A stretch of 64,000 nt of DNA from Heliocidaris erythrogramma (Eukaryota; Echinodermata; Echinoidea; Camarodonta; Echinometridae), in assembly GCA_025617745.1 (NCBI GenBank), contig CM046870.1:29469927-29533926 (forward strand). The letters run 5' to 3'. This document shows positions 1-64,000 of this stretch, piece by piece. Every line of letters starts with the position of its first letter. The stretch's first letter is position 1. Under the pieces are notes generated by a model. It did no database searches, was not told the DNA's origin, and saw only the letters and a list, made by a program, of their open reading frames with translations. A program made the position numbers and the translations under genes.

Positions 1-385
1 TTGCGCGGCACCAGCAATGCACATTTCTAGTTTAGTATGTATTCATGTGATGTAGGGGTAAGTAGGCTACTGTGCATACTGTGTGGTAAGGGAGATTTTT
101 TTTTTTTTTTTTTTTGGGGGGGGGGGGTTCCCTCCTTTTTTTATCTTTTTCTTTTTATATATATATGATGTGGTCTTCTAGATATTGATTTACATGTGCT
201 TACCAGAGAATAGTGTGCATGTGTTTTATTTTGGTATAAGATTGGGGTTCAGTTTTGTCATGTACAAGGTTTATTTAAAATTATTTTAGCACATGTATGT
301 ATTTACTCGTTGATTGTATTATCGATATTAAAAATGAATTGTTATTTTGTTATTATGTTGATTTATGAAGACAAATAAAATATTA
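1..385 (+). other. possible 3' UTR ending at a polyadenylation signal
   Basis: The stretch has no open frame. It holds a T20-G12 run at about 96-127 and an AATAAA at 374-379 in a very AT-rich setting, which would suit the last exon of a plus-strand gene lying to the left of the window. No coding end is visible, so this is an inference from one signal. Confidence 0.2.
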
Positions 386-465
386 TTCAAAACAAAAAAG
401 TACCGTACCTAATGTAATGTCGAATTCTCTCTATGAAAATAAATCACTCATATTTCTATGACAGC

Positions 466-528
466 TAGTTTCAGATTTCAGATTTCAGATTTTCAGATTT
501 CAGATTTTCAGATTTCAGATTTAGATTT
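466..528. repeat. (TTTCAGA)n-type minisatellite
   Basis: About eight copies of a 7-8 base unit, TTTCAGA or TTTTCAGA, run head to tail. The short frame across them is a by-product of the repeat. Confidence 0.85.
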
Positions 529-531
529 TAT

Positions 532-3500
532 TTCATTACACTTTCATTTTTCAAAGTACATGTATATAACAATATGTATTATGCAATCAACACTATTGAC
601 AACACAACTTAGTGCAGAAACGTTTTTGATCATTACAAGCAAAATAATGTGCATTAAAGTTTGAGTTGTATTAAGAAAAAAAGTAACAGTAATGAAGACT
701 ACATTAAATTAATTTTATGAAAATGACAATGAAAACAGAGACCAGCATAGAAGCATAGCTTGTAGAAGCGCTGGTCACTGGCAAAAGATAAATCATGAAT
801 ACAGTACATTACAAAACTAGTCTGGGCAACCATGCATAAAATGCCCAATAAAAGGGGGAAAGGGAAAGGGGAAGAAGACAGATACATGGCCATGGAAAGC
901 AAACAAATCATAAGCATAACACACTTTCCAGCATTGAAAAAATAATAAAGCTGGGAATAGTAACAGTAGAAAGGAGTAAATTTTACAAACACAGAAGAGA
1001 GAGAGTTTGAAATTTTCATTAAGTGTACATTTTATCATTTATCTAAGTATGCCGTTTAGGGTTGTGACGTTCTGAAATCAGTTGGCATCATTATTATACC
1101 CACAGCATTGGACCCTTAGCAATTATTCAAAATGATTTTCTAAACGGTTGGATGTCACGGCCTTGCTAAGAACACTGTGCCTACAGAGGGTAATCAATAC
1201 TTAATGTCCTTTACAGAAAATACGTTCAGGTAGACACTTGATCAATAGGAGGCCTCAGGTGGCGTTTAAGATGAAGAAATCTATTCGAAATCAATTGCAG
1301 AGCACGATAAAGATACCGTTTACTATACGGATAGCAAGTAAATGATGATCCTAAGGATAAACCTATGTGGTATAAATAATCTTCGTTTTACATGTGATGA
1401 ACACCTAATAGAGTTAGGTTTACTTTAAACATCCAGCTTAAAACTGCATCGGAGCTTGTCTCGTATGAAAAACATGAAGATTATACGATAGCAGCGGCGG
1501 CGATTCCGGGGAGGGGAGACGACCCCCCCCCCCCCCCCGAAATTTTTGAATACAGTTCAAAAGAAAATGTATAGCAAATAATGAGTAACGGCTGCAGCAC
1601 CCTAGAAAATTTTCACTTTTCAAAAATGTGAAATTTTCTCGCTCGGTCACCACGCTCAATAGCATACTGTGCAATATTGCGGTAGATCACTATTAAAAAC
1701 ATTGGTGAAGGCAACAATTTCCCTGTATATTACAATTGACAATGTAAACTCCCGATAGGACCTATTGCAGGGTCAGCAATTCATTGGGATGGGGAACTCC
1801 TCTCCCTGGATATATTCGAAAGCTTTGTGCCCCCTTCCATCCCCCTCCCCCCTCCTGCCCAGAAAATGAGAAATACCCGATCTTTTGTTTAAATGGTGAT
1901 TTAAATTTTGGATTTTGGATTTGCCTGTGCTATTAAGGTGAATCCTTGCAAGTTGAAAATGAAAAATACAAAATTAGTGGATGGAGAAACATTTGAACTT
2001 TCATGAATTTAACAAGAAACGAAACCAACATATGAAACTTTTTAACATCTTACACCTTTTAAAGTGACAACAACATGACAAGGATCAACACTATTCCGAA
2101 CGGCTTTCATCCATATATACCGGGTGTATGCAGATGAGAATACACCATGTGTGAACTTTCGCGCATCACCGAATCAACATCATTCAAAATCAATCCAGCG
2201 TGAAAACAAACGGGAATTCACCATTGAAAACAACGAAGTTGCAACACTCCCTTTTTGACCTTGCTGCATATTCAGAAGGACAGCACATTTTATGGGTGCA
2301 CAACATTGCAAATGACAGACCATCATGACAATATTGTAATGAGAAACAATCAGGCTTTCTAATGATACCACATTCATATATGATGATAAAGCAACACGAG
2401 ATTTATTACCCCTCAAACTTGAATTGCAGAACATTTTTTGAGGGGTTTACTTGGATATGGAATACTGAATCTATTCATAGCGCACATTTACGGCCTCTCC
2501 ATTTCTTCTTTTTTCAGACACGACATCCCTTTCATCCATGAAGTAATGACCTTCAACTGTCAACTATTTCGGGAATATCATTCTGCTTCTTCTTTTACAG
2601 CTCACGCCAGACTAATCTGCACTGGCGCCGCAATTTCCCCCCAAATGAAGGTGTAAAGGAGCAACGACAACATTACCCGGAGTTGGGGAGGCGTTCCGCC
2701 ATACGATGCTTGAAGCGATGCTCCGAAACGCGATCCTTCGCTATGAATGGCTGGTTAGGAGTGGTCACGTGATAGGGTAACGACATTGAGTAATACGGCG
2801 CCACGGTTGATTCAACTCGTATGACCCGAAGTGATATGCTTGTAAAAACAGGAGCAAACGTGGCAGCGTAGGATAAGACTGCTTCGGTTCCAGCTCGGCA
2901 AATTGTAACATGTGGGCATATACCCGTTCAAGCTATCATATCTCTTCTTCTCTATCTCATGTCTATATAAGAATATTGTATGTTGCGTCAATGGAAGAGA
3001 TGCCTTAAGGAAATCTTGATAAAATTGGAATCGGCACTAACTTCTTTCAACAGATTGCATTACATAATACCTTATGAACAAAACGACTTAAAATATCCTC
3101 TTAGTTAATCGGTAATAGTTTAGTTTATTACCCGATACATTTTTTGTTCATATCATTGAATTCAAATCAACTTTATTCGCTGACTCTGAAATATTAGATA
3201 TATTCGGACAGATATGTATCATGTGTTAAACCAGATTTGTAAATCATAAAGCAGATCGTTAATAATTCTGATGCCATGAAACATAATGGCATATTATTTC
3301 ATTTCTGTTTGTTACTAAAAATGTAAAATGAATAGTTAATTCGTGTCTTTTAAAATACGAGTTTTCAAACATTTTGATTGATATCATATACGTAAGCAAA
3401 CAAATCTATAATTATATAATTTTATGACTTAATAATTTCTTTGATGTGTTTAAATTATCCCAGACTGTATTGAAGAAAACAAAATCATGAAGCATAACTT

Positions 3501-3600
3501 GTGTCATGTATACTGCATGCGGTCATTGATTATATGCCTCGATCTTTTGAAGTTTTAAATCAATACAAAGATGTACAGAGGAGGGAAATATTTCATAACT
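532..3600. other. gene-free stretch
   Basis: No supported gene is seen. It contains a C16 run at 1523-1538, a pyrimidine-rich patch near 1830-1860, and a locally GC- and CpG-richer segment at about 2590-2870 with a GGTCACGTGA E-box. That segment could be a regulatory island, but nothing else supports this. Confidence 0.5.
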
Positions 3601-3611
3601 GCGTTGGCCTA

Positions 3612-3896
3612 TTATAGTATGGTGTTTTTTATGTTATAAATTGATCCATTTCTTGCAATTAACTTTGTAGTGCTATTTCTGCAGCAATACGGTGAGAATA
3701 AAATGATGTTATTGAGAGAGAATAGAGAAACTTCTCTGTCGTACTTCTCTGCCGTCATACGTCCATATCTCTTCTGATGACGCAATGCAACGTAAAATGC
3801 TAATCCGCCTCCTTCATGCATGAATAATTGTCCGAAGAGCATTGAAACCAAACGCCCATCAAAGTACGTTCCCATTCCCCGAGTACTTGCCGCCAT
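3612..3896 (-). CDS. weak candidate coding segment, function unknown
   Basis: From an ATG at 3896 (context AAATGGCGGC) a 94-codon minus-strand frame reads to 3612. Its first ~55 residues have mixed composition (MAASTRGMGTYFDGRLVSML) and come from DNA richer in CpG than its surroundings. The C-terminal part becomes AT-rich and unconvincing, as if the frame ran into an intron. I recognise no family, and the ATGGCGGC start could equally be a YY1-type promoter motif on non-coding DNA. Confidence 0.15.
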   Translation of the reverse strand: MAASTRGMGTYFDGRLVSMLFGQLFMHEGGGLAFYVALRHQKRYGRMTAEKYDREVSLFSLNNIILFSPYCCRNSTTKLIARNGSIYNIKNTIL

Positions 3897-3899
3897 TTC

Positions 3900-5020
3900 C
3901 CCTTCCTTTCCAGTGTCCAATCACATGTACTTCTTTCACCTACCTCTTATTAATCGATACCTTCTTCCACCATTTGTTTTTTTTTGTTTTTTTTTTTGTC
4001 TTCTTCTTATTTGTCCAACTTTTCTTTCCTGTTTTCACGCTCCTCTGTTTAAGCATATGAATCGTCATATCTATTGGTTTCCTATTTCGTTTACTTTACC
4101 CTTCATCTCTTCGTGGTTCGATTACTTTCTTCATGCATTTGTGTACTCCAGATATAGCTCTTATTGTGATTATAACCATATTGGGACTATAACCATATTA
4201 TTTCTACATTCATCACGCATTTCCTATCCGCGGCGGCTCTTAAAATTTACGTCATTGTTTTGTGTGATGTAGGACTACTCAGGGAATTGCGCAAACTGAC
4301 TGATCTGACACGCCGTGTGAGCGTGATATCGTACATTATTACACTGTTTATTTTCCATATTTCCCTTATATTTTTTGCGGACGATTAGAATACAAATTTC
4401 TTACAAAGGAATTATAGAACTTGTGACCTTGAGATTTCATCGGCAGTATATACCAGATTTCTACTAAACATGTGCAAAAATTTCGCGAAATTTGAGTAAG
4501 TCTGCAAAAGAGATGAAGTACCTTTAGAGTGTTGTGCTGGGTGTCAAATATACGCACATTGTTTGTTTTTTCTTTCTTGATGCATCTATAGAGTTAATAC
4601 CATCATTACCCCTGTTCTTTATCTAGACAATGTTCTTAAAATTTATTACCATGGTTTCTAAATATCCCAATTTCTGACAAGTTGATCCGGCGGGACAAAC
4701 CGACCTTAATATTGTTTCCCAATGTGTAAATCCCAATTTATATCTTATCCCTTGACGTATTCTATTTTATTTGCGTCGTATAATTAACCTCTTTACATTC
4801 ATCTTCATGATTATGATAAAGGTTTGTAAAAACATCGTTCTCTCAATTTTGATAATAAACAATTTTTCGGTCATATTTAGCACACATAAGTACATACTAT
4901 CAGCTTGTAATTCATTCAAAATTCTTAATTCTTTGCAGTTTTGTGTTATTCATTGTATTTTTCATAATGTAATTGTTTGAGTTTTTTTGTTTAAATCACA
5001 GCTTTAATTAAACATGATTT
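3900..5020. other. gene-free stretch
   Basis: AT-rich sequence with T-runs around 3970-4000. The short frames here are low-complexity and unsupported. Nothing else is seen. Confidence 0.5.
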
Positions 5021-5075
5021 CATATTTTGTAAAGCGCTTCAGCGCTATATAAATGTTAACTATTATTATTATTAT
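5021..5075 (+). repeat. SINE 3' tail fragment
   Basis: TTGTAAAGCGCTTCAGCGCT followed by ATATAAATG and an (ATT)n tail is typical of the 3' end of invertebrate tRNA-derived SINEs. AGCGCTTCAGCGCT is also a small palindrome. Only the tail is present; no tRNA-like head lies upstream. Confidence 0.5.
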
Positions 5076-5887
5076 GTAAAGTAGTGACTATGGTAAATCT
5101 TCGTTTGTAAAGATGTTCACTACAACCGGAGTTTGGTTTAACTCCCAACAGCTGCAGATGGACAGAAGAAGAAATATAAGCAGTAGCAACGAAAGAAAAA
5201 AAAAGAAAGAGAAAACGATTTACATATTTTCCGCCTTATTCATGAACGTGCAGAGTGGTTGATGCAAATATAAAACTAGTCCTGGGTGTACCACTTACAT
5301 CATCAACTAAATAGTGTCTTCAGAGGATATTTTAAATTTTCTTCTAAAAACATAGTGAAACAGGAAACTACATGTTAATAATGGATTTTTTTTTAGGGAA
5401 AAAATCACATAACTATCGTGTGGGAAAGCTTTCATTGCTATAATAAATCCTGCTAGAAATTTCCAATAGGAAAAAAAATCAATATTTCAAACTACTAGTA
5501 AGTTATTGTCCTCCTTGATAAATACCAAGACTGTACCGAACGCTAGTAATGTACGAGCGTTGCTCGTTATCATCTTATATACCATCCGCATGGAATATTC
5601 GAATGAAAGCACAATTTCAGTTGTGAATAAAACCAACAGACGACGTCAATAAACGTTGGTGACTATTTTTTTTTTAATTTTTGCTTTGTCCATACCTGCT
5701 TCATTAGTGTAGCTATGGGCACATAATGGTATCATAGACGACAGAGCTGCCCTCACGTTGTACTTTTTGAAGTAACCAAATAATAGAAATTTATTTGGTA
5801 TTTGGTATTAAATATATTCAAGGTATTATTTATATCACGCTGACAATAAGTCGCTACATGCTTGACTGTGTATCAACTATGCAAATG

Positions 5888-5889
<2 letters not shown>
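5076..5889. other. gene-free stretch
   Basis: AT-rich sequence with short homopolymer runs. No gene, RNA or repeat boundary could be supported. Confidence 0.5.

Positions 5890-5934
<45 letters not shown>
5890..5934. repeat. (AT)n microsatellite
   Basis: An uninterrupted AT dinucleotide run of about 22 units. Confidence 0.95.
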
Positions 5935-5938
<4 letters not shown>

Positions 5939-7224
5939 TTCGTCATTTGTCCGTTATTAATTTATCATACAATGTCAACAGATATTATATTGTATATTTC
6001 ATGTATATAGGGAATTGCACGCATTCACATTAATGTATAAATCGTTTTAATTCTTAGTTTAATCATGCGAAAGCCAATGCATATTTAGCTCACATTTCAG
6101 ACATGACCATTATATTTGTTTGTTACCGTCACAACTACAATTCTTCCCTTTAAATACATTGGAAAAGGGTTCAAAACATGCAAAAGCCAGAAATTGCTAC
6201 AGCCGAGCAAGGTAACTCAACATTTCAGTCGTTTGTAATTTAACATCTCAAAATAGAAAAAAGTAAATGGTACAATAACTATGTCGGGCCCTCAGTAAAA
6301 TTTAAAGATTAAGAGAATGTTTTTAATGTTTTAGAATTGCGAATGGTTTTTAAAAAGCTGGATGAAAGTATTACGTTATGATGTGTCTGTTGTGTTGAAT
6401 ATATCATTTGTGCTTCAGTTTCTTTAAACAGAAAATAGTGTTATTCACACCATTTAAAATACATTAAAGACCAAGTATACGCACTAGACAAAAACAAATA
6501 GATTTTGAAAATAACAGAAAACCGAAGGTAATACGTGTGAAGGAGCTATACAAAATATTATGCCGTTTGAGTCAGGCCCTGTTTTTTGGATGAATTCGTC
6601 ATGAAGGTACCATATCCGCAAAGGGAACCATATCTACCGTCACACTACACGTCCTCCGTAACAAGTGTTGTCAGTGAGTTGGGGTACGTATTATGACTTC
6701 GTGACATTTATACCTAATTTACTTGGAAATATGAGACAGCTGGTCTCATTTGTTTTCAAATTCATTTCACGATATTGTATTATATTTTTTTCCTAAAATA
6801 GAAAAAAAATGCACACTTACAATCACGTGCTATTGCTATGATGATTATGCGTGTTTATTCTGATGCGTAAAACAACATAATATATCTAATCATTTCCTTT
6901 AGCAGTGCGAACATACCGTGTTATGTACGGGAGGAATCATTAAGAATAAACAACTTTGCCATAGCATCGAACTCAAATGACAGGGAATAATTGACTGGTC
7001 ACGTGACCTTTCCCGCGACGCCATGAGGCGCAGGTGTGTTGTTCGGTTTTGACTTTAAAATGTCGATAAGGTATTATAATGGAAACTGTCAATGCGCGCT
7101 GTTTTTGTTGTATCAGGTGTCCTGTAGTTAACTTTCGGAATTCGAATCGAAATGTAGACATGGTTGATGGTGCTCGCGATGGGAAATGTAACGTAGGGTC
7201 AATCCATAGGCTTCCAGTTTGACT
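5935..7224. other. gene-free stretch
   Basis: No supported gene. A CpG-containing patch with GGTCACGTGACC near 6999-7010 is the only notable motif. Confidence 0.5.
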
Positions 7225-7387
7225 TAGTTTATTATCATTGTTAATAGTATTACTAGTAGTATCATTGGGATTTTTATTATTGTCATTATTATCATAATAA
7301 GTATTATTACTATTATTATTATTTCTATTTTTGTTATTATTATTAGTATCATAGTTATTATTCAAATAATTTCTTGGTACTACAAAA
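7225..7387. repeat. degenerate (ATT/ATC)n microsatellite, left of the Penelope-like element
   Basis: Interrupted ATT, ATC and AGT trinucleotides fill this interval. The same type of tract, on the same strand, resumes at 8170. The two look like halves of one tract split by the element between them. Confidence 0.8.
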
Positions 7388-8169
7388 TTTCGATATGGCA
7401 CGAAAAAGAGACATGATAACGAAGCTTTTCGACCTGCACTCGTCAGGTTATCACGCAGGTATATAACAAATAACTTGAATTCAACTATATTATACTGGAT
7501 GAACCCGGACGCAACCCAGACGCCGTAATGTCAGAACAATCGCAAAGCTTGGACGAACTCCTTTTGTCTGCACAGAAGGGGTTCGTGCGATTGAATGTAG
7601 GCGGCTTCCAGAAAGCGTAAATGCGCTGAGCTTCTGGCCCGGGACATAATTGAGAATTGATCGTCGGTGCAATGCCAGGTACGTGGGCCGTACTTCTCAG
7701 CGGTTGGCTGATCGCATTAAACAACACGTCCCCTCGACTATTCGGAACCGTACAACCAATCAGCGCACGCAGCCCGTCCGTGCCTGCAAATCTGAAATGC
7801 ACGCTAACAGACCAAAGATAGCCAAATGCGATTCAGCGATTGGTCTCCACTTGCTGAACAATCCAGCTTGCGCACAAAGCTATGCCGACGATCAATTCTC
7901 AATTATGTCCCGAGCCAGAAGCTCAGCGCATTTACGCTTTCTGGAAGCCGCCTACATTCAATCACACGAACCCCTTCTGTGCAGACAAAAGGAGTTCGTC
8001 CAAGTTTTGCGATTGTTCTGACATTACGCCGTCTGGGTTGCGTCCGGGTTCATCGAGTATAATATAGTTGATTTCAATTAATTTGTTATATACCTGCGTG
8101 ATAACCTGATGAGTGCAGGTCGAAAAGCTTCGTTCGTTATCATGTCTCTTTTTCGTACCATATTGAAAT
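7388..8169 (+). mobile_element. Penelope-like element 3' end in inverted-repeat arrangement
   Basis: The right half (7668-8169) is a plus-strand Penelope-like 3' end: a GIY-YIG domain followed by a short 3' UTR. The left arm (about 7388-7667) is a diverged inverted copy of the right arm (about 7885-8169), roughly 280 bases each, leaving a ~217-base unpaired centre. The join falls at CGTCGG/TGCAATG, inside the coding region. Inverted or partly duplicated copies are common for Penelope-like elements. The reverse transcriptase is absent, so the element is defective. It sits in an (ATT)n tract. Confidence 0.8.
7650..8021 (+). pseudogene. GIY-YIG endonuclease domain of a Penelope-like element, 5'-truncated
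   Basis: The frame reads CNARYVGRTSQRLADRIKQH about 8 residues in, giving the YVG of the second GIY-YIG motif, a downstream arginine and a histidine. It continues with AIGLHLLNNPACA, then FSIMSRARSSAHLRFLEAAY, containing the conserved glutamate, and ends LLCRQKEFVQVLRLF before TGA. In the intact element this domain lies C-terminal to the reverse transcriptase and nicks target DNA for priming. The first eight codons come from the inverted arm, so the ATG at 7650 is an accident of the rearrangement. No in-frame stop occurs after the join, which suggests moderate age. Confidence 0.8.
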
Positions 8170-8300
8170 AGTTATTATTATTATCATTACGAGTATTATT
8201 ATTATTATTATCACCATCAATATTATTATTATTATTATTGTTATTATTATTAGTATAACTATTATTATCATTATTATCATCATCATCATCATTAACAGAG
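8170..8300. repeat. (ATT/ATC)n microsatellite, right of the Penelope-like element
   Basis: ATT-rich trinucleotides with ATC and AGT variants continue the tract seen at 7225-7387 on the same strand. Confidence 0.85.
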
Positions 8301-10770
8301 TAGTACTAGTAGTAGTAGTAGTGGTAGTGTAATAAGTAATAGTATCATAATTATCTTAAATTATTATTTTCTGATGAGGTTAAAACCCCCGAAATAGGGT
8401 ATTTGACCCACAGGACGAGAAGGGGACCGCATTGAAAAGGTGAGCTTGGAAAACTAGCGATTAACAAGAAGCAGTGTCCTGACGCCGCAATCATTAATAT
8501 AATCAAGGAGTTCTGAGACAAGTCCTTGATATAATATAGTACATGCCCACTCTCGTAGGGGTACTGCTGGACCATTTTAAAGAGGCGCGCTGGAGTGTCT
8601 TATACCAAAGTCGCTGACAGCTTAGTTACAAAATTTCCCAACATGCAAAAATCTTGAATGAATAAAAAGGTACCCTGATTTTCATATTTGCCATCAAGCG
8701 CATCAAGTTTTTTAATGGAGTTGTCACTTCCCATAATACACCAGAGTCGCCCATGGCCTGTACTCAAGAAGGAGAGAAAGGTGTTAGAGTTATACTGCTG
8801 AGTGGTGTACAAAATAATTTTTTTTATCTTGTTTTCATTCCCAAGTTTGAGAACAACATGGAAGTACTGTAACATTATCTGAACTTCTCGTGAAATGCTC
8901 TTATCAAATGACAAAATAATATAACTCTTTGAGGGCAAAAGATTTTGGCCAGATTTTGGCCGGTCAGATATTTTTTTTTAATCTCTACTCACTGCTCTTT
9001 TTGTTTGTGATAGTCAACAAGATATAAAAGTTGTGTCCTACTTTTGATGTTTTCAATAACTCAAAAAGCAGTATTCAATCATATCATCCTTCTTTCCTCC
9101 AAGATCAACACTTCAGAACAGCTTCTACAGAGTTAATTTCAAATGTAATTCCACCTTGAATGCTGAACATAACCTTTGTGAAATCTCCACAGCAAGTATT
9201 GTGGAAAAGTGATTAATCTTTTAAGGGATAGGCAAAGTGGGTTTGAGGAACGGACCATATCCTATAACTATGACACCATGCTTCTATTGACCCATTTTCA
9301 AATTCATTTGCTGGCTTCATGTCTGAGTAACCTACTGCAGCCGGCTTGAGTCGGTTTTACGGTGGATCCTGTCACACAGAAATCCGCCCGTAGATGGCGT
9401 AAATATTCCCTTTTGAATCAAACGACAAACATCCTGAAAAGTACACCAAAATAAAGCAAACCAGAATCTGTCATGAATACGCCCTTGGGACAGACTTTAA
9501 AAGGGGAAGGTTTAGGATGTGAAGCATGTTTTTGTGGACTCTTTTGCCTCAAAATGTGTTCTCAATAATTTATATGACATTTGGACTGAATAATGTTGGC
9601 ATGGATGTGGGGCCATTTTGAGCGATAAGAATGGAAAAGCATTGAATTAAAGAAAGCACTATCTGGCAAGTTTACTGGAACTATTGCAGGAGACGAATTT
9701 TTTTTAGTGTTGAGCCGGATGTTCGAAAAATTTTTAAGAGCTTGTGTCGTTATTAACATTCATTATCTGTATTTGGATTATTTTTAATGTACTGCATACC
9801 AAGACTTTGGCCTCCAGTTGGTCAAAACTGCGGGCATGAAAGGATTTTTAAGCACTCTTCAATGATTTCCAGAATAAATTTTGTTAAAATTCAAAGATAT
9901 GTATCTCAAAGAATTTTTTCACTCCAAACCCCCTATATAAAAGCACTTTTATCATCCATTGCTAGATTATCTATTGAAATCAATAAAACATACATACGAA
10001 ACATCAGACCAAACGTTTCACATCTATCAAAAATTCAAGGTATTCAGTATTTCATACATTTGCTTATTCTTATCCAAAAATTATAGGAATATTCTAGTGG
10101 TTCATGTTTATCCCTACTTCGTCCGTACTGATTGTTCTTTTAAAAATATATTTGCTTTGCCTTTAACGCATAGAATAAAGTCATCATGCTATTATTAACA
10201 CTATACTGTTACTCTCGATCTGTTTGATTCTGTTCAGCATTTCCGACGTTCGTTGCAGCCACTTGGAAAATACAAGCTTCCTTAAAAATAAGAAATAACT
10301 CTGCGCTTCACCCACGTAAGACCTTAGTCAACATTCTGTCATGCTTAGTAAAGTGAAAAATCAAGTCTATTTATGTTACATTAATGTCATTTGCAAGGAC
10401 ATGGAAAGTCACAAATCGAAAAGTTTGCTTGTATTTCGATGCAAGTGACTTAGACCATATTAGGTGTGGAATATAGGTCGACATAGCGCCCCACTACCTA
10501 TAAGGACAGAATAATTGCATTTGAAGAACCATCTAGTATAGGTCCATGGAAGAACTCAGTTCCAAAAGGTACTACATCCAGAAATCCAAGTTCTGAGAAA
10601 AGCACGATTTTCGAATTATTGTCAGTTGGAATGATACTTTGGCCGATTGTATTAATGTATGATACAAGTGTGAAACAACGCTTAAAAATCTAAGTGCGCG
10701 GATTTATTTCTAATGAATATATTATATTTTTTTGTGTGTGGAACCGAAATCTGTCATACTGTTACAAATG
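8301..10770. other. gene-free stretch
   Basis: No recognisable gene. A 112-codon minus-strand frame at 8600-8938 has no family signature, splice context or promoter and is left uncalled. The one structured item is the imperfect palindrome at 8503-8529, listed separately. Confidence 0.45.
8503..8529. repeat. imperfect 27-bp palindrome, relative of the 28.1-kb micro-palindrome
   Basis: TCAAGGAGTT and AAGTCCTTGA pair at nine of ten positions around a seven-base centre. On the minus strand it is flanked by TTATAT on both sides, exactly as at 28.1 kb. A third relative lies at 19620. Confidence 0.6.
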
Positions 10771-11536
10771 CAGGGACGGTATTCTGAGATTCATTTTATC
10801 TCAGATAAAATCTGAGATTTTAAGTCAGTGAAATAAAATACCCTTAAAATATTTTTAAATCGGTATTCTGAGAACCATTTCAGCAAGATTTTATCTCATC
10901 TAAGACACGCCCATTTATGATGCCTTAACCAATAACTAATGTCGTTAAATTTCACTTTCACCATGCTCAGCCAATAGAATTGCTCTCTGCCAGTCTTTTG
11001 GGCAAGAGAGCGCGAATGCGCTATTTTTACAATTTTTCAATACTCGGGCATCAAAGCGCAATCGCGCTTTTTGCTAGGATTTCATGAAAACGACTAGGGT
11101 ACTTTCCGAGGTTTTAGAATACCATCACAAGCATTATTGCAAGTGTGATATTAGTTGGCAAAAATCTTGTAATAGAATTCGATAATCATATGAGAATGTT
11201 GCTTGAGAAATTAGTCAGTACTCAGTATCTTTTTGTTTATTTTGATCGCACGACTAGCATTATATTTGTCCAAATATATCGCACTCAACGTGTATCCTAG
11301 AGATAAAATAGCCCCTACCCTATTTTAAGTTTTATTTTATCTTTCCCACAAATATGATTGGCGTAAGCGTTTAAAGCTGTGCGTATCATGCCTGCAACAT
11401 GGATAGGCACGCAAGAGGTAGGAGATGGAGATAAAAAATTATGAGTTAAAATCCGAGATAAAATGTGGTCTCGGAATACAAAAAAGATAAAATAAAACAT
11501 TTTAGAGATAAAATGATGCTCAGAATACCACCCCTG
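10771..11536. mobile_element. MITE-like element with CAGGG...CCCTG inverted ends
   Basis: The left end CAGGGACGGTATTCTGAGAT and the right end, read on the other strand as CAGGGGTGGTATTCTGAGCA, match across about 32 bases and continue into ATTTTATCTC. The left-end motif recurs at about 10861, so that end is partly duplicated. CAGGG ends resemble hAT-type elements, but I see no clear 8-base target duplication. There is no coding capacity. Its right two-thirds are included in the tandem unit that follows. Confidence 0.65.
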
Positions 11537-11909
11537 GCCTTCAATAATTGGTTAGTGCTCAGCCGGGTTTGTTACAACTTCATAAAGCATTATCCTAAAA
11601 GAGATGCAATGCATTATTGCAGTGGTTCCATGCAGTCTCCTCATTTTCTTTGAAATGACTAGGGTACTTTCCGAGGTTTTAGAATACCATCACAAGCATT
11701 ATTGCAAGTGTGATATTAGTTGGCAAAAATCTTGTAATAGAATTCGATAATCATATGAGAATGTTGCTTGAGAAATTAGTCAGGACTCAGTATCTTTTTG
11801 TTTATTTTGATCGCACGACTAGCATTATATTTGTCCAAATATATCGCACTCAACGTGTATCCTAGAGATAAAATAGCCCCTACCCTATTTTAACCCTTTG
11901 GAGACGACG

Positions 11910-11970
11910 GGCTTCTATACAGAAGCCGAGCGAGGTGCTCAGTCTGTGATGGAGGGCTTCTACAGAAGCC
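11910..11970. repeat. paired subterminal hairpins of the piggyBac-like element
   Basis: GGCTTCTATACAGAAGCC at 11910-11927 and GGCTTCTACAGAAGCC at 11955-11970 are two near-perfect palindromes, both followed by GAG, only 16 bases inside the left end. The right end lacks them. Their place suggests transposase-binding sites, which is an inference. Confidence 0.7.
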
Positions 11971-13154
11971 GAGATTTATGCCTAATATGTTGACAAAGTT
12001 TTCCAGCTAACTATCCGCTCTTATGCGCTAAAATTCTTAGTAGTATCATGTAGATATATTCATTCACAATACCCGTTAAAAAAATATGAGGTTACGTTTC
12101 AACTTTACCCGAAATTCGTGTTTGGGATCGTAAATCTTGTATACATACCGTACGCGTACGCGTCCGCTTCGATCATGTTATTTCCATAGTCTAGAGCATA
12201 GACGTATTATAGATTTACTAGACGGAAAGCAGCACGCGCGGAAATCATTACGCGAATGGAATTAGGCCACGCCTCTTGGGACCATTAGAAAGGACGATAA
12301 GCACCCGTTATCGCCGTGATATCGATAATAGCTGTTGCATTATTAATTTTTCTTGCGCTTGTCATTTTATTGTGAGACTTTGATTGGATGCTATGTTATG
12401 AATATGTATCTATTTCGATAGTATCGATCAGGGTTATGTTAATATTTTTGACCTCAAATTCGTCACTCAAGATCAATTAATTATGCAGATTATATGCAAT
12501 GACGTCACCCGCACGAAATGAGAGATTTTAGTTCAAAAGTACAAGGTGAGTAGAGCTCAAATTGCGAGTAAACTATATAATTTAATTCATTAATAACAAT
12601 TAGTTGTACTATTCTAGGTGATCTATAATAATTTCTCTACAATTTAAAAGGATTGACAAGAGTTGTGTTGAAAAAGAACTGAAACAATTTTCTCTCGAAA
12701 TTACAGTTCTAAATTTATCGTCGAGAGGTAGTTTGACACGGAGATGGCTGTCCTCACACGCTGCGGCTCATGACAGCTACCCAGGCAGTCCCGGGTCAGT
12801 TCCAGCCACCGGCGCGGTGGCTACAGCGTCAAAAATGCAGTGCATGCAAGCAAGAAATATTGGATCTAAGTAGGCCTAAATCTAGATCTAGATATAACGT
12901 TAGTCAACTCTTTGAATTATGATAGACTATTGCATAAGTTTTTCCTCATGTTGTCCATCTATATGCTGCACACAAGTGTATTCATTAGTCCAACTTGGCC
13001 TTGGAATATCTAACGTACGGTTAGAATAGATTTGGAGACTGAGTGTGACTGTGCGACTGTATGGTGGGATCTACTCTTTTCAGCTCACAATAATTGTTGA
13101 CATTTTATTCCATAAACCGAAGTCTGAAGAATAGTACCGTATCTTGAGTAGATG

Positions 13155-13585
13155 TAGACCGAAAATTCTGTCTCTCGTTCGGTAGCTCTTCACTTAGAGA
13201 CAGAAGCGCTCCATACACTCGCCTGTGCAAACCGAATGCACATTTACTTACACACTATAACAGTTGAATACGGCTGGAAGATTTTCAAACGGAGAAAACC
13301 TTGGACCCTGAATTACCTGAAAAACGAGCAATAAAAGGAATAACAGTCAAATTGGTAAGTTGAACATGTTCGTTTAAGTATAGAGCCTAGGCCTAATCTA
13401 TTTAATTTACACAAATATTGTTAAAATGTGAATATTACGATTTTTAAAAACGACATGCCTACTGCCTCTCGGCTGTCAGTGAGTTTGCACAGGCGAGTGA
13501 ATGGAGCGTTTCTGTCTCTAATTAGTGAAGGGCCGACCCTATCCAAATAAGAGGCTAACGAACGAGAGACAGAATTTTCGGTCTA
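13155..13585. mobile_element. 431-bp element with 27-bp terminal inverted repeats and 9-bp target duplication (Mutator-like)
   Basis: GAGTAGATG at 13146-13154 is repeated at 13586-13594. Inside it, 27 bases at 13155-13181, starting TAGACCGAAAATTC, are the exact reverse complement of the last 27 bases. The inverted arms continue to about 13230 and 13477 (AGAGACAGAA, CGCTCCAT, CTCGCCTGTGCAAAC), with one ~24-base length difference. Long terminal repeats with a 9-base duplication fit the Mutator superfamily. There is no coding sequence. It is nested in the 8-kb piggyBac-like element. Confidence 0.8.
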
Positions 13586-15409
13586 GAGTAGATGTAGACT
13601 CACTTAGCTAGGCCTAGGGCTAAAGCTGTGTTTGGGAACGAATTCAAAGTAACCATGTTTGATAAGAAATTATGATGGATGTAGACTCTTTTCAACTTCA
13701 CTTTCAATTCATGCCTGACTGTGTTTTTGTTCTATTATCATACTTGGTTCAGTTCATGCCATTTGGTCAATTAAACTGACTAAGTTAAATATTAGTCCGA
13801 TAGACTGTTTTTTTTTAATGGGGGGGGGGGGGGGGGTAGGCAAATGTATTTTGGGCAAAACTTCAGTCTGGTGTAAATCAAGCCAGTTTATGAATCCCTT
13901 TTCAAAATTTCAGACACACTATAAGTTGCAGAGGTTGTTTCTTTTTCTTTCCAAGAAACTTATAAAGCTTGAATGCACCTTAATTAATAAATAAAAAGAC
14001 AGCTGATGAATATTGAAATTTTACCTATTACAAATAATGGATTGGAATTTACAAATGTATTTGCGTGATAAAAATAATTATTATCAATGTAACTATGACA
14101 TGTATCAAGAAAGCCCCCCCCCCCCCCCCCAAAAAAAAACGCCAAGAAGTTACAACTGTTTTCTTTTTCTTTTTTTTACAACAGATCAAAATGGAAAGGA
14201 ACCCAAGAAGTGTTATTCAAACATTGCGACAACTGTTGACCGTACATGATGAAGCAGAAATTTAGCCCCCCTAAATTACAGGTAAGTTTACAGAACATTT
14301 TCATTCATCTTTCAAGAGTATTGTATATGCTTACTACGTAAGTCAAATCAATTTAACAGGAAACAAGGAAAATAACTATAAAAGCAATCAGGGCTTCCAG
14401 GGGTCCCTAAAAGTGTTCGTTAAAATCATATTACACATACCCTCACTAGTTCCCATTGTTATTTTGATAGCTTGTCTTTAAACTATTAAAACATTATTTG
14501 AAACCATTACTAACAAAGCCCACCATTGTGTGTGAGCATGGAGAAGAAGATTGCACATTTATTCACAATACATTCTATGAAAACGGTTTCTTTTGAGCTG
14601 TAATCTATGATCTAAATTAGATGTACATTTCTACGTGTATCTAGATGTTTAAGAAGATCGAAAATATAAGAATTAGTGGAGTACAATTTTTTCTGCGAAA
14701 TATATCTTGTGAACCTCTAAATTACTTTCATTTACTTATAAATTTATTTATTTATCCTTTTTTTACACAGCGTGATTCTTTACAATGGATGGTGAAGGAA
14801 TATTGAGATACACAATCAGGAGAGATGAACAAAGAGCAAATATAATAGTACTGACCTGCTCAAGCTTGGAGAGGTAGGCCTATACTGTGTTAAATGTGGT
14901 AATCCCCCCCCCCCCCCCACAACAAAAAAGTTTTTTTTTTAATACATGAATATAAAAAATATATAATATATATAATATATCAATAGTACACAACTTGTAG
15001 AGGAGGAAGCAAGTTATTTGAAATAATTGTAATTCCATTCCCCTCTGACCTTTAAAAGAAGAATTTTTAGTCAAATATGGGAATTTCTTTCAAAGGATAG
15101 ATCATTCCCATTTTCATGCTTACAAAAGAACTTGGTTTTAATGAATGTGGGTAAAATAGCTTTTTATCAAGCTATATTTCCTCTGTTTCAGTCATGCATA
15201 TACGCATATCTGGCACATTGCAGTCCTGTCATATTGTGTATGACCTTAGTAGTTTTTAATTTGTTCTATTTTCTCTTTTCATTCAACAGACTTACGGTAT
15301 ACCACTACAGCTCTTCATAGACATCTACCTTATCATGATACCATGTGCTTCAGATGCCAGCAGTGGATGTTCAAAAAACTGTTCAAGGAATAAACTCATA
15401 TAATTTAGC

Positions 15410-15790
15410 AGGAAAGTCCACCCTGATAAGTTGGTTATAAAAGAAGCAGAAAAATTAAAGAAACAGATCAGTGGAGGTTTGAGCTCCTCTCCCATTTGCT
15501 CCATACAGAAAATTTCATAAATTTCCATTTTCTTAGTTTCTGATGAAGGAGTAGGTTTTTTCCTACAGGTTTTGTAAACAAAAAATTGTATGAGCAATGA
15601 TTATATATCTAAGGTGCATGCCAAGTATGTTTGAATATTTTCTTTAGAGAAAATGGAAATTAATGATTTTTGGGGTACAGTGCAAATGGGAGAGCAGCTC
15701 ACAAGATACGACACAGAGTTGCCAATTTATCTTTGATTTATTACAACTTCAAAAAATCAAACCTAGATTTGAATTATGTTGGTGACCAGC
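15410..15790. mobile_element. foldback element, copy 1
   Basis: It begins AGGAAAGTCCACCCTG, as does the copy at 58198. The two share interior blocks (CCTCTCCCATTTGCTC, GCAATGATTATAT, AGAGAAAATGGAAATT). Within the copy, CTCCTCTCCCATTTGCTC and GCAAATGGGAGAGCAG are inverted relative to each other. The right terminus is eroded, so the end coordinate is approximate. Confidence 0.65.
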
Positions 15791-17454
15791 AACAGTATAA
15801 TAGAATGAAGCGGTTGTCATGAATATTTCTTGAAAACTGTTGAAAAAACCCTGAATATTCATTCAATTATATGTGATGTGAAAATTTAGACTTCTGCAAA
15901 GATTTTCATTATTATTTTTTGTTTAATTATAAACTTGTTATTTTAATTGATATTTATTGTTATTAAATAGACAACAATAACAACAACAACAAGATTTAGT
16001 TTATCTCTCTTATGTTAAGGAGATGAAAAGTCATCTAGTTGCCTTAAATATTTACATTTTTTTTTAGAGCTTGTCAAATTCAAAATTCTCCTTTCAGTGA
16101 TAATGTTCATGTGATATAGTTTATGTATGAGAGGACTCAAAGTGGGAGGGTTCCATAACTAGAAATGTGAAATTTTAAAATTTCTGTGAAAGGTAAGCTA
16201 GAGTGACCTTTATACTAAAAGGAATGAGAAAGATACAAAATGAGAGTAAAAGCAGTGGTATCGCTGGAGGGGGTAGGGGTGGGTGGAGGCAGTGAGAGAA
16301 GGCTTGCAGCCTATGCCCCCTTGATACAAAGTGGCATACCTTCAGTATACAACTCCAAGATTGTACCCCCCTTTTTCTTTTTCAACTTGTCAGAGAATTT
16401 TCTGCAATGTGTGCCCCATCTTTTACAAAATCCTGGATGCACCCCTAAGGTGGTGGAGGGTAATACACCTTAATATTTGTAATTTTCAAACTGTCGGTAT
16501 TTTGGCATGTCAAAAAATATATAAAACTAATAGAACTTCCATTTTCTTTTTTCATTATTGAAAATTTGTGAGAATTTTTTTTTTCGGCACGGTTAGTATT
16601 GCCCCACCTCTCCCCATTCAAAATGCTCTAGCGACACCCCTGCTTGAAATGAAAGGAAGAGTGAAGACAATAAGCTCTGACTGGAATGGTTAATCATAAG
16701 TAGAAGTAAATGGAATGTATTGTAAGACATGTGATTGAGTGGTGACTTACAGGCATGAAAGCTGGAAAGGAATGGCAACATAAATTTTACTTACAAATGC
16801 AAAGTAAACGTTAATATAGAACATATACTTCTTCCTGGTAATTTGATTATTCCTGACAAATTCCTGACAAAAAAATCCCTTAAAAAAGAGAATAAACGTA
16901 CACTTTTATTTAATTGCCAACATAAAAACAAAATTACATTAACATCAAGTCTAAATAAAATGGTACAAAAAAACCTCAATTAACTAAAGGACCCCACCGC
17001 CACACCCCAAATGAAGATTATCCTTCCTATTAAGAAAACCATCCCTGAAAAAAATCTTACTTTGAAAGATAACTTCTTTGTTTTTTATTCATTATGCATG
17101 TATTATTTATGTATTTATTTATCATTATACTTAACGCATATTTAATGAATACATTCAACAAGAAAAGAGACTTTTGCCACTGGCGACGTGTCAAATACTT
17201 CACATTATTTTTACATTATCTTTGTTCATGATTACATTTGATTCGGTCCCGTCCGGTTACATTTTTAAGCTTTATTTACTTGTTTACATATTTGCAAAGA
17301 TTTTGATTTGGAGATCGATTACAATTAAAGTGCATTGACCGAGCCCCGTCTGTCATAATTAGAAATTGCCGTCGCTGATTCGCCGAATCTGTTGCGTTGA
17401 AGCAATGAATACATTACCATAAATGCATATATTACGGAATTTGACCTTTCTTAC

Positions 17455-17648
17455 TGCGCATGCCCCAAGCTGATGTGCGAATTTGTTTTCATACCACATA
17501 CAAACACACGCTACTCTCGGGAGCATCTTACAAAATGAATCATGCATTTACGCTCATGAATTATGCAACGGTGCTTATCGGGCCTTCTAATGGACCCCGA
17601 CAAGATGGCGGAGCTTTAGGGGCCTTGTCTAGAGCTCCGATCACGTGA
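17455..17648. promoter_or_regulatory. promoter-like cluster: NRF1-, YY1- and E-box-type sites
   Basis: A CpG-richer island inside the 8-kb element has TGCGCATGC at 17455-17463 (NRF1-like), CAAGATGGCGG at 17601-17611 (YY1-like) and the palindromic E-box TCACGTGA at 17641-17648. These sites often occur together in TATA-less promoters of housekeeping genes. I found no convincing exon next to it. A ~29-base block here (17572-17600) recurs inverted at 12277-12306. Confidence 0.35.
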
Positions 17649-18071
17649 TATCATAGCGTTCAAAGCGCCGATCGATCTTGACAAAAAGCTACAGCTACGT
17701 TATGTGCGTATTCACTACATTTACACTCCCGACTTCGATCCTGACGTTGTTTACTTATTTATATATTATCTAAGGCATTTTTCATCAACTGATTTGAAAT
17801 AAGCACATGATTTGTTGTTTCTCGTAGGAATTAAATTGCTGTGCACCCATCAACTATACTACCTTTGATTGGTTGTTTATTAATTTTTAAAAATGTATTT
17901 ATATTTTAATGTTTTTAGGAAAGTGTGTACTAGATGAGAGCTATGGAAGATATAGAGCCAAAGAGAGAGAGAGAGCCCCTCCGCCTCCAATCCATCCCGG
18001 TCAATGACAAGAAATTGCCTCCCTGTTCCAAACATCATGTGCTTTGATAACTTGACGTTGCTCCTTATAAC

Positions 18072-18396
18072 CCAAGTTCATAAGATAAAATAAAAGGAGC
18101 TTGCTCAAGGAATATATCAATTGAAATTGGCCAATTCAGCCCTTCATTCATGAATGAACCATTCTACTCTTTTCCGAAATCCAAGTTCATAAAATAAAAT
18201 AAAAGGAGCTTGGTCAAGGGTTATTGAAATTTAAATTGGCCAATTCAGCGCTTCATTGATGAATGAACCATTCACTCTTTTCTAAAACCCAAGTTAATAA
18301 AATAAAATAAAATAAAAGGAGCTTGGTAAAGGATTATATCAACTGAAATTGGCAAATTCAGCGCTTCATTCACGAATTTCAATCAACCTTTTCAAA
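18072..18396 (+). repeat. 109-bp tandem repeat, three copies
   Basis: Units start at 18072, 18181 and 18289 (CCAAGTT, ATAAAATAAAA, GGAGCTTGGTCAAGG, AAATTGGCCAATTCAGCGC). Each carries a palindrome-like TTCATTCATGAATGAA block, partly lost in the third. The divergence looks moderate. Confidence 0.85.
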
Positions 18397-18610
18397 ATGA
18401 AACGCTTTCTCAGTTCCGTGGACTGCTAACAAGCATTAGCATTTTGAAAGAAGAGGAAGTATACGTAGGTCGACCTACTTAATACATGTATACAAGAATG
18501 AACTGTAAACATGCGCTGCCATGCTATCAATATGATAAAACTACAACCCCAAGAATTACGGGAACCCAATTATTAATGCTCATTTTGAAATTCACAGTAC
18601 AGCCCGTTAA

Positions 18611-18654
18611 ATGGTTATCCTGATGACTGGGATTTGTGTCAAAAGGATAACCAT
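18611..18654. repeat. hairpin with 11-bp perfect arms
   Basis: ATGGTTATCCT at 18611-18621 is the exact reverse complement of AGGATAACCAT at 18644-18654, with a 22-base loop. No poly-T or gene context suggests a function. Confidence 0.6.
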
Positions 18655-18728
18655 AATATTGCATATGCTTTGAAAGCTTGAATTTCATGCATCTTTATTT
18701 TATTCCCGATTCCGTCATCTGCTGTAAA

Positions 18729-18729
18729 A

Positions 18730-18773
<44 letters not shown>
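18729..18773. repeat. (TAA)n microsatellite
   Basis: About fifteen uninterrupted ATA/TAA units, within the 8-kb element. Confidence 0.95.
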
Positions 18774-19619
18774 GGGGGAAGGCGGGCTGTTATTGCAGAT
18801 ATTGCAACATCACTATAAAGATTGTTGTCATTGCCCCCCCCCCCCCCCATCGCTGTTATTTTTTAAAAACATATTTCTTTATCGTTTTAGTTTGTTTATG
18901 ATTCTTGTCATTATCCAACTCAACTCTTGTCTTTCTGTTTCAACTTTTATTTTCCTCGAAACATACAATTACTACACTCTCGATATCATGCTCCTTTCTG
19001 ATGTTCTCTTTATTTTCAAATCAATCAAACTCTGATAAATAGCCACATCCTTTTATAATAAAAAATTGCATGCAATGCGGAAATAAAACGCACTGAAACA
19101 AAGTTTTAATTGCACGAGCTTCCTGACGAGTTCAGAGAGAGAGAGAGAAAGCAGGCGGCATTGAGATGTGATACTTTTTTTTTGTTCCACTCACTGTCAT
19201 TCATTTAGCTTTTTCCCATTACAAACAATATGTGTACATGATTTTAATAAATTGTTTTATTGATAAAACAACTACATAGGGGAAAAAGCGTTGAAAGAGA
19301 GATGGATAGATAGAGAAATAAACGAATGAAGCAGGAGAAATAAAACAAATAGTTATGACAAATCATGAGAAATGTATTCGAAAGTAAATAGGATTATTTT
19401 TGTCTTATTGAATAAATAATGTTCATCTGAAAAAACAGTTCCCTGATACATGTGATATAGAAAGCATTTAGAGTGATAATGTCACAATGCTGGTCAGAAT
19501 ACGACTACAAAACTTAGTCGGAAACACGTGTAAAATGCAGGGCGCAATGCATGACTTGGCAGATAATCGCCCGAGCATTAGCAGACGACAATGGGGTCCA
19601 ATGAATGGGGTATCGATCG

Positions 19620-19646
19620 AACCAAGGAGTTATCACAGACCTTGAT
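19620..19646. repeat. partial copy of the micro-palindrome
   Basis: CAAGGAGTTATCACAGA matches the 28.1-kb copy for 17 bases and is followed by CCTTGAT. The five bases TAACT of the right arm are missing. It lies about 330 bases inside the right end of the piggyBac-like element. Confidence 0.6.
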
Positions 19647-20471
19647 CTAACCGCGTGTGCGACGGCGTTTACGCAATTTGTATTGTAAGTGTACTGAAAA
19701 GGAAGGAAGCGAAGCTTCAACAAATAAGACGGCTTTTCCCCTGTAAAATAACAAACCTTATTTTTTGTTTCGATAAACAAAACTTATATTTTTAGAAGGA
19801 GAAAAGTCTGACCTTTCATGTTTACATTTACTAAAAATTACGAAAATGACCGAGTGAGGTACAATGAGCAATCAAAGTAGAAAGCACCTCCAAATTTCCC
19901 ATTACCGGCAATGTAACCGAAATCGCTCCGTCACAGGGAGAACAATCGCTGTGCGCGGGCTCGCACTGAAAGGGTTAAGTTTTATTTTATCTTTCGCACA
20001 AATATGATTGGCGTAAGCGTTTAAAGCTGTGCGTATCATGCCTGCAACATGGATAGGCACGCAAGAGGTAGGAGATTGAGATAAAAAATTATGAGTTAAA
20101 ATCCGAGATAAAATGTGGTCTCGGAATACAAAAAGATAAAAGAAAACATTTTAGAGATAAAATGATGCTCAGAATACCACCCCTGGCCTTCAATAATTGG
20201 TTAGTGCTCAGCCGGGTTTGTTACAACTTCACATTATCCTAAAAGAGTTGCAATGCATTATTGCAGTGGTTCCATGCAGTCTCCTCATTTTCTTTGAAAT
20301 GACTAGGGTACTTTCCGAGGTTTTAGAATACCATCACAAGCATTATTGCAAGTGTGATATTAGTTGGCAAAAATCTTGTAATAGAATTCGATAATCATAT
20401 GGGAATGTTGCTTGAGAAATTAGTCAGTACTCAGTTTCTTTTTGTTTATTTTGATCGCACGACTAGCATTA

Positions 20472-20945
20472 TGGCTTGAGTGCCCAAGTCTGCGCAGTGC
20501 CCATGTCTGCGCACACGCGTAACTGCGCGATTCTGATAAAACAAAACACGCAACGAACACAAACTTTTCATCTTTATCATAGCGATAGGTATTCATGCAA
20601 AAAACGGGTCAAAATAATGAAAAAGGGTCCTATTTCAGACATTTTATTCACAAGCCTTAAAATGTTGTCTTTCACGTCAAAACTCCCGAACTGCGTGTAA
20701 AATGAATGAGTGCGCAGACATGGGCACCATTGTTTTTTTCAATGTTGAATGAAGTTGAAATGACACGACCACCGTTTCTTGTGAAAATGGCATTGTTCTT
20801 GCTCTAAATTTGATGAGATTTTTTGCAGACTTACTCTTTCGAATATCAGGAATAGTATAAAATTAAGCTTTAGAGGAATATTAAAGAAATTCTTGTTCAT
20901 TTTCAGATCAAAACCTTAGATGCGCAGACATGGGGCTCCCCATCA
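20472..20945. mobile_element. 474-bp MITE with TA target duplication
   Basis: It is flanked by TA at 20470-20471 and 20946-20947, where the other two tandem units have a single TA. Its 25-base ends align without gaps (TGGCTTGAGTGCCCAAGTCT and, on the other strand, TGATGGGGAGCCCCATGTCT), sharing CCCA(A/T)GTCTGCGCA. The block CCATGTCTGCGCA or its complement also occurs near 20500 and 20710. TA duplication suggests a Tc1/mariner-type partner. No transposase frame is present. Confidence 0.8.
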
Positions 20946-21422
20946 TATATTTTTCCAAATATATCGCACTCAACGTGTATCCTAGAGATAAAATAGCCCC
21001 TACCCTATTTTAAGTTTTACTTTATCTTTCGCACAAATATGATTGGCGTAAGCGTTTAAAGCTGTGCGTATCATGCGTGCAACATGGATAGGCACGCAAG
21101 AGGTAGGAGATTGAGATAAAATATGAGATAAAACCCGAGATAAAATGTGGTCTCGGAATACAAAAAGATAAAATAAAAAATTTTAGAGATAAAATGATGC
21201 TCAGAATACCACCCCTGGTCTTCAATAATTGGTTAGTGCTCAGCCGGGTTTGTTACAACTTCACATTATCCTAAAAGAGATGCAATGCATTATTGCAGTG
21301 GTTCCATGCAGTCTCCTCATTTTCTTTGAAATCTTGCATTAGTGTTCCTCACTCGTTTGAAATTTAGAGATAATTTGTGTTGGTTGTTGTTTTGGCAGGG
21401 ACTTTGGAATGTGTTGACATCT

Positions 21423-21560
21423 GGGGAGCGTTTCATCAAGCTTTTTGTCAGTGATTTATACCGACAACTGTTATAAGCTACTGAAATCCTTGCATCTGAT
21501 TGGCTGAGAGCAAATTAGTCGGTGAAAATCACTGACAAAATGCTTGATGAAACGCTCCCC
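21423..21560. mobile_element. 138-bp palindromic MITE, copy 1
   Basis: GGGGAGCGTTTCATCAAGC at the left is matched by GCTTGATGAAACGCTCCCC at the right, and TTTTTGTCAGTGATTT by AAAATCACTGACAAAA. The core TCTGATTGGCTGAGAGC and TGTTATAAGCTACTGAAATC recurs, inverted, in the element at 40829, which shows one family. Confidence 0.8.
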
Positions 21561-22174
21561 TGGAAAGCTTTCAACGGTTCATCCTTACTTGTCTGTAATT
21601 TTAGTCGATTTGACATTTGAAGAACCAAGAAAAGTTCTTTCCGTTGTGTTTGTAGATTCACAGGTTGCATGCAAAGATGTATGATGCCTTTACCTAATAC
21701 CGGCCTCTTAACGATGTTTCCAACGACTACGGCAAAGATTCTTCATGAAACGTAATGAAAATTCATCAGACTATTACCCAAATACTGGGGAACAAGATCC
21801 AGGTACTAACGAGCGATAATACTTGCGCGTTCTTGTAGAAATGACGTTGCAATAGAGTCATCTCATTTTACGCATAGAGGGAGAAGTGCGTTTTAATTAC
21901 CGACCCCTGCACATAGTCAATGGCAATTTATGAAAAGAGATTATTTTAATGAAAATATGAAAAATTAACAAAAAATTGATAATAATTACGTTTTTATTCC
22001 TCATCTTGCTCTAATTTGGCTGTTCTCAACGTTGCTAGGCATTCTACGCGTACTCCCATGGGTTGATTTGCAAGACGCGCGCTAGATGCCATGATACGCT
22101 TAATGGTCGCTTAATGACATTAAATGACATAAAATGACGCTTAATGACATTAAAGCTTAATGTCTAAGCTTTTG
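21561..22174. other. gene-free stretch with a small direct repeat
   Basis: No gene seen. Just before the LINE, TTAATGACATTAAATGACAT at 22111 is partly repeated about 30 bases on at 22141, giving a CGC-TTAATGACATTAA duplication. Confidence 0.5.
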
Positions 22175-22194
22175 ACTCTGTAAAAAGACACTTA

Positions 22195-23679
22195 TTGTGG
22201 TCAAAAATGCTCAAGTATAACATTAATGGCAAAATTCTCAAAGTGATTCAGAATATGTATGATAGCGCAAAATCTTATGTTATGTATAATGGACAAAGGT
22301 CCGAGCTCTTTGAGTGTAATATAGGAGTAAGACAAGGAGATAATCTATCCCCTCTACTGTTTGCAATCTTTATTAATGATTTTGAAACAACATTGAGAGA
22401 AATTTGCAATGGTGTTAAACTACTTCCGAGTGACCTTAAGGAAAAACTCCTTGAGAATAATGTATATGTATATCTTAACTTATTTACTTTATTATACGCT
22501 GATGACACCATTGTTTTAGCAGAATCTGAAAATGATCTCCAATACGCATTAAATGTCGTCGAAAAATACTGTAACGATTGGTCGTTGAATATAAATGTAC
22601 AAAAAACTAAAATAGTCGTGTTCTCTCGTGGTAAAATCCGAAATACACCCATCATTAGTTTCAAAAATCAACAACTAGAAGTTGTAGATGAGTATACATA
22701 TCTTGGTACAGTTCTCAATTATAACAATCGGTTTTCCAAAGCCAGAAACAAACAAATAACCCAAGCACAAAAGGCATTGTTTAGTTTACGAGCAAAATCA
22801 AACAAATTGGATTTACCAGTCGATATTGAATTAGAATTATTTGAAAAATTAGTACTTCCAATTTTGTTGTATGGAAGTGAGCTGTGGGGGCTTGACAGTA
22901 GTCTACAAGATGTTGAGAAGTTTCAAACTGGTTATTATAAACGTCTGCTTCATGTGAGTAAATTTACGGCAAACTGCATGACCTATGGAGAACTCGGCAA
23001 ACACAGTATTAAGAAACTAATTGAGTGCAGGATGCTAAACTTTTGGATGAGAATAATCCTAAGCAAATCATCGAAATTGTCCCATACTGTATATGATATT
23101 CTGAAAATAATGTTTGATCTGGATATTTATCAAAACCCATGGCTAATAAAAGTTAGGAATACATTGGATAAATTAGGTTTATCTTACCTTTGGTTAGATA
23201 ATCATTCAATAGATCCACGGTGGTTCAAAGCAACAATTAAAACACGTCTAGACGATATATATTCTCAAAATTGGCATGCTGAAATGTTTTGTAATTCGCT
23301 GTGCTTAAACTATCGCATATTCAAAGAAAATTGTCACTGTGAAATATCTCTTCTAAAATTGCCTTTCAAATATAGGATTACTTTAACGAAATTCCGCTGT
23401 GGAAACCACCGTCTACCAGTAGTATCTGGAAGATATGCAGGTATTGAACGATCACAAAGAACTTGCAATATCTGTGATACAACAAAGCTAGGTGATGAAT
23501 TCCATTACTTGTTTGAGTGCCCTGCATTTCTTAAAGAAAGAAACAAGTATATTGATGATTGCTATAAAAGCCGTCCAAATGCAATAAAAATGTACAAATT
23601 ATTCAATTCTCCCAAAATTTCAACATTAATAAACTTATCAAAATTTTGTAGCATCATAATGAATAAGTTCAAACAATAA
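22195..23679 (+). CDS. LINE reverse transcriptase, C-terminal 494 codons
   Basis: The frame encodes the core of a non-LTR reverse transcriptase, which copies its own RNA at a nicked chromosomal site. RQGDNLSPLLFAIFINDFE starts at residue 46 and the catalytic YADDT at 101-105. The thumb follows with EYTYLGTVLNY near 166-176 and PILLYGSELWGL near 222-233. A late zinc-knuckle-like motif, C424-X2-C427-X9-H437-X4-C442 (CNICDTTKLGDEFHYLFEC), precedes the stop. The ATG is arbitrary, since homology runs upstream to the truncation. The fingers and endonuclease are missing. No internal stop or frameshift is present, so the copy is fairly young. I cannot fix the clade; the decayed LINE at 32655 belongs to the same broad group. 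Confidence 0.88.
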   Translation: MWSKMLKYNINGKILKVIQNMYDSAKSYVMYNGQRSELFECNIGVRQGDNLSPLLFAIFINDFETTLREICNGVKLLPSDLKEKLLENNVYVYLNLFTLLYADDTIVLAESENDLQYALNVVEKYCNDWSLNINVQKTKIVVFSRGKIRNTPIISFKNQQLEVVDEYTYLGTVLNYNNRFSKARNKQITQAQKALFSLRAKSNKLDLPVDIELELFEKLVLPILLYGSELWGLDSSLQDVEKFQTGYYKRLLHVSKFTANCMTYGELGKHSIKKLIECRMLNFWMRIILSKSSKLSHTVYDILKIMFDLDIYQNPWLIKVRNTLDKLGLSYLWLDNHSIDPRWFKATIKTRLDDIYSQNWHAEMFCNSLCLNYRIFKENCHCEISLLKLPFKYRITLTKFRCGNHRLPVVSGRYAGIERSQRTCNICDTTKLGDEFHYLFECPAFLKERNKYIDDCYKSRPNAIKMYKLFNSPKISTLINLSKFCSIIMNKFKQ

Positions 23680-24008
23680 AGGACAACGTATTCTAATAAC
23701 ATTTGGGAAGATGAATTTATGTATATATTACTGTTGGAAATTTATTTCCTGTGCCAAAATTTAGTATCAAAAATTCTACTTTCACTTTCACTTCCTATCA
23801 TTGTTAATATTTTCCCTTTAATCGGTGCCTTTGCCATTGCAATTCCAGCTATTCAATCCAAGTCGATGTATCTATCCGCCTGATCATTTCTTTGCACTTT
23901 TTTGTTTTGTTTTTTGTTTTTGTTGTTGTTGTTTTTGTTTACAGTTATATTTGTTTTCATTTATTTAAGTAATTTATTAATCATTTATTTATCACTATAA
24001 TATGATTA

Positions 24009-24014
24009 GTGATA

Positions 24015-24049
<35 letters not shown>

Positions 24050-24209
24050 TATTCTTATCATCATCATTATTATTATTATATTATCATTTTCTTTTTTTAT
24101 TATTAATATCATTATTACTATAATTATCATTATTATAATTAGGCCTACTATTATAATAATAATAATCATTATTGTTGTTGTTATCATCACCATCATTATT
24201 ATTATTTGA
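24009..24209. repeat. (ATT/ATC)n tract in the LINE 3' UTR
   Basis: ATT, ATC and ATA trinucleotides with few interruptions. The isoleucine-rich frames on both strands are by-products. Confidence 0.9.
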
Positions 24210-24460
24210 TGTATGTGTATATGTTATCTATTTATCTATTCGTTATTTTCTTCTCTCTCGTTCTCTTTCCTTTTCTTTTTCTTTTTCATCAATTTACACA
24301 CTTTATGTAATATTTATATTTCTTATCTCATTATTCTGTAAATAACTTATTGTAAATACCTTGTAAATACACTAACTTTATTGTGAAATGATATTGTATA
24401 TGTTACGTTCTATGATTAGTGTCCCCAATACCCAAACGAGGGTGACATGGGTCCAATAAA

Positions 24461-24508
24461 ATCATTGTCATCATTGTCATTGTCATCATTGTCATCATTG
24501 TCATTGTC
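24461..24508 (+). repeat. (ATTGTCATC)n tail of the LINE
   Basis: Five to six imperfect copies of ATTGTC or ATCATTGTC end the element. Confidence 0.85.
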
Positions 24509-25585
24509 GGTATTATATATGACATGGCCGGTATTAGGTGAAGTGATCATACAACACAATTGCAGTTGGGTATCATCGCGCAGTTTATACATTCTGTGCA
24601 AGCTGTCTTTCGCCGCAAAATACTGCTTCGAAGGGTCCATTGAGATTTATGCTAATCATGCGAATTGCCCAAAGTTGCTCTTTCGGCGACAAAGCTGAAA
24701 TTGTTCGGGGACCACAAGGAATTGCGAATCTACAACAAAAAAAAACTTCAACGGAAAAACTTGTCTAGGTTTAATAGACGCTAAACAGGACTGTCAAATG
24801 GACTATTTGTTTTTGTTATTTCAAGGGGATGTAAATGATCGTCATTAAAAATGCTGATGTGAACTGATTAAAATTCACGTCTACTCTGACTTTATATGCA
24901 AATCTAAATACAAATGAATAACAATCTGATGGGTTCATATATTTATAATGTTTCTCTGTTTTACTATCGATATGTTGTTTGTGGCAGCACCAATAAGGAT
25001 CTTGCTTTCTACGCGGTCTCCGCACTCATTCGTTGTTATGGTTTGTTCTATATTTTTGGTAAATGCTACTGACTTTTTACATTTATATCAGTGAAATAAA
25101 TGTTGAAATAGAATTGAACTGAATTATCACGATAGGCCACCAAACTTCTGAGGTAAAAATATAAACAGTCGTTCTATGTTTATATCAATCAGTATGAAAA
25201 GCTAGACCAAAATAAATGCTGAAAGTTATTTGTATAGCAAGTGTCTGATAACGTAAGACAACATACATCGTAATTAACTGTGTATAGGCCTATTCCAAGA
25301 AGCCTCCGTTTATGGTGTTTACCCCTCCCCCGACCGAAGCAAACTGATGTGCATAAAATATTTCAGATACGTATACAAACATAAAATTAAGGTTAACGGC
25401 CCGAACGATGCTTTCGAGGACATTTCTCCGTTATTGATATTTTTTTAAAGCAAGATTAATTCAGACATTATTCCGTATATGAAAAACGACAGAGTGTAAT
25501 GACAAGTGTAATAAAACAGAAAAATTAATTTCGACATATCTTATTGAAAGACGAATGGCACTGGATAGACATATAATACTTTCTC
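24509..25585. other. gene-free stretch
   Basis: No gene, RNA or inverted-repeat element could be supported. An octamer-like TATGCAAAT lies near 24896. Confidence 0.5.
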
Positions 25586-25730
25586 CCCTTCTCTCTCTCT
25601 CTCTCTTTCTCTTTCTCTTTGTCTTTCTCTCCTCTCTACTCTCTTTTTGTCTGTCTCTCTTCCTTCTCTCTCCTCCCTTGTCTATCCGGGTGTTTTCTCT
25701 CTGTATATGTCTCCTTCCCTCTGTCTCTTA
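25586..25730. repeat. CT-rich low-complexity tract
   Basis: Mostly CT and CTTT units with TGTCTCT interruptions. Confidence 0.9.
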
Positions 25731-25962
25731 ATTTCATTCGAATTTATTTAACATTAGCTATACTGTTCGATTGTCCTTAATCCCAATTCTGTCTAAAACA
25801 ACAGGTTACACATAATTCAACATATGTTTAAGGTAACCGAAATTCGCAGTTTAGCAAGAAAAGCAATGCCAAGCCGGAATAAGAAAAAATCAGGAAAGAA
25901 ACACAAAGACATTTGATTGCATTGCATCTACGTCGAATGGTTCTGTTCAAATATTTGCTTAC

Positions 25963-26106
25963 ATGTAGAGGTAGGCTCTGTGTGAGTGGAGCGTGTGAGA
26001 TGTAAAAATCAATTAAACCATCAGTGCTCAACTCATCTGGATGTCGTGACTGAATTATTTCAGAAGCCACCAGCACTCGATCAGTTACGATGGTGACAGC
26101 AGAGTC
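25963..26106 (-). CDS. candidate internal coding exon, function unknown
   Basis: On the minus strand GGTATTTAG ends at 26107 and a 144-base open segment follows to 25963, ended by the donor GTAAGC. It is exactly 48 codons, phase 0 at both sides: DSAVTIVTDRVLVASEIIQS, then a stretch containing RHPDEL, TDGLIDFYI and LTQSLPLH. Composition is balanced, and the segment is richer in G+C than the sequence around it. The acceptor's pyrimidine tract is weak and I recognise no family. If real, a minus-strand gene spans this region with its other exons outside the window or unseen. Confidence 0.35.
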
Positions 26107-26108
26107 CT

Positions 26109-27220
26109 AAATACCCTGACTTCCAGACCAAATCATTCTAATATCTCCCAGTACAAACTTACTAAAGCCAACATGGCGCGGTTCATGTCGAGAGGATGAG
26201 GGGTGGGGGCGTGGCGCGGTGTGGCACGTTGACGGTAACAAGTATATTCGAGAAAATACCCCCCCCCCCCCCCTCCCCAGCGTACAATCTGTAAGCCCCT
26301 AGTACACTTTGTCGATTTTTTTTAATTGATTTGCTGAATAAAACGTAAGTTAATAAACAAACCTACATTTTTGTTTCATAAAGTGGATTTACATGATTTC
26401 TATGCTAACAAATGTTTTCGTTTTCATGCATTTTGTAAGTTTAAGCAAATACAATGCAAAGTTGAGTTTAAAGCGAACCGTTCTTTATAATTCCAAAGAG
26501 AAACCGGATCACATTATGGTTCCTTACTTTTGATACAATTGCTATTATTTGAAGTTGTCCCTATCCGAAGAATGCAAGCAATAAACTGTGGTTTTCTAGC
26601 ATAGCACGTCCCAGAAGTATCAAGAAAAACCTTTCTGTATGTGCCGAATAGGGCAATTGCCCCCTTGTTGCACCTACTTCTGAGAAGTCCGTCTCTTGTT
26701 TCGGAGTTGAACAAATAACTTCTGTTCATTCGTCCTATTTCTAAATCAACATGCTGTAATTTGGAATTGTTAGATCACAAGCATCCGCTTTCAGTTACGG
26801 ATCACAATCCCTCGTGTAAACGTTACTTGGATTAAGGGGAATTGAACTTGCCGAAATGATTACTTGCAATTTTTAACAACGAGCAGAAAAAAAGTCCTCA
26901 GATTTTTAAATTTGCCGACAAAGGTAAAGCTTCTTTAATGGGATTTGCCTTCTCCTTCTTCGCCCTTAATTGCTGGTGTTAGGAAAAAAATCATTCAAAA
27001 GGAAATAAAGAATAATCATATGAATGAATATTACATTATTATATCTTAACAATGCTTTAAAATGTAATAATACAGTGGAAAAGGGCTTCCATTGATTAAT
27101 TACCATAAACAGAATGACATCAAGACATTATTTTATTTATAGAAAAAATAAGAAAAAGTTACTGAAAAGGAAGAGGGAAGAATAAAATTAAGTTATTTCC
27201 AAAAGAACGACACGATAACA
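26109..27220. other. gene-free stretch
   Basis: It contains AACATGGCGCGG near 26171 in a GC-rich patch and a C15 run at 26259-26273. No gene is supported. Confidence 0.5.
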
Positions 27221-27292
27221 GTTTCAAAATAAAAACAGCAAAGAAAACATGGCATTTTAAGGAATGGTACATGTTTCGGAGTCATGCAAACT

Positions 27293-27732
27293 TCATCCTT
27301 CACTCCTTCCTTCATCTATTTGTTCATTCAATTATTATGGTCCATGACCTAGCACTCTAATCTTTTGTGTTAATAAACTTGTAAACAAGGTGTATTATCA
27401 TAGCGTATAGGCTACCAGCCCCTCCCCGTCTTTCTTTTTCTCTCTTCTCTCTTTCTCTTTCTTTGCAAGTCACTCCCCATATTTTGGGGTTTAAATTCTT
27501 CCCTTTTTAATTTATTTGTATTACATGTATTTTACAACCGAGGGCTGCAAGCATTTCAAGCTCTATTGCTCAAGCAGTAGCCCTTCTATATCTCATTTTG
27601 TATTATGTTAGTCTCATGTTTTTTTTGTTTTTTTTACTCATGTATGATGTTATTATATGTTGTATTGATTCATCTGACTGGAATGTAATGTGATATAGAA
27701 ACCAATAAATTCAATTCAATTCAATTCAATTA
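27293..27732 (+). mobile_element. LINE 3' end inserted in the Penelope-like 3' UTR
   Basis: The sequence between the two halves of the Penelope-like 3' UTR has no frame. It contains a hairpin-prone GGGCTGCAAGC...GCAGTAGCCC block near 27542-27592, an AATAAA, and a terminal (ATTCA)n tail at 27707-27731. That structure fits a 5'-truncated CR1/L2-type LINE 3' UTR. The uninterrupted plus-strand copy at 28830-28850 shows the empty site. Confidence 0.7.
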
Positions 27733-27833
27733 AATCGTCAGCCTGACGTTTTACAACAGAATCAACTTCTCTGATTACAAAGAATATTTAAAACCATCAT
27801 GAGTGAATAAATACAGGGTATGTCATGAATTCA

Positions 27834-28270
27834 GGTAATAGGATGAAGGACCTGACTGGTCAATGACCTGAATGGATAATATATTAGTTAAATAGACAGT
27901 ATTATTTGATGATTGTACACCTGTTGGTTGAGTTCTTGTTTGGTCCAGTTGATGTATAGGCCTTCTTTTATTTTGAGTTGGAAATATGTGTGTGAAGCAT
28001 TTGATATTACATTCTGTCAGACATTGCTTTGAAGACTGTGTTTCCAGATATGGGAGTGTTTGTCCTTCCCCAAGTGCTCCTCTACTCGTGTTATGTAATG
28101 TCGTTGGTCTGGCCAATATAATCAAGGAGTTATCACAGATAACTCCTTGATATAACGAGCTTTACATCTCGCACAGGTGAATTGTGATATAACACGAGCA
28201 CGGAACTCCTGATGGAGGAATGGCATCTTTAAAGTAGCTATCCAAAGAAAATCACAAATATGCAATTAAT
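27834..28270 (-). pseudogene. decayed GIY-YIG endonuclease domain of a Penelope-like element
   Basis: Reading on the minus strand gives FKDAIPPSGV, a frameshift, then SQFTCARCKARYI. A 34-base insertion is followed by GQTN, EHLGKDKHSHIWKHSLQSN, and HTYFQLKIKEGLYINWTKQE then LNQQVYNHQI. The order CxxC, RYIGQT, EH and KIKEGL(Y)I-W is the Penelope-like GIY-YIG domain, C-terminal to the lost reverse transcriptase. Besides the frameshift and the insertion, stops lie after DIT, HE and NV. It is from a different lineage than the element at 7.4 kb (RYIGQTN against RYVGRTSQ). Confidence 0.75.
28122..28150. repeat. micro-palindrome inserted in the YIG motif
   Basis: TCAAGGAGTTATC and GATAACTCCTTGA are perfect 13-base arms around ACA. 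On the minus strand the core is flanked by TTATAT on each side. Removing the core plus one TTATAT (34 bases) joins ARY to IGQTN in frame. It therefore behaves as an inserted unit of 28 bases with a 6-base duplication. Confidence 0.75.
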
Positions 28271-28912
28271 GTATCACTAGAAACTGGGAAGCTTACAGAT
28301 GGCAATCGTATAAGTTTTATGTCAACTGCGTATATGATGATTATAAAAACAACACAAATAAAAGCTCTTCTCAGCATCTGGAATATCCGAGGATTCGCCA
28401 GAAATATAGCGAAGTTTTGATGTCGTCACACTAGGGAACAATCATGCTTAAGCAGACGACGTCCTATAATGAATAAACGTAACTGCAATGCAATTATTTA
28501 TCAAATTATAAAGAGTTTGGTACATTTAAACATGACCTTATTTCACACCATTCTAAAAGGGAAAGTGAACCGATTCTGATAACTAAAACCGTTTGATAGT
28601 AAATACACAGGAGAAGGGTCAATGATCAATGAAATAAACCCACTTTCAAATTGAAAAGCCCTCCGAATAATATCACAGATTGTATTCGTTCCCTCTTGAA
28701 ACGCCGAACATGCCCCGGTGCAAGCAGCTGAAAATACAATGGCGACTTATGAATTCATGACCCTCATGATGGTTTAAATATTCTTTGTAATCAGAGAGTA
28801 TATAAAGATGATTCTGTTGTCAAACTTCAAGCTGACGATAGAGTTTACACGACTCCGAAACATGTACCATTCCTTAAAATGCTATGTTTTCTTTGTTGTT
28901 TTTATTTTAAAA

Positions 28913-30682
28913 ATAAGTTAATATATTACATTTATCCGTATTGGCGATGATTCTTCTGAAATTATGTACTAACTACGCAGCCGAGATTAGCAAAACGGCA
29001 TGAAGACATATGAGTTTTAAAAGGTTAAGGTGCCACCTTGGATTATATTTCGTTTATCTTATCAGCTACGGGTGACATCTTACGTGATGCCAAGAAAAAA
29101 AACTACGCGCCAGCTCCCGTTTATATGTACGCGCTGAAATGTTATGAAAACAAATTTTGTCATTACACACTGTCAGTACAGCTCGTACAGGTTCCTGATG
29201 TGAGAGACACATAATGAGCAGTGAATGTTTTGTGAGTTTATATGCCTGAGGTAATGATATTTCACAGAACATCAATATTGTTGGTAAGAAACTCGGGTAC
29301 GCGGGATAAGATTACGTCCGCCCTCCCCCCCCCCCCCCCCTACCCGGAATGAAAATGAGCTTAAATGTGAAAAATATGGATTACGTTCACCATCATTAAT
29401 GATGTGATGATTATGATGATCATTTATTCAACCTGACTGCTAAGAAATCAAGTACATGCTTGTAGGTAAGCTTAAAGGGGTACCTATGGCTTTAGTTCTA
29501 TCCGAGCTTGACTTGGATTCGAACACTGTATTAAACAAGACTACTTCTCCAGCAAGCCTTCTAATATAGGACATATGGGTGTATCCAGATTCTGTGTCAA
29601 ATTTTGGGTGGCACAATGCCAAAAAATACCTCTGACAGATAGAAAATAAGAGTCCTGTGTACGTAAATAATGCTAAATTTGGCATTAACGGGGAGGGTGT
29701 GTGCACGTGTCGGTCCCCCCCCCCCCCCCCCCCTTAAAATCGGCAGTGTTAGGACAGAGTGCTAGGGTGAGTGATGCTGTAATCTTACCTGTCGCGTCCG
29801 GGTAACACACTTTAAAGATTAGTGCCTATTCATAAGCAACTTGACCTTCCTTGGAGTTTTCGTGACCCTTTTAATACAGGTTAGCCCCACACAAAATATA
29901 TCTCTCCCAGTGAGCTTAGAGGTCATGTTGACTCTCTGAGCTGGCTTGACGAGAGTTTCAAAGAAAAACGTACGTTCATTCTGCTATCTGCAGTTTACAT
30001 TTTTTTACGAAAAGCTGACGAAAAACTGTATTAGGATGCACAACGTAGAAAGCAAATTGCAGTGGTGGAAGCCGGGGGTGGAAGAAATTCCGAAAAATGC
30101 GTGTAGTTGTGGAACTCGATATATTATTCTATTTGGCTCTTATTGTCAGACACAAACCTTCATAATGTTCCAGCATTACTTCAATATCATCTGTTCTCCA
30201 GCAGTTCATTCTTCAATATCTTTATAATGGAAAATATGAAAAATTAAAACTTGACAGTTAGACCACAATACGATTAAATAATCATACCGATATAATACCA
30301 TGAATACCATGTATCCAACGCATATTTTGCAAAAATGGATAATCAGATAGTTATACATCTGCCCTCATTCTTTGATAATCAATAAATTGTCGTGATACAT
30401 GTTTTTATTTAATTCTGTTTTTGAACTTTTGATGGAAATTGTAAAGGACTGCAGTTTTATTCTCTATAATTCAAATTACCAGACTTTTTGTAACGAAATA
30501 TGTGCTTTTTATGTGCTTTTTATTATCACATCGTAACATTTCCTTTGAACTAAGAGGACATTTATAACTCATAATTACCTACCATCCCCAATAATCCAAC
30601 TATAGACACTCATTTTGATTTATACCTACTTTGCCACTACTTCAGTCTATATTGATACCTACTCAAGTTGATTATTTATTGT
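28913..30682. other. gene-free stretch
   Basis: It holds C16 at 29325-29340 and C19 at 29715-29733, 375 bases apart. No coding or repeat unit was recognised. Confidence 0.5.
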
Positions 30683-31551
30683 TATAAACATATAAATATC
30701 TTGGTGTCTGGATGGACGAAACACTATCTTGGCAAAATCACGTTGAAGAGACAATGAAAAAGATTGCTTCCCGACTTGCGCTTTTTGGTAGGTTTAGGAA
30801 GTTCCTAACAGTTGAAAGTTCAAAAATCCTAGCCAACTCACTAATACAACCTTACTTTGATTATTGCAGCAATGCATGGTCAACTTGTACGCAAGGCCTC
30901 AGAGACGGTCTAACTAGACAGCACAAGAAGATGGCTCGATTTGTTTTAAAGGTTGACTATGCAACTCCAATCGGACTAGAGTATAATCAAATGAAATGGG
31001 TCCCTATCGAGGATAGGTGGAAATTCCACAAATATAAAATGATGTACAGTATTCTTCATGGGGAAGCACCTGCTTACCTGTCTGAGCTTGTTGTAAGATC
31101 CGACAACCTCCATGCATATCGGACAAGAAATGCTGTCACAATGGTGCTGTAGTGCCACTTGTCCGTACTCAGGCAGGTAAAAAGGCCTTCTCCCACAGTA
31201 CTTCAATACTATGGAACCAAAATTAGTAGGATTCGTTGTGCTACATCGAAACAATCTTTTGTTATTTTGTACTGGAGACTTAGAAACAACATTGAATTGT
31301 CTCAAGATTATCTCAAGTTTGACTATTCTACTTGCATTAACATAATCGTTATACTGGTCACACGTGCTCCTGCAGGTCTGTCTTTGTGTTATTGTTTTTT
31401 GTTTTTCGCCCATGATTATATGTGTATAAAATTATGTTTGTATGGGTCTCATTTTTGTGTTATGCAGAGCCTGCAAGTATAACAGTGTGTTACTCACTGA
31501 TGTGGTTACCCCGTATAAACAATACTAAATAAATAAATAAATAAATAAAAA
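30683..31551 (+). pseudogene. decayed LINE: reverse transcriptase C-terminus and 3' tail
   Basis: The frame starts at about 30690 with KYLGVWMDETLSWQNHVEET, the end of the reverse transcriptase palm and thumb. It runs to NAVTMVL and a stop at 31150. A frameshift then restores VPLVRTQAGKKAFSHSTSIL; another restores ISRIRCATSKQSF, LYWRLRNNIELSQDY and CINIIVI. The element ends in an (AAAT)n tail at 31525-31550. Wording such as YRTRNAV and RLRNNIELS fits the CR1/L2 group of LINEs. It is truncated 5' of the YADD box and is inactive. Confidence 0.82.
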
Positions 31552-31641
31552 CTGTAGAGTTACCATGTGTTTATGCTGTATGCAAAAGAATCTCGGTTCA
31601 CTTTTACCTTTACCTGCAAATATATTCAATAAACCATGTCC

Positions 31642-31723
31642 ATTCAATTAAATTCAATACAATTCAGTTCAATTCAGTTCAATTCAGTTCAATTCAGTTC
31701 AATTCAATTCAATTCAATTCAAA
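31642..31723 (+). repeat. (AATTC/AGTTC)n microsatellite, probable LINE tail
   Basis: Alternating AATTC and AGTTC pentamers follow TTCAATAAACCATG, an AATAAA context. The pattern matches LINE tails at 27.7 kb and 51.3 kb. No body can be assigned between 31552 and 31641. Confidence 0.7.
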
Positions 31724-32654
31724 GGGAAGTAAGAGCACAAACTACTAATTTAGTACAAATGACTACTATGAAAGGAGCAGGGAAAAACCTGTATACTTTA
31801 GGCATAATTAACCCCTCACCATGTTTTCACCCTCGTAGTAAATTGATATTGAATTGGAAAGAGATGCATAATTGCATTTCAGTAAGAAACAACCACTTAT
31901 CAATGTACCTCGCAAAATTACGCGTCCTTCGCGTGAAGGGAAACATTGGATCCTAAAGATGGGAATAGACAACGTGGAAAATTCGTAATGAAAAAGCTTT
32001 TTATAAAGAAGAAGCCATGATGTATAGCGACATCGGATCTCTTTGACATTTAAAACATTATGCGTGAAAAATGATTTTGGAATTTCTCTACAAGGGGGCC
32101 GAAAGAGCAGAGGAGATATATTTAGTGGACAAAGATATGAAAAATAGCTTTAGTGAAATAAAGGGAGATAAATGTATAGACGTATTGAAATATAGTATTG
32201 TAAAAATATTTTGATGGAAGGCAGGTTACGTGCCTCGTAATACGAAGTAATGGCACTTACATCCGGAATACAACACTTTCACAATGCGCTTCCAGAACTA
32301 GTCTTCAATTTTAAACTTTATTTTGTAGGATGTTCAAGTGTTACTTTAATTTTTCTTATAAATGATTTCAAATAATATTCAGTAACTGCGAAACCTATAT
32401 CTCTTTAATAAAGATTGGGCCAGTCCTGGTACTCTTGGTATTGATGGAAATATATATATATATATATTTCACGAGTTATTGCTTTCTGAACAGTTTCTTT
32501 CTGAGTACAAAAAGATAATTTCTCATACCAGATATACACAAGTGTCATGACGATTGTATTGCTACCTGTGCTTATCAAGCCCATGAAGCCATTTGGTGCA
32601 TACGTCAGCACTAAGCCAGTCCGTAATTACAATTTGCGCATGTGCAGATAAAGG
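31724..32654. other. gene-free stretch
   Basis: No supported gene. A short (AT)n run lies at about 32450-32467. Confidence 0.5.
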
Positions 32655-32985
32655 TCATTCAGCAGATAATTGTATAGAGGAATAACATTAAGTTGTGTGG
32701 GAAAGCTTTTCACTGCAGTCTTTAATGAAAGAGTGGTTAATTTCATCGAGTCGAATGATATGATAGGAGAAGAGCAAGTTGGTTTCAGAAGTGGTTATTC
32801 GACTATGGATCACGTGTTTTCACTGTATGTCATTCTTGATTGGTATCTGAAAAGAGGAAAAAGAGTTTATACTGCCTTTGTAGATTACAACAGGCCTTTG
32901 ATTTAATTGACAGATCATTTAATTCTTATGGATGGAACTTATTAATCATGGGATTGTGGTAAATTACTCAGAGTTATAAGGCAAC

Positions 32986-33335
32986 TAGAAAGGCCGTCAA
33001 AGGCGGCAGACCCACGCCTTTGCGGCGCTACAGATCGAGTAGTTGCATTCTTTCCCTAATCGATTCTTTCCTGTCACTATATTTTATTTATATTTTATAT
33101 TTTTCTCTTTTTTTATCGCAATAAAGACTTCCAGATTTGGCATAATGTACTATTTAATACATGCATGTAAAATATTATGGTTACTTATTGTTATTATTAT
33201 GTAATTTGGCACAATGATACTGCATGTGAATATATTTGTTTTTGTATTTTACCTTGATTATTGTGAAAAATGTTATTTTTAAAAAGGAAGTAATAAAATA
33301 TTCTTAAAAACAAAAAAAAACTATCCGAAATGAAG
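32986..33335 (+). mobile_element. GGCAGACCCACGCC repeat, copy 1, itself interrupted
   Basis: ACTAGAAAGG(C/T)CGTCAAAG, then GGCGGCAGACCCACGCC and GCGGCGCTACAGA, are shared with the copy at 33499. So is AATCGATTCTTTCCTGTCAC, after a ~90-base deletion. The sequence breaks at 33080 and resumes as CTATCCGAA at 33321, as in copy 2. Coordinates at the right end are approximate. Confidence 0.7.
33081..33320 (+). mobile_element. 240-bp retroposed sequence with A-tail
   Basis: The insert has no frame. It ends AATAAAATATTCTTAAAAAC then A9, and is flanked by ACTAT at 33076-33080 and 33320-33324. Copy 2 of the host repeat has the empty site (CACTATCCGAAC). A polyadenylation signal, A-tail and short duplication indicate reverse-transcribed insertion of the 3' end of some transcript. 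Confidence 0.7.
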
Positions 33336-33498
33336 TTCTCGGATCGAGAAAGTGATATATTTTTTTAATTATTTACCTTACTATAATTATGCAGATGATA
33401 CAATTGTGCTGGTTGTATCTGCCAAAGTGCTACAATATTATCACTTAATGCTTTAGATGACTATTGCCAAATTCGGCATCTAACTATAAATACATGAA

Positions 33499-33797
33499 AA
33501 ACTAGAAAGGTCGTCAAAGGCGGCAGACCCACGCCTTAGCGGCGCTACAGAGTAGTTGCAATACTATACTAACTATGGGGTCAAAACTTCAAGGTCACAC
33601 AGAATTTGCAGGGGTCAACCGATCATCACCAAAATCTAATCGATTCTTTCCTGTCACTATCCGAACATTCCCTAAAAATTTGGTGCAAATCCTTTCACCC
33701 GTTCTCTAGTTACCTTGTACACAATCAAACAAACAAACAAACATACGAAGCCCTTTACATAACCCTGCCGATTTTATCGGCGTGGGTAAGTAACAAA
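33499..33797 (+). mobile_element. GGCAGACCCACGCC repeat, copy 2
   Basis: This is the more complete copy, about 300 bases. It has the GGCGGCAGACCCACGCC start, a (CAAA)n run near 33724-33741, and a terminal GCCGATTTTATCGGC hairpin followed by GTGGGTAA. GACCCACGCC at the left is echoed inverted by GGCGTGGGT at the right. The internal microsatellite and 3' hairpin recall Helentron-like non-autonomous elements, but that is inference. It interrupts LINE D between its KT(R)K and VVSFSRG blocks. Confidence 0.65.
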
Positions 33798-33935
33798 GGT
33801 AGTTAGTTTTTCTCGAGGAAAGGTCAGGAAAAGACTTATTTTCCGTTTTGGAAGCGATGAAATTGAGGTTTGTGATGATAATGTTTATTTAGGAACAACC
33901 TTTAATTATAGTAACAATTTAAATAGCCCATACGT

Positions 33936-34456
33936 CACTTGTTGAACGAAATGTCTTTAGTATACTGGTTACTTTACATTCATCTTTTCGGCAGTTCACT
34001 CTCACCATGCTCACAGCGCGTTAGAGACCGCGGCAGTCGGTGACGCAGTCTTGCTTCGGATGATGACACTTCGAGTGTAAATGTAATGGGTGTCACTGCA
34101 AGCGTTTGCAGTGATGTAACCCGACACATAGCTTTTGTAAACCAATTTGAAATGCACTTGTAGGTTAGTTTTTATGTTTATGCAGTGTTCATACACATGT
34201 ATGCAGATAAATACTCAGTGCTTTAATTACACTTTCCAACTCCAAGTTAGCAAATCTTAGTATAATTTCCTTTGAATATACATTGCTGTGTACATATACA
34301 TTGCGTCATTAGTCAAATTATACAGCTCGCCTGAACTGATTGCTATCCATGTAGGCCCCCTTGGATACATGCACACCCTTGTTCAATACATATACTGGCT
34401 ACATGACCGCTCCATCCACACTGCAATGAGTCCTCATCCTTGAGTTTGCCCCCTGA
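33936..34456. other. gene-free stretch with one strong hairpin
   Basis: TCACTGCAA and TTGCAGTGA pair perfectly around GCGT at 34093-34114. No gene is seen. Confidence 0.5.
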
Positions 34457-34615
34457 TGGGGTAGGGTCAAATACCAGTGGTAGAACCACTAACACTTCCC
34501 TGGTAGAACAATGCATTCCTAGTTAATGTTGAGCATTTAATGACTTATGCTTGACCCATGTAGCTTGACCCTACCCCACTCCCCTTATATACTGCAGCAG
34601 ACCAGTTCAGAGAGT
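34457..34615 (+). promoter_or_regulatory. candidate TATA promoter preceded by an inverted repeat
   Basis: TGGGGTAGGGTCAA at 34457-34470 and its exact complement TTGACCCTACCCCA at 34565-34578 enclose a smaller hairpin, AGTGGT-AGA-ACCACT. TATATA follows at 34586-34591, and an initiator-like TCAGTT lies about 29 bases on, near 34615. Such TATA-plus-TCAGT promoters are common in LTR retrotransposons as well as in host genes. Confidence 0.4.
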
Positions 34616-34723
34616 CAGTTTGTTTGGTGAATGCAGTATGTGTAACATATTCATCAACCTAGAGCATAAGTTTGTTCCTGGTTCACCAGTTGCTTGTTTG
34701 AGAGCATTAAAGGCCCCCAATTG
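34616..34723 (+). other. candidate non-coding first exon
   Basis: The region from the initiator to ATTG/GTGAGT at 34723/34724 has a consensus donor. The acceptor that would pair with it is TTTGTCTTCACAG ending at 35404, after a pyrimidine-rich stretch, which gives a 681-base intron. The intron itself (34724-35404) holds nothing else that I recognise. Confidence 0.3.
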
Positions 34724-35404
34724 GTGAGTTTTCTTTAAATTGTACCAGTACTGTAACATTCTATTCAGTAAAATTCAGTATCTAAACTATGTAGTGTGTA
34801 ACTTAGATTATATGATGACTTGTATTCATATCTAATAGCTGCCTTTATATTGTAGAACATATTGTTAAGAGAACATAATTATCTAAGTATTATTTTAATA
34901 ATCTGCCTTTATAGTGTAGAAGGCATGTTTCATTATATGTATGTTCCTTGGTAGTATATATCATTTTGTAATTATTTAGTCATTTGTATGTCGTAACATG
35001 TACTTTATATCATACTACTTCTCCTAGAAAAGGATGGTATTTTGTTCTTGAGCAGAATTATTATATTGAACCCCATTTAATTGCACATGTATAGTCCATT
35101 AGGTTTATAGTTTATAACAAAGTCGTTTGATGTTCGATATGTAGTTTGATATTCCGTTTGATAGTATAATGCTCAAATTACTGCTTCGTACCACCTCTTA
35201 TCATACCTTATGGAATACACCGAATTCATTGTTAATTAGTGCAGATGACAACACATTGCATAGTTCATTAACTTTAATTATTTAGAAAATATATAGACAA
35301 AATAATAGACTTGTTATATTACTGACTGTTTGTCATATAATTGACTTGTGTATTACATACTGTTCAAAATATTTCTTGTTTTAATATCTCATTTGTCTTC
35401 ACAG

Positions 35405-35841
35405 TATGTAATCTTGGGATCAGAGACGAAAGTCGTCAAGGTAATAAACGGGATGCTAAGTGGTATCTCAACTTCAAATTGATCTCACGAATGAACATCA
35501 TTTGGGTCGTGTAGTTGGAAACTCCTCACTACGTGCAAGAGCACAGTGGGGCAGCCACAATTACATACAAGCGGCTCAATTAATCTCTTGGACAGCAACA
35601 AAGTATGGCATCGAAAGAAAGGGCGAAGTCCGAAATGGCCCAGAAGGTCGGTGCAGCTACAAGTGTAGCTAAGAGAAAGTCGACAAGTGTCGTCGGCAAA
35701 ATGGTTCTCGGCTCTTCCTGTTCCCGGAAGTCAGCTAAGAGCGAAAAGATGGAAGCAGTTTTCAAGGCAGAACTTGCCGCCATGGACCAAGAAGACCTCA
35801 TTGAACTAAAGAGCAAGAGCATAGTGGGGCAGCCACAATGG
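35405..35841 (+). other. candidate second exon
   Basis: It starts at TATGTAATCTTGGG after the acceptor and may end at CAATGG/GTATGAG (35841/35842). It holds the 80-codon frame below. Its base composition is GC-richer than the flanks. Confidence 0.3.
35536..35839 (+). repeat. 26-bp direct repeat, 278 bp apart
   Basis: CAAGAGCACAGTGGGGCAGC at 35536 recurs at 35814 with one mismatch and both continue CACAAT. The copies flank most of the 80-codon frame. This suggests an old partial duplication or a recombination product. Confidence 0.75.
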
Positions 35842-35847
35842 GTATGA
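35605..35847 (+). CDS. unrecognised 80-aa lysine-rich protein or truncated gag-like N-terminus
   Basis: The ATG lies in a good context (AAAGTATGG). The product starts MASKERAKSEMAQKVGAATS, has a basic serine/lysine-rich first half (KRKSTSVVGK, SRKSAKSEKM) and an acidic helix-prone segment (EAVFKAELAAMDQEDLIELK). Codon use is GC-richer than nearby frames, as in coding DNA. The stop at 35845 lies three bases beyond a GTATGAG donor, so the frame may instead be spliced onward. With the promoter and leader upstream it could be an unknown spliced gene or the 5' end of an LTR retrotransposon, but no LTR pair or primer-binding site was established. Confidence 0.35.
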   Translation: MASKERAKSEMAQKVGAATSVAKRKSTSVVGKMVLGSSCSRKSAKSEKMEAVFKAELAAMDQEDLIELKSKSIVGQPQWV

Positions 35848-38144
35848 GATTGATAGGAGGAACATAAGGGAGGAACCGCCCACCTCCCCTTGCAACTGTT
35901 CACATGAAATACACCACGAAGAAATGCGTATATTGTCGTGTTGGGATCATAATTATAGGTTACAGATATAGGTCTCTTGAGTATAGAGAGTCTCATATAA
36001 CAATAATATTGATGCAGTGACGAAATCAGTTACAGTTCAAAGAGCATTGCATTTATTCATATAGTGAAGACGCAAAAGAATATTACAAACATGAGGACTA
36101 TATCGAGCAAGTCTGGTGGTGACTATACTCTATGACGTCCGGAACCTACTCTCTTCCTTAACTATCTGGGGTGCTCCATTTATATCTCAAGAGGTACAGG
36201 GGGATGCAGTCTATCATGTGGACAAAGTGTGGAGTTCACATAAAGTGGGGGCTGAATTCTGCTGGTACCTTACAAAGTATACATTAATCAGAAAGTTGTC
36301 TAAAGGACAAAGGGAGATTATAAACAAAAGGGAGATTATGAACAATTCGTGTATTATGACGAAGGATTAAAATAACATGATAAAATTTGGGAGTGTGTTG
36401 GAGGGGGCTTTATTGAAAACTATTACATAACAATATCAAAACAATGGAGCAAAAAGGAAATATAACACGTGACTAGCATAAAGCATTCTTCACCTAGTTT
36501 ATGCTCATTATTTACATAAAACGAAATTTAATCATTTTGCTGTAGCACAATGACGTGAGTATTTTATGAACAATAACATGCGACAGGTGTTGTGTTTTTT
36601 GTTAATCTAATATTGTATCTGATACTTTAAGACTAAGGAAAAAAACAGTTTATCTTCTTCAAACTCAAAACCAGCCAAATTAATTGTCAAGTTTGACACT
36701 ATATAAAGCTCTGTACATATCATTATGAAAATGTATTTAATGAATATGATTCGAAATTGGTCTAATAAACTCACAGTACACGTTTGAAACCTCAGTGGCC
36801 CTGCAAGGCTTAAGTAACTTTTTTTTCCTGGGCTTATATGGACACTGGCTTCAACCACAACAGCCTAATATAAATCACATCTGCCCAAGGTTATACATTC
36901 ATTGCAAATAGCCGAATTGTGAAAGCAATCTTAAATCGATTGTGACGAAACACTACACGACAGGGTACGTCTTTCCAAGACTATCAGGCGACCTTGTTGA
37001 CCAATCACGCGTCAGCCCGAAAACTCCGAAATCGGGCTGAAAATCTGCCTAAGCGCGCCGACAGCGGTATTAGTTCATTCTCACGCCGCTCGTTTCGACA
37101 GAACTGCACATCTTATCTTACCAAACGCGTTCAGGATCATTCGCTAAGGATTCATATAAAACATCATCTTGAGAGGTTTCAATCTGTAATGGTTTTCTAG
37201 GTAAACATATCATAGATCTAACTCTCGTCTCCTTCTCACCGTTGCCACTTTGGTTATCTCCTGCACTCTGTCATTCAGATTTTATTCGTGATCAGTGACG
37301 TACGTTTGCAGAAGGACACGGAGAATTAATATTAGACATTTACTCGTGTGATTAGCGACGTCATTTGCACGGCTCTGTGCAACACTTTAATGAAAGAAAT
37401 GTAAAGTCTTCATCTCTTTTTTGTCTTCGGTATCAATCAGCCGTTACAAAAGGAACAAAAGTAATTAATATACATTTAGCCAACTCTGATTGACTACTGG
37501 CCTGTCAACGTTCACTCTTAAAATTGTCCACGCTGGTCATTTCCTGGATTCCATTAGAAGACTTGCACTTCATCACGTACTGTTCACCAACATCACCTTT
37601 CTAGACCGAGACAGATCGAGCGGTCTAGAACTGCCATCGAAGGAAGGTAATTTGGAGTAGAGAATTAGTCATCAACAAACGGACATATCAAGATTGCTAC
37701 CATCAGATTGGTCAGTGTCCCCATCGGACATCTATCATTTACCTGCAGGTGTTCATGGCGCTCTTCCAAAGCTAGGTGGATTCCAACTGTCTTATCAAGG
37801 AGGTAAGACGCTATAAATCATTGTGTTTCATTTAATTTCCCTAATTGCAGAGTACTCCAAAACCGTTGATCTACGGAGCGGTAATGGTGCCATTATCATT
37901 TTAATGCATATGCGATTTTTTTTTGTTAAAGTGTTACGAGTATTTATTACCCATATGGTAATTGGCGACCACTAGCTTCGTGATGCGAATCTTGAATTGA
38001 TCCTCTAATATTCACTGCTTGTAATAATGGAAATAATAATATAACGTCATGAATTAAGGACATCTGAAAGTTATAGGTGATATTAGAAAAGTAGCTGTTC
38101 CAGAAGTCTCTCTTTTTTTTCTTTGTTCTAATTCAGTCCACTCT
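35848..38144. other. gene-free stretch
   Basis: No continuing exons could be identified. AAGGGAGG and CCTCCCCTT form a short stem near 35868-35892. CAGCCCGA...TCGGGCTG pairs near 37013-37039. Confidence 0.45.
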
Positions 38145-38345
38145 CCCCGTCTCTCTCTCTCTCTCTCTTTACCCATATCAATATATTTCCCCCCCCCCCC
38201 AAAAAAAAAAAACTCTCTCTCCCTCTCATCACACTCTCTCTCTCTTTCCCTTCACTTTCTCCCTGCTTAATTCTCTCTCTCTCTCTCTCTCTCTCTTTCA
38301 CTCTGTCACTCTCCCTCTGTTTCCCTTCTACCAATCCTCCAACCC
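38145..38345. repeat. CT-rich low-complexity tract with C12-A11 run
   Basis: CT dinucleotide runs surround a C12 at 38189-38200 that passes directly into A11 at 38201-38211. Confidence 0.9.
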
Positions 38346-40828
38346 CCCCCCTGCTTTCTCCCTCTCAATGTCCCCTCTATCCATCTCCTTCTCTATCCAT
38401 CTTTCACTATATATGCCTGTCTTTTGCTTCCGCCCGTCAAATATTTATTTAATAACCCTATATCATGTATACTGCGTAGCTACAGTCATTTATATTGTTT
38501 TCCCAAGGAACATTGCTATATTCCTTAGAATAAGAATCATTATTTATAAGGAACGCAAATCTACTCATTTCACCTCTTCACCCTCACCTTGATCGAATAA
38601 GACTGTGCAAATAGTCTAAACAAAGTAAATGTTATTCTAATGAACTCTTACTGTGCCAAGGGTTTTAGCTCTCTTCAAAATTTTACCAAAATGTGATCAA
38701 TGCATACTTTTCAAATGTCTGCACTTCATTAACCATCTATTATTTCACAAAATATTGTGTACAAAACTTGTAGGAAATTTATTGCCATTTCCTATGATAC
38801 CAAACATTATTACTTTACCCAACTTTATGCATAAGAATTATTGAAAAGTACATTTGAATTTCTTTTCTGTCCGTTGTGTTATGGTTTCTCATTTGTTTAA
38901 TATTGTTTAATGTTTAAATAAGGTAATATCTTTTTAAAAATTTGCAATTTTCTCTGAAATGTTCTATGGTAGCATATAATTATAATCATATATTTAGAAT
39001 GCTTGATTTATGCTCAAAGTTTTGATATACATTGACCACCTTTCTTGTGGCCAAGCAATTGGTGAATGAAAATGACAAGTCTATCTGTCACATATACGTT
39101 CCGTCGGCATTGAAAGAGTTAAAAGCGCATTTATAGTTATGGTAAAGCCCTAAAACTATTTGTCAGATTTCTTCTCTCTTTTTTAGGTGATAATAACAGG
39201 ATACTTAAAGTTGAGGTACTGTTATTTCTTTTCCTCTTTAAATGAACTGTTTAAAGAATGAGTGATTCAAAAATGCATCGTGAACTAAATTATCACAGTG
39301 CGGTCATGCGACTAGTATGTGTAAAACAAGGAGACGGTGGTATATGCATGGATTTGCACGAAGCTCTGTGAGACTGCAGTGCGCTTTGGAGCTGAAAAAA
39401 CAGGTAGCCTCGATCAGGGGAGGCCTTCCGGGGGATGGGCGGGGTACACGTCCCCAACGGCAGATTTTCAGGGAGATCGTCCCACAGATACTACCCCCGT
39501 TGGTTCACTTGCATGTCGGTTACCCCCCTCCCGGCAAGATATCGCCACCCATGCCCTTGATTTCCAGTCCCTTTCCGAAATATACACTAAAATTCATCGG
39601 AAATTATGGCGGGAACATCAAAATATCTGGCACACGTGCCTGTTGTTACATGTATAACATTAGAGGAGCAAGCTGTGTTCAAAATATTATTCCTTGTCAT
39701 TTCCTTCACTCGGCACGAACTAATATTATTATCTTTAATTGGACAATAATTGATTTATTCCATGCTTCTCCGAAGGCTATGCGCACACAAACACTGAGCT
39801 CTAATCTTATTTACATTTGTTCACTTGATCTAACACGCTGAAAACTGAAATGTCATAAGTACAAACCAAGGGGGTTTGGACCTTGATCAAGTAGTTTAGA
39901 AGGGTCATAGAGAAATGTTGAAGTTTGGATTCGTGTCACATGAGTACAGAGTAATACGTTGTCGCATGACGATACATTTATAGATTAATTGTCACGCGAC
40001 AATTTAATACACTTCTAATCAATGTAGGATTACCAAATTTATTAGATTTATGCAAAGATTGATTGCAATGACTTACTTTCAATTACAGGCAATTATGATT
40101 TGGACAACATTTATCCAGACTACATGTAGCATCCATAAAAGTATAATTCTTGGCTTTTCCAACAAGTGATATAAACTTAGATCCTAACTTAATATACATG
40201 TATTTGCATTAGTAATATTAACAATGCATTATTACAGGGTTGCAGAATAATCAATTCCCTCAGTCTATTGTATTATTATTGTTAAGTTCTAATTATTTCA
40301 CAATATGATAGCGTAGTATAATATGAAATGTGTTGCGTACTCTATGTGTGAGAGCAATTATGGCAATTAGAATATTGTACTGCAGCTGCCGGTCAATTAT
40401 TGTAAATTATACAAGGGATTTCACATGAGGGGGTGGTTTGTTAGGGTATCCTTTGCCTGTCTTTCCCCTTTTCTCTTTCTATCCTCTCTTTCCCCTTTTC
40501 TCTTTCTATCCTCTCTTGCTCTTTCTGTAACTACCTCATTACTACATCAATGCGGGCCTACGTCGCTGCATGTGTAAACATATAAAACAAGGAGGATGGA
40601 TGAGAGCCAAAATTTGAATATTGTATGAATTCAATATAATAGCGGAAGCAAACAGACTTACACAAGCATACAGGCTTAACGCTGAATTCCTGGTTATACC
40701 AAAACATGCACCCATGGTATTTACCCCAGTCACAGCGCGAAACCGATTCCAGATCGATAATCGACAAAATATTGGCCATTTGCTGTATGAATAGTATTTT
40801 TCTTCTCTCGGTCTGCTGTAGTCCTGGG
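38346..40828. other. gene-free stretch
   Basis: No gene is supported. Two overlapping frames near 39317-39840 run through a GC-rich patch at 39410-39560 but show no domain. CTTTCCCCTTTTCTCTTTCT plus ATCCTCT is exactly duplicated in tandem at 40461-40487 and 40488-40514. Confidence 0.5.
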
Positions 40829-40970
40829 CCCTGTTTCATAAAACTTGTTATCAATAACAACTGCCTTATTTCTATGACGAATTCGCTCTCAGCCAATCAG
40901 ATTCAAGGATATCAGTAGCTTATAACAATTATTGTAACTTGTGATTGATAACAAGTTTTATGAAACGGGG
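40829..40970. mobile_element. 142-bp palindromic MITE, copy 2 (inverted relative to 21423)
   Basis: CCCTGTTTCATAAAACTTGT at the left pairs with ACAAGTTTTATGAAACGGGG at the right. The core GCTCTCAGCCAATCAGA and AGTAGCTTATAACA is the reverse complement of the core of the 21423 element. A target duplication is not clear. Confidence 0.8.
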
Positions 40971-42972
40971 AACTGGTGTTGGTCTCGTCGGCGTGACTGG
41001 AGTATAAAAACAAACGTCTGGTGTTGTTTTTGTGTGTATTGTTTTTTTTTAATTGGGGGGATGACTCTGTACCGCAGTGAGTTTGCATATACCATTTCAG
41101 ATACAATAATATGATGTATACGCACATGACTTCGGTATATGTCAGCTGTATGTGTTAGGGCTATGTTTGATCGATGATAATGATGTCTCTGATTGAAAGC
41201 TGATACGGGTCGATTCATCTTGAGAAGCTGAATCAAACTGCTTACCGGATTTTTCGTTGCAGATGACGGCGGTTGATTTATAAGAGATTGCGAAAGAGAC
41301 ATATCTACCAAGCCTGTGGGATAAAAACGACAAGATTTTTTTTTTTCACAACTGAGCTCCAGTGTCATAATCCGTTTGTTTCAAAATCTTTTATACATGT
41401 TAAAATCGACGGAAAGTTTTAGGTTGAATAATTATGATTTTATGTTTTTAATGACCTGAAAAAAGCAAAATGGCTTGTCATCTTCTGCTAATACGAATGA
41501 TGACACGCACAATTATACTGCCCGTCTGCATTCGACATTAATGTTGTTCTTTTGTTGTATTAATATTAACAAGCAAGTCTACATTATAGAATACAATTTT
41601 AAATAATATGTATATACTTTCAAATATGTATTTCACAAAATAAAATAAAATTACATCACAGAGAGAAAGGCAAAAATATAGATCATTGTTTGGAGGAGGT
41701 TATCAAATAACTGGATTCTTGAACAATTAAGTACCTACGACTGATCCTTGAGGGACACAGAATTCTAGAGGCATTTATTTTGCATTTCGCACGAAAATAC
41801 GCCCACCTGGGCTTGATGCCACCTACAGACGATATGCACGCAGAGACAAAGTTCCGGTTAAGGGTGGCTTCCACGAGCAATGCGAATCCTACTTTCCATT
41901 ACTTTACGTGATCTTGAGAAAAGCCTCCCCCCCCCCCATCTCTCTCTCTCTCTTCCTGTAAAGAAATATACGCTGGGGTTATTGTCGTTAGCTCTATCCA
42001 ATGAACATCTGATTACAATATACTGTTCTCACTTGTAAATCAGCAATTAGTAGACTAAGAAAATTTTGTGCTATTTTTTTTTGTCTTCGAACTACATGCA
42101 ACTTGTGTCGGTACTTTTATAAAGAGTCTTATTGATAAGTTCGTGCCACAGATGTAAGAGGTCAGATTTATGCCACCCAGATGGTCAACACGCTTAGATG
42201 ACGAATGCTGACCGCCATGTTCACCGCTTTGTGCAAAATGCCTGTTGTCAATGCGGCAGTAGAGGTGATACGTTTCGCTGATGCATAGTCATGCTGAAAT
42301 GGGCTTGCAGAAATTTAGGTTACAATTTGGGTGTGACGTCACCCAGGTGAACTGTCAATTGTGCGACATAATGCTCCTGACCATAACTCTAACGGGAAAC
42401 TTAACCCAAACATCCAAAGCAACCCATGAGCTAAGTCTATATCTTCAACCCGGAGCGAAAGTCGCCTGAACAAATGTCCGATCACCGTTAGTCAGACAAC
42501 AAAAAATGGGGAGTATCCGACTAGAGGTTGTATGGTTGGTCTAAAATATTTGGTTTACTACGTTTAGTGATAACACGGTCTTTAACGTGTACTAAACATC
42601 TAGTATAACCAATGATGTACTAGGCTAGTACCACCTTGATGTAACATGTTATTATCATGGCGCTTGCACATGCATAAACGCACTACCTCAGATAGATGCA
42701 CTATACCTGCATGTAACATTTCAAGATATCTATCACTGGTTCCTGAATCACTAATTTGTTTAGCTTGTTATTGCTATATGCAGCTGAAATAAGCTTCTTC
42801 TCTTATCAATTCATATACCAAATATATATTTTGTATAAGTAGAGATATACGGACCATTTACAGAGTTCTTCTAATTACGTATGGCTCATACTGAACATGA
42901 AGGTCCCTCTTGAGACACCGTTTCTTCCTTCAGACTTTTAAAGGATCTTATTGATATAAAAGCCCAGACAGA
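40971..42972. other. gene-free stretch
   Basis: Contains a C11 run at 41927-41937 followed by CT repeats. No gene is supported. Confidence 0.5.
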
Positions 42973-43252
42973 TATATATAATAATAATAGGTCCATTTTT
43001 ATTGCGCAGTTACTCTACTGCGCTTAATACAAAGTATCATATTATTACCCCGGCTTTAGCCAAGTCGCCATGACAAGGCGCTAAAGCATTCAAGGAATTT
43101 CTTCCTACCGGGTACCTATTTACTTCACCTGGGTGGAGAGTGACAAATGTAGATTAATGTCTTGCCAAAGGACTTAGTGCCGCGGCGGGATTCGTACCGC
43201 GAACCATGTGATTCACAGTCCGGTGACATATCCACTAGACCACGAGAGCGCG
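42973..43252 (-). mobile_element. tRNA-derived SINE
   Basis: On the minus strand a tRNA-like head (about 43252-43178) has an A box TGGTCTAGTGGA, the anticodon-loop sequence CTGTGAA (GTG, histidine-like) and a B box GGTACGAATCC. The acceptor and T stems are imperfect, so it is not a working tRNA gene. The body has AAGACATTAATCTACATTTG and CTCTCCACCCAGGTGAAGTA, and the element ends in an ATT-rich tail near 42976. Transcription would be by RNA polymerase III. The body block recurs at 55.8 kb. Confidence 0.8.
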
Positions 43253-43702
43253 ACGTAATATCGTAATCTCTTGCTTTCGTATTTGTGCCGAATGTACGAT
43301 CTAGGTCTTTAATGTAAGTGCATTAACATTTTATTTTTCTTCTGTTCTTCCATATATCAACAAATCGATAATACTGCCTGTAGATATCGACCGTTCTATC
43401 ATAATGTCCCATTTAATAACTTCTACAATTTCACGCTCGCTCGATTAATGCCAAGGCTAGGAGGGATAAAAATGGCGCAGAAAACCAGTGGTGTAGGATT
43501 AAATGGAGAAGAAGAGCTTTCTCTCGACATTTTCAAAGTTTCCTCGTTGACGTCACATCGTGGGGATGGGACGGATTCTCGAGTTGAACTTGTGTGTTTG
43601 ATACTTCATCGAAGGTCGTGCATTCCCAGTGAAGTACGCCAAAACCAAGGTAATAAAAAAAAAGGATACATCTTCGACAGCGCCACGAGATACGTCACCG
43701 GT
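43253..43702. other. intergenic stretch, one doubtful frame
   Basis: A frame opening at 43448 (MPRLGGIKMAQKTSGVGLNG) runs through AACCAAG/GTAATAA near 43650, a possible donor, and then into the tandem repeat below. I see no family and do not call it a gene. Confidence 0.3.
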
Positions 43703-44135
43703 TTATTATTATCCTACTCTTGCTTAGGCAATGATTCAATGAAAGGCATATGGGCCTTTAAAGTGGAAATGAAATTAGGCACATTCCTTTTTTTTTATTC
43801 GAAACTGTACCCTCTAGTAAAATTACAAATCGATATGTCATATTTTATTATTATCCAACTCTTAGGCAACGATGCAATCATTACAATGAAATGCATGTGT
43901 GCCTTCAACGTGAAAAGGTGATTAGGCACTTTTATTTTCTTTCTCTTGTTACTTTAGTCGAAACTGTTACCTCTAGTAAATTACAGATTAATACATCATT
44001 GTTTTATTATTATCCAACTTTTACTTGCGCAGTCTTGCAGTGAATGATCGTGTGCGTGCCAAGTGAGAAGGCGATTGAATATATATAAATATATATTATA
44101 TTACTTTGTTTCTTTATTCCAAACTGTTCATCACG
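43703..44135 (+). repeat. degenerate tandem repeat, three units of ~142-159 bp
   Basis: Units begin TTATTATTATCCAACT at about 43703, 43845 and 44004. They share TTAGGCAA(T/C)GATGCAAT, GTGATTAGGCAC, and CGAAACTGTTACCTCTAGTA. The third is most diverged. Confidence 0.75.
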
Positions 44136-47100
44136 ATTTGCAGGACTATTACGTGCTGTACTCAAGTTGATGATAAATACTGTTATCATATAGATATTTG
44201 AGTAAACTTCCCTTTTATCTTTCTTGTTTAAAAAGTTGTATAAACTTGTATAAAAGTGTTATTAGACCTATGTTGTAACAGCTGGCACTAATTCATAACC
44301 TTCAAAAGAAGTGGATAAATATGAAAACATACATTCTTTGCATACTCGTTAGTATATGCAAACAAGATAGCTTGTTCTAACTATAACGTTCCGATAAAAC
44401 AAAAAAAAGGAATTTTCATCCTCCATTATAAGATGAGTGTACAAAATATTCTGTCGGAAACATTAGGAATAAAGTAAAGCTACACCGAGCGAGCTTCCCA
44501 AACCAGCCTTGAAAATGGAATGCAGTATATGAGTCATTCACAGTAATGGAGCTCTCGCCTAAATAACCTTCTAAATGTTATTTTACTCCTTTAAAGCAAT
44601 ACACAAAACAAACGATATCGGCAAGATCTGATTCGGTTCGCAAGGTTAAGCCTCGCCAAAAGCCGATCAGGTTTTAAATATATGGGCGAGCTCAGTTCGT
44701 TTTCTCCGCCGCGTACGAAATACGACAACTGTTGTCTCATGACGAGTGCTTATAAGAGGTAAATCTGACACGCCGGTTGACTGATTTGGGAGATAAAAAG
44801 CCTTTGACTTTGATCTCCCCTTCGGGCCCTGATGTAATCTCGATATCGATATTGATTCCGTGGTGGTTTTATTACAGACAGGCCTAGTTCACCAGTGAGT
44901 ACATAATGTATGGAAAGTGGGATGCAGAACCAACTTCGTCCTCCAAACTGTGTTTCTTTATTTAGCGTCCGGTGTTGGTTTTGGCTTGCAATACATAAAT
45001 TGTTTCCATTTCTTAAAATGGCATCTATGTAGGAGCTTTCAGTTCATGTATCCGATCCTATAGAGCTTACCTGATTGCTTGTATCGGGTTCAAAGTTTCG
45101 AGGGTAATGGGAAGTACTAGATGCCCGTATTCTTTCCCTTTTTATACGTTAAAGAATTGCCTCCTATTGTCATGATTTTATTACTTGAATACACTTTCAA
45201 TTCTCGCTACCTCAAATATGCAGTTTTCGACGTAGAGGGCAATATTATGCATGGAAATGGTCCGCATCTTCGTTAACTTCACTTCCGGTCCGTATTGAAA
45301 TACTACGGCTTATGAATAAAATGAGTGCTAAAATGCTTAATTTTTGGATCGCGTGACATAAACCACTCAAATTTTGAAAATGCAACCAATTGTCTCAATA
45401 AATCATGATGGTATCTTTTCAAACATGTCGGTTAAACACTTGTCGACCCAATCGGGATATTGTCAGCACTGCGCATGCGTGGTTTGCATGACAAACGCCA
45501 TTTGTTGGCGAAATTGCGTATTTGGGGTAGCGAGAATTTATCACTTGTTAGGATGTTTTCAAAACTTTGCATGGATAGTATAGCTAATAGATAGGAAAGA
45601 GGTTGAATACATAGATTAGATTCAGGGATGTATTAGGAAGCCCGTGAAGATAATAGTTGCGCTTGCATCAGATATGGCATCCGCGTTGCCAGCAAGACAG
45701 GCAATACTGGCGTTGCCATCGTCGATCTCGTGAAATCTTCCAGCGGGCCTAGGAGAATGCCATTTTCGGTCTCGAAGGCCGTCGACCTTTTGGGACTACA
45801 GTCCAGTTAACTACTGTCCCTGAATAGTTTTGAAATGGCTCGAGCCAAACTTACAGAGGGAATCATGTAGTTTAAAGAGTTTGCTTCAACTGAATGAAGC
45901 AACTGAATGAAGCACTAAAGACTAGGGAAATAGAATCTCACATATTGGAAGACAAACTGAAAATGAGAAATATTTTTTCCCATAAGTTTGCAGTATGGCG
46001 ATAATAAGGTAAATACGTTATAATAATACAGGATCAGATAACCTCATTATTTGATAGCAGGTCGTATCATACTGCATAACAGAGTTTAAAAATACCAGTT
46101 CGTGTACATGAATAACACTGTTTTTTTTGATTGGGTGTTTTTCGAAACTTATCACCTATATCAATTAAAATTATTTCAACGACTTATTGCACGTTTTAAC
46201 GGATCTTCATTAGATGTGAATGTATACAGTACTTTGACCGATGTGACGTCTACTCGATATGGTTGTATCGAATAATTTTGTTGTTTCATATCGTTTTTGC
46301 CATGATATTGTGTAATAAGTTTCCTCGTGTTAGAGTTTGACTATTTTTTCTGTTATTTAGATTGCAAAATTGTAAATAATACGAATATTTACTGTTAAAA
46401 GGTTTTCCACGGAATAACTAACTTCAGTCATCATAATATTCGCATTTAACCTTTATTTACTTTCTAAGAAACCCATTGTGAAGGATTCTTCCTAATGACA
46501 AACCTACGCATAAGCCAGTATTTGAAATATCAAGTAAAATATACGCCCCATTTCATTCACCCAATTTAGGAACAGAGAAATGGTGGAAAATACCGTTAAT
46601 TAAAGCACAGCAATGGGTCGCATAAGTAGCAGTTTTTGGTAAACAGATTTTGTATCACCTCGATAGGACCAATCTACTTAGAAACTTGTTAAGCAATGTG
46701 GGGGAGATGTTCAGACGTGACCCAACATAAATAGGGGATACATCTGACAGGTTAGAATTACTCGGAGATGACCACGCTCTTCTGCCATCATCCACACAAC
46801 ATCTTATTCGAAATGACCAAAAACGTGCTGGGATAATGGTCAACGATTTCCAAGGCTCATTATGCTGGTGGTACGGAAGAGCAATTTCTCAAGATGTTTG
46901 GAAAGTTTAGTGGAAGCTAGGTTTCACTGCATCGTCTCGCGGTTGAGAGTTTGTAGGGAAAAAAATCTCCTCGATAGAGGAAATAAATATTATCTTATGA
47001 CTTTGATGCCAAAAATATCCTTAAAATTTTTATGGACAGTAAAGTGCATTCTTTTTTTCCAAAATATGACATTACCATGTTATACCGTCGTCTTAGCTTC

Positions 47101-48432
47101 TCAACCGAACGTTGAAAACACAAAATATAGCCAAATTTCCTTTGATTCACAACAACTAATTCGGCTAAAAAATGAACTAAAAGCATACTGAAATAACTTG
47201 TCGGATGATTCGATTTTACTCACTGCCACGGAAACCTGTTAAAAACCTTTAAGATGAAATTGAAAATGTCATGATTTGTTACCCTTTGGTAACGGGTTTG
47301 CGGTCTCATGAATAATGGATGACTTCGTATTTGGGTACGTGGATGCTGAATAATTGAGACATTATGCATGGCGGCCATCATGGATGTACTCTTGGGAGAA
47401 GGGTAGTAGTTCACAGTATCTTAATTATTTGAGTGAAATTCGGAGAATTATCCTGAAGGAATTAGGCGATGCGTGTTTCCTTACCGCCATTTTCATACCC
47501 GTCACGCCAGCATGCTCCGAGCTTTGGCACCTTGCCTACATTAGCTCCTTCGATGTGCAAAGATGTTTTGGGTTTAGACAAGTAGTGTGGGGGATTTTAA
47601 CCCCTTCCAACCCCGACTACAATCCGTCCATATCTTACTTTTACGAAATAAAAAATAACATGCTTATAACCTAGTTATGATATAGAAATACTCCTTGTTG
47701 CTTGTATTCAAAAGGGTGTCGAAATGTTGCGTTTGAATCAAAATGCAATTTCTTATATTCCCCCGTTTTACAAAGTATTATAACCTGAGTTTTTGTTGCC
47801 CGTCGTTTTTTAAAAGACATATGCCCCTTCCCATTTGTCAAAATTTGACTGGGAGAGGGGGTTGTCATGAACATAAAGACATGTGCCCCTCCTCCACCCT
47901 TCCGAGAGTCTTGAAAGCCAAATATCCTCAAAACGATATTGCGCACAAAAAGGCACCAATTAAGTCTATTTATTACAAGCCACAAAGCCTGGAGCTTCAG
48001 CCCCAACCCCACACCCATCCCCACATTTTTGAATAGACACTTTTCATAATGCAAATATGCAGCAGACTTGCTTGTGCGTGCTCAGACTTCCCCCATCCCC
48101 AACCTTCTAACTTTTCAAAAACGCTCTGATGTCAACGGTTTATGCGAACGCGTCAAGATGATCCCTCTGAAGGAAGCATGAATATCTCACCTGTCAATAC
48201 ATATTAATTTTCCAATTACTCACTGTATGTATCACTGCCATGGTTGACAAGACAGGGAGCAACTGGACGATAAAGGTTAATGGCCAGAGAAGCATTACAA
48301 GGCGAGGTTAATGATGCAGCAAAGTTATAATCAATTGTGATAGAATAATAACAGATTATGATTAAACTGCAATTATCATATCTTGAGGAGCTCTTTTGCA
48401 ATCGAGGTGAAATTCTAAATTATTAAAGAAAA
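44136..48432. other. gene-free stretch
   Basis: No gene supported over 4.3 kb. An NRF1-like TGCGCATGCG at 45470-45479 and CATGGCGGCCATCATG at about 47368 are isolated promoter-type motifs. Confidence 0.45.
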
Positions 48433-50883
48433 GTGTATGGGATATATATCATGGGTGACTTCAATATTAACCTATTAAACATTGACATAGATGAAAAGGT
48501 GAAAGATTTTGTTGATCTTATGAACTCATATGGTCTATTTTCTTTAATTAATAAACCAACTCGTCTCACTTCTTCCTCTGCAACTTTAATTGACAACATA
48601 TTTACAAACTGTGTTAAAGACCATTTTAATTCAGGGATTTTTTGCTCTGATTTTTCTGATCACATGCCAATTTTTGCTATCAATAAAGGTGACTCCATTG
48701 CTGCCGATGACAAACGTAAAATATTTCGACGTGTTATCAGTGAAGATAAGATTGATGTTTTCAAGCAAGAACTATCTAGCATTGATTGGTCCTGTATATA
48801 TGAATTGCATGATGCTAATGACTCGTATGACTTGTTTATTAATACATTCTCAACTTTGTATGATTTGCATTTTCCTTTAGTTGAAATGAAGGGTAAGAAG
48901 AAATGTAGAAAACCCTGGATTACCCCAGGTCTCCTGAAATCAATCAATCAAAAAAATAAGTTGTATTATATATATGTAAAAAATCGAAGTGAGGTAAATC
49001 GGAAAAAGTATACTGATCATAAAAATCTGCTGATTAATATTGTCCGCCAAAGTAAACGGAGGTATTATGATGATGTATTTCAGTCAACTCAATATGACAT
49101 TCGGAAGACATGGTCTCACATAAATGAATTGTTAGGGAAAAGGAAACAAACATCACTTCCAAATGCAATGTACCATAATGATTTATCGTTAACGTCTAAT
49201 CAACAAAAGGCTGAATATTTTAATAAATATTTTATTAACTTGCCTTCTAAGATAAGCAACGATATACCTGTTGTCCAAACATCCTTTAGGGAATATTTGT
49301 CTGTACAACCTCACTCTTCCTCAATGTATCTAAGTCCAACGTCGCCATATGAAATTGTGAAATTTGCATCAACTCTAAATCCATCAAAGTCATGTGGCTC
49401 AGATGACATTTCTCCAAAGGTAGTTAAACTTTGCATACAGAGCATTGTTGATCCCTTATCGTATATCTTCAATAAGTCTTTGTCACAAGGTATTGTTCCA
49501 CAAAAATTAAAGCTAGCAAAGGTAATTCCTGTTTATAAAAAGAATGATTGCAAATGTATAGAAAACTATCGACCAATTGCTTTGTTGCCTATATTCTCAA
49601 AGATTCTTGAAAAAATTGTGTATAAAAGATTGGATGATTATCTTCAATTGCAAAATGTCTTGATTCCCCAGCAATTTGGATTTCGAAAAAATAGTTCTAC
49701 AAGCATGGGCGTATTGAATTTAGTCAATACTGTTATTAATGCCATCGATAGGGGAAAGTATTGTATTGGTGTATTTTTAGATTTGTCAAAGGCATTTGAC
49801 ACTATTGATCATATCATTCTCTTAAGTAAGTTAGAGCATTATGGTATCCGTGGCGTAGCTTTAGCGTGGTTTGAAAATTACCTACACAATAGACAACAAT
49901 TTGTGGTGGTTAATGGAGTAAAATCACAACTGGGGAAAGTTAAATGTGGTGTACCGCAGGGCTCAGTCCTTGGTCCCTTGTTGTTTCTGATTTACATTAA
50001 TGACATAATAAATTCGTCTGGTTTGTTTACTTATTCACTTTTTGCTGACGACACTTGCTTACTTGCTCATCATAAAAATATGTTATCTTTAATCACCTCT
50101 GTAAATAACGAAATTAGGAACACGTTTGAATGGTTTTGTTGTAATAAATTGTTACTAAATACAAGCAAATCACAATATGTTGTCTTCAGAACAAGAGGTA
50201 AAAAAATCCCTGATAATATTCCTCCATTGATAATAGGTGGAAATCACATTGACCGAAGCCAAAACGTACGATTTCTTGGTGTCTTAGTAGATGATCATTT
50301 GTCATGGAAAGATCACCTCAATCATGTATGTACTAAAGTTTCTCGAAGCGTTGGTGTGATCTCCAAATTGCGCTTTTATCTACCAAAAGAAACCTTAATT
50401 ACTTTGTATAATGCTATAGTTATGCCTCATCTGATGTATTGTAATGTTGCATGGGGAAATACATATAAAATTCATATAAATAAGTTAGTAGTTCTTCAGA
50501 AAAAAGTTGTGAGATATATTACTCATTCAGACTATAAAAGTCCAAGTTTACCATTGTTTATTCACCTACATATTTTACCTTTTGAAAGATTGGTTACGTT
50601 AAATTGCTTGATTTTCATGTTTAAAACATTGAATGCACATAATTCATTCTTGAAGAATGCTTTTGTTTTAAATTCTACCATTCATACTCACAATACACGC
50701 CAAAGTAATTTTATTCATCAGCCTCTTGCGAGAACACAAATTGGGTTACAGTCGTTCATAACGGTTTGTATCAAGGAATGGAATAACTTGCCCTTGGAAA
50801 TTAGGTCAGCTACAACATTGTCTAGATTTAAACATATGTGTCGTAAATATCTTGATGAAATATTGAAAACCAATGCTAATTAG
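48433..50883 (+). CDS. LINE ORF2-type protein: partial AP endonuclease plus reverse transcriptase
   Basis: Residues 7-80 are the C-terminal part of an AP-type endonuclease: MGDFNINLL with the catalytic-loop GDFN at 8-11, SATLIDNIFTN at about 49-59 and the active-site SDH at 75-77. After a linker, the reverse transcriptase shows LAKVIPVYKK near 361-370, ENYRPIALLPIFSKILEK near 377-393, QQFGFRKN near 413-420, FLDLSKAFDTIDH near 448-460 and GVPQGSVLGPLLFLIYINDI near 506-525. The catalytic FADD is at 537-540. The C-terminal region (ITHSDYKSPSLPLFIHLHIL; HTHNTRQSNF) is typical of the CR1/L2/Jockey group. The N-terminal endonuclease half is missing, so it cannot retrotranspose alone. The true start lies in the lost 5' part. 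Confidence 0.92.
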   Translation: MYGIYIMGDFNINLLNIDIDEKVKDFVDLMNSYGLFSLINKPTRLTSSSATLIDNIFTNCVKDHFNSGIFCSDFSDHMPIFAINKGDSIAADDKRKIFRRVISEDKIDVFKQELSSIDWSCIYELHDANDSYDLFINTFSTLYDLHFPLVEMKGKKKCRKPWITPGLLKSINQKNKLYYIYVKNRSEVNRKKYTDHKNLLINIVRQSKRRYYDDVFQSTQYDIRKTWSHINELLGKRKQTSLPNAMYHNDLSLTSNQQKAEYFNKYFINLPSKISNDIPVVQTSFREYLSVQPHSSSMYLSPTSPYEIVKFASTLNPSKSCGSDDISPKVVKLCIQSIVDPLSYIFNKSLSQGIVPQKLKLAKVIPVYKKNDCKCIENYRPIALLPIFSKILEKIVYKRLDDYLQLQNVLIPQQFGFRKNSSTSMGVLNLVNTVINAIDRGKYCIGVFLDLSKAFDTIDHIILLSKLEHYGIRGVALAWFENYLHNRQQFVVVNGVKSQLGKVKCGVPQGSVLGPLLFLIYINDIINSSGLFTYSLFADDTCLLAHHKNMLSLITSVNNEIRNTFEWFCCNKLLLNTSKSQYVVFRTRGKKIPDNIPPLIIGGNHIDRSQNVRFLGVLVDDHLSWKDHLNHVCTKVSRSVGVISKLRFYLPKETLITLYNAIVMPHLMYCNVAWGNTYKIHINKLVVLQKKVVRYITHSDYKSPSLPLFIHLHILPFERLVTLNCLIFMFKTLNAHNSFLKNAFVLNSTIHTHNTRQSNFIHQPLARTQIGLQSFITVCIKEWNNLPLEIRSATTLSRFKHMCRKYLDEILKTNAN

Positions 50884-50940
50884 ACTGGGAAGCCATTACA
50901 TGTACATTGAGTCATTTTTACCTGGACTCATAGAGAGAAA

Positions 50941-50941
<1 letters not shown>

Positions 50942-50985
<44 letters not shown>

Positions 50986-50992
50986 TGTGTGT
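50942..50992 (+). repeat. (GT)n microsatellite in the LINE 3' UTR
   Basis: About 25 GT units with a single T interruption, 60 bases after the LINE stop codon. Confidence 0.95.
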
Positions 50993-51319
50993 TGGCATGT
51001 ATGTACGTTAGTATATCATTTATTTTTACCTATAATCCTATAATCACCTTGTAGATATGTTCCTATTTCATTGCCTAGTGCTTATAATGTAAATGATTTA
51101 TAATCGTTTTTATATGTATCTTTGTGCATTGCTAATCATTATCTTTTACCATTGATATCACTCTTTTTTAATTTTGTCCGGGGGCCCCTCCACAAGCTCT
51201 GCTTCTTCGGGGTCCCAACCCGTTCATTGTCCTCTTTATGTTATCTATATAAAAATGTCAATATGTAACTGTCTGCAATGAATTGGTAAAATAAATTGAA
51301 ATTGAATTGAAATTGAATT

Positions 51320-54300
51320 AGACGAGTCATACGATAGTAAGCAGGTGATCGTTATCATTTAAACAAGCATATTTGTAACATACTTTTTTCGTGGTAAAAT
51401 AATTTACAGGTTTTTCTTTCTTTAGAAGAACAAAGTCACCAACTGATGATATATGCAAAGTAAAGAGAGAATGCTACTAACAAGTCAACGAGAGACGTGG
51501 AATGAAGAAATTGGAATGTAAATACTGAATTATGATAGATAAACTGCATGTGAATGGCTCTAGCGCATTAAATCAAATTAAAATAATGAAATAAAAACGT
51601 TGCTTTGTAAGAATACAGCAGCAGGCGACAGACGTTATGGGGAGATTCACTGCAAAACATATATTGTTGCATCAGCTCTATGAAAATTGGATATCTGTGG
51701 AAAAGGTCATGGCAGTCCCTCTAGCTTCAAAATACAACTGGGGCTTGGTCTACTTGTGACGCTTTGACACCTTTCTGACGCTTGATCTGACAGATAACTT
51801 TGACTGTATTGGTGCAAACTTCTTTTCCTCTTCACTTTCAGCTTTAGACGATATTCAGATATTTAAAGTATTATTTTTTTCTTCTACAGCAGTACAATTT
51901 CACTTAATTAGATAGACATTTATTTCGATAGAAATAAGTCCCAGGGGATTCTCAATTTATTCTATTTTCCCTGGTCAGACTGGGAATGTGAGTGAATGAA
52001 ATTGGACGCAAATGAAGGGTAACCATGGTAACCTTGACAATCTTGACAATCTTGGAAATCTGTCATACAATTTAACGAATTTTGTCGAATTTCTGAAGAT
52101 CTGAATCGATAAACAGAGTTTGAATTACTATCTACATGATCGGAAATTCAAATAAATTTGAATGTCTGAAGAGCAGGATTTCTACTTACATGTTATACAC
52201 AAGCAGAACATTATCTTCATCAGCATGGCAGTGGTACAGTCTCTACTCTTGGAGTCTCTCAATTTCTGTCAATTTCTCCCCCTCTCTCACTCTCTCCCAC
52301 TCTCAATGTTTTTATTTTTACCGAATATATGCAATCAATGTTGATACGAGGGCGCATGTTACAAGAAAATGTAGATGGATAGGTCGCAAGTGACATTCAA
52401 TCAAAATAAGTATTTTTTTAAAGAGGAATATGAATGCGTTCATGACTAACGTAGATAAATATTTACACGAACGTAGCGGCGGAGTATGCTACATGAATTT
52501 ATATGATGTTATAAGATCACAATTACACCTTTCATAAAACAGCTGGTCAAACATCAATTTCACGATCATTCACCTTTCTCCGAACGAGAGGCAACACGTC
52601 CATGACGTCTCTGGTCTACCCCTTACCTTCTATGGATATCGGCCTTTTAATGTCTTCACTTTCCCCTTCCATGTTTGCAATCAATTCCTGGCGGCGCCAT
52701 GGGACCATCCCTCACACGTGACCAGGACAGGGTTATCGCGATAGCACCACCCCCGATACCCACCGTCTGCTGGCAGCGCCAGCCGCCGGATTCAAATTAT
52801 GAACGCAAGCAAATGCAACGATATTTTGCATCTAATTGAGTCATTATTCAATGCGTGTGACATACACACAACTCTTTAATTAAAGGGTAGTCTGCTTTTA
52901 GTGCCCATCTTCTTGTTTGTGTTTCGTATCCGAAACTGTGGCAGCCTGGCAGGCGGTAAGCGTCACAAGTGAATGACCAAAGTCAAACGTTTACTTAAAA
53001 TACGAAGTAACAACTGTAAGTATGTTAAGGGCAAGGCTCTTTATTTCATTTGATCGATGCAGCAAGCGATAAAATCTCTATCTTACCTCTACATCGCATA
53101 TCCCCGAGTTGAAACTCAATCGCAGATGCATATTGCTTTCAATGGTTATCACATGCGTCAATATTCAGATTTCTTTCGTATACATAGCCCTCTGGGTTTA
53201 TGAATCTCAAATTTCATAAGTTTAGTTTAACGGGTTTTTTTCTTTTGGTATAAATGTATATACCAACGACGTCACGCGAAGAAACCTGAAAATAATAACT
53301 AAGTTTATATTTCTCTCATTTATTTAGTTCCAGCTAAATGGGTATTATATATATTACCTTGCAGGCATATTGGCTCTCAAAGTTCATTTGGGCGATATCA
53401 ATACATCTCCATTCCAACCTCATGAACTTTAGAATCTATTGAGAACGTCCAGTGTCTTAATATGGTCACTCGCTTGCCAGTTGTTTTGTATCTTTATGTG
53501 TGTGTGCGTGCGTGTGCTGTTCAGGAAAATCATCTTCTTTAAAATATATATATTTCTACCTATAATCTTTTAATGATTCTTAACAAGAGGAAAACCGACA
53601 TCATAAATTGTTTGCGATGTTTCTGTTTCTTTTAACTAACGTAAATATTTAATCCATTAAAATAGGGAGGATATAATTAAGTTAGATAAAAGTAGCTGTT
53701 GCCTTTTTCTAGAATTTTGCTTGGAGAGTAACACAGTCATGTTTCTGGAAATGTAAACAAAAGCAAGGGCAATTACAAGACTTTTGCTAGCTTATTTATT
53801 CGGCTGTGTTTTTTGTTTATTCTTTCTCTCTCTTCACTGTTTCTCACATTCCATTCCTCTTCCTCTCTCACGTGCGCACATACACACACGAGACACCTCT
53901 TTCTATTCTCAGTTCTCGTTCTCTTTCACCCAATGGCTCTTGCTATGCCTATTCCATACTCATTGACTATTTCCTTCTTTTTTCAATCATTCAATAAAAA
54001 ATAAATCAAGATAAAATAAATCTGCACTCTTTAACCTCGAAAATACATAAAGGCACACCTAATCAGATCATCAAAATGTCAGGACAGAAATTTTCCGAAT
54101 CATCAGTTTCGCTGAAAAAAGGTGGTGTTCGAATTTCTGCCCTAGGTTTGTTAACCATTTGGGAAACATAAGTACGAACTCATCTTTCGTTTTACATCCT
54201 GTAATACTATTTAAATGGAAACTGTCGTAATTGAGTGTTTGAAATGGCAACACAACATCGTCGTTGATGTTCGGTTCGTTAAAGATTCCCAATCACCAAC

Positions 54301-55670
54301 AAATAGTTTGCGTTGTATGTTAGAGGTTCCATGTGGCTATGCTGTATTAAATATTTGAGCTTCAAATATGACTTCTATAAAGAGATAATGCATGTTTAAA
54401 TACACTCTCAATAAACGTATAAGCCGACTTGTAAGTATATAGAATGGCTGACGCACCCATACGCGCTCGCAAAGAATAGTGCCTGTGTGGAACCCAAGTT
54501 GGCGTTGGGATCCGCGCCCGCATTTGAATGTTATCCTTTATTTACTTCATACTCCTTAACTGCTGACTTTGAGGATGATTTTATACCTTCTAGCTGTACA
54601 CAGATTATTTTTAGGTGATTTTAGGTCTCATCTATAGAAACCAGAAATTATATATTCTGGTGCGAATGGAATAATATCGATTTATTGGTAGTCAGGTTAA
54701 ATAAACCATCAATTATCAACCAGCAATTTGACACGAGACTCTAACACCACTTCATAGGAGACTTTCCGATTTTACAATCGTATACATTTGTTTCGAAACT
54801 ATATTGCTATATAGGTTCCGTTTATGTTATGTTTTTTCGCAAGAAAGATTTAGGAAATTCTGTGCAAATTCAGGGACCAGGTGTAATGAGCATTTAGACT
54901 TAAAGTGGTTGAATTGTCCCATTTTACGCCTTACTCCACATTACATTATCCTTTAAATATGTAACCCGGACTTTTGATGTATTTCCCTTTGTTTTCCATC
55001 AACAAAGGTTTCTGAAATAAAAGGACCTTTCATATATATGGGATGGAGCTATTTATTTCTATTTCTATATTTATTTTCTATTAGGAAACACCTTTAATAT
55101 GCACAGTAATTCTGGCTTCATCACGATTAACACATATTAGCAGTAAATCTAATTGACAGAATCACTGCACGTCTTTTCAGTGAGATTTTTGCTTTTTTTT
55201 AAATACTACTTTTCTGTAAAAAAAAACGCAATTCCTTGTCGACCAAATTGGATGATAAATAGATACAGTATATACAATGTGAGGGGAAATATGCATTTTG
55301 TTTTTTATGCTCAATTTCGTACAAACAACAGATAAGTAAAATGGGGGCAACGCTAAACGATATAGCATGTTGAACATGACTCGCTATAAGAGAAACAGAC
55401 ATTAACAAGTATTAAAAGTAACGGGAATATTTCAGAGCAAATTAATCAAATTATGCACAGTTGATTTGCTGTAAGAACAGTGAATAAATGAATAACAACA
55501 TATCCAGATAAGTAAAATTAGGCTGAACTAAGAGAAATTCATTATAATAGACATTTCTTTCAAGTTTGAGGAAGTTCCAATCTGCAAAGTGATCTTGTAT
55601 TCAAATTCTCCTCTTAACTATTTTCTCTTTGACGACATTATTTCGTCTTCACCCGCCCCCTACTCTCTCC
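51320..55670. other. gene-free stretch
   Basis: No gene supported. The patch at about 52560-52960 is richer in CpG, with CATGACGTCT, CTCACACGTGACC and CTGGCAGCGCCAG motifs, and may be regulatory. A pyrimidine-rich segment covers about 53815-53935. Confidence 0.45.
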
Positions 55671-55701
55671 CTCTCACTGTCTGACAGTCTCTGTCTGTCT
55701 G

Positions 55702-55734
<33 letters not shown>

Positions 55735-55738
55735 ATCT
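55671..55738. repeat. (CTGT)n/(CT)n microsatellite
   Basis: CTGT units grade into CT units. Confidence 0.9.
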
Positions 55739-55793
55739 TCATTTTTGTAATGGTAGCTGTTGTCTGGTATATATATATACTCATCAAAGTATT

Positions 55794-56012
55794 CAAGCCC
55801 GGCCATGACACTAACGTCCTTTGGCAAGACATTAATCTACATTTTGCCACTCTCCACCCAGGTGAGGTAAATGGGGACCTGGTAGGAAGGAATTCCTTGA
55901 ATCTTGAGCACCACGGTAATAGTATGTTTGCAGGACCCTAAGGAAGAACAGTATATAATACTGATGAGGCTATCCTGGGTAAACAAGACATATTATTATC
56001 ATTATTCTTATT
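55794..56012 (+). mobile_element. SINE lacking its tRNA-like head
   Basis: TTTGGCAAGACATTAATCTA, then ACATTTTGCCACTCTCCACC and CAGGTGAGGTAAATGGGGAC, match the body of the 43-kb SINE in order. The GGACCCTAAGGAAGAACAGT and GATGAGGCTATCCTGGGTAA blocks match the equivalents in the 60.7-kb SINE. An ATT/ATC tail closes it at 55988-56012. The A and B boxes are missing. Confidence 0.75.
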
Positions 56013-58197
56013 AAATAAAATAATTAAGAATTACATGAATATTTCATTTGGCTTTTCAATAATTAATTTATGTTCCTGTTCGTAAAAGGGTGGGACAACT
56101 TCAACAAAGCTTTTAATCCCAGTGGAAGCACCTGGAATGTGGTCTTCTCCCAATCCAAATAAGATATATTTTAATATTTATTTTAGAATGTTCTAGTCAT
56201 GCTTTCTCCATCTCAAAATAGCTCTGAAGCCTATTGGAGGAAAAATTTCATTATAGCTGGGGGCAGAAATGGGAATCTGCTGATAGTTCCTTGCGATTCA
56301 CCACGTACATGGAGCGACTTCCTCTTCTAAAAAGCTTCTATTGCATTTCGAAACCGTGTGGGAATAGAAATGATTACGGGTCTGCTATGAAATATGCCAT
56401 CCTGGATCCAGATAATGTTTCTTCTGGTCGTGACATTGCCTTAAATGGATTAATTTACACTCCTCTCGACGGTTTTAGCAGTCCAAGAAAAGAAAGGGCT
56501 GCAAAATCATAAGTCAAAAGTCGCTCTAAGAGGCAAGAGCTGTTCATCTGTTCTTGATATTGTTCTCAATGAATGAAAACCCTTACTGGTTCCCATGGAA
56601 ACGTTTGCTTTTGATCGTGCAATTGAGTCTAAGTAGTCATTTTACAGCATAATTTGGATTATTATTAGGTTACAAGGATCGCAGTGTTATCCTGCGTGCA
56701 GCTGTCAATTTAATTCAATTAGCTTTTATAACTGACAACTTATTTGAATGGGTCTATGAGAGTTTTGCTATTTCGATATAAAGTATATATTGTTACATTT
56801 AGTTTAAAGAGCACAATCGTTCATTCTCTTTCAGGAAGGATTTGCTTGTCAGATTTTGTTTCTCTTTGTTAACAGAATTCTGCTTTCGCTCCTGATCCTC
56901 TGCATGGTTTATGGGTTAATAATAACACGATCGCAAAGACTTTCGGAAAATTAACTCTGACAAGGCAGTTTCAGAAGCCTTGCTCATCACCTATTGAAAA
57001 TGTGCGAACGTTGCAATGACGTATTACGTAATTCGAACATGATTTATAAAATGGGAATACAGTGTGCGTCAATAAAAAAGGAAACCCATATTCAAACCCC
57101 AGTATCTTAAAGGTGTTACTCGGAGATGTACAAACAAATCAAAATGCAATAAATTTGGTATCAACGGAAAGGGAACGACGCGCTAAAACATTCCATCAAC
57201 ATTCGAAATCCATAGGTTTTCATAAATTAATATTATTCTGTTTCAAATGTGTGCCAAAATATTCGCATATTTTCGCCCCGCGAGCAGTTTCTTTTTCAAC
57301 CTTGGAAATGTGACGTAATACTCGGGACACACTTGCTTGCTTCTAGCTAGCTCACGATCACGTCAATACAGCGCGCGCACATAACGTTCAGGGTTCGACG
57401 TAAGCTACTGATTTCTTCCAACCTTTGAAAATCTTGTCGACAAAATGTCTTATTTTGGCCCTGATTCAGATGTTAGAACCTGGAATCACACCGTAATTCC
57501 ATCAATCACTGGGTGAATCACTGCAGCAGGCACACACACATATACGATATACAGCTACAGTACAGTCAAGTCGTATACCGTAAGCTAGCTGTCCCGAGAA
57601 TGTCGTCATTTTTCTAGTGCATTTGCATTTGTCCTATTTCTTATTTTATCGGACATTTCTCCGGTTATCTGCTTTAAAAACAAAGCGATATCATAATAGT
57701 ATCCTAATTTATAATGTTTTCTTGAATTCAAAAGGCTGCTTACTAAAATATTGATCATGGATGACTGCACACTGGCCATTTAAAGAAACATGTCAAAATC
57801 ATCTTTGTCCAATGTTTGGGCTGAATGGAGTTGCTTTCATTATTTGTGCGTGCATTCAACTTTAATGTAGACCATTTGACCAACCTTGGGTTGACCATCA
57901 ATTTCATTTAAAACTTGACAAATCTGACATGAATCAGGGAAAATGTTACTGTTCCGCTGTCCATGGTCGGATTTTATTGATCAAGGTGTTAAATAAAAGG
58001 ACACATGATAGGCTACAATGTGAGTATATTTGAGTAAATATATATGTACTTATTGCAACAATATTTAGGGATGAATCTGTGTGTCCTCTTTATTGACTCA
58101 CACTGAAGAATGGGATTTAAAAACTGCCCTTGAATTAATTTTCCGAAAGTCTTTGGATCCTTATTAAAGGGTTAAAATCCCAAACCCGTTATTTACA
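56013..58197. other. gene-free stretch
   Basis: A 92-codon frame at 56234-56512 has balanced composition but no recognised domain or splice context. A CpG-rich patch lies at about 57330-57420. Nothing is called. Confidence 0.4.
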
Positions 58198-58672
58198 AGG
58201 AAAGTCCACCCTGTCAGAAGAGTTGATTTTAATAAATGCATGTTAAAAATTTATGAATTTTTGAAGTTGTAATATATCAAACACAAATTATCAACTTCAT
58301 GACGTATCTTGCGAGATCCTCTCCCATTTGCTCAGGATAAAAAATATCATAAATTATATTTTTTTAGTTGCTAATGAAGAAATACATTTGTTTCATATTG
58401 GTTTTGTGTAAAACATATGTGCAATGATTATATCTAGGGTGCATGTATGATTGAATATTTTCTTGAGAGAAAATGGAAATTCACTATTTTTAGTACAGGG
58501 CAAATGGAAAAGGAGCTAACTTTGGAGTTGCCAATTTGTGTTTGATTGACTACAACCTCGAGAATCATAAGTTTTTTTATTTCTAATCAGATTTTGCTTA
58601 CACTCTCACTATTCTGTTTCTATAACTTTCTGTGTTTATTGAAATCAACTAAATACCATGGTGGACTTCCCT
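58198..58672. mobile_element. foldback element, copy 2 (475 bp)
   Basis: The ends AGGAAAGTCCACC and GGTGGACTTCCCT are inverted repeats. The long arms also pair inside: GTTGTAATATATCAAACACA on the left answers TGTGTTTGATTGACTACAAC on the right, and CTCCCATTTGCTC answers GGGCAAATGGAAAAG. It belongs to the family at 15410. No coding sequence is present. Confidence 0.78.
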
Positions 58673-59348
58673 CTTAAGCTATCAGACAACGATTCTACTT
58701 GCGAATACACCTCTCTTAAATTTGTGTGAAAACTGAACAAGTGTCTCTTATGTACTAAAATCCACATCTTGTCAGAGGTAGTAATGATGATCCGCAGATA
58801 TGGAAATCAAAAGACCCATTGGTGTAAACTGGCAAACAACTCTAAAATCAAATTGTCGAATTTTACAGAAACATGTTGTTAATGTTTATCACAAAAACGC
58901 TTCCACTTTTAAACCTTTGGAATTATTTTTAAACTATTTCTAGTTATAGTTCCAATATTTAAGTATTTCCAGAACGATCCTTTTCAAATAACTTTGCTGG
59001 AATGATTTTGTTCCTCATAAGGATAAAAAGAATATTTTAAAAAGCTCACGTTTTCTTTCTCATTTTTACCACCGTTCCCCTCTTTTAAGTTAGCTGGGAA
59101 TAGAAGCAGGTGACATGCATCAGCTGCTAATTAGTACGTCAGTTGGCTTTATGTTCCATTATATTTTGTCTTTACAAAGTGCTGTGCTCGTCAAATACAC
59201 ACAAATCAGTATAAAAAGACTGCATTATTGCGTCATAAAATGGTGACCGTGAGCAATAATGATTACGTCAAAGCGTTGCTGACAAAGCAGTTCGTATAGG
59301 GTTAAAGTGTTCCGATCCATGCAGGCCTATAATAGGTCCGATGCTTTT
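58673..59348. other. gene-free stretch
   Basis: Nothing recognised. Confidence 0.5.
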
Positions 59349-59539
59349 TGCACTCAAACTAGTTGGGTAAAATTTACCCAATAATTTGGCCAAAAGGGAG
59401 CATGCATGCTTGTTGGTTAATTTTCCACAATTATTGAAACATTTTACCTAATACTTTATAAAATTTTACCACAAAAACATGTATGTTCCCTGTTTTATCC
59501 AGTATTGGGTAAAAATTGTACCCAGCTTTTTAGAGTGCA
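59349..59539. mobile_element. 191-bp MITE with GGGTAAA inverted ends
   Basis: TGCACTCAAACTAGTTGGGT on the left and, read on the other strand, TGCACTCTAAAAAGCTGGGT on the right are inverted ends. Both continue into AAAATTTACCCAAT-like sequence. No frame is present and the target duplication is unresolved. Confidence 0.75.
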
Positions 59540-60657
59540 TTAATTTTTACCAATACCATCGTATTATATCTTAACATAATATGGGATGTCCATTATATCG
59601 TACCGTACTATACAATACATAACTGTATACATTTCTTCTTATTTTCTACTATTACATATTTCTTGGAATTGTTTTCCGACCAATTTGAACCATTTCAATC
59701 CCTTGCTACTTTGTCTTCATTTACTTTTCCTCCTCACACTTTCACTGAAAACGACAGGTCTTAAAAGTATAATGTTTTAGTATATGATGTCCTTCATATC
59801 TGACTCAATTCATTTGCTTCGATTTATGAATTCATATTTGACTTACAATATCCCTCTTCCCCTCGTTTCTGATTTGATTATGTTAATATCATACCCTCCC
59901 TCTCCCTCTCTCTCGCTCTCTCTCTCTCTCTCTTCCTCTCGCTCTCTCTCTCTCTCTCCCTCTCTCTCACCCACTCATTCTCCCATTCAGTTATCACTCT
60001 CTTGATGTATTTAGAAACGTTTCCTTGTACCTCAAGCATGCCCTTCTAGCCTAATATCTCTCGTCCTATGTGTGTTAAACAATACATATTGACTTACACA
60101 TTATGGCTTTTGAAAGGCCTGCGCACGATTTCCAATTTGCAAAGTGTACCTCAATAAATAAATGTCCTCGTTTTCTTCAGGCATGGATGTGGGTACACGG
60201 CCCCACACGAAATTGTGTATTTGTCCGTCTAATATGTGGCGTGGCGCCGTTATGCACTACGCAGGAATACAGATAGTTACGTGACCCGATTTTCACTTTC
60301 TCGCTCTTTAAGCCCTGATCTAGATTTTACGAACATCAATTCTCTTGGATTTCAAAGATTAAGGCATATTCTGACGCCTGGGTGCCATGAAGAAAATAAT
60401 TGAAAATATGAATAAAAATTTAGCTGTGAGAGGGAAGTTTCTTTGCAAAATCTGATATACGTTTCAGTTAGAGTTCTCGTCTCATACTATTTCCTTCACC
60501 CATTTTTTTTTATTAATTCATATGTGGCATTAGTATCTTTGAAAGTTAGATTTTTCAGTTTGTGACAACCCCGTATCATCATCTCTCAGGAAACTTCTCC
60601 TATACCCTGGGCCTGTACTATATAGCCTTAAAACAATAATAAAATCTTATTTTCAGT
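59540..60657. other. gene-free stretch with a CT tract
   Basis: A CT-rich microsatellite covers about 59898-59968. No gene is supported. Confidence 0.55.
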
Positions 60658-60905
60658 GGGAGCACTGTGGTATATTGGTGAAGACTCTTAACTCTCATAC
60701 GGGAGGTCCTGGGATCGATCCTCGCTGTGCGTTCACATCCTTTGACAAGACGTTATGCCGACATTTGTCCATCTCGAACTGGGTGAAATTGGCTACCTTG
60801 GAAATGCTTTGGTAACAGTGATTGCAGGGCCCTCAGGAACTGATGCTGATGATGCTTCCTTGGTTTAACAAAATTATCATAATTATCATTATATTCACTT
60901 CGCAT
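60658..60905 (+). mobile_element. tRNA-derived SINE
   Basis: The head GGGAGCACTGTGGTATATTG contains an A-box-like TGGTATATTGGTGA, followed by a B box GGGATCGATCC at about 60712-60722. The body has TTTGACAAGACGTTATGCCG, GGGCCCTCAGGAACTGATGC and GATGCTTCCTTGGTTTAACA, and the tail is ATTATC-rich. It is diverged from the other two SINEs but has the same order of blocks. Confidence 0.75.
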
Positions 60906-62156
60906 CACCTATTTTCTACGAGGTTTTATTTTCTTGTCTGATATAAGGTTACCCGACTAACTCCACACCGAATCGATTTTTAGTTGGCACTCATTTCAGT
61001 ATCCAATCGCTTAATGGTCCTCAATACCCAGTTACCATGATGATTTCATTCCAGTAGCCACGTCCATTCATCATGCTAGGCATTCACAGAATCATTTAAA
61101 CATTTGTCATTCGAAATATGCGATACATTCGGACTTTCCGTTCCATAAAATACACCACCACTAGAATATTTTAACACATGCAACAGACAACTCTGCCAGC
61201 GTGTAATTACCATGTGTGACGAAATTTGTTCATTTAAATCCTAGCAGTTCTCCAACAAATGGAGACATTATCCAAGAAGGGGATACTATTCTAGATTTTT
61301 TTTGTTACGATTAAGAGTGAATTATGTAAATAATGTCCAACTTTTGCATGTACTCAAACATGTCAGAATGATTGACTGAGAACTATATACTATAAGCCAC
61401 AGACTAATGGCATAGGCACTACATACATGACATACGTGACATATCTAATGTAAACTCGACACCAAATACTTGAAATTAGAGTTTCGTTTTGAATGGGAAT
61501 TTGCCCTAAGGTATGGATATAATATAAAAGCATTGGCTATGGTTTCAAGAAATATGAATGCAATTATCTGAAAGAAAATTTTTAGGGCTACAGGCAAAAC
61601 TGCTTCATATGGCGTGCGGAGGGTGTATAGCAAGTGTCAGGTTTCAATTGAATTCAATGACCAAGTTATACACATGTACAATTAAAGCTTTTTGACCAGC
61701 AATTTGCATGTGGAACGTTACTACGAGTTTGTAAAATATCATTATCAGGATTTTGCAAATTCAAAATCACTCCGCGATGCATAGTATAACAATGTACATA
61801 TTGAGTGCAGTCCTGGAACTACCCTACATTAGACGTGTGTTTTAAGAGTTTTATGGGGAATATTTCGTTTGTTCGAAGTGATCTGTAATGTATAAGATAT
61901 CTTTGTGTTTACAAGTGGTTTTACGAAGTTTGCTTTGATAGACAAGTGGCTGCTACCTATGTCCCCATTCTTTACTCAAGGCTGTGGGTATGATATACTT
62001 TATTGTGATTTAATCATTTAGCATTGTGTTTTAATTCTGCATGCGTTATTCGACTAATGTTCCAGTAAAAAAAAATGAATAGGTCAGCTCCCCTGTGCGA
62101 TGTATTATTGAAGAATTGGTTTACCTTTATTCTTATTTGAGATTAAATAATGTAGG
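60906..62156. other. gene-free stretch
   Basis: Nothing recognised. Confidence 0.5.
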
Positions 62157-62240
62157 GTATTACTACTAATAGCACGAGTATTAGTAGTAGTAATAGTAGT
62201 AGTAGTATCAACATCATCATCATCGTCATTATTATCACAG
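62157..62240. repeat. (TAG/ATC)n trinucleotide microsatellite
   Basis: Interrupted TAG, TAC and ATC units. Confidence 0.85.
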
Positions 62241-62773
62241 GCTTGGCATACGAATTTATCCAGTTTATCTTATATTTTACATACCCCGCCCCCCCCCTCT
62301 CTCTCTCTCTCTCTCTTAATGTCATGAATAGAGGAAAAAACGTGCATAATACCCTTACCTGAAACGTAGGAGTGTTGTATTTAGAGCAAATGGAGGCAAT
62401 GTCTTTGCCGCCCGAAATAGACGATAAATCGTCCTCATCCTTTTGGCGTATATTTTCTTAAGCAGTAGCATTCGGTCTGCTGCTCCATATCAAGCAGTCT
62501 GACCACACTCTTCGGCCATTAATATGTCACTGTATTAGGCCGAAGGGTCATCAATAAAGAGGGGATATGCTGACTGAAATATAAACAAAATTATGCAGGC
62601 GCTACATTTTAAGCTGCCTCAAGGCAGAGGTCGACTTTAACGAGAAACATTATGAGATACGAGTGACTTCGGAAAATGACGTTTGCAAGGTAGAATGATT
62701 AATAAAAACGAATAAAATATTAACGATTTCTGCTCTTAGCACTATGTCCCGCCATCGACCCCCCCCCCCCCCA

Positions 62774-62805
<32 letters not shown>

Positions 62806-64000
62806 CTATTTTATTCATCATACGTATTTTTTTCTTTTTATTCCCTCTTTACTTATGTGTATCTGTTTTATAGGTAAGATTTTAAGGTCTTATGCCCGAC
62901 AAATATCATAAACATAGGGCTTCCTAAAATGTGGACCGGAAGATGATTTCTAGCAGCTATAAAGCAGGAAAAAAAGAAGTTAAAGAATAAAACAAGAAGG
63001 GCGTTTTCTTAATGCCTGCAATCCTGAATTTGAACAATGAATTAATTGTTTTCGGAAATATTAATGACTATTACTACCCTAAACTTCTGAAATTTTAAGT
63101 AGCTTCACCAAATGTCTGTATCTTCAGAAGATGTGAAAATAGTAATCTATTTTTGATAGATTTCGTCTTACTTCTTTCGTTTACGTATGTGCATTTGAAA
63201 GAGTCTCCCGTTTGAATTACATGTGCTTCCTTTGGGGGAAAGCAGGCTATAGGTACAATGCCAATGACCTTTCCTCTCCTGGTTTCGAATCTTTAGACAA
63301 AATTCACCCTAAATAAGGATTCCTCTTGGAATGACTGACACACGCTTGTTTGCACTCTCTTCTCAGCGAAGCGCACTTTTTCCTTAGTGGAAAAGGGGCA
63401 GCTCTAACCTGAACAAAATTGACATTTTATTGCATATACCTAGTGCAAATCATAATGAGATTTTATTTGCTCTAGTGCATATCAGCCTAGACAAATTTGG
63501 AAAGGTTACACTTCTTTCTACAAAATACAAAGCAAGTATTAACTACATATGACAGAAGCAATACATATATCTGCATTCGAAGAATTTCTTGTGGGACAAT
63601 AATCAAAATTCATTGTCATACACCTGACCTTTTAGAGATGTTCTTTTACTTATTTGTACTCTGATCAATAACTACAATGTCCTAATAATTCGACATTTTT
63701 ATTACATCGCCAGTCCACGTTTACTACTAGTTTCAGCTGCCCAAAACTAACGGGGTCTGTTTTGTTTTTTAGTTTATTTTAGTTTTTGATAAAATTAACC
63801 GACTAAATACCATCTACTGTAAAAAGAAATCTAGATAATTATATTGCTTTTGTTCTTGCAGGGTTTTTTTAGGTTTAACTTTTTCAGTAAACGGCGTTGT
63901 AATATTTCTTTAATATTTTTATCATTACTTTACCTTATGCATTCATACTAAATGGCGTTTGATATTTTTATTACTTTTTGTTTTTAGTCCTTGTACATTA
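62241..64000. other. gene-free stretch with C and CT runs
   Basis: C9 at 62289-62297 and C14 at 62759-62772 each pass directly into a CT dinucleotide run (to about 62317 and 62801). GACGATAAATCGTC near 62420 is a small palindrome. No gene is supported to the window edge. Confidence 0.55.

Follow-up and report, generated by a model that had tools for sequence, protein, structure and literature searches.

The window, a stretch of 64,000 nucleotides of Heliocidaris erythrogramma DNA (C18:29469927-29533926, from a genome of 1.06 Gb in 26 contigs), contains an array of three tandem units at 11092-21332 whose edges can be read directly (Table 1). The repeat unit is composed of the final 442 bp of a 760-bp MITE together with 123 bp of right flank, and upstream of unit 1 the sequence runs on into the remainder of the MITE. 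Without inserts and with each target site counted once, units 1, 2 and 3 are 565, 559 and 557 bp long, and they lie exactly where the initial annotation had placed three tandem units of ~560 bp. Unit 1 and the joined halves of units 2 and 3 align end to end, with 5 substitutions in 559 compared positions between units 1 and 2, 11 in 556 between units 1 and 3, and 12 in 556 between units 2 and 3. An insert of 8,081 bp divides unit 2 at a duplicated TTAA (11890-11893 and 19975-19978), and one of 474 bp divides unit 3 at a duplicated TA (20470-20471 and 20946-20947), both as first described, and each insertion site is intact in sister units. The array and its insertions are real to the base and not a product of chance. 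Their outer junctions are repeated in a second copy of the region, described below, which speaks against local misassembly of these junctions.

Units 2 and 3 are without the left part of the MITE, yet both carry the identical 123-bp right flank. This combination indicates tandem duplication and not transposition, and it rules out the units as independent transposon insertions.

Table 1. Features of the array and its insertions, in window positions.
Feature	Position	Strand	Remarks
MITE, 760 bp, interspersed family	10774..11533	+	3′-most 442 bp supply the bulk of the repeat unit
Unit 1, intact	11092..11656	+	MITE 3′ part (11092-11533) and 123 bp right flank; 565 bp
Unit 2, left part, TTAA at its end	11657..11893	+	
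Composite TTAA insertion, 8,081 bp	11894..19974	.	2,643-bp piggyBac-like element and nested insertion
Nested later insertion, 5,429 bp	12198..17626	.	first base possibly C at 12197
Three ~110-bp tandem repeats within the TTAA element	18069..18397	.	
Unit 2, right part, TTAA at its start	19975..20300	+	unit 2 totals 559 bp, one TTAA kept
Unit 3, left part, TA at its end	20301..20471	+	
474-bp MITE inserted at TA	20472..20945	.	
Unit 3, right part, TA at its start	20946..21332	+	unit 3 totals 557 bp, one TA kept

Relatives of the 760-bp MITE gave at least 41 matches, at least 39 of them outside the array, with 40 scored out of 546 first-look candidates, and their best pieces are 91-96% identical. 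The family alignment starts at 10766-10777 in 12 of 15 loci (L005 as two pieces) and stops at 11534-11543 in 14 of 15. Divergence from the family majority is 1.2-3.4% in 13 copies and 14% in one copy that is truncated on the left (L048). Target triplets were compared for 15 loci, of which 14 were displayed (L051 was dropped by the anchor) and 11 had a readable left end. Identical 3-bp sequences flank both sides of 8 of these 11 copies (L002 if one extra G is allowed), with CWG in five of the eight and CAT in three; the remaining three are mismatched, as is the window copy, whose flanks read CAG (10771-10773) and CTG (11534-11536). TIRs of family copies start with GGG (GGGCGGTATTC... and ...GAATACCACCC), and the terminus of the window MITE reads GGACGG. 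As characterized in the part of PMC4482050 drawn on here, the NuwaI group of PHIS DNA transposons likewise has TIRs starting with GGG, and has CWG target triplets. The likeness is one of ends and, in part, of targets, the 760-bp element being a non-coding MITE, and the CAT-flanked and mismatched copies depart from it. In L008 and L045 one MITE sits inside the right end of another family member, with CAG in CTCAGAATACC as the site, which suggests that copies insert into ends of their own family.

The 8,081 bp in unit 2 had been taken for one element, a description that has to be revised. A single 8-kb element is ruled out by an inner site that is empty both in the second copy, where the positions equivalent to 12197 and 17627 adjoin and the TTAA element is continuous at 2,635 bp, and in a TTAA-family locus on contig C15 (L028), which is continuous at this site, with a 9-base overlap between its two matching pieces. 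What lies in unit 2 is a 2,643-bp TTAA element with a 5.43-kb nested insertion. The TTAA element has the ends CCCTTT...AAAGGG (left, CCCTTTGGAG; right, on the other strand, CCCTTTCAGT), and in all 6 family loci examined, representing 4 distinct sites, the right end is followed by TTAA; no left end was recovered in these 6 loci. A TTAA target and ends starting with CCCTT are features of the piggyBac superfamily in the portion of PMC10813416 consulted, and the element shares both, but its two ends, compared by eye, agree perfectly over CCCTTT only, and no transposase was detected in it. None of its frames exceeds 117 aa, the one of that length being of low complexity, and the three shorter frames searched against Pfam for a piggyBac transposase had no match. 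We therefore call the element piggyBac-like only, and decayed or intron-split transposase pieces may be present in it.

Target duplications of the inner insert are at 12189-12197 and 17627-17635 (GTCTAGAG(C)), and their length is given as 8-9 bp because the C at 12197 may already belong to the insert. Among its relatives, L054 is full-length, matches at 98.4% over 5,470 columns with 24 mismatches, and is flanked by GGCTACATC, maybe with a preceding T, a duplication of 9, perhaps 10, bp. This locus alone was used for the relative's target duplication; a further one (L055) is incomplete in the fetched stretch and has an extra ~350 bp. Of the best 40 matches to a 613-bp probe, 38 cover ~304 bp at the start of the inner element, at 98-100%, and so many near-identical relatives suggest that the element was recently active. 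The only candidate for terminal inverted repeats in the insert is an inverted repeat of 28 bp (86%), which lies 80 and 29 bp inside the ends. Thirty-three frames of at least 55 aa overlap the interval of the composite insert, and seven were searched against Pfam: six had no match, and one fell far below the family cut-off. Four of the seven belong to the inner insert, including the one below the cut-off, and were searched for a transposase; the longest stop-to-stop frame in the insert is 95 aa, and intron-split or decayed pieces of a transposase could still be contained in it. Target duplications of Mutator-like and hAT-like elements are in the range of 8-9 bp, a size that the inner insert shares.

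Relatives of the 474-bp MITE, the second copy aside, are 95-97% identical among the best 40 matches. Of 6 family loci examined, 5 are flanked by TA at both ends (L014 is not), and these five represent four distinct sites, L015 and L016 sharing flanks. The termini share GTCTGCGCA within an imperfect inverted repeat of ~25 bp, as judged by eye, and the TA target duplication is shared with Tc1/mariner-like MITEs. The parts of the array resemble known kinds of non-coding DNA transposon, to which we assign superfamily names by inference. By open frames and Pfam, nothing in them appears to point to coding or selection, and we propose no function.

A second copy of the region is present in the same contig and assembly, ~510 kb from the window. 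Window positions 33-45120 align, with gaps, to 50 kb fetched 0.51 Mb further along the contig; a 1.1-kb probe from the right window end had two matches only in the search, the second at 94% identity, and 6 kb lying mostly left of the window are matched by the second copy in pieces. Divergence between the copies is mosaic (window 1-45120 versus C18:29.98-30.02 Mb), amounting to 0.15-0.62% in 8 of 12 bins and to 1.25-1.79% substitutions in the other 4, and the copies also differ by many indels. No N occurs in the window or in the fetched 50 kb. The segment 7387-8169 matches the second copy in reverse orientation as well as within the surrounding forward alignments, and may represent a small inversion of one copy relative to the other, or else an inverted repeat.

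The second copy has both outer insertions at the same sites and is without the inner insert. It has two units only, and window positions 11080-11328 and 11645-11893 both map to 29991503-29991751. Between its left unit and window unit 2 there is 1 substitution in 559; the two versions of unit 3 are separated by 5 in 554, as many as separate units 1 and 2 in the window. The TTAA element differs by 9 substitutions in 2,631 positions and 4 indels, and the 474-bp element by 1 substitution in 474.

Judged by sequence, the second copy may be either a paralogue or an uncollapsed haplotype. With modest confidence we hold that the copies are two haplotypes of one locus kept side by side, unit 1 and the 5.43-kb insert being polymorphic within the individual. 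Their low, mosaic divergence with many indels is of the kind that haplotypes would give, the right-end probe finds these two places only, and two TTAA-family loci that lie 0.81 Mb from each other on C21 are ~99% alike through their flanks as well, which lends plausibility to haplotypes. The 94% identity of the second probe match is less easily accommodated, and the C15 pair L015/L016, which has common flanks and lies 20.8 Mb apart, is hard to fit. That pair, and a C16 pair with no match beyond ~1 kb from the element, indicate that the C21 pattern is not the only one. A recent large segmental duplication that produced true paralogues, with paralogue-specific changes, is a serious possibility, if somewhat short of probable: both copies are on one contig, their match extends from sequence left of the window as far as the right window end, with no N in either stretch, and the C15 pair points to true duplications within this assembly, but the mosaic divergence and the C21 pair fit haplotypes as well. 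It seems doubtful that the whole of a further proposal holds, namely that the inner insert is a multi-copy, non-coding element of unsettled superfamily, recently or still mobile, and that its presence and the copy number of the array segregate within one individual.

To order the events within the array, derived states were polarised by 14 copies of the MITE family. Derived characters common to units 1 and 2 are at 301, 346-348 (an insertion), 355 and 407; units 2 and 3 have one in common, at 255, and units 1 and 3 have none. Differences in the flank, at 447, 492-496 and 513, cannot be polarised, and by state 513 groups units 1 and 3. The initial annotation had implied a triplication in a single step, and the shared derived sites, though few, instead favour a dimer followed by a trimer. 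A dimer and one unequal crossover between 255 and 301 explain all five polarised characters, and the array probably grew in this stepwise manner. The placement of the crossover depends on one discordant site, which would be at the left edge of the five by chance in one case in five. Gene conversion between neighbouring units is common, and triplication in a single step followed by small conversions between units 1 and 2 would also account for site 255, which alone among the five characters groups units 2 and 3. The other four, however, group units 1 and 2 over ~105 bp, and the crossover covers all five without conversion; we consider the single step unlikely.

The history that we propose would begin with insertion of the 760-bp MITE. 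A 565-bp segment made up of its 3′ part and right flank would then have been tandemly duplicated to give a dimer, and an unequal crossover between the two units, between 255 and 301, would have generated a trimer, the middle unit of which resembles unit 3 in its left portion and unit 1 in its right. The 2,643-bp piggyBac-like element would have entered TTAA in unit 2 and the 474-bp MITE TA in unit 3, either of them first. At a later stage the region would have existed as two copies or haplotypes, of which the window copy gained the 5.43-kb element within the TTAA element. Unit 1 would have been lost from the other copy, recombination between units 1 and 2 being the simplest route. Taken as a whole, this history, a passive record of transposition and recombination, appears to us likely.

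The claimed order of MITE, array and then the two outer insertions survives: the MITE came first, and the insertion sites are intact in sister units. Both sites (at approximately unit positions 170 for TA and 235 for TTAA) are in the left part of unit 2. Under the crossover model, a TA element already in unit 3 would have been placed in unit 2 as well, and its absence there supports the same order, with this crossover-based support coming from the one discordant site. Describing the insertions as datable was apt for their relative order and not for absolute dates, as unit comparisons give 1-13 substitutions without a rate. Precise excision of the TTAA element is a property of piggyBac, so that unit 1 could look as if it had never been inserted into, which counts against the proposed history.

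Loss of unit 1 from the second copy is a step that we infer from derived G residues at 128 and 402, which are present in window unit 2 and in unit 2 of the second copy and not in unit 1. The left unit of the second copy thus groups with unit 2, unit 1 would have split off before the copies diverged, and its absence from the second copy would be a loss. The two-unit array is disfavoured as the ancestral state by these two shared sites, and also because one exchange between two interrupted units cannot give an intact left unit. Position 29 has a pattern that a simple history does not explain: all window units and unit 3 of the second copy have T, and unit 2 of the second copy and 14 of 14 family copies have G. 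Since unit 3 differs between the copies as much as units 1 and 2 differ from each other, distances alone do not date the split of units 1 and 2 before that of the copies, and this equality and position 29 together keep the loss of unit 1 from being a firm claim.

Chronologies of nested transposons have been read by 'interruption analysis', 'genome-wide defragmentation', REANNOTATE and TinT (PMC2517846, PMC2672092, PMC3014933, PMC5657132), and here likewise younger elements interrupt older ones and give a relative order. Relative to the sections of those papers considered, this locus adds empty sites from sister units and from a second copy. Tandem arrays and satellites arising from pieces of transposons are reported in excerpts of PMC12628747 and PMC6947457; here too the segment repeated in head-to-tail fashion terminates inside a transposon, but with three units only the array is not a satellite. 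As a nest of DNA transposons the locus is ordinary, its empty-site evidence is unusually complete, and it answers no open question. It offers a compact worked example in which outer and nested insertion boundaries are readable against empty sites in the same genome, and a warning that one large 'element' can prove to be two; the second copy is a useful warning of duplicated or uncollapsed sequence in this assembly.

Several other features lie to the right of the array. An inverted repeat at 21423-21560, just beyond its edge, has 43-nt arms that are 93% complementary and a 52-nt spacer. About 0.8 kb to the right of the array, a 503-aa frame (22168-23679, + strand) opens inside an RVT_1 domain (E 4.4e-24) and is probably a truncated or frame-broken LINE-type element. 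A further stop-to-stop frame of 818 aa at 48427-50883 (+ strand) matches RVT_1 with E 4.9e-34 and looks like a LINE-type retrotransposon.
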